Positions 1 through 22,602 of a DNA stretch of 22,602 bases are shown here, one piece after another. The notes under the pieces are model-generated. The model saw only the letters and a program-made list of their open reading frames with translations, had not been told where the DNA came from and did no database searches. The DNA is from a virus: IMG/VR virus record IMGVR_UViG_3300027733_000218, positions 1 to 22,602 of that record, one strand, 5' to 3'. Each line of letters opens with the position of its first letter. Positions within the stretch are counted from its first letter, which is position 1. The position numbers and the translations under genes are program-made.

Positions 1-156
1 TGTGATGTTCAGGACATAAGGGGATAATGGGGCTTGTAGCACGGACACCAGCTCGTCTAATGTGGTGAAGCTCGGCAGGACTGTCTTCATACCCAAGCAC
101 GGAACTGCACAATATACAACCGAGTCTGGCAACTCTTGCCATATAGTTCTTTTCAT
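1..156 (-). CDS. Partial unknown protein, cut by left window edge
   Basis: The frame is open from an ATG at 156 to the window edge, giving 52 codons with the C-terminus missing. The start overlaps the TGA of the upstream nuclease gene as ATGA, the coupling used throughout this operon. The visible N-terminus (MKRTIWQELPDSVVY...) has two cysteines (CAVPC) and no signal peptide or membrane segment. I do not recognise the family. It is the last visible gene of the minus-strand operon. The coding call rests on the overlap and the uninterrupted frame. Confidence 0.6.
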   Translation of the reverse strand, partial: MKRTIWQELPDSVVYCAVPCLGMKTVLPSFTTLDELVSVLQAPLSPYVLNIT

Positions 157-530
157 TTTTGGTAGCCATCAGCGAGTTCGTACCATAGTCTATACCATTC
201 TTTAAATGACTCAAAACCTGTGCCACATCTGAACGGTTTACCTTCAGGTGTTAATTGGAAAAATGCATCTATTACTGTGCCATTATCTGTATTGCCATAA
301 ATAATAACTACCATAAACCTAGGATTAGCAGCAAGGGCTTGCAATAATCGCTTTTGTCCTTCGCTAACTTTTTCATTAGGCCGTTTCCATTCTAATATTA
401 AAAAGTGTCCATTGCGCTCTGCTATGCCATCTACATTACTAGGTAAAAATGCAGGGTTATTTGGTATCAAACCCTTAAAATCGCCATAGTCTGTATGCGT
501 GGCAAACATATTACGCATTAGGTTAGCCAT
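153..530 (-). CDS. PD-(D/E)XK / VRR-NUC-like nuclease
   Basis: This 125-residue protein is probably a small DNA nuclease of the VRR-NUC / Holliday-junction-resolvase type. Visible motif: an acidic residue in NVDGIAE (D34), then a strand with LILEWK (E47-x-K49), then a Gln in SEGQ (Q59). That is the D...ExK...Q order of this fold. Its length fits single-domain phage members. The start at 530 has an AAGGA Shine-Dalgarno six bases upstream; an internal ATG at 518 that overlaps the preceding stop as TAATG lacks one. It overlaps the preceding gene by 13 bases and the next by ATGA. A role in resolving replication or recombination intermediates is inferred from the family; substrate specificity cannot be read from the sequence. 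Confidence 0.7.
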   Translation of the reverse strand: MANLMRNMFATHTDYGDFKGLIPNNPAFLPSNVDGIAERNGHFLILEWKRPNEKVSEGQKRLLQALAANPRFMVVIIYGNTDNGTVIDAFFQLTPEGKPFRCGTGFESFKEWYRLWYELADGYQK

Positions 531-694
531 TGTTTCCTTACCTGGTCATAAGTAGAAAATTCTAATTTAATGGTTTCTTCGGCTAAATCATTGGCTATCA
601 GCGTAGCTTTTTCATACTGTTTTTTAAGCGTAGCATTGTGGTAACAGCGTAATAACATTTGTATACGCAAATAGTTTTCAGAGTAGTCAGTCAT
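518..694 (-). CDS. Small helical phage protein, unknown function
   Basis: A 58-residue protein starting MTDYSENYLRIQ, charged and predicted mostly helical, with no cysteine cluster and no membrane segment. The frame extends upstream to 787. I place the start at the ATG at 694 because AAGGAA lies just before it and because the longer form would overlap the modification gene by 86 bases. Small helical proteins like this are common in phage replication operons, but I cannot assign a function. The gene sits between the Mom-like enzyme and the nuclease and overlaps the nuclease gene by 13 bases, so the two are probably translated together. Confidence 0.65.
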   Translation of the reverse strand: MTDYSENYLRIQMLLRCYHNATLKKQYEKATLIANDLAEETIKLEFSTYDQVRKQWLT

Positions 695-701
695 ATATTC
701 C

Positions 702-1313
702 TTAAATAAATAATAAATCTTGCGTTGCAACAATTCCACCAGAATCGTATTGATTTGTTTTTCCTTTTGGGTATGGCAATATTTCATAATTTAATTTGCG
801 TTGCAACAATTTTTTGTCTGTTTTTGTGCCGTGAAAATAAATATAACGATGTTTAGCACTTCTAAATTGCCTAATTAATGGGTCTGTAGCGTGTCTACTG
901 TGTTTTCCATCGCCAGCACTCATGTCTGTGCGTTCTTTGGTTGTGCCAGTAAATAAAAAGTTTGTGGCTTGATATACATAACCAATATGTCCTTGCGCTG
1001 TGTCCGCATAAGAAACAATAATTTTTGGCTTTGGCAACATTCTTATAGAATTTCCAACAAGAAAACTAGATTGATTTTTTGTGTTATCAAGCAAACAAAG
1101 TCTATTTAATTCCAATACAAATTCTTTATATTCTTTACCACAAATTCCTTCGCAAAGACTATTAGAAGCTGGAATACCATAAGTAACAACACCAACAAGT
1201 TTTTTTTCTTCGTACAATCCAAAAGCATAACTAATGCTAGGCAATCTTTTTGCATAATGTTTTTGCATTATCCAAGGTACAGCTTCTTCAGATTTAATAG
1301 GAATAACTATCAC
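702..1313 (-). CDS. Mom-like DNA (adenine) modification enzyme, GNAT-type fold
   Basis: The 203-residue protein matches the pattern of the phage Mu Mom family, which converts adenine in phage DNA to a carbamoylmethyl-type derivative and protects it from host restriction. Visible features: HYAKRLPS near residue 19, the GNAT-like strand LVGVVTYGIP (39-48), ELNRL (69-72), and the SYADTAQGHIGYVYQATNF block (101-119) with S101, D104, H109 and Y114. It starts with GTG at 1313, overlapping the preceding stop as GTGA. Mu mom is tightly controlled; here the gene simply sits inside an operon with a weak GTG start, which may hold expression down. The family assignment is from motif recognition. The exact modified base is not shown by the sequence. 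Confidence 0.75.
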   Translation of the reverse strand: MIVIPIKSEEAVPWIMQKHYAKRLPSISYAFGLYEEKKLVGVVTYGIPASNSLCEGICGKEYKEFVLELNRLCLLDNTKNQSSFLVGNSIRMLPKPKIIVSYADTAQGHIGYVYQATNFLFTGTTKERTDMSAGDGKHSRHATDPLIRQFRSAKHRYIYFHGTKTDKKLLQRKLNYEILPYPKGKTNQYDSGGIVATQDLLFI

Positions 1314-1639
1314 CGAGTCATCCTGTCAATGTTTCGGTTGCTTGCTTCTTGGCTGCGCCATGCTTCAAAGCGCATCTTAGCGGCTTCTAATTGCCATTTA
1401 AGGGCTTCTGCTTCTTCTGTCGCCAATCCAATGGCCTCACATAACTCTTGGTAAGGCTGCGACTTATACGCATCCATTTCTTTCGCCCCAATAGTATTTG
1501 CCGTTGATTTAGACATCTCAATAGCTTTGAGAGAGTGTTTAAACGCCTCGAATTGAGCGAGTTCACCTTTCGCTTTTGCGTATAATGGCGCTGTTTTAAA
1601 AATGAAATCAATAGCGTCATTTGGGTCATATTCTTTCAT
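1310..1639 (-). CDS. Conserved phage protein, helical, unknown function
   Basis: I take the start as the ATG at 1639 (MKEYDPNDAIDF), which overlaps the upstream TGA as ATGA, giving 109 residues. An ATG at 1654 in the same frame is the alternative, and the open frame runs to 1687. The protein is strongly helical and charged, with a C-terminal stretch like EALKWQLEAAKMRFEAWRS and an RMTR tail. I know this pattern from small conserved proteins encoded beside replication genes in phages of Gram-negative bacteria, but not its function. It overlaps the Mom-like gene by GTGA. The long helical region suggests an oligomer or a partner-binding protein; that is inference. Confidence 0.7.
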   Translation of the reverse strand: MKEYDPNDAIDFIFKTAPLYAKAKGELAQFEAFKHSLKAIEMSKSTANTIGAKEMDAYKSQPYQELCEAIGLATEEAEALKWQLEAAKMRFEAWRSQEASNRNIDRMTR

Positions 1640-1782
1640 TTTAGGTTCATCCATAGTCCAACTTGAGCCGCAGCATAGCCAATCCAAATCAAAGCGTTAG
1701 AGTTTGAACCTTTGAAGTATTGAGCTAACCCAACCACTAAATACCCAAGCCCTGTTGCTGCAACAATATACCTTTCAAGCAT
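1636..1782 (-). CDS. Small membrane protein with two predicted TM segments
   Basis: A 48-residue frame starting MLERYIVAATGLGYL. Two hydrophobic segments (about residues 5-20 and 30-46) flank a short polar loop (QYFKGSNSN), giving a small inner-membrane hairpin. A GGGGAG Shine-Dalgarno lies seven bases before the ATG at 1782 and would be too close to an in-frame ATG at 1788. The stop overlaps the next gene as ATGA, which supports both. Tiny two-TM proteins of this look recur in podophage genomes without a known role. The gene overlaps the end of the preceding gene by 46 bases. A role in membrane attachment or superinfection exclusion would be speculation. Confidence 0.65.
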   Translation of the reverse strand: MLERYIVAATGLGYLVVGLAQYFKGSNSNALIWIGYAAAQVGLWMNLK

Positions 1783-1949
1783 CCCCATTCTCCCCTGTTA
1801 CCAGCTTCATAAGCTGTATAAAAATCACGCAAAAGTTGTTCATCAAACTTGTGTTCGCTAATGTATTTACGAAACCAAGTCAAACCTTTTTTGTGTCGTA
1901 AAGCACATAAATACCTTATGCCGCACTCATGCCTAAAGCCTTCATGCAT
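1737..1949 (-). CDS. Conserved small phage protein, unknown function
   Basis: A 70-residue frame. Its core, CGIRYLCALRHKKGLTWF followed by an acidic, aromatic stretch ending GNRGEWG, looks like a real conserved protein. The only ATG is at 1949, inside the end of the preceding gene (34-base overlap) and without a clear Shine-Dalgarno, so a non-ATG start closer to 1915 is possible. The end overlaps the small membrane protein by 46 bases. I recognise no catalytic motif. The pair of basic (RHKK) and acidic (DEQLLRDF) patches suggests a small nucleic-acid or protein-binding role, but this is not shown. Confidence 0.55.
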   Translation of the reverse strand: MHEGFRHECGIRYLCALRHKKGLTWFRKYISEHKFDEQLLRDFYTAYEAGNRGEWGCLKGILLQQQGLGI

Positions 1950-2287
1950 TTGGCTTTGAGGCTTGCATAGGTGTCATAGCCATTACCCATAATCCCCAAT
2001 TCAATAGCTTTAGCTTCAATGCCTTCATTGCTAAACATCCATTCTTTAGATTCTTTTACTTTCTTTGGCTCAATTACCAATTCATCTTCCCATCGCTCTT
2101 GGTTTAACCAAGTAGCAGGATGGGGTATAAATTCTAACTCGGTTTCTTTTGCGCTCCAGTATTGGCAATGTGTGTCAATAGCTTTTGCAGCCATAAGTTG
2201 TTGTTCATCGGTAAGTCGTTGCCAGGCTTTTCTTGCAACTGCTTTAGCAATTTTTCGTGGATATAAAGACCAGAATTCATCAAACAT
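1916..2287 (-). CDS. Stand-alone C-terminal domain of phage replication protein
   Basis: The 123-residue protein opens with FDEFWSLYPRKIAKAVARKAW and continues to FIPHPATWLNQERWEDEL. This block is normally the C-terminal part of phage and prophage replication initiator or O-like proteins, after an N-terminal winged-helix domain. Here no such domain is attached. The ATG at 2287 has a strong AGGAGAAAGG ribosome site, and the upstream gene ends at 2297, so this is a genuine short gene and not a fragment of a longer reading frame. The domain probably recruits helicase or binds DNA during replication (family-based inference). Either the partner domain is encoded outside the window or it is not needed. 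Confidence 0.65.
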   Translation of the reverse strand: MFDEFWSLYPRKIAKAVARKAWQRLTDEQQLMAAKAIDTHCQYWSAKETELEFIPHPATWLNQERWEDELVIEPKKVKESKEWMFSNEGIEAKAIELGIMGNGYDTYASLKAKCMKALGMSAA

Positions 2288-2296
2288 TCCTTTCTC

Positions 2297-2608
2297 CTAC
2301 TGCATTACCCTTGGGGATGACGGTGTTGATGGGCTAGGTGGTACTGTGTAGCCTGTGTTACCAACAACGCTTTGTGTATAACCATTTGGTGTCGTGATTA
2401 CGACTTGGTTAGGATATATTGTAGCAGTCTGAGTAGTAATACCCATTGGGTTTACAAACTGTGCTGTGTTGCCGTTAATTTGTACAGTTCCTAAATTATA
2501 ACCACGACTGTCGGTCATTTGAACTTGTTGTGCTTTGGCAGGTATGCCATAACAAAACATAGCTGCAAATAAAACGCCTAATGAACAACTACCTATAAAA
2601 TCTTTCAT
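2297..2608 (-). CDS. Small exported (periplasmic) protein with signal peptide
   Basis: A 103-residue protein with a signal peptide: a short charged start, a hydrophobic core (LGVLFAAMFCYGI) and a PAKA-QQ cleavage site near residue 26. The mature part is rich in T, N, Q, V and P. It has repeated strand-like units (YNLGTVQINGNTAQFVN, then TATIYPNQVVIT) and a proline/serine-rich tail, so a small beta-rich periplasmic protein is likely. The leader before the ATG (TAAAGGGGATTTAAATG) is identical to that of the divergent plus-strand operon at 3282-3298. Function is unknown. Envelope-targeted early phage proteins often act in superinfection exclusion, but nothing here shows that directly. Confidence 0.7.
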   Translation of the reverse strand: MKDFIGSCSLGVLFAAMFCYGIPAKAQQVQMTDSRGYNLGTVQINGNTAQFVNPMGITTQTATIYPNQVVITTPNGYTQSVVGNTGYTVPPSPSTPSSPRVMQ

Positions 2609-2622
2609 TTAAATCCCCTTTA
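2606..2622 (-). repeat. 17-base leader repeat, copy 1 (RBS and start of exported-protein gene)
   Basis: Read on the minus strand this is TAAAGGGGATTTAAATG. It holds the ribosome site and start codon of the exported-protein gene and is identical to the plus-strand sequence at 3282-3298. Confidence 0.7.
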
Positions 2623-2688
2623 GTTAAACAACAACCATAGGTTATAAAGATTAGGTTTTAAAGTCTATTAGTGTTTATCCTTAGTTGT

Positions 2689-2712
2689 AAAAAAACCACT
2701 TCCAAGAGGTTT
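2689..2712 (-). terminator. Weak intrinsic terminator, end of candidate RNA
   Basis: On the minus strand AAACC (2712-2708) pairs with GGTTT (2697-2693) around a mismatch and a short CT/AG stem. It runs straight into seven Ts (complement of the A run 2689-2695), three of which take part in the stem. The stem is weak, so termination may be partial. Confidence 0.4.
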
Positions 2713-2915
2713 AAGCGAACCTAGCCTACCTAGGTTGCCTTCAAAGTTCTTCCATTGAGGAATCGCTCACCCATCAGTCTTGCGAGGCACAGGCACTAAT
2801 TTCGCCACCTGTATTGCGCTGTTTCAGCCTCTTACCCTACTAGTAACGCTATAACCTTATGCCGCTACGATGTCGTTAGAGCCGCCAGCACAAGGGATAC
2901 TGAGTTTACTCTCTT
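2689..2915 (-). ncRNA. Candidate structured non-coding RNA downstream of the regulator gene
   Basis: There is no gene between the regulator (ends 2916) and the exported protein (starts 2608). The interval holds a GC-rich island: 59 of 120 bases at 2761-2880 are G or C, against a clearly AT-rich surround. On the minus strand it has several short stems (ACAGG/CCTGT, TTCC/GGAA) and a perfect 7-bp hairpin at 2718-2736 (AACCTAG, loop gtagg, CTAGGTT), followed by a T-rich terminator-like hairpin. A minus-strand RNA ending near 2689 fits this. Strand and boundaries are inferred. It matches no RNA family I know. It shares words with the island at 5137-5280. It could instead be a long regulatory leader of the exported-protein gene. 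Confidence 0.4.
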
Positions 2916-3185
2916 TTAATCTTCTATCTGTATAAAGGCGTTGCTTTTCGGCAACATCTCAGGCCATATAAGCCAAAAGTTGTTTGGAAACAAATCTTTA
3001 CGAGTTACTAATCCGTTTGATTCTTTTTCTATTCTGGCGGCTAAAAACAACAAATGTTGCCTAGGTATGCCGTCTTTACGCCAAGTTGATACATTGGATG
3101 ACGCAACTTTACATAGCCTTGCAACTTTATTAGTGCCACCCATAAGGTCAATAATTGCCGATTCGGATATTTTTAATTTTTCCAT
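2916..3185 (-). CDS. Cro/YdaS-like helix-turn-helix regulator
   Basis: An 89-residue DNA-binding protein starting MEKLKISES at 3185. Its helix-turn-helix is typical of Cro/YdaS-type phage regulators: IDLMGGTNKVARLCKVASS, then NVSTWRKDGIP as recognition helix and cap. The C-terminal RKDLFPNNFWLIWPEM is the usual Cro-family ending. The frame continues upstream to 3254, but that part is cysteine-rich nonsense covering the promoter, so the later ATG is preferred. The gene faces the recombination operon across a 110-base control region, as Cro/CI-type switches do. It probably represses the plus-strand promoter by binding the palindrome at 3261-3276. Whether a second (CI-type) repressor exists cannot be seen here. 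Confidence 0.75.
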   Translation of the reverse strand: MEKLKISESAIIDLMGGTNKVARLCKVASSNVSTWRKDGIPRQHLLFLAARIEKESNGLVTRKDLFPNNFWLIWPEMLPKSNAFIQIED

Positions 3186-3225
3186 TTCTAAAATAATAGC
3201 ACAAAAACAACATGAATAAAATACT

Positions 3226-3254
3226 TTGACACAAATGCTATTTTTATGTACCAT
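3226..3254 (+). promoter_or_regulatory. Sigma70-type promoter of the recombination operon
   Basis: TTGACA at 3226-3231, a 17-base spacer and TACCAT at 3249-3254 form a consensus -35 with a fair -10. Transcription would start near 3261, just upstream of the first plus-strand gene with its AAAGGGGA ribosome site. Confidence 0.6.
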
Positions 3255-3260
3255 GTATGT

Positions 3261-3276
3261 ATAGCAATTTTGCTAT
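3261..3276. promoter_or_regulatory. Palindromic operator candidate
   Basis: ATAGCAA-tt-TTGCTAT is an inverted repeat with perfect 7-base arms at the expected transcription start of the plus-strand promoter. The half-site ATAGCA/TGCTAT also occurs at 3196-3201 and 3236-3241. The divergent Cro-like protein is the obvious candidate to bind it. Confidence 0.55.
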
Positions 3277-3281
3277 GCCAT

Positions 3282-3298
3282 TAAAGGGGATTTAAATG
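3282..3298 (+). repeat. 17-base leader repeat, copy 2 (RBS and start of recombination operon)
   Basis: TAAAGGGGATTTAAATG, identical to the leader of the exported-protein gene on the other strand (2606-2622). It contains the ribosome site and ATG of the first plus-strand gene. Confidence 0.7.
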
Positions 3299-3499
3299 GG
3301 TGAACTAAACCAACTAATGCTGGAAATGGAAGAGCGTTTAGAAATAGCGCTTCAAAACATGGAATTTGGCACAGAACTTGCACAAGACGATATTGATGTT
3401 ATTCGTGCAGCTTGTGGCAAACCTAACCGCAATGTATTACTAAAAGATGTATTTGAAGATTTTGGCAATGTGTTTGGAGGTCAAAATGCAACAAAGTGA
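3296..3499 (+). CDS. Small acidic phage protein, unknown function
   Basis: A 67-residue protein, first gene of the plus-strand operon, with a strong AAAGGGGA ribosome site before the ATG at 3296. The N-terminal half is an amphipathic helix (LMLEMEERLEIALQNME). The middle (ELAQDDIDVIRAACGK) resembles short phage early proteins I have seen without a function. There is no catalytic motif, signal or membrane segment. Its last 14 bases overlap the start of the ERF gene, so the two are translationally linked. Being first behind the regulated promoter, it is expected to be made early. Confidence 0.7.
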   Translation: MGELNQLMLEMEERLEIALQNMEFGTELAQDDIDVIRAACGKPNRNVLLKDVFEDFGNVFGGQNATK

Positions 3500-3914
3500 A
3501 AGCATTGCTAATTTAGCTAAATCGCTAAGTGCTGTACAAGGGAAACTAACCTATGCAAAAAAAGACAGTAAAAACCCTTTTTTTAAATCTAATTATGCTG
3601 ACCTTGAGTCTGTTTGGGATGCTTGCCGTGACCTTCTTAGTAGTAATGGTTTGGCTGTTTCTCAATTCCCTGGACTATATTCTGAATTAGACAAGTCCAT
3701 GTCTTTGACTACCATTCTTACTCATAATTCTGGTGAATGGATTAGCCAAGAAATGTCTGTACCTGTGTCTAAACCTGATGCACAGGGCGCAGGCAGTTGT
3801 TTAACCTATATGCGTAGGTACGCATTAGCAGCAGTAGTAGGAGTAGTACAAGCAGACGATGACGGTAATGCCGCATCGTCACCTAAACCAGTAGTAAAAG
3901 CAAAGGAAATCTAA
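3486..3914 (+). CDS. erf: ERF-family single-strand annealing protein
   Basis: A 142-residue protein of the ERF (essential recombination function) family, which anneals complementary single strands in phage recombination. The family pattern is clear: an N-terminal helix (SIANLAKSLSAVQGKL), FFKSNYADLESVWDACRDLL, then a strand region with LTTILTHNSGEW, and QGAGSCLTYMRRYALAAVVGV, the conserved helix near the end of the ERF core. It is short because the C-terminal tail is nearly absent. The start at 3486 is chosen over an in-frame ATG at 3447 because GGAGG lies directly upstream. It overlaps the SSB-like gene by TAATG. With that gene and the exonuclease downstream it forms a recombination module. 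Confidence 0.85.
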   Translation: MQQSESIANLAKSLSAVQGKLTYAKKDSKNPFFKSNYADLESVWDACRDLLSSNGLAVSQFPGLYSELDKSMSLTTILTHNSGEWISQEMSVPVSKPDAQGAGSCLTYMRRYALAAVVGVVQADDDGNAASSPKPVVKAKEI

Positions 3915-4159
3915 TGGCTTACGAAATGAAAGAAGGCTCTGGAAGCCTATTTAAAAACTTAAAAAAAGCTACCGAAAATCACCCTGATTTTAATGGCTCA
4001 ATTATGCTTAATGGTAAAGAACATTGGTTATCAGCATGGGTAAAAGAATCGCCTAAAGCTGGCAAGTTTTTTAGCGTTTCTGTTGGCAAAGAAAAAGAAG
4101 CCAAAGGATTTGCACCTAAAGGCGCTGACGAAATTGTAGATTCAGACCTACCGTTCTAG
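3914..4159 (+). CDS. Small single-stranded-DNA-binding-like protein
   Basis: An 81-residue protein. The body has the pattern SGSLFKNLKKA...HPDFNGSIMLNGKEHWLSAWVKE...FFSVSVG, a short OB-like beta arrangement seen in small phage proteins placed with ERF/RecT genes. The C-terminus ends in the acidic, hydrophobic tip DSDLPF, the kind of tail through which bacterial SSB recruits partners (DDDIPF in E. coli). It follows the ERF gene with a TAATG overlap, which supports a role coating single strands for annealing. It is shorter than classical SSB (about 170 residues) and lacks the long glutamine/glycine linker, so calling it SSB is by analogy. Confidence 0.7.
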   Translation: MAYEMKEGSGSLFKNLKKATENHPDFNGSIMLNGKEHWLSAWVKESPKAGKFFSVSVGKEKEAKGFAPKGADEIVDSDLPF

Positions 4160-4168
4160 GAGATAGCC

Positions 4169-4366
4169 ATGCTAAGTCAAATCAAAGATGTTATTGGCGA
4201 TAAAGCCAGAATTTCTACAGAACCATTCGGAGTGGATGAAGAAAGACAATTAATAGCGTTTGAGGTCAATGACTTAGCTGCTGTACTTCAAGATGTTATT
4301 AGGGTTTGTGCAGATTGTTGCTTAAATACCACAGACAGAGAAGCTATACTAGAATTACTTAATTAA
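4169..4366 (+). CDS. Small phage protein, unknown function
   Basis: A 65-residue acidic protein with an AGGAGA ribosome site six bases before the ATG at 4169. It appears to be an alpha/beta miniprotein with strands around RISTEPFGV and QLIAFEV, then helices with VCADCC (three cysteines) and a DREAILELLN tail. I do not recognise the family. The CxxCC cluster could bind metal, but too few ligands are visible to claim it. It lies between the SSB-like and exonuclease genes, nine bases after one and 19 before the other, so it belongs to the same transcript. Confidence 0.65.
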   Translation: MLSQIKDVIGDKARISTEPFGVDEERQLIAFEVNDLAAVLQDVIRVCADCCLNTTDREAILELLN

Positions 4367-4385
4367 GCAGTTTAAAGGGGAAAAT

Positions 4386-5132
4386 ATGAGTATGCATTGG
4401 TATTGCGCCATTACAGGCGCACCACGATATACGATGGTCGGCAAGAATGGCAAAGAAAGAAGCGTAACTTTGCGTGATGCCAAAGCAGCGCCAGGTACTT
4501 TAGTTCCGTCTGTGTCCACCATAAATGGACAGCTTTCTAAAGATGGGCTAAATACATGGCTTCAAACAGAGGCCATTAAAGCTGCTGCGGAAAATCCACG
4601 CCAAAAAGATGAAGAAGAAAAAGACTACATTAGTCGTATTCTTGACCTTTCTAAGAAAAAATCCCAAGAAGCAATGACTAGGGGAACTCTTATACATGAC
4701 TTCATAGAGAGCTTCTACAACCAAGAATACCTACCTGAGATGCCTACCTATGTCCGCAAGGTAGATGACGCTATAACGGCTCATTTTGGGGCGCAGCTAT
4801 GGATTCCTGAACAGAGCCTAGTCAATCAAGAAGGCTATGGCGGTAAGTGCGATTTATATTGCAAAGCAAAGCATGACTTCCCTGGGGTAGTAATTGACTT
4901 CAAGACGACAGAAAAATCCCCTGGTGAACTAACACCCTACCTAGAGCATACACTACAGCTTGCAGCGTATAGAGAGGTTTTAGCACCCCAAGCAAGATGC
5001 GCAAATGTCTACATTAATGGCGAAACTGGCGAGGTTGCAATATACGAACATACAGAACAGGCTATTAGGGATGGTTATGAAATGTTCTTAAGTCTTTTGA
5101 AAATATACAAGCTAAAAACTGGGTTAAACTAA
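4386..5132 (+). CDS. PD-(D/E)XK exonuclease, recombination partner of ERF
   Basis: A 248-residue nuclease of the PD-(D/E)XK / RecB-like superfamily. Motifs in order: GTLIHDFIE (G100, H104), a glutamate near 142, GYGGKCDLY with the metal ligand D156, VVIDFKT with D171-x-K173, and QLAAYRE (Q191, Y195). This is the H...D...DxK...QxxxY arrangement of phage exonucleases that resect double-strand ends to give the single strands ERF anneals. The N-terminus (residues 1-50, YCAITGAPRYTMVG...LVPSVSTI) is typical of the phage forms. A good ribosome site (AAAGGGGAAA) precedes the ATG at 4386. It ends the recombination module; a long gene-free stretch follows. Confidence 0.8.
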   Translation: MSMHWYCAITGAPRYTMVGKNGKERSVTLRDAKAAPGTLVPSVSTINGQLSKDGLNTWLQTEAIKAAAENPRQKDEEEKDYISRILDLSKKKSQEAMTRGTLIHDFIESFYNQEYLPEMPTYVRKVDDAITAHFGAQLWIPEQSLVNQEGYGGKCDLYCKAKHDFPGVVIDFKTTEKSPGELTPYLEHTLQLAAYREVLAPQARCANVYINGETGEVAIYEHTEQAIRDGYEMFLSLLKIYKLKTGLN

Positions 5133-5136
5133 ACAA

Positions 5137-5280
5137 TGAGGTGGTAGGTGTGCTTTCCCCTTTGCACAACCATACATTCACGGAGTCCTGCCACCTCACC
5201 CCTATTCAAGGGCGTTAAGCCGCCAGAACAGGATGCAGTAAGTTAGGGTTTTTGCGGCTTTCCACCTAACAGCTAGTAAC
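5137..5280 (+). other. GC-rich folded island with long stem and possible pseudoknot
   Basis: This is the first part of the gene-free stretch 5133-5579. It is GC-rich (72 of 140 bases at 5141-5280) beside strongly AT-rich sequence. TGAGGTGG (5137-5144) pairs with CCACCTCA (5191-5198) and encloses a hairpin GGTGTGC/GCACA(a)CC (5147-5153 with 5164-5171). Next, AAGCCGC (5217-5223) pairs with GCGGCTT (5254-5260). GTTAGG in that loop (5242-5247) can pair with CCTAAC after it (5265-5270), an H-type pseudoknot layout. No T-run follows, so it is not a simple terminator. It may be a 3' UTR element, a non-coding RNA or a replication site. Strand is uncertain; plus is given because the exonuclease transcript would cover it. 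Confidence 0.45.
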
Positions 5281-5494
5281 TGCCAAATGTTGCCCTATAT
5301 ATTTTCTATATACATTAATATGCTTGTCAATGTCCTATTTTTGCATGATTTTTTCTTTAAATTTCATGCACTTACAACAATAAATTTTTTTAGGTGGTTT
5401 TTGTTTCTCATAGTTTACAAATTGTTGTTTTTTTGTCTAATTAAGGGTAAACACCTATTAAAAACACTTACAAATAAGAATAAATTCTGTTCAT
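5281..5494. other. AT-rich gene-free stretch, possible origin or unwinding region
   Basis: Runs of T and A dominate this stretch, and I accept no gene in it. It has an inverted repeat TGCATGA (5342-5348) / TCATGCA (5364-5370) around a T-rich loop, and CACTTACAA occurs twice (5370-5378 and 5465-5473). Such AT-rich DNA beside a folded GC-rich block, next to replication and recombination genes, would suit a phage replication origin. That is inference only. No clear promoter was found, although one for the gene at 5580 is expected hereabouts. Confidence 0.3.
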
Positions 5495-5561
5495 AGCAGG
5501 TCTTGACACTATTCAGCTCTATGGCTCGTTGAGATTTCAGACTAAAAAGACCTGACCTGCT
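5495..5561 (+). promoter_or_regulatory. Leader hairpin with two competing pairings
   Basis: AGCAGGTC (5495-5502) pairs perfectly with GACCTGCT (5554-5561). The overlapping AGGTCTT (5498-5504) pairs equally well with the adjacent AAGACCT (5547-5553). The 3' side thus has two tandem GACCT units competing for one partner. The element ends 18 bases before the ATG at 5580, so it would lie in that gene's leader and could affect its translation or RNA stability. Confidence 0.4.
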
Positions 5562-5579
5562 ACTTTTATTAAAGGGATT

Positions 5580-5810
5580 ATGGATATAAGAAGAGTCTTT
5601 GAAGGTGAAGCCCCATGCGACAAGTGTGACCAAGCTCAAACCTGTCAAGACAATGAATGGGCTTGCAGGGCGTTTTCTTTTTATGTATTGCATGGCGTTT
5701 TTGAGGACTACACGGCTCGTATGCCATCTAGAGAAATGTTTATTAAAATTTTTAAAGAAGATGACAAGGCTCTTAAAAACTATTTAAAAGCTATAAGGGA
5801 AAAGAAATGA
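5580..5810 (+). CDS. Small four-cysteine (zinc-binding-like) phage protein
   Basis: A 76-residue protein. Four cysteines near the N-terminus (C13, C16, C22, C29; CDKCDQAQTCQDNEWAC) could bind zinc or an iron-sulfur cluster, followed by a helical, basic C-terminal half (KIFKEDDKALKNYLKAIREKK). The ATG at 5580 has an AAAGGGA ribosome site. I know similar four-cysteine proteins from early regions of podophages, without a function. It follows a hairpin leader and starts a three-gene cluster joined by ATGA overlaps. Metal binding and nucleic-acid contact are suggested by composition only. Confidence 0.7.
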   Translation: MDIRRVFEGEAPCDKCDQAQTCQDNEWACRAFSFYVLHGVFEDYTARMPSREMFIKIFKEDDKALKNYLKAIREKK

Positions 5811-5971
5811 ATATACAAATTGAAATAGTTAAAGAACATGAAGATGGGTCAGCAGACGCTTTAGTGCATTTTGACGCTGAAGGACTAGGAATATTGGTAG
5901 AAGCTGGTATTTTAAGTATATTGCGCCAATACATAGACCAACAGAAAAAAGCAGCAAAGAAAAAGAAATGA
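5807..5971 (+). CDS. Small phage protein with lysine-rich tail
   Basis: A 54-residue frame starting MNIQIEIVKEHEDGSADALV and ending in a basic run (KKAAKKKK). It shares ATGA overlaps with both neighbours (5807-5810 and 5968-5971), the main support for it as a real gene. The N-terminal pattern, two strands around HEDGSAD, then a helix with VEAGILSILRQYID, is one I associate with a widespread group of tiny phage proteins of unknown role. The lysine-rich end may contact nucleic acid. There is no signal or membrane segment. Confidence 0.65.
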   Translation: MNIQIEIVKEHEDGSADALVHFDAEGLGILVEAGILSILRQYIDQQKKAAKKKK

Positions 5972-6207
5972 TTGCCGAAAAAGACGGTAGTTTTACTATT
6001 AACTGTAAACAAGGGGAAGCAACTATGAGTACACGCAGCTTTGGAATGGTAGGTAAAACCTATAAAACGGCTCAGGAAGCGTTTAAAGAACCTGACTACT
6101 ACACAGCTATACAAAGACCTCAACCAAGCGAATACAGCCACTTGTGGTGCGTTTTAGGGGTAATTTTTGTACTAGCCCTAATTGTATTTGTATTTAACCG
6201 TTCTTGA
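5968..6207 (+). CDS. Small protein with C-terminal membrane anchor
   Basis: A 79-residue frame from the ATG at 5968 (ATGA overlap with the preceding gene). The last 20 residues (VLGVIFVLALIVFVF, then NRS) form one membrane segment, so the protein is tail-anchored with its polar part in the cytoplasm. A second ATG at 6025 (MSTRSFGMVG) has a better AAGGGGA ribosome site and would give 60 residues. The segment KTYKTAQEAFKEPDYYTAI resembles the conserved part of small podophage membrane proteins, which favours the later start. Function unknown. Confidence 0.6.
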   Translation: MIAEKDGSFTINCKQGEATMSTRSFGMVGKTYKTAQEAFKEPDYYTAIQRPQPSEYSHLWCVLGVIFVLALIVFVFNRS

Positions 6208-6210
6208 TGT

Positions 6211-6253
6211 TAAAATAACGAAAACCCCTAAAGAGCGACTAACTCCATAGGGG
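6211..6253 (-). terminator. Probable late-operon terminator (minus strand)
   Basis: On the minus strand CCCCTA and TAGGGG form a 6-bp stem, extended inside by GAG/CTC (6243-6245 with 6233-6235). It is followed by TTTTCGTTATTTTA (complement of 6211-6224). On the plus strand no T-run follows, so it works best for transcripts coming from the lysis genes. It lies beyond the HNH gene. Confidence 0.5.
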
Positions 6254-6284
6254 CTTCTAACCACCACAATATAAGAGGTATTGC

Positions 6285-6779
6285 ATGGCTGATGAAATTA
6301 TAACCAAAGAAATATTAAACTTTCTTTTTGATTACAAAGATGGCGAACTTTATTGGAAGTTTTCATTAAGTTGCAAGTCACCAAAAGGCACTATTGCTGG
6401 TTCTGTAAAACATGACAAATACAGAAGAATAGGTTTAAATAAAAATCTTTATTTAGCGCATCGTTTAATTTTTATGATGCACAAAGGTTATTTACCAGAA
6501 ATAGTAGACCACATTGATGGAAATAGGCTAAACAACCGAATTGAAAATTTGCGTGAAGCAACACAAAGTCAAAATTGCCAAAATCAAAAAATTCCAACAA
6601 ATAACACATCTGGATATAAAAATGTTACATGGAATGCAAGAAAAAGAAAATGGCTTGTAAATATAAGGGTAAGTAAAAAAGACATTCACATTGGTTATTT
6701 TAAAGATATTGAATTAGCTGACCTTGTAGCCCAAGAAGCTAGAGATAAATACCACAAAGAATTTGCTAGGCATTTTTAG
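6285..6779 (+). CDS. HNH homing endonuclease with AP2 DNA-binding domain
   Basis: A 164-residue endonuclease. The HNH core is at 74-90: VDHIDGNRLNNRIENLR, with D75-H76, the asparagines and the final N88 of the metal-binding beta-beta-alpha motif. After it, TNNTSGYKNVTWNARKRKW and HIGYFKDIELADLVAQEA (about 106-155) form an AP2-type domain, the usual partner in free-standing phage HNH endonucleases. These are selfish genes that nick or cut DNA lacking them. It has an AAGAGG ribosome site, lies opposite to the late operon, and overlaps the endolysin 3' end by 14 bases. No intron ends are obvious around it, so it is likely free-standing. Its position between endolysin and terminator suggests insertion. 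Confidence 0.85.
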   Translation: MADEIITKEILNFLFDYKDGELYWKFSLSCKSPKGTIAGSVKHDKYRRIGLNKNLYLAHRLIFMMHKGYLPEIVDHIDGNRLNNRIENLREATQSQNCQNQKIPTNNTSGYKNVTWNARKRKWLVNIRVSKKDIHIGYFKDIELADLVAQEARDKYHKEFARHF

Positions 6780-7284
6780 CCATGTTTAAGGATTCTTGTT
6801 CTTCTTTATCTGTGCGTGAAATCCAGCCACGACCAAAAATAGGAAATGTTTTCAATGACTTGTAATATTCTCTCCGTGACTCAGAGAAGCCCTTGATAAC
6901 ATCTGCAATATTAGATTCTCGAAGTTTTTGCATGACTTTTGGCCCAATGACTCCATCAGATACAAGTCCAAGAGATTGTTGTAAAAGTTTAACTGACCTA
7001 CCGCATCCTGCGTTAATTCCGAAACTGAAACACAAATAGTCGAGTCCCCTAGGTAAAACTTCTCCATAGCAAGGCCTCCAATATTTCTGTTCATATAAGG
7101 GTGCTACTAATTCAGGGGTAAGACCACGCATAGTCTTTTCGTCTACTTCATGACCAGTATATTCTTCCCAGACTCTTTTGGTTACGCCTAGGTTGGTCAT
7201 GCCACCTGGGTCTGATGGATTATTAACATAACCACCTTCAGATTTTAATACTAACGCAAGGCACTCTTTAAAGTTACCAATCAT
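6766..7284 (-). CDS. Endolysin, glycoside hydrolase 108 family (N-acetylmuramidase-like)
   Basis: A 172-residue lysozyme-like peptidoglycan hydrolase that cuts the host wall at the end of infection. The N-terminal motif ALVLKSEGGYVNNPSDPGG followed by TNLGVT is the GH108 signature with catalytic Glu16. The C-terminal half (FSFGINAGCGRSVKLLQQSLG...DGVIGPKVMQKL) is the peptidoglycan-binding type-3 domain that completes the family. Total length is normal. It lacks a signal peptide or SAR segment, so it should wait in the cytoplasm for a holin. It overlaps the Rz gene by four bases (ATGA), and its 3' end overlaps the HNH gene by 14 bases. Confidence 0.9.
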   Translation of the reverse strand: MIGNFKECLALVLKSEGGYVNNPSDPGGMTNLGVTKRVWEEYTGHEVDEKTMRGLTPELVAPLYEQKYWRPCYGEVLPRGLDYLCFSFGINAGCGRSVKLLQQSLGLVSDGVIGPKVMQKLRESNIADVIKGFSESRREYYKSLKTFPIFGRGWISRTDKEEQESLNMAKNA

Positions 7285-7685
7285 TTAATACCCATTTGCT
7301 CATTTAACCAAGACTGTAGGCTGACTATTTGCTGGGTTGTTTCTGCACATTGTCCAGCAAGAACATTGTAGGCGGTGATAACATCAGTTGCGCTGGGGCT
7401 TGCGGAAAGTCCTGACACTTTACCGCTACTGGGGTTGTTCCACACGCTAGTAGACTTATAGTAGTTACGCACAGCAGCAAGTTTAGCTTCGTATTCATTT
7501 TCAATTCCTTTAGTAACTAGGGCTTGTTGTTTTTGGATGGATTTAACATTGGCTTCTTGCGCTTGGGCAGTATGTTCAACCTCAAGTTTAAATGCTTTGT
7601 AGTCCAAATTTCGTATATACCATCCGCTACCGAAAGCAATAGATAACACAACACCAATAATTGCCATTTTGACATAATCAATCAT
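7281..7685 (-). CDS. Rz: i-spanin (Rz-like), inner-membrane lysis protein
   Basis: A 134-residue protein with an N-terminal membrane segment (MAIIGVVLSIAFGSGWYI, residues 7-24), a long periplasmic coiled-coil-like stretch (about 30-75) and a C-terminal part ending CAETTQQIVSLQSWLNEQ. This is the plan of Rz inner-membrane spanins, which join the outer-membrane lipoprotein Rz1 to fuse the two membranes in the last step of lysis. The assignment is settled by the nested lipoprotein gene in another frame (7325-7498) and by its place between holin candidate and endolysin. Overlaps with both neighbours are four bases. Confidence 0.85.
   Translation of the reverse strand: MIDYVKMAIIGVVLSIAFGSGWYIRNLDYKAFKLEVEHTAQAQEANVKSIQKQQALVTKGIENEYEAKLAAVRNYYKSTSVWNNPSSGKVSGLSASPSATDVITAYNVLAGQCAETTQQIVSLQSWLNEQMGIK
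7325..7498 (-). CDS. Rz1: o-spanin (Rz1-like) lipoprotein nested inside Rz
   Basis: A 57-residue frame lies wholly inside the Rz gene, shifted by one base. It starts MNTKLNLLLCVTTISLLAC. The lipobox LLAC puts the lipidated cysteine at residue 19 after a short hydrophobic signal. The mature part is short and proline-rich (CQDFPQAPAQLM, SPPT). This is the classical Rz1 outer-membrane spanin, and full nesting in Rz occurs in lambda-type systems. An AAAGGA ribosome site lies about seven bases before the ATG at 7498. Mature length is about 39 residues. Because it is under 60 residues and nested, automatic annotation would easily miss it. Confidence 0.85.
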   Translation of the reverse strand: MNTKLNLLLCVTTISLLACGTTPVAVKCQDFPQAPAQLMLSPPTMFLLDNVQKQPSK

Positions 7686-7873
7686 TTCTCACCTATAGGC
7701 TGGGTAGTTACAAAGCGTAGAATGGCACAAATAACACCGATTGTCATCAGACTATAAGCGTACACTTCAGGGCTTATAAATGCTTGTAACGCTGGAAGAT
7801 TGTCAGAAATTGCACCGACTATAACGAGTAGTAACGAGAACCATAAAGTTCTCGACTTCATCATGGGTTTCAT
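7682..7873 (-). CDS. Probable holin (two TM segments)
   Basis: A 63-residue protein starting MKPMMKSRTLWFSLLL at the ATG at 7873, which overlaps the upstream stop as ATGA. The open frame continues to 7945, but that part overlaps the upstream gene. Two membrane segments (about 9-24 and 38-54) are separated by a short loop (SDNLPALQAFISPE). The N-terminus is basic and the tail polar. Size, topology and position directly upstream of Rz and endolysin fit a class II holin that opens the inner membrane to let endolysin out. The family is assigned by context, not by a catalytic motif. Confidence 0.7.
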   Translation of the reverse strand: MKPMMKSRTLWFSLLLVIVGAISDNLPALQAFISPEVYAYSLMTIGVICAILRFVTTQPIGEK

Positions 7874-8085
7874 TTGCCAGTAATGTAATGACTTAGAAAG
7901 CCTATAAACGCTGAGAGCGCAGATACTACCATCATGCCTGCCCATAGACCACCACGACCCTTATTAGCCAGTTCTAGAAGCTGTTTAACATCCTTACGGA
8001 GTTCAGCTACCTCAGACTCCATAGCTTCTACCTTTTGCCATGTAACGCCAAATTTAACGGGGTCAATGTCCACGAAAATACTCAC
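7870..8085 (-). CDS. Small membrane-anchored coiled-coil protein (XhlA-like, lysis-associated)
   Basis: A 71-residue protein starting with GTG at 8085 (GTGA overlap with the gene before). Residues 15-42 form a charged heptad-like helix (KVEAMESEVAELRKDVKQLLEL), and residues 46-66 (GLWAGMMVVSALSAFIGFLSH) form one membrane segment. This plan, cytoplasmic coiled coil and C-terminal anchor, is that of the XhlA-type proteins that accompany holins. It lies directly upstream of the probable holin and could be a holin partner or antiholin. That role is inferred from architecture and position. Confidence 0.6.
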   Translation of the reverse strand: MSIFVDIDPVKFGVTWQKVEAMESEVAELRKDVKQLLELANKGRGGLWAGMMVVSALSAFIGFLSHYITGK

Positions 8086-8261
8086 TTTGTTTTAGGTTTA
8101 CGAGTAGTCGCTTTAGGGACTATTGATTTAGTTGCTTTTTTGGCTACTTTTGTAGCTTTTTTAACAACAGGAAAAGGCCATGCTTGCAAATCAATATTGG
8201 CTTTTTCAAACTTTGGTACAAAGCCAAACTTGTCTAGTATCCATGTAAAAGTAAAGTTCAT
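8082..8261 (-). CDS. Small lysine-rich protein, unknown
   Basis: A 59-residue frame starting MNFTFTWILDKFGFVPKF, ending in a strongly basic stretch (KKATKVAKKATKS, then TTRKPKTK). It overlaps the preceding gene as ATGA and the following one as GTGA, which is the main evidence for coding. The lysine/alanine-rich tail looks like a nucleic-acid or membrane-surface contact. The gene sits at the transition from fibre to lysis genes. I know short phage proteins of this type from similar places but not their job. Confidence 0.65.
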   Translation of the reverse strand: MNFTFTWILDKFGFVPKFEKANIDLQAWPFPVVKKATKVAKKATKSIVPKATTRKPKTK

Positions 8262-8482
8262 AACAGAGCCTTTATTTCATCTTCAGTTAAACCTAGTTTA
8301 CTTAGTTTAGCTAGTGCAGAAGCCCGTGTATCAATGGCTGCTTGTGCGTCAGCTTCAGCTTGTGCAGTTACGGCTTGTAAATCGTAAGCTACTTCATTGC
8401 CTTCAGCATCGTAAGCTACATCGCTAACAATATGGGTAACAGTAGGATTTAATTTAAAAATAGATGGGTGTAAATTAATCAT
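8258..8482 (-). CDS. Small conserved tail-region protein, unknown
   Basis: A 74-residue protein. N-terminal INLHPSIFKLNPTVTHI is followed by DVAYDAEGNEVAYDLQAV, a helix rich in Ala/Glu, and a C-terminal ALAKLSKLGLTEDEIKALL helix. This set recurs in short proteins coded after tail-fibre genes and may be a fibre assembly helper, but I cannot confirm it. The start overlaps the preceding fibre gene as ATGA, and the stop overlaps the next gene in the same way. Confidence 0.65.
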   Translation of the reverse strand: MINLHPSIFKLNPTVTHIVSDVAYDAEGNEVAYDLQAVTAQAEADAQAAIDTRASALAKLSKLGLTEDEIKALL

Positions 8483-8964
8483 CCTGCTATCTCCATAAGA
8501 GTAATAAACGATGTATTTATGCCTGCAACTTGAACTGTTACACTTGCCGTGTTATTTCTACTTTGAAATTGAGTTTTATAAGTAGTTGCAGATGTGGTTG
8601 CTGGACTATCTAAATAAGCAAACCCAGTAGAACTTAATTGTTGAAGTGCTGTATTAGTATTTAATAAACCACCAATAAATATACCTAATCCTGTAGAACC
8701 TCTAACTAATTGAATATCCATAGCGTTTGATGCACTTGCGTTAGAAATAGTTACACCATTTTGTTGAACTAAAACAAGAATTTTGCTAGTTGAAAATTTA
8801 GGAGTAATACTTGCAGTTAATGTTGTGTCTACAAAAGAAGATGTTGAACTGCTTACAGCAGTAGATGTACTTCCTTGAACCACTTGCAACACTACTCCAG
8901 CACTAGCTTGTACTGTGCTATTAGGGTAAGTTAGTCCTGCTGTTCCATCGACTATAAATGTCAT
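8479..8964 (-). CDS. Putative tail fibre / receptor-binding protein
   Basis: A 161-residue protein, rich in Ser, Thr, Asn, Gln and Val and predicted to be all beta. N-terminus: MTFIVDGTAGLTYPNSTVQA; the body has strands such as ITPKFSTSKILVLVQQNGV and a C-terminal TVQVAGINTSFITLMEIAG. The composition and place, after the S74-type fibre, suggest a small trimeric fibre head or receptor-binding protein. I see no enzyme motif. It starts at a TAATG overlap with AAGGAG eight bases upstream. The family is not recognised with certainty. Confidence 0.6.
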   Translation of the reverse strand: MTFIVDGTAGLTYPNSTVQASAGVVLQVVQGSTSTAVSSSTSSFVDTTLTASITPKFSTSKILVLVQQNGVTISNASASNAMDIQLVRGSTGLGIFIGGLLNTNTALQQLSSTGFAYLDSPATTSATTYKTQFQSRNNTASVTVQVAGINTSFITLMEIAG

Positions 8965-9836
8965 TATGCTACTCCTTTTAATGCTTTGATTTCTTCGGCT
9001 TGTGCATCTATTTTAGCGTTTAGTTCTTGAATAGCAGCAGTTAATGTAGCCACTAAGAATGAAGTATCAATACCTTGATAAACTGGTTTTCCATCATCAT
9101 CTACGGCATCTTTTTCACCAGTAACACATTCAGGCACAATTTCTGCTAATTCATGAGCAATAAAACCTTGGCTATCAGAACCATCTGTTTTCCATGTGTA
9201 AGTAACTGGCTTTAATGCAGACACTTTATCTAAAGCACCTATCATTGGTGCAATATTTTCTTTTAAACGATAGTCTGATGATGTATTAAAAGAAGTTGAA
9301 CCCGAATTAATGGTAACAGAACCTACACTAGAACCACCATACAAAAAAATCATTCCATTTGATGAAGAACCTGAATTATTTTGTATAGAAACACCATTAC
9401 CAGCACTATATGCTAATGTCATTCTTCCATTCAAACTTGTAGTACCAACTAACAAATTACCACTAGAGTCAATACGCATCCGTTCTGTATTGTTAGTGCC
9501 AAAAATCAAAGCTTGGTTTGCTCGATTGTAAATATACGCTTCGGAAGATGCACCTTGAAGCAAATCAAAAGATGTTGTACCTAATGTTGTATTATTTCCA
9601 GCAATTTGTACTTGAGCTTGAGTGCCAGAACCTGCTGTTGTAGCAATTCCACCATTATTGGCTGATACTTGTAATTTTGCACTTGGACTAGTAGTACCAA
9701 TACCTACATTCTGTGAAGCATCTACAGTAACCGCAGCAGTAGTTCCATTAGTTTGTAATTGCAAAATACCAGTAGTATCACTAGCAAAGTTTAGGGCAGT
9801 TCCCGAAGTAGTCCCTGCTGAAATTGTGCTTGCCAT
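8964..9836 (-). CDS. Tail fibre protein with S74 intramolecular chaperone
   Basis: A 290-residue fibre or spike component. Residues 1-180 are low-complexity beta repeats (VGIGTTSPSAKLQV, RIDSSGNLLVGTTSLNGR). Residues 185-290 form the peptidase-S74 intramolecular chaperone: SSDYRLKENI carries Ser187 and Lys192, spaced like the Ser-Lys self-cleavage dyad of endosialidase-type fibres. Then come ALKPVTYTWK, GFIAHELAEIVPE and a helical end (LTAAIQELNAKIDAQAEEI) that drives trimerisation. The protein should trimerise, cut itself and shed the chaperone, leaving the 186-residue shaft on the virion. The start is a TAATG overlap with GAGGAA upstream. The ligand is unknown. Confidence 0.85.
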   Translation of the reverse strand: MASTISAGTTSGTALNFASDTTGILQLQTNGTTAAVTVDASQNVGIGTTSPSAKLQVSANNGGIATTAGSGTQAQVQIAGNNTTLGTTSFDLLQGASSEAYIYNRANQALIFGTNNTERMRIDSSGNLLVGTTSLNGRMTLAYSAGNGVSIQNNSGSSSNGMIFLYGGSSVGSVTINSGSTSFNTSSDYRLKENIAPMIGALDKVSALKPVTYTWKTDGSDSQGFIAHELAEIVPECVTGEKDAVDDDGKPVYQGIDTSFLVATLTAAIQELNAKIDAQAEEIKALKGVA

Positions 9837-9991
9837 TATGCTAATTCCTCATCTGTTGGTTTAGCTAGTGTAGGATGATTCCATTTAGCAATGTAATCGC
9901 CTTTGCCGTCTGAATCGTTTTGTAGTGTGATTACAGTTAAGAAATCCTGTTGCGTAAGGCTAGGATATAGAGCCATTATTTTGTCGTACAT
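9836..9991 (-). CDS. XkdW-like small tail-region protein
   Basis: A 51-residue frame too short for many gene callers. It starts MYDKIMALYPSLTQQDFLTV and ends KWNHPTLAKPTDEELA. The pattern (YP, QDF, a short strand, DGKGDYIAKWNHP, PTxEEL) matches XkdW-type phage proteins placed between tail-fibre genes in many phages. The start overlaps the stop of the preceding gene as TAATG and has AAGGAG upstream, and its own stop overlaps the next gene as TAATG, so the chain is unbroken. It may help fibre assembly; the role of the family is not established. Confidence 0.75.
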   Translation of the reverse strand: MYDKIMALYPSLTQQDFLTVITLQNDSDGKGDYIAKWNHPTLAKPTDEELA

Positions 9992-10524
9992 TATGCGCTC
10001 CTTACCATTGCACCGCTAAATTGAAATCCATTTGTACTTGAACCAAAACTTAAAGAAACTCCTGAGTTTTGATAAGCATAAATTTCAATATAGTCAGTTG
10101 AGCCATTGCATTGAACTAAAGCATTAGCTGTAATATATCCACCATTTGTATTTGGTACAACATTTCCATAACAATATGCAGAACCATTTTTATAAATAAC
10201 AATAAAAGCTAATCCTGCTGCACTTGCAGAAGTAGAAATATTGGCATTTATTTGATAATAACCACTTACAGTAGGGGTAAATCTGTAATTAGTAACATTG
10301 TCATAATTTGAATTAGTATCAAATATTTCTGTATTAAAAGATATTTTTGTAAATGTTGCAGTTGCAATAGATTGAGTAGCAGTTCCATAAGCACTAAACG
10401 CTGGGCCATTAACCATTACAGTACCAGTACTTGCTGGCAAAGTAATAGTATTAGTACCAGCTACGGCAGGAGCAGATAGCGTTATTGCTCCACTTGTATC
10501 CCCAGAAATTACTATGCTTGACAT
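9991..10524 (-). CDS. C1q/TNF-like trimeric fibre head protein
   Basis: A 177-residue protein with an N-terminal strand-rich repeat region (VISGDTSGAITLSAPAV...ITLPASTGTVMV, residues 1-40), then a globular beta domain. That domain has the look of C1q/TNF-type folds: FSAYGTATQSIATATFTKIS, FDTNSNYDN, FTPTVSGYYQINA and a conserved end (FQFSGAMVRSA). Such domains form trimers at the tips of phage fibres and bind receptors. It precedes the XkdW-like gene with a TAATG overlap. No enzyme motif is present. I am fairly sure of the fold, less of its place on the virion. Confidence 0.75.
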   Translation of the reverse strand: MSSIVISGDTSGAITLSAPAVAGTNTITLPASTGTVMVNGPAFSAYGTATQSIATATFTKISFNTEIFDTNSNYDNVTNYRFTPTVSGYYQINANISTSASAAGLAFIVIYKNGSAYCYGNVVPNTNGGYITANALVQCNGSTDYIEIYAYQNSGVSLSFGSSTNGFQFSGAMVRSA

Positions 10525-10548
10525 ATATATCCTTTAATTTCGTCTATT

Positions 10549-11079
10549 TTACAAGATTACCCAGCGTTGTGTGCTAGGAATAGTGACTGTAGCACCACTA
10601 TTTACTGTGATAGGGCCAACTGATTCAGCGTTTCTATTAGTCGTTAGCGTATAAGAAGTCGTTACTGTTACTCCGTTTTCTACGAATACTTGGTCGCCAC
10701 CACCACCTGTAGCACCACCACCTAATTGTTGCCATGCAGTACCATAATAGCCTTCAAACTGGTTGTAATCAGTATTAAAGCGTATTTCGCCTTGTGCAGG
10801 ACTAGCAGGTCTTTGAGCTACTGTACCAGCAGGAATGGCTATAAAGCCTGTGCTAGAGAAAGTTACATTGCCTGTAAAGTTAGGAGTTCCTGCAATACTT
10901 TGAGTATTAAAGTCTAAAGTACCTGTAATGGGTGTTTGACCATCTGCGGCAATAGAACCTGTAATGGCAGTAGCCATGTCTGTAAGCGTGTTATTAGCCC
11001 ATGTAGAGCTAATCGTTGTCCCTGTGACTACTGGGTTACCTGCTGGGAGGTTATAGACTCCGCTACCGTTTCTACTCAT
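10549..11079 (-). CDS. Tail fibre / virion-anchor protein
   Basis: A 176-residue protein, rich in Gly, Thr, Asn and Val. The N-terminus (MSRNGSGVYNLPAGNPVVTG) is the usual opening of podophage tail-fibre anchors. It continues with ISSTWANNTLTDMATAITGS, then GEIRFNTDYNQFEGYYG, the repeat seen in many fibre shafts, and ends in a beta stretch (ITVNSGATVTIPSTQRWVIL). It follows the large internal-protein gene after one base and precedes three other small fibre candidates. It likely attaches the set to the tail. The short length suggests the fibre is built from several small proteins rather than one long one. Confidence 0.7.
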   Translation of the reverse strand: MSRNGSGVYNLPAGNPVVTGTTISSTWANNTLTDMATAITGSIAADGQTPITGTLDFNTQSIAGTPNFTGNVTFSSTGFIAIPAGTVAQRPASPAQGEIRFNTDYNQFEGYYGTAWQQLGGGATGGGGDQVFVENGVTVTTSYTLTTNRNAESVGPITVNSGATVTIPSTQRWVIL

Positions 11080-11080
11080 T

Positions 11081-12778
11081 TTATTCTCCGCTCAATGTGC
11101 GTTGTGTTCCAATTAATGCGCCTGTACCAACTTGCGGTATTTTAAGCAATTTTGCCAATTCTTTTGCTGTTTCTGGGCGTTGTGTAAGCATTGCTTGTGT
11201 TATTTGGCGACCACCTGGCATATAAGGAGCTGATGTAGCAACTCCCATAAGCCATTCTTTTAAAGGTGCTGAAATATTTAATCTTCCAGCAGTACCAGAA
11301 TCTTTAATTTGACTAGGCAATACTTTTTCGGCTGCGTCTGTAAGGTCTTGCATTAATGCTTGACCTGTAGCTGTTTGCCCTTTACCAGCAGATTTATCAG
11401 CTTGGCGTACTGCTGCTGCTAATTGTGCAGGAGTAAACATTTCGCTTGTTCCAGCACGAGAACCAGCGTTACGAATCCTTGCATAATTTGCATATCCAGT
11501 ATTAATTTTTGCTAATTCTTCTGCAAATTTAGGATTATTTCTTCCCAAAGATTCACGAATATCAGCTAATGCTTGTTGATAAGCCCTGCCAATGGTTGCT
11601 TGAGAACCTGTAGAACCTTTGTAATCACCAATAATTTTGTTTAAATCTTCTTCAACAATTTTAAATGTGCTGCCATCCATAATTCCTTTGTCAGAAATAC
11701 GACTTTGAATCATGTCTTTAACATCATTGCTAACTGTTAAAGCATCTTCTTGTTTTAATCCAGCAACATTTTTTTTAAGACTAGATAAACTATCATATAA
11801 AGTTGAATCAGGTTTAAAAGTTAATTTTGGCAATAAAGCGTCATAAGCATCTTCTAATTGATTTTTAATGTATCTGACACCTTCACGACCTGTAGCTAAA
11901 GGAACTTCACCATTAATAGGTTCTAATGCTCTTTTGTAAGCTGCACGATTAAAATCTTCTACGCCTTTTTTTCTTGCGGAAGCAATGGCTTCTCCAACAA
12001 CGGGCAAACTTGTTGCTTTATCTTCTAAAGTTTTTAAAAAACCGCCCATAATTTGACCTGGAGTCATAGAAATCTTTTCAGAAATCATTTTTTTAACTTC
12101 AGGAGTTAAAATAGGATTTAAAACACGAGAAGCACCTGCCATTACAGGAACTCCTAATGCTCCTATTCCAGTTCCTATAGCAGCGTTTGTGCCACGACCT
12201 TCGTCTGTTGGAGTTGTTAATGCAGAAGTTGCGCCACCAATGGCAGCTTGTTCACCCATTGCAGTAGCATAACTTGGCAATTTTCCAATAATATTGGCTG
12301 CTTGTGGAATTGCTTTTACAGCATTGACTCCTTTTTGAAACATTGTGGCAGGGGCTAAATAAGAACCAATTTGACCTGCTCCAGTAGCTACAGGATATTC
12401 TTTAGAAGCACCTTGTGTCATTGCACGACCAACATCAATAACATTTTGACTTGTTTGAGGTGAAATTATTGATTCTGGCAATAATTGTGAAACAGCTCCA
12501 GCGCCTTTAATAGTTTCACCTAAAGCGCCCATTATCATTGGGCCAACTACACGAGGCTTTCCTTCAACTCCTACAGGATTACGCAAAACATTTAAAGCAG
12601 ATTCCATGCGTGTTTGTGGTTTTTCAATTTGTGGCGTTGGCATAGGTTGATTAGTTTGTGTCGCAGAATACAATTTTTGGGCTTGAGCAATAACTTCTTC
12701 TTGGCTTGCTCCAACTGGTCCAATAAGAGTTATTTCTTTGCCATCTGGGGCAACAACTGTGTATTCTTTTTCTGCCAT
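11081..12778 (-). CDS. Large internal virion / DNA ejection protein candidate
   Basis: A 565-residue protein beginning MAEKEYTVVAPDGKEI, then GASQEEVIAQAQKLYSA, a pattern common at the N-terminus of large podophage internal proteins. Residues about 60-230 are Ala/Gly-rich and hydrophobic (for example ATGAGQIGSYLAPATMFQKG and GALGVPVMAGASRVL), able to insert in or cross membrane. The rest is helical with a KTxxAxxL-like end. No catalytic motif is clear. Placed after two other internal-type proteins and before the fibres, it is probably ejected with the DNA to form a channel through the envelope. The start is a TAATG overlap with GGAG nearby. Confidence 0.65.
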   Translation of the reverse strand: MAEKEYTVVAPDGKEITLIGPVGASQEEVIAQAQKLYSATQTNQPMPTPQIEKPQTRMESALNVLRNPVGVEGKPRVVGPMIMGALGETIKGAGAVSQLLPESIISPQTSQNVIDVGRAMTQGASKEYPVATGAGQIGSYLAPATMFQKGVNAVKAIPQAANIIGKLPSYATAMGEQAAIGGATSALTTPTDEGRGTNAAIGTGIGALGVPVMAGASRVLNPILTPEVKKMISEKISMTPGQIMGGFLKTLEDKATSLPVVGEAIASARKKGVEDFNRAAYKRALEPINGEVPLATGREGVRYIKNQLEDAYDALLPKLTFKPDSTLYDSLSSLKKNVAGLKQEDALTVSNDVKDMIQSRISDKGIMDGSTFKIVEEDLNKIIGDYKGSTGSQATIGRAYQQALADIRESLGRNNPKFAEELAKINTGYANYARIRNAGSRAGTSEMFTPAQLAAAVRQADKSAGKGQTATGQALMQDLTDAAEKVLPSQIKDSGTAGRLNISAPLKEWLMGVATSAPYMPGGRQITQAMLTQRPETAKELAKLLKIPQVGTGALIGTQRTLSGE

Positions 12779-13812
12779 TATTTAATTCTCCAACCGCCTT
12801 GGTTACCTGTAGATGTTGGCTGTTCACCAATATAAATGCTATATGGAAATTCCATTTTTGCAGGGCCAGATTCAGCTTGTTTAACTTGTAAATTATGAGA
12901 GGCTGCTTTGTCTTGCAATATTTCTTTTTGAACGGCAATAATTCTTGGAATTGAAGTTGGGTCTGAAGTAATTGTTCCAAATGCATCTTGCATAACTTTT
13001 TGTTGATATTGAGAAGGTGTAGCATCCATCTTTTTAAGATTTTCCATAGTGCTTACAAATAGCCTGCTTCCCAATTCTTCTGTGTTATTTACTTTATCAA
13101 CAGCAATCTTTGTTCCAAGGTTATTGTTAAATAATTTTGCAATATCTGTTTTCTGTTGTGCAAAAGTTCCAGCAAATGATTTTGGAGCAAGTTCAATTGC
13201 TTTATCCAAATTTTTAATTTCTGTTGGAATATTTTTAAGTGTTTCCCATTGCTTAACAAGACCTTCGCCCATGCCACCCTGTATTTTGTTTTTAAATGGT
13301 TCATAATTTGCAACATTAGTAATTGCAGTCATGTTAGGCGCACCAGCTTTATTAAGGTCAGAACGATAACCCATGTATTGAGGATTTTCTTTTGCAAAGT
13401 TAAATTCTCTTATTGATGTAGGTGTTTCAAGTTCTTTTACAAGAGTAGGCAATAAAGCCTTAACTTGTGGATATTGTTGCAATTTAGCGGCTTCTTGTAC
13501 TGCTAATTTTGGATTAGTTGCAAATGTTGTCATTACTTTTTGTACTGCCGCATCGCCTTGTGTACGCAAAGCAGCAGCCAATTCAGTCTGTTTAGTATCT
13601 GCACGACCACTAACAGCTTCTCCTGCCAATACATTAGCCATAGGATTTAATTGCTGAGTCCAAGAAGGCGCAACATAATAGCCACTAATCATTTGACCTT
13701 GTGGCTGTTGCATACCTTTAGCCATTAGCAATTCAGCTAATTTGCGTTCACGACTTAAACTTTGTAATTCAGGGTTGTAGTCAAGTGCTTCTTGTTCAGG
13801 AGTTAGTGCCAT
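12778..13812 (-). CDS. Internal virion protein candidate, helical
   Basis: A 344-residue, mainly helical, Gln- and Lys-rich protein (MALTPEQEALDYNPELQSLS...). The N-terminus matches a pattern of podophage internal proteins: YNPELQSLSRERKLAELLM, then QPQGQMISGYYVAPSWTQQL. It has no signal, membrane segment or lysozyme motif, so it is unlikely to be a transglycosylase. It lies in a row with two similar proteins and shares the TAATG overlap and a GGAAAGCATAATG-type start with them. A role in the internal core and DNA ejection is inferred from position and composition. Confidence 0.6.
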   Translation of the reverse strand: MALTPEQEALDYNPELQSLSRERKLAELLMAKGMQQPQGQMISGYYVAPSWTQQLNPMANVLAGEAVSGRADTKQTELAAALRTQGDAAVQKVMTTFATNPKLAVQEAAKLQQYPQVKALLPTLVKELETPTSIREFNFAKENPQYMGYRSDLNKAGAPNMTAITNVANYEPFKNKIQGGMGEGLVKQWETLKNIPTEIKNLDKAIELAPKSFAGTFAQQKTDIAKLFNNNLGTKIAVDKVNNTEELGSRLFVSTMENLKKMDATPSQYQQKVMQDAFGTITSDPTSIPRIIAVQKEILQDKAASHNLQVKQAESGPAKMEFPYSIYIGEQPTSTGNQGGWRIK

Positions 13813-15020
13813 TATGCTTTCCTTAATGCGTTTGCCATTGGGTTTACACCGCTTACATCGTACATACCTTCAGTTGCTTTTGTTTGACCAGGTATATCAA
13901 ATGTAAATGGGTTTTGGTTCATTTTAATTTGGTAAGGTACAGGGCCAGCTTGTGCAGGTGTTGCCATTCCACTTAAATATTTTGCAATTTCTTGCGGACT
14001 TAAGCCACCAGTTTTGCTAGTTGCACCACCACTTGTGCCGCTAGTTGCACCACCAACAGCACCACTACCTAATAATTTAGCTAAAGTGCTTGCTACTCCA
14101 AGACCTTGTCTTGCTTGATTGGCGTATCTTAATACTTCAGCAGCAGTTAAATCTACACCACCTTTAGCTACAACATTTCCTGAAGCATCAAGAATATTGC
14201 CATTTTGAATAGACCCCATTGTTCCATCAGGTAATTCAAAAGGTATAGCTTCAGCAGTAGCAGCAGCCAATTCAGGCATAGTAAAAGCAGCACCGCCAAA
14301 TGTACCAGCATCTAATCCAGCACCAGCCATGTAAGCATCTATGCTTCCAGCACCAGTACTGCCAAGAGCAGCGCCTTCTCCAGCAGCACCTAAAAGACCA
14401 AGTGAACCAGCACCAGCAAATCCAGCACCTAAAGCTGAACCTATGGTAATAGCCGTATCCATGTAATCAGTCCATGAACCTTGTTTAGTAGGGTCGTTTA
14501 CTTGAATAGTTTTATATCCACCACTTAAACCTGATGGTCTATTAACTGCTGCTGTATATGTTCCGTCTGGGTTTTGTACAAACATTTGCGTATTGCCCAT
14601 AGGGTCATTAGCCCATGCAGCATTTTGCTTATCGTAACCTTGAAATGGGGTTAAATTCATTCCCAAATCACTTAATTGTTTTGTAGTTAATTTTTGGTCA
14701 GGAGCAAAAGCATACTGAGAATTAATTAATTCTTGACCTTGTTGGTAGTTACCAAGCAAATTATTGTATTGTTGTCTAAGGTATGAATCTCTTTCAGATT
14801 CTTGCATACCATATGGAATATCTTTTGAATAAGACCAATCTTCAAAAGAGCCAGGATTTTCACCGTATTTTTGATTTATTGCACCTAAATAATCTGTGCC
14901 ATTTCCTGCCCATGCGTCAGGATTATTTGCCATGTAATTAGCATAAGTGCCAGGGCCAGCATTTTCAACACTTGCTGTAGGCATTGTCCAATCACCCATA
15001 CCAGGTAGTCTAAATCCCAT
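13812..15020 (-). CDS. Internal virion protein candidate, Gly/Ala-rich
   Basis: A 402-residue protein. The N-terminal 150 residues are polar with many Asn, Gln and Tyr (for example WSYSKDIPYGMQESERDSY). A central Gly/Ala-rich, hydrophobic region follows (about 190-260, GSALGAGFAGAGSLGLLGAA), then a region with SGGATSGTSGGATSK and a conserved NPMANALRKA end. The hydrophobic core could enter the host membrane on ejection. It is preceded by a TAA six bases before its ATG at 15020 and followed by a TAATG overlap. I recognise the general type, not a named family. Confidence 0.6.
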   Translation of the reverse strand: MGFRLPGMGDWTMPTASVENAGPGTYANYMANNPDAWAGNGTDYLGAINQKYGENPGSFEDWSYSKDIPYGMQESERDSYLRQQYNNLLGNYQQGQELINSQYAFAPDQKLTTKQLSDLGMNLTPFQGYDKQNAAWANDPMGNTQMFVQNPDGTYTAAVNRPSGLSGGYKTIQVNDPTKQGSWTDYMDTAITIGSALGAGFAGAGSLGLLGAAGEGAALGSTGAGSIDAYMAGAGLDAGTFGGAAFTMPELAAATAEAIPFELPDGTMGSIQNGNILDASGNVVAKGGVDLTAAEVLRYANQARQGLGVASTLAKLLGSGAVGGATSGTSGGATSKTGGLSPQEIAKYLSGMATPAQAGPVPYQIKMNQNPFTFDIPGQTKATEGMYDVSGVNPMANALRKA

Positions 15021-15026
15021 TTTAAA

Positions 15027-15986
15027 TTATCGCCAATTTAAGTCATTAAATGCTGTTGAAAAATCAGCAGCGCCTGGAGCAGCATTACCAGTACTTGTTA
15101 AATTACCAAAAGCGTCATAAGCGTTGCCTGTAACACCACCATTAGTAAGCCCTGAACCACCACTACTACCAAAATTTAAATTATTCCACCAGTTATTTAT
15201 GCCACCAGCAGCACCTGTTAAAGCACTACCTAAACCTAAAAGTCCTGAACCTGCTGATGCAGCAGTTCCTGTTGTGCCTAATAAACCACCTAAACCACCA
15301 CCGCCTAATAAAGCAGCAGAACCTAGTCCATATAGACCTGATTGTGTATTAGCTGTTCTTGCATTGGCAGCATTTTGCGCTGCAATAGCTTGAGCATTTT
15401 GAGTAGAGTAAGCACCTAAATAATCAGGGCCTGCTACTGTTGCTTGGCTATAAGGGTTTACATAGTTTGGTGATGCTAAAGACTTAATACCAGCAGCAGT
15501 TTGATTTTGAAGTTGCTGAGCTTGCAAACCTGTATTCATACCACCAACAATAGCTGAAGTACGCTGGTCATTTTGACCTTGGTTAAATGTACGCATTGCA
15601 TTTTCATAGGCAGCAGTACCAGGGACAATTCCTTGGTTTGCCAATGCAGCAGTATTCATTTCTTGAGCTTGTGCTTGCTGTGGTTGTAAGCGTTGCATAA
15701 TGGCATCGCTGTAAGTCTGTCCTGGGTTAATACCATACATAGGATTAGCTTGTGATGCTTGTAATCCTGCTAAAGAGGTATCAGTAAGTTGCTGTAATGG
15801 CTGACTTAATTGCTGATTAGCAGTCCATGTAGGGTTGCCGTTAGCATCTACGCCTTGAGTGTAATTTAACGACCCATAAGGTGTAATTTGATTAATTCGA
15901 TTTGCAGCAGTAGCGGCTTGTGCTTGTTGCACATTACCTGCGGTTGTTTGTTGCGCTGCATCTAAATACGGATTACCTGTTGCCAT
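15027..15986 (-). CDS. Virion protein, Gln/Asn/Ala-rich, tail or ejection candidate
   Basis: A 319-residue, low-complexity protein. N-terminus: MATGNPYLDAAQQTTAGNVQ, then NRINQITPYGSLNYTQG, a motif I know from podophage tail or ejection proteins. A Gln/Ala-rich helix follows (QAQEMNTAALANQGIVPGTA). The C-terminal third is Gly-rich and hydrophobic (GLYGLGSAALLGGGGLGGLL, then a Ser/Gly linker). It follows the nozzle gene and a tiny reading frame. The glycine-rich end, like that of the next protein, could cross or line a membrane channel. No catalytic residues are seen. Confidence 0.65.
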   Translation of the reverse strand: MATGNPYLDAAQQTTAGNVQQAQAATAANRINQITPYGSLNYTQGVDANGNPTWTANQQLSQPLQQLTDTSLAGLQASQANPMYGINPGQTYSDAIMQRLQPQQAQAQEMNTAALANQGIVPGTAAYENAMRTFNQGQNDQRTSAIVGGMNTGLQAQQLQNQTAAGIKSLASPNYVNPYSQATVAGPDYLGAYSTQNAQAIAAQNAANARTANTQSGLYGLGSAALLGGGGLGGLLGTTGTAASAGSGLLGLGSALTGAAGGINNWWNNLNFGSSGGSGLTNGGVTGNAYDAFGNLTSTGNAAPGAADFSTAFNDLNWR

Positions 15987-16069
15987 TATTTGCTCCCAAT
16001 GAAAGTATTTTCTTTAACACCAAGGAGTCGGCTTTTGCCATTATAACCCCTAATAAACATAAAAATCAT
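15986..16069 (-). CDS. Tiny 27-residue reading frame bridging nozzle and next gene
   Basis: Between the nozzle and the next gene lies a frame starting at the ATG at 16069 (ATGA overlap with the nozzle stop) and ending at a TAA that overlaps the next ATG as TAATG. It encodes MIFMFIRGYNGKSRLLGVKE and seven more residues. The perfect coupling at both ends and the coverage of an otherwise empty 79-base gap support it as translated, if only to carry ribosomes. It is very short and the product is unrecognised. Confidence 0.4.
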   Translation of the reverse strand: MIFMFIRGYNGKSRLLGVKENTFIGSK

Positions 16070-17826
16070 AAAACTCCTCCAGCTTCCATTACATAGTCTG
16101 TACTAGCCCAATGAAACTCAATGCCGTTAGATGCCACATTCAAGCTAACTGAGCCTGAAAAACCTAATCCTGTAACGCCTTGCCAAACTTTAGTAGTTAC
16201 TAATTGACCACCCCAGTTTGCTTTATCCCATTTAGCCACATCCCATTTACCTACAGTTGCGGCTGCTGGATTAAAGCTAATTTGATTAGTAAGGGGTATT
16301 GTTTCAAAATCTACGCTAATACCGCATAAAACAGTTGGTACGCCATTATCTGTTTGTAGAATAGGGCGCACTAAGGTAAAGCGTTTTAACTGTCCTGGTG
16401 ATTGAAAATACGAATAAGCCTGTTGTGCTGTGCCGACAATATTTGCGCCATTATCGTTAGTTGCATTGTAGAAATTGCCTACATAACCATCGCCACCAAA
16501 ATATATATTGTTATTTCCTGCTACTTCCCAACAATAGGCTTCAATACCTGTAAATCTAGCCCAAGACTTTGTAATGGTGTGCATTACATACTGTTCCATT
16601 CCTGCATCAGTAGGAATAGACAAAATTAGCATATTTTCGCTTGCAAAGTAATTAATTTGCCAGCCAAATAAATCATAAAATTGCGTTGCTGCTTGACTTA
16701 CAGCGTAGTAAATCTTGTCTGTAAGATTAATCCTAGGGTCTAGGCGGCTAGATTGCAAAGAAGCTGCAAGTGGCACTAATCCGTCTTGAGTCAAAAGAAG
16801 AAGGTCACCACCCCATTTAAAAAAGCATCTACGGCTAAAAGTTTGACCTAATTGCCATACGCCTTTTAATGCCCATGTTGTAGCAGAACTAGGGTCTGTA
16901 CCGTTATATACAATAGCTTCTCCCATGCTAGTTACAAAGACTGCGTAGTCATCAGCGCCTTGTCCAGCATCAATAGTCCATGTAGCCATTGCTTGTAAAT
17001 ATCCTGAATTACGAGCAATAGAGCCAAAATAAAGCGGTGAAGCTGCACCACCAATAGAATCTACTGGTAAATACCAACAAGCAAGGGTGTCTTTTTGCGT
17101 GAAATATAGACGATTTTTAAACAGATTTACATTAACAAAAGTGTTTGAATTTACGCCTGTAATACCAATAGTGGTATATGTTCCTACTACTGTAGCGTTT
17201 GCCGCAGGTGTAGATGCCATCGTATAAGTAAAGGTATTAGCACCTGTTACTGTAATGACATAAGTTCCATTGTATTCAGAAGAAGTAGCACCTGAAATAG
17301 TAACTCTATTGTTTGTTACTAAACCATGAGCTGTAGCAGTTGTAAGAGTAGCTAATGTTCCTACTCTAGTAATAGTGTTAATTGTTGCTGCTGTAGTGGT
17401 TGTAGCTATGGTAAACCATCTTGTACCATCATAAATAGTAACTGGGTCTACGCCATTACAAGTTACTAAATAATTGCCAGAAGTATTAGTAAAGTTTACA
17501 AATTGTAATTTATCACTAGAAAGGCTTGAAAATGATGTAGTAGCTGTTGCGTTAGTAGCATCATAAATCCTTGTGCCAGCAGCAGCAAACAGCTTATAAG
17601 CACCAGTAACAGGGAAATTCATCAAAGTATTAACTTTGCCTGTAATGCCTGTAGATGACTTTGTATAGCCTTTTCTAAGCGTTACATCAGTAGGCGTAGG
17701 AAAGAAATTGACTAGCGTTACAGCATCTAATGGCTGCATATTGGCTAATGAATCTCTAGCGTTCCAACCACCAATAGGCGATGCTAAGCTAGTAGTGGCT
17801 GCACTTTTACCTTTAGGTGGCAACAT
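16066..17826 (-). CDS. Tail nozzle / tail tubular protein B-like
   Basis: A 586-residue beta-rich protein. The N-terminus (ASPIGGWNARDSLANMQPLD, then VNFFPTPTDVTLRKGY) is the conserved start of podophage tail nozzle proteins (T7 gp12-like, P22 gp10-like), and the body repeats propeller-like strands with GTRIYDATN, DGTRWFTI and FKNRLYFTQKD. An Ig-like or beta-sandwich insertion covers about 150-220 (TRVGTLATLTTATAHGL, TISGATSSEYNGTYVITVTG). The C-terminus has the usual strand-rich end (GKWDVAKWDKANWGG). It forms the lower tail tube attached below the adaptor. It follows the adaptor gene after two bases. Confidence 0.8.
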   Translation of the reverse strand: MLPPKGKSAATTSLASPIGGWNARDSLANMQPLDAVTLVNFFPTPTDVTLRKGYTKSSTGITGKVNTLMNFPVTGAYKLFAAAGTRIYDATNATATTSFSSLSSDKLQFVNFTNTSGNYLVTCNGVDPVTIYDGTRWFTIATTTTAATINTITRVGTLATLTTATAHGLVTNNRVTISGATSSEYNGTYVITVTGANTFTYTMASTPAANATVVGTYTTIGITGVNSNTFVNVNLFKNRLYFTQKDTLACWYLPVDSIGGAASPLYFGSIARNSGYLQAMATWTIDAGQGADDYAVFVTSMGEAIVYNGTDPSSATTWALKGVWQLGQTFSRRCFFKWGGDLLLLTQDGLVPLAASLQSSRLDPRINLTDKIYYAVSQAATQFYDLFGWQINYFASENMLILSIPTDAGMEQYVMHTITKSWARFTGIEAYCWEVAGNNNIYFGGDGYVGNFYNATNDNGANIVGTAQQAYSYFQSPGQLKRFTLVRPILQTDNGVPTVLCGISVDFETIPLTNQISFNPAAATVGKWDVAKWDKANWGGQLVTTKVWQGVTGLGFSGSVSLNVASNGIEFHWASTDYVMEAGGVL

Positions 17827-17828
17827 GA

Positions 17829-18740
17829 TTAAGACCCATACCCAGTATCAGGGATATTGGCATAACCAATAAGAACTTTAGATGGATAAGGAGCAAATGA
17901 TAAGTTTGGAGCACCTTTGTCGTTAGCTTTGCATACGCTTAAATAACGAGCATAATCTTGCGATAAAGCAGTAGTGTCAAAAGACTTTACTTGGAAATAC
18001 TTGAGTTTAGTAGACAAAACAACTAAACGGTCATCATAAACAGTTGTGTCGGTATCAGCAGTAAAACTGTTTTTAATAGCACCAGTATCACTTCTTACCC
18101 AACCTTTGCTTCTGTATTCCCAGCCTAAATACTCATCAGTATTCATTACAGGCCATATTTGGAATTGATTATCAAGAATACGCCAACGAACTCTAGGCCC
18201 TGTTGAAATATATCCTGACTTTAACCATTGCCATTGTTGTGCATCTTCTGGCCCTAACATTTCCCAATGTTTTGACTTGTCCCAATGGGTTCTGTTTGTA
18301 ATGGTTTCAAAGTCAGCAGGCAAGTCATAAGCGGTCTGAGCGCATACTACTGATTGCACTCCACTACCACTAGCCATTTGGCTCATTACAACCACTTTAG
18401 TTGTGTTATTAGCTGATACTACATAAGTATCTTGGGGTATGTTATAGCCTGTTAATTGCCATTGGCTATCTACACCAGTTAAATCTGTGCCAGGCGCAAA
18501 AGTCAAATTAAACGAACCATTGACAGTTGTAGCATCAGCAGTAATAGACTTAGTATAAAAACGATATTGCACCTGTAATGCTTGCCAATCATATTCTTTT
18601 AGCAAGTCGTATCCAGTACCATTCATAAGAGCTAGTATTTGCTGTACATCTTGCGATGTATTGCCAGCTACATAGTTAGGTACTGCTAAGTTTAATTCAG
18701 CAGTTACTTGCTGAACCAGTTGCAACATCGTTTGGGACAT
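17829..18740 (-). CDS. Head-tail adaptor (tail tubular protein A / gp4-like)
   Basis: A 303-residue protein. N-terminal helices (MLQLVQQVTAELNLAVPNYV, then GYDLLKEYDWQALQ) resemble adaptor proteins that plug the portal and attach the tail. A beta insertion covers about 70-135. The conserved middle is YDLPADFETITNRTHWDKS, then WEMLGPEDAQQWQWLKSG and RVRWRILDNQFQIWP. These are the landmarks of podophage TTPA-type adaptors. It is longer than T7 gp11 (about 196) because of the insertion. It lies next to the nozzle gene, the standard order. Confidence 0.75.
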   Translation of the reverse strand: MSQTMLQLVQQVTAELNLAVPNYVAGNTSQDVQQILALMNGTGYDLLKEYDWQALQVQYRFYTKSITADATTVNGSFNLTFAPGTDLTGVDSQWQLTGYNIPQDTYVVSANNTTKVVVMSQMASGSGVQSVVCAQTAYDLPADFETITNRTHWDKSKHWEMLGPEDAQQWQWLKSGYISTGPRVRWRILDNQFQIWPVMNTDEYLGWEYRSKGWVRSDTGAIKNSFTADTDTTVYDDRLVVLSTKLKYFQVKSFDTTALSQDYARYLSVCKANDKGAPNLSFAPYPSKVLIGYANIPDTGYGS

Positions 18741-18741
18741 A

Positions 18742-19365
18742 TTAAGCCTCGGCTACTTTGGTTTTGCGTGATTTAGGAGTCTTTTCCGCAACAGCCGCAA
18801 GTAGCGCTGACATCTGCTCTTGCATAGCAGCCAGCTTCGCATCTGTTTCTTCCTTAATTTTAGCATTTTCTTGCTTTAGTGCTTGCATTTCTGCTTCTCT
18901 TTGTGCTACTTCAGCAGAATCGTTAGCTAAATTCAAGAAAGCCTTGGCTTTTAAACGGAAATTATGTGGTGACATCCCTGCAACCATGCCAATACGCTGT
19001 AATTGCTGGTCAGAACAGTCTGCAATAGACTCTACTGTGTGGAATTTAAGTCCACGCAATTCATCAGCTTGACTACGAGTAATTTGAGGCCATTGGTCTA
19101 GGGGTGTTCCTACAATATCTTCATGGTTTGCTACTTGGTTTTGATAATGCGCCCATTGGCGTGGAAAACGCTGTTTATGGGATTCTTGAGCGTATGTGTC
19201 AATTTCTGTCAAATTATCGCCAGGAATCATAATACGGACAAAATCAAATTCTTTAAAAATCGGTCTGCCAGCTTCATCAGAGGCAATGTCTTGCTTAACG
19301 CTTTTTTTATAGAATTGGACTGCTAGTCGTGCATCTGCACCTTGTGTATCGCTATCAATAGCCAT
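18742..19365 (-). CDS. Conserved head-region protein, coiled-coil C-terminus
   Basis: A 207-residue protein. The N-terminal half includes FVRIMIPGDNLTEIDTYA and RFPRQWAHYQN, a pattern widespread in podophage head operons. The middle has a helix-hairpin-helix-like unit (LRGLKFHTVESIADCSDQQL, then RIGMVAGMSP). Residues about 150-195 are a long coiled coil (EVAQREAEMQALKQENAKIK and on) with a basic tail. A structural or assembly role is probable, but the function is not known to me. It follows a strong terminator-like hairpin and a TAGGAG ribosome site. Confidence 0.7.
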   Translation of the reverse strand: MAIDSDTQGADARLAVQFYKKSVKQDIASDEAGRPIFKEFDFVRIMIPGDNLTEIDTYAQESHKQRFPRQWAHYQNQVANHEDIVGTPLDQWPQITRSQADELRGLKFHTVESIADCSDQQLQRIGMVAGMSPHNFRLKAKAFLNLANDSAEVAQREAEMQALKQENAKIKEETDAKLAAMQEQMSALLAAVAEKTPKSRKTKVAEA

Positions 19366-19395
19366 TTTTAATGCTCCTAAGTAGTTAGGGGTTTA

Positions 19396-19432
19396 TAAAA
19401 AATAAAAGGGACTCCCCTTATGAGAGAGTCCC
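19396..19432 (-). terminator. Intrinsic terminator inside the head operon
   Basis: On the minus strand GGGACTC (19432-19426) and GAGTCCC (19414-19408) form a 7-bp stem with an 11-base loop, followed by TTTTATTTTTTA. It lies after the capsid and decoration genes. Downstream genes have no room for a promoter before 19365, so it must be leaky or antiterminated. Confidence 0.75.
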
Positions 19433-19455
19433 AGTTTTTACTACATCTTCAATTT

Positions 19456-19755
19456 TTAGACTGAAGCCTTGCTAAACCAACCATAATCGCCTGAAGCCAT
19501 TGTGGTTGTTGGAGCTTTGTAAGTACCAGCAGAAGCAGTAGCAACGAAAGTAGTCGTGTTGATTGAGCAAGTTGCTGTAGAAGCTGTAATAGCCTCACCA
19601 GCTTTTGCCCAAACATAACGCAAACCATCATTAGCAAAAGTTTGTGTACCTGCTGGGCCAAAGTTTGGAACTGTGCCACCATTTAATGCTTGTTCTGCAA
19701 CTGTTTGAATATCAACGAGGTCTACACCTGCGATGGGGAGAGTTGTAAATGCCAT
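19456..19755 (-). CDS. Small head decoration-like protein
   Basis: A 99-residue, polar, Thr/Ala-rich protein with little charge, predicted all beta (for example LPIAGVDLVDIQTVAEQA, then FANDGLRYVWAKAGEAITA and a KAPTTTMASGDYGWFSKASV end). Its position directly after the major capsid gene, its short length and its composition fit a decoration or head-fibre-type protein that strengthens the capsid. I do not recognise a named family. It has its own ribosome site (AAAGGAAAT) and lies after a GNRA-type hairpin and before a terminator. Confidence 0.65.
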   Translation of the reverse strand: MAFTTLPIAGVDLVDIQTVAEQALNGGTVPNFGPAGTQTFANDGLRYVWAKAGEAITASTATCSINTTTFVATASAGTYKAPTTTMASGDYGWFSKASV

Positions 19756-19796
19756 GATTTATTTCCTTTATATATTAAATAGACTATTAACAGTAA

Positions 19797-19808
19797 GGGC
19801 TTTCGCCC
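19797..19808 (-). other. Stable GNRA hairpin between capsid and decoration genes
   Basis: On the minus strand GGGC-GAAA-GCCC folds as a short, stable GNRA tetraloop hairpin just after the capsid stop. No T-run follows, so it is not a terminator. An RNA-processing or stability element, or ribosome-release spacer, is possible. Confidence 0.5.
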
Positions 19809-19814
19809 AAACTA

Positions 19815-20789
19815 TTAAGTTGTCAATAAGCCCTGTAGGAAGCTGTTAGAAGCTGTCAAGTTACCAGCCCAACCGTAGAGCTTCACGATTGCGTCTTGGT
19901 TGATTGACTGACGCTCACCACCGATAGGTACAAAGTTACGCTCTTTGTGTGGACGGAGAAAAATGTAGTTAGTGTTCAACATATACATATATGTAGCTGT
20001 TTCTTGTGAACCATAACCACCACCAAGTACCACATCAGCAGATGTACCGCCACCGTAAAACTTCAATGAAGCGAAACCAGCAGCGCCTGACTCTTCAGCA
20101 GCAATACGCTGAATAGACTGCAATGCGCCTACATAGTACTGATACATTGTGTTACCAGCAACAATCAAGTCAGCTTTGTCTGTACCACGAATCTGCTTGA
20201 TAGCAGCAGTAGTCATAGAAGCCAAAATGTTTGCAGATGTAGCACCAGTAGTAATTTGGTTCTGCCAGAAAGTCCAAGTAGCACGGTTAATACCACCGTA
20301 AGTGCCTGAAGTTGGAACAGCAGCAACAGCAGCGCCCAAACCATCTAAGTTCTTACCGCCATTACCTGTACCGTCACCATAAAGGTCACCAGAAATACGG
20401 TTAAGCAAACGAGCTTCAGAAACTTGCATACGACCATCTAACAAGTCGATGATTGCTTCTTTGCTGCTGTTTTGCAACATTTCTAAACCACTCATTGTTA
20501 CGCTATCTGCGTACTGAGCGATTTTGAACTGAGCAGCAGAGATAGGGCTATCTGGAGCAATGTTTAATACTTCATATCCGCTATAAGAATTAGCGTTGTT
20601 GGTTGTTGCATCGTCATACATAATCTCTTCCAAGATTACATTACCACCTGAGAATGGGCGGACATTGCCCTTCTGTTGGAGGCGCTGAAGAATTGCGTTG
20701 TTTTGTGTTAAGTTATCTGCCAATTCACCGCTACGACTTTGAATAGTAGTTGCGATAATATCGGTGATTGCTGAGTTAGCAAATGCCAT
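19815..20789 (-). CDS. Major capsid protein
   Basis: A 324-residue protein starting MAFANSAITDIIATTIQS. It belongs to a major-capsid group of podophages, presumably HK97-fold: TTIQSRSGELADNLTQNNAI, FSGGNVILEEIMYDD, VTMSGLEMLQNSSKEAIIDL, NRISGDLYGDGTGNGGKNLD and a KERNFVPIGGERQSINQDA stretch near the end. The scaffold gene upstream and decoration gene downstream agree. No protease is visible, so maturation without cleavage is likely. Highest expression is expected; this and the next gene sit between two hairpins. The start has an AAAGGAA ribosome site. Confidence 0.9.
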   Translation of the reverse strand: MAFANSAITDIIATTIQSRSGELADNLTQNNAILQRLQQKGNVRPFSGGNVILEEIMYDDATTNNANSYSGYEVLNIAPDSPISAAQFKIAQYADSVTMSGLEMLQNSSKEAIIDLLDGRMQVSEARLLNRISGDLYGDGTGNGGKNLDGLGAAVAAVPTSGTYGGINRATWTFWQNQITTGATSANILASMTTAAIKQIRGTDKADLIVAGNTMYQYYVGALQSIQRIAAEESGAAGFASLKFYGGGTSADVVLGGGYGSQETATYMYMLNTNYIFLRPHKERNFVPIGGERQSINQDAIVKLYGWAGNLTASNSFLQGLLTT

Positions 20790-20801
20790 GATATTTCCTT
20801 T

Positions 20802-20824
20802 AAAAAAAATGTGCCAAAATTGGC
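20802..20824 (-). terminator. Weak terminator-like element between scaffold and capsid genes
   Basis: On the minus strand GCCA/TGGC (20824-20821 with 20816-20813) forms a 4-bp stem with a 4-base loop, followed shortly by eight Ts (complement of 20802-20809). It is weak and stands just before the capsid ribosome site, so it may pause rather than stop transcription. Confidence 0.3.
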
Positions 20825-20827
20825 TAG

Positions 20828-21865
20828 TTAAACCCTGCGGCTCATTGCTTCACCTAATTGGTCAGCAATAATAGACCGCCTATCCTTTTTATCGCCAGGT
20901 TCAATCACTCTTCCGCTAGGAGTAACGGATTTCGGACTTACTGCTGCCGCCTTCGCTTTCGCTACTTGCTGTGCTTTGATTGTTGATTGCTTGGCTGTAT
21001 TAAGGAGTCGTTCCTGTTCCAATTCCCAAACATCATCATTCATACGCACAGCTTTCTTGTAAGCTGTTTCTAGGTCTTGGGCTTTCCCTAGCTCAAGTAG
21101 TTGAGCCATTTCTTCCCTTACCACATCAAAGTGTGGATACTTCTCCACATCACTTCTGTACTTCTCAATTTCACTCATTAAGCGTTGGTTTTCCTCTTGG
21201 GCAAACCGACCTTTAATGCTTGAAACTTCTTGATTAACCATGTTTAGCTGGTTCATCAGTTGTTGCGTGTATGGGTCAAACTGTTGCATCTGACCATTAC
21301 CATTTAATTGTACGCCATATTCTTGTGCAAGTCTTTGAAAGATTTGGACTTTCTGCTCCATCGGTGCATGGGTCAAAATCTGGTCTGCTCTTGCTAAATT
21401 AGAAATATATTGTTCAGGCTTAATTCCACGCTTTTGCAAGTCTTGGGTGTAAGGCCCAACAGCTTCTTCGTAAGCCTTTGCTCTATCAGCTTCAGCTTTG
21501 TAAGTGCTTACGCCTTTCTTGTATTCTGACTCACGCTGGTTGGCATATTCGGCAAACTTATTAAAATCTTCTTTGCTAATTTGTTCGCCTTTTTCCATTT
21601 TGTCCCAAATCTGGACATACTCTTTCTTCCATGTAGAAGGGCGTGTTATAGGCTTTTCCTGCGGTTCTTCATCCGACTCCGTAGGTTCATCAGCTTGAAA
21701 ACTCTCGGCAGGTTCTTCTCTATCTTCAGAGCGTACTTCCTCTTTGTCGGACTCCTGGGGTAGGTCATCTTCCAAAACCGCTTCCGCTTCCAAGGGTTCT
21801 TGCTCATCTGCTGACTCCATTGCTTGTTCTAGTAACGCTCTGCGGTCTAATTGTTCTTCACTCAT
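20828..21865 (-). CDS. Scaffolding protein
   Basis: A 345-residue protein with the usual layout of podophage scaffolds. The N-terminal 75 residues are extremely acidic (EPLEAEAVLEDDLPQESDKE and so on), the middle is helical and Gln-rich (EYGVQLNGNGQMQQFDPYT, then QQLMNQLNMVNQEV), and the C-terminus is basic (AKAKAAAVSPKS, ending GDKKDRRSIIADQLGEAMSRRV), able to bind the capsid protein during assembly. It lies directly before the major capsid gene. There is no protease motif, so it should leave the head intact or be cut by a factor not seen here. The ribosome site AGGAAA precedes the ATG at 21865. Confidence 0.8.
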   Translation of the reverse strand: MSEEQLDRRALLEQAMESADEQEPLEAEAVLEDDLPQESDKEEVRSEDREEPAESFQADEPTESDEEPQEKPITRPSTWKKEYVQIWDKMEKGEQISKEDFNKFAEYANQRESEYKKGVSTYKAEADRAKAYEEAVGPYTQDLQKRGIKPEQYISNLARADQILTHAPMEQKVQIFQRLAQEYGVQLNGNGQMQQFDPYTQQLMNQLNMVNQEVSSIKGRFAQEENQRLMSEIEKYRSDVEKYPHFDVVREEMAQLLELGKAQDLETAYKKAVRMNDDVWELEQERLLNTAKQSTIKAQQVAKAKAAAVSPKSVTPSGRVIEPGDKKDRRSIIADQLGEAMSRRV

Positions 21866-21873
21866 GGTTTTTC

Positions 21874-22251
21874 CTATCTATAGTTAAGTTTTGCATAAGC
21901 CAGTTCCGCAATTTGACGCTTTCTTGCTTCTTGGGACTTTGTGCTAATTTGTGTTTCAGGGCGCTGCATTGGTACATCATTGCCTAATTCAACACATCCA
22001 TTACGCTTTAAGTTTTCTCTGTGTTTAGAGCGACTATCAATCCATGAGCCATCAGCCATGCTTATGTGGCCTTCAATGTCTGAAATAACTGTAGGAGCAG
22101 CCCTAGACTTCATAGCTACTTTATCTTGCCAAGAAGCCTTTGCTGCCTCTTCACCAATAGTAGGTGTCCACCATTCTAAAAAGAACTCTTCATCGGTCTT
22201 TTTAGCTTCTACATGATTACCTTCGGAATAACCGCATTTAGGGCAAATCAT
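21874..22251 (-). CDS. Zinc-ribbon-like conserved phage protein
   Basis: A 125-residue protein from the ATG at 22251; a GTG one codon upstream (22254) is an alternative. The N-terminal MICPKCGYSEG has a CxxC knuckle. The middle has VISDIEGHISMADGSWIDSR and SKHRENLKRNGCVELGND, a block I know from small proteins coded between portal and scaffold in podophages and prophages. Its function is not established; the two Cys and His/Cys in the second block could form a zinc site. It overlaps the glycosyltransferase stop by one base (TGATG), with AGGAGA upstream. Confidence 0.7.
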   Translation of the reverse strand: MICPKCGYSEGNHVEAKKTDEEFFLEWWTPTIGEEAAKASWQDKVAMKSRAAPTVISDIEGHISMADGSWIDSRSKHRENLKRNGCVELGNDVPMQRPETQISTKSQEARKRQIAELAYAKLNYR

Positions 22252-22602
22252 CACATTCTCCTTATTAAGTCTGGTACTTGGTTGTATTCTTCTTGACGCA
22301 GTGCAATAACTGAGTCATACCATTTGGCATTTTTCCAACGCCAACAGATGTACTCTTCTTTTGGTAGTAAAACAATCGTTTTAACGCCCAATGCGCCTGC
22401 AAGGTGAGCTGTTCCTGTATCAACTGTCACAATGCCTTTCATCGCCTTCATGTGGCTTGCTGTGATGTTCCAATTCGTTTTCCAACCATCATCAGGCAAA
22501 GGGTGAAAAAAGCCATCATGCTCTGGAGACAAGGAATAGCAGTTATCCCCTACTAATTCATACATTTTGTGGTCAGAAATAGACTTAATATGAAAGAGAA
22601 TG
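22251..22602 (-). CDS. Glycosyltransferase (GT9/TPR-GT-like), C-terminal part, cut by right edge
   Basis: The frame is open to the window edge; an internal ATG at 22565 is not needed as a start. The visible 116 residues are the end of a GT-B glycosyltransferase like the C-terminal domain of TPR-containing GT9 proteins: GIVTVDTGTAHLAGALGVKT, LLPKEEYICWRW and WYDSVIALRQ. VDTGTAHLAGALG is the nucleotide-sugar-binding loop of this group. It is the first gene visible in the head operon. Such genes are usually bacterial, for LPS or protein glycosylation; in a phage this could modify host surface or virion. Substrate unknown. The N-terminal domain and start are outside the window. Confidence 0.75.
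   Translation of the reverse strand, partial: ILFHIKSISDHKMYELVGDNCYSLSPEHDGFFHPLPDDGWKTNWNITASHMKAMKGIVTVDTGTAHLAGALGVKTIVLLPKEEYICWRWKNAKWYDSVIALRQEEYNQVPDLIRRM

What the first reader, a model, noticed from the sequence alone, without database searches (positions are those of the whole stretch)
2689..2915. GC-rich, structured gene-free island downstream of the Cro-like gene
In an AT-rich phage, an intergenic stretch of about 200 bases with near-even base composition (59 of 120 G+C at 2761-2880), several minus-strand stems, a perfect 7-bp hairpin and then a T-run suggests a transcribed structured RNA. It could be a regulatory RNA of the lysis/replication decision, comparable in position to other phage small RNAs near cro, but I recognise no family.
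Basis: partly seen in the sequence, partly recalled or inferred. Interest (0 to 1): 0.6.

Follow-up and report, generated by a model that had tools for sequence, protein, structure and literature searches.

The report
Phage copy of Betaproteobacteria-1 structured RNA
The gene-free stretch encodes a catalogued but unexplained structured RNA (Rfam Betaproteobacteria-1) that many phages of Betaproteobacteria carry, and comparing its relatives reveals missed pseudoknots and a short sequence always present in two matching copies, which hints that the RNA may start phage DNA replication.

Summary
Window 2769-2895, minus strand, matches Rfam RF02932 (Betaproteobacteria-1 RNA) over its full length: 84.6 bits against a gathering score of 49.4. 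The window is an IMG/VR phage contig. About 110 distinct phage and prophage homologues show the following. (1) The RNA continues about 75 nt past the Rfam model, to about 2697. (2) Two helices absent from Rfam, P3 and pseudoknot P5, are supported by covariation; a third is weaker. (3) Most AT-rich members have a -10-like box 6-8 nt before the RNA. (4) In nearly all, a variable 6-13-nt purine-rich element occurs twice: in the P6 loop (R1) and just after the last hairpin (R2). The copies change in concert (z 10-12). No third copy or complement was found in the phage DNA examined, which leaves the R2 template DNA as the only phage partner found for R1. ColE1 RNA II, the plasmid replication primer, has the same arrangement. 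Best guess (0.4): the RNA forms an R-loop at R2 that primes phage replication. Identity is shown; mechanism is inferred.

The parts
2769..2895 (-). Betaproteobacteria-1 RNA, part covered by Rfam RF02932 (model 1-120)
   Evidence: cmscan 84.6 bits, gathering score 49.4, E 1.4e-14
2697..2896 (-). whole RNA as inferred here: P1 to R2, 3' end uncertain
   Evidence: conservation of P6, P7 and R2 in about 110 homologues; 5' end inferred from the -10-like box
2903..2908 (-). -10-like box TAAACT; no good -35 in this copy
   Evidence: TANNNT at the same distance from P1 behind several unrelated upstream genes; not detected by the generic consensus scan
2855..2895 (-). P1 hairpin CCUUGUGC/GCAUAAGG
   Evidence: in the Rfam structure
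2816..2849 (-). P2: GCGUU (2849-2845) with AGCGC (2820-2816)
   Evidence: covariation z 7.7; in Rfam
2789..2812 (-). P3: ACAGG (2812-2808) with CCUGU (2793-2789); not in the Rfam structure
   Evidence: covariation z 7.4, four pair types at the third pair
2784..2831 (-). P5: GAGGC (2831-2827) with GCCUC (2788-2784); pseudoknot with P2, not in the Rfam structure
   Evidence: covariation z 9.1, 30 distinct strand pairs
2773..2800 (-). P4: AUUAGU (2800-2795) with ACUGAU (2778-2773); pseudoknotted with P3 and P5
   Evidence: covariation z 5.3; in Rfam
2841..2867 (-). P1-loop to P2-loop contact UAG (2867-2865) with CUA (2843-2841); weaker call
   Evidence: z 4.5
2737..2768 (-). P6 arm and GAAGG; carries R1 in its loop
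   Evidence: conserved outside the Rfam model
2748..2758 (-). R1 UCAAUGGAAGA (core UGGAAG 2754-2749)
   Evidence: matches R2; R1 and R2 change together across phages
2718..2736 (-).
   Evidence: conserved with compensating changes by eye; sequence
2697..2707 (-). R2 UCUUGGAAGUG (core UGGAAG 2704-2699)
2615..2696 (-). stretch after R2: T7 run, then AT-rich; proposed unwinding and priming zone (inferred)
   Evidence: 70 nt from R2 average 69% AT against 58% for the contigs in AT-rich phages
2916..3182 (-). upstream Cro/CII-like repressor gene, not part of the RNA
   Evidence: phrog_35 transcriptional repressor, E 1.4e-11

Best explanation
This is a phage-borne Betaproteobacteria-1 RNA (RF02932): a compact, multiply pseudoknotted transcript of about 200 nt from the early/lytic region. 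Proposed mechanism, inferred and by analogy with plasmid ColE1 RNA II: RNA polymerase makes the RNA and the 5' domain folds. The purine-rich R1 loop, matching R2 in sense, pairs with the template DNA strand at R2 as that DNA is opened. This fixes a persistent RNA-DNA hybrid (R-loop) in the AT-rich or G-skewed stretch after R2. The RNA is then cut, or left with a 3' end, and primes leading-strand phage DNA synthesis. Shown: family membership, phage context, the extra helices, concerted change of R1 and R2, no other complement found in the phage DNA examined, and biased composition after R2. Inferred: transcription start, R-loop, primer function.
For: Family: 84.6 bits. Phage context: RF02932 above cut-off in many IMG/VR contigs, unannotated after the partition-helicase-primase genes of Acidovorax phage AP1, and after a helicase and a primase-like gene in 16-17 further loci. 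In AT-rich phages it is often followed within two genes by a relative of the window's 1916-2287 product (20 loci), which matches phrog_270 replication initiation protein. R1 = R2: score 5.43 against 2.38 shuffled, z 10.4, 23 representatives; reverse-complement control null. In a scan of the whole RNA only the P6 loop matches R2 (z 12.1, elsewhere below 2.7). Concerted change among close relatives, 6.1 of 7 positions against 4.5 shuffled, p 2e-4. R1/R2 copies recur in members found by other routes. No third copy or complement in phage contigs (rank 0.53 and 0.49, chance 0.5) nor in the RNA or its flanks (z between -1.2 and 1.9). R1 and R2 are 72-74% purine. In GC-rich phages the 70 nt from R2 have GC skew 0.38 against 0.01 in 44 control gaps (P 1.6e-7), purine 62% against 52% (2e-6), AT 52% against 45% (0.002). 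ColE1 and three of five related plasmids read here show the same layout: GGGGGG upstream (in ColE1 within GAAC-GGGGGG-GUUC) and again before GGAGCCTAT, 228-247 bp apart. The rG-stretch/dC-template interaction is essential in ColE1 (PMC4412123); T4 oriF uses a promoter plus an A+T-rich unwinding element (PMC3016281).
Against: No replication or RNA data. GC skew does not change across the RNA in GC-rich phages (0.04 on each side, P 0.97). Several loci (L259, L270, L289, L296, L298) show a terminator-like T-run rather than a -10 box just before the RNA. RNAs of types II and III at the same locus lack an R1/R2 pair, so a shared origin role for the site is not shown. In some members, including the window, the strict R1/R2 identity is only 6 nt, and in L221, L230 and L236 none was evident. 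Replication genes are nearby in many but not all loci. Phages with their own helicase and primase need not use an RNA primer.
Confidence: 0.4

Rival explanations
1. A trans-acting regulatory or decoy RNA: R1 and R2 are two copies of one recognition site for a phage or host protein, or two seeds for one host RNA, and the folded domain is a stable scaffold.
For: Two identical purine-rich sites in one RNA are typical of protein-binding RNAs (own knowledge). The RNA is compact and, in most AT-rich members, has its own -10-like box. A host target cannot be tested here.
Against: R changes quickly and in concert among near-identical phages, which is hard to match with a coevolving protein. No complement in the phage DNA examined. 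Different phages of one clade would need different host targets.
Confidence: 0.3
2. A cis-acting leader of the early operon, for example a put- or nut-like antitermination element or an attenuator, that controls the genes behind it.
For: Downstream genes lie mostly on the same strand, commonly within about 200 nt. The site after cro resembles nutR. Terminator-like stems sit just upstream in some loci. No conserved terminator ends the RNA.
Against: Known put and nut elements are far smaller (own knowledge). The model gives no reason for R1 to match R2. Downstream genes differ widely between loci.
Confidence: 0.2
3. A guide-type RNA of a mobile or recombination system in which R1 recognises the DNA site R2, as the donor loop of IS110 bridge RNAs does.
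For: R1 matches the flanking DNA R2.
Against: No recombinase or transposase family was seen to recur among the immediate neighbours.
Confidence: 0.05

Closest known systems
Rfam RF02932, Betaproteobacteria-1 RNA
   Same: Full-length match well above the gathering score; same P1, P2 and P4
   Different: The Rfam model stops before P6, R1, P7 and R2 and lacks P3 and P5; no function is given in the records seen here. I could not read the source paper, so which of these features its authors noted is unknown
ColE1-type RNA II (plasmid replication primer)
   Same: Structured transcript; a short G/purine sequence upstream (in a hairpin in ColE1) repeated near the 3' priming site
   Different: No homology is claimed; in ColE1 the repeat is a fixed G6, here it varies between phages; no RNA I or Rop counterpart was sought; priming untested here
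Phage T4 oriF/oriG R-loop origins
   Same: Promoter followed by an AT-rich unwinding element in a phage
   Different: T4 minimal origins are about 100 bp, and their R-loops are reported not to depend on specific sequences
GOLLD and ROOL ornate RNAs
   Same: Complex noncoding RNAs
   Different: Far larger; no Rfam match to them in the loci scanned

Membership tests
RF02932 Betaproteobacteria-1 RNA | score above the gathering threshold over the full model | tested here: met
   84.6 bits against 49.4, model 1-120 of 120
RF02932 Betaproteobacteria-1 RNA | consensus helices P1, P2 and P4 and conserved GGUGGCGAA and UGAAA segments | tested here: met
   alignment; covariation of P2 and P4
ColE1 RNA II-like primer | short loop sequence identical to a site near the 3' end | tested here: met
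   ColE1 compared
ColE1 RNA II-like primer | sequence homology to RNA II | not tested
   no direct alignment was made; Rfam reported only RF02932 in the window
ColE1 RNA II-like primer | persistent RNA-DNA hybrid and DNA synthesis from it | not testable with these tools
   needs R-loop and origin mapping
Replication origin in general | GC-skew shift at the site | tested here: not met
   no GC-skew difference across the RNA in GC-rich phages, P 0.97; in AT-rich phages a shift exists but gene direction also changes there
put/nut antitermination element | termination-resistant transcription downstream | not testable with these tools
   needs in vitro transcription
tRNA or tmRNA | ARAGORN match | tested here: not met
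   none (one unrelated tRNA-Met in L226)

The most novel reading that the evidence does not exclude
Betaproteobacteria-1 RNA is the replication primer of a widespread group of phages, with a loop that pairs with the DNA at the RNA's own 3' end. The loop and the DNA site diverge together, so each phage has a private R-loop origin.
Probability: 0.35. Interest if true: 0.85.

Novelty: new member of a known kind. Interest (0 to 1): 0.58.

Why it matters
It gives an orphan RNA family a clear home (phages and, probably, prophages of Betaproteobacteria), a fuller structure and a sharp, testable feature: two short sites that must match. If the R-loop reading is right, it would be a structured-RNA replication origin in phages, beyond ColE1-type plasmids and T4. 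The finding that sister phages keep different structured-looking RNAs at one site also points to at least two candidate families that Rfam did not match.

Tried and rejected
Folding energy as evidence: not significant on either strand. Terminator as a defining feature: the T-run is not conserved. tRNA or tmRNA: none. Rfam relatives for the RNAs at the same locus in other phages: none at E up to 0.5 in 12 loci. A target for R elsewhere in phage DNA: exact words and gapless duplex scoring at chance; a first run without masking the RNA itself was discarded. An internal or flanking complement of R2: none. R1/R2-like repeats in the type II and III RNAs: none significant. The first choice of representatives for the R test was too strict (7 kept, p 0.026) and was redone with anchored segments. 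GC-skew switch at the RNA: absent in GC-rich phages. blastn of the window region against named phages: no match. The Weinberg 2017 paper, which I recall as the likely source of the family, was not held; full-text searches for the family name gave nothing relevant.

Full report
WHAT WAS CHECKED. Folding energy does not separate it from shuffled sequence on either strand, so the case rests on homology.

IDENTITY. Rfam reports one match in the whole window: RF02932, Betaproteobacteria-1 RNA, 2769-2895 on the minus strand, 84.6 bits, gathering score 49.4, E 1.4e-14, full length. The window is an IMG/VR virus record. The upstream gene on the same strand is a phrog_35 repressor; downstream on the same strand lie a small protein of unknown function and a product that matches phrog_270 replication initiation protein.

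DISTRIBUTION. RF02932 is above cut-off in 15 of 50, 10 of 30, 20 of 48 and 24 of 24 IMG/VR records tested (these were picked by a core pattern or by the Cro-like gene, so they are not a rate). A pattern scan of one genome for each of 84,980 species gave 25 loci; those that look genuine lie in Variovorax, Paraburkholderia, Caballeronia, Xenophilus, Achromobacter, Thauera and Ottowia, with one MAG contig labelled Gammaproteobacteria. I judged eight matches to be chance by their lack of the surrounding structure and removed them. In an even draw, 3 of 250 genomes of the order of a Paraburkholderia carry it above cut-off, one of them the chosen centre. Among named phages, Acidovorax phage AP1 carries it, unannotated, just after partition, helicase and primase genes, and a spring-water siphovirus carries a divergent copy near a primase-like gene.

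STRUCTURE. Anchored strand comparison with shuffled partners supports Rfam's P2 (z 7.7) and P4 (5.3) and two helices that Rfam lacks: P3 (7.4) and the pseudoknot P5 (9.1); a P1-loop/P2-loop contact is weaker (4.5). These z-scores use distinct strand pairs but do not correct for shared descent.

START OF THE RNA. In most AT-rich members TAGAAT, TAAACT, TAAGAT, TATAGT or TACACT ends 6-8 nt before P1, behind several unrelated upstream genes. The window has TAAACT at 2908-2903. Some members instead have a terminator-like stem and T-run just upstream, so a private promoter is not general.

THE VARIABLE REPEAT. R1, in the P6 loop, and R2, just after P7, carry the same short sequence within each RNA but differ between phages, for example CCAGGCGGATAAA twice in L296 and CCAGTTGGATA twice in L298. 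With 23 representatives the same-RNA score is 5.43 against 2.38 when R2 is dealt out at random (sd 0.29), while the reverse-complement control is null. A scan along the whole RNA finds this only at the P6 loop (z 12.1). Among close relatives of the window the two copies change together. Members found by the Rfam model or by blastn show it too. In the window the shared core is UGGAAG, 2754-2749 and 2704-2699; a 6-nt match in this one RNA would not stand alone.

WHAT COULD R1 MATCH? No third copy or complement beyond chance was found in the phage contigs held, many of them partial, nor in the rest of the RNA or within 400 nt upstream and 600 nt downstream of it. The phage partner left for R1 is the template DNA at R2. 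R1 and R2 are purine-rich (72-74%). In GC-rich phages the 70 nt from R2 onward are strongly G-skewed, purine-rich and AT-richer than control gaps; in AT-rich phages they are AT-rich, 69% against 58%, which many intergenic regions are as well.

MECHANISM PROPOSED. This is the layout of ColE1 RNA II. In ColE1, and in three of five related plasmids read here, GGGGGG occurs upstream and again just before GGAGCCTAT, 228-247 bp apart; in ColE1 the first lies between GAAC and GUUC. A fourth keeps a shortened second tract (L587) and in L586 the motif was not found. The rG/dC interaction is essential for the persistent hybrid in ColE1 (PMC4412123); that the loop tract pairs with the distant template tract is from my own knowledge of Masukata and Tomizawa 1990. 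T4 origins show that phages use R-loops with a promoter and an A+T-rich element (PMC3016281). I therefore propose an R-loop primer RNA at 0.4. Against it: no skew change across the site in GC-rich phages, no direct data, and RNAs of other types at the same site without the repeat.

THE SAME SITE IN SISTER PHAGES. Of 48 contigs with a relative of the Cro-like gene, 20 have RF02932. Many of the other 28 hold a different conserved sequence after the gene, often with a similar -10-like box: type II, about 265 nt, and type III, about 200 nt. Each core pattern has at least 120 matching stretches in IMG/VR, a few of them in what looks like coding sequence; 12 loci of these kinds have no Rfam match at E up to 0.5. 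No structure model was built for them. P7-like GGUAGG/GGAUGGG segments occur in all three types by eye only.

NOVELTY. The RNA is a new phage member of a catalogued family of unexplained function. The added helices, the concerted repeat and the exchange at one locus are, as far as I could check, not described, but the paper I take to be the source was not available.

Noticed in passing
L145, L148-L160, L162, L164, L173 and others, just after the Cro-like gene: Type II candidate RNA, about 265 nt, replaces RF02932 at the same site; no Rfam match in the loci scanned; core pattern TTAAATGGSNACNNCACAAGA has 120 or more stretches in IMG/VR.
   Followed up: partly
L161, L166, L167, and many of L440-L559: Type III candidate RNA with AGCRAGGGTCGACACCT core, about 200 nt, often behind a terminator-like stem; no Rfam match in the loci scanned.
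   Followed up: partly
upstream of the RNA in L289, L296, L338, L341, L513 and others: A stem (as in GGGTTGCTTTGAG ... CTTAGAGCAACC) overlapping AACC-TTAA-GGGGTTTTT looks like an attenuator in front of all three RNA types.
   Followed up: no
window 5130-5290 (+): Gene-poor stretch with GAGGTGGTAGG ... CCTGCCACCTC stem; ACGGAGTCCTGCCACCTC recurs in 12 fetched phage loci; no Rfam match.
   Followed up: partly
window 5500-5570 (+): GACACTATTCAGCTCTATGG inside a long AGCAGGTCTT ... AAGACCTG stem, recurs in 9 fetched phage loci; possible further structured RNA.
   Followed up: partly
RF02932 homologues, GCG[A/G]GU after P4 and GU[A/G]AAGG before P7: A with A and G with G seem to go together at these two positions (e.g. 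L219, L276, L301, L310 against most others), as in a non-canonical purine pair; seen by eye.
   Followed up: no
window 702-1313 (-): Mom-like DNA modification protein (phrog_1384, E 4e-58).
   Followed up: no
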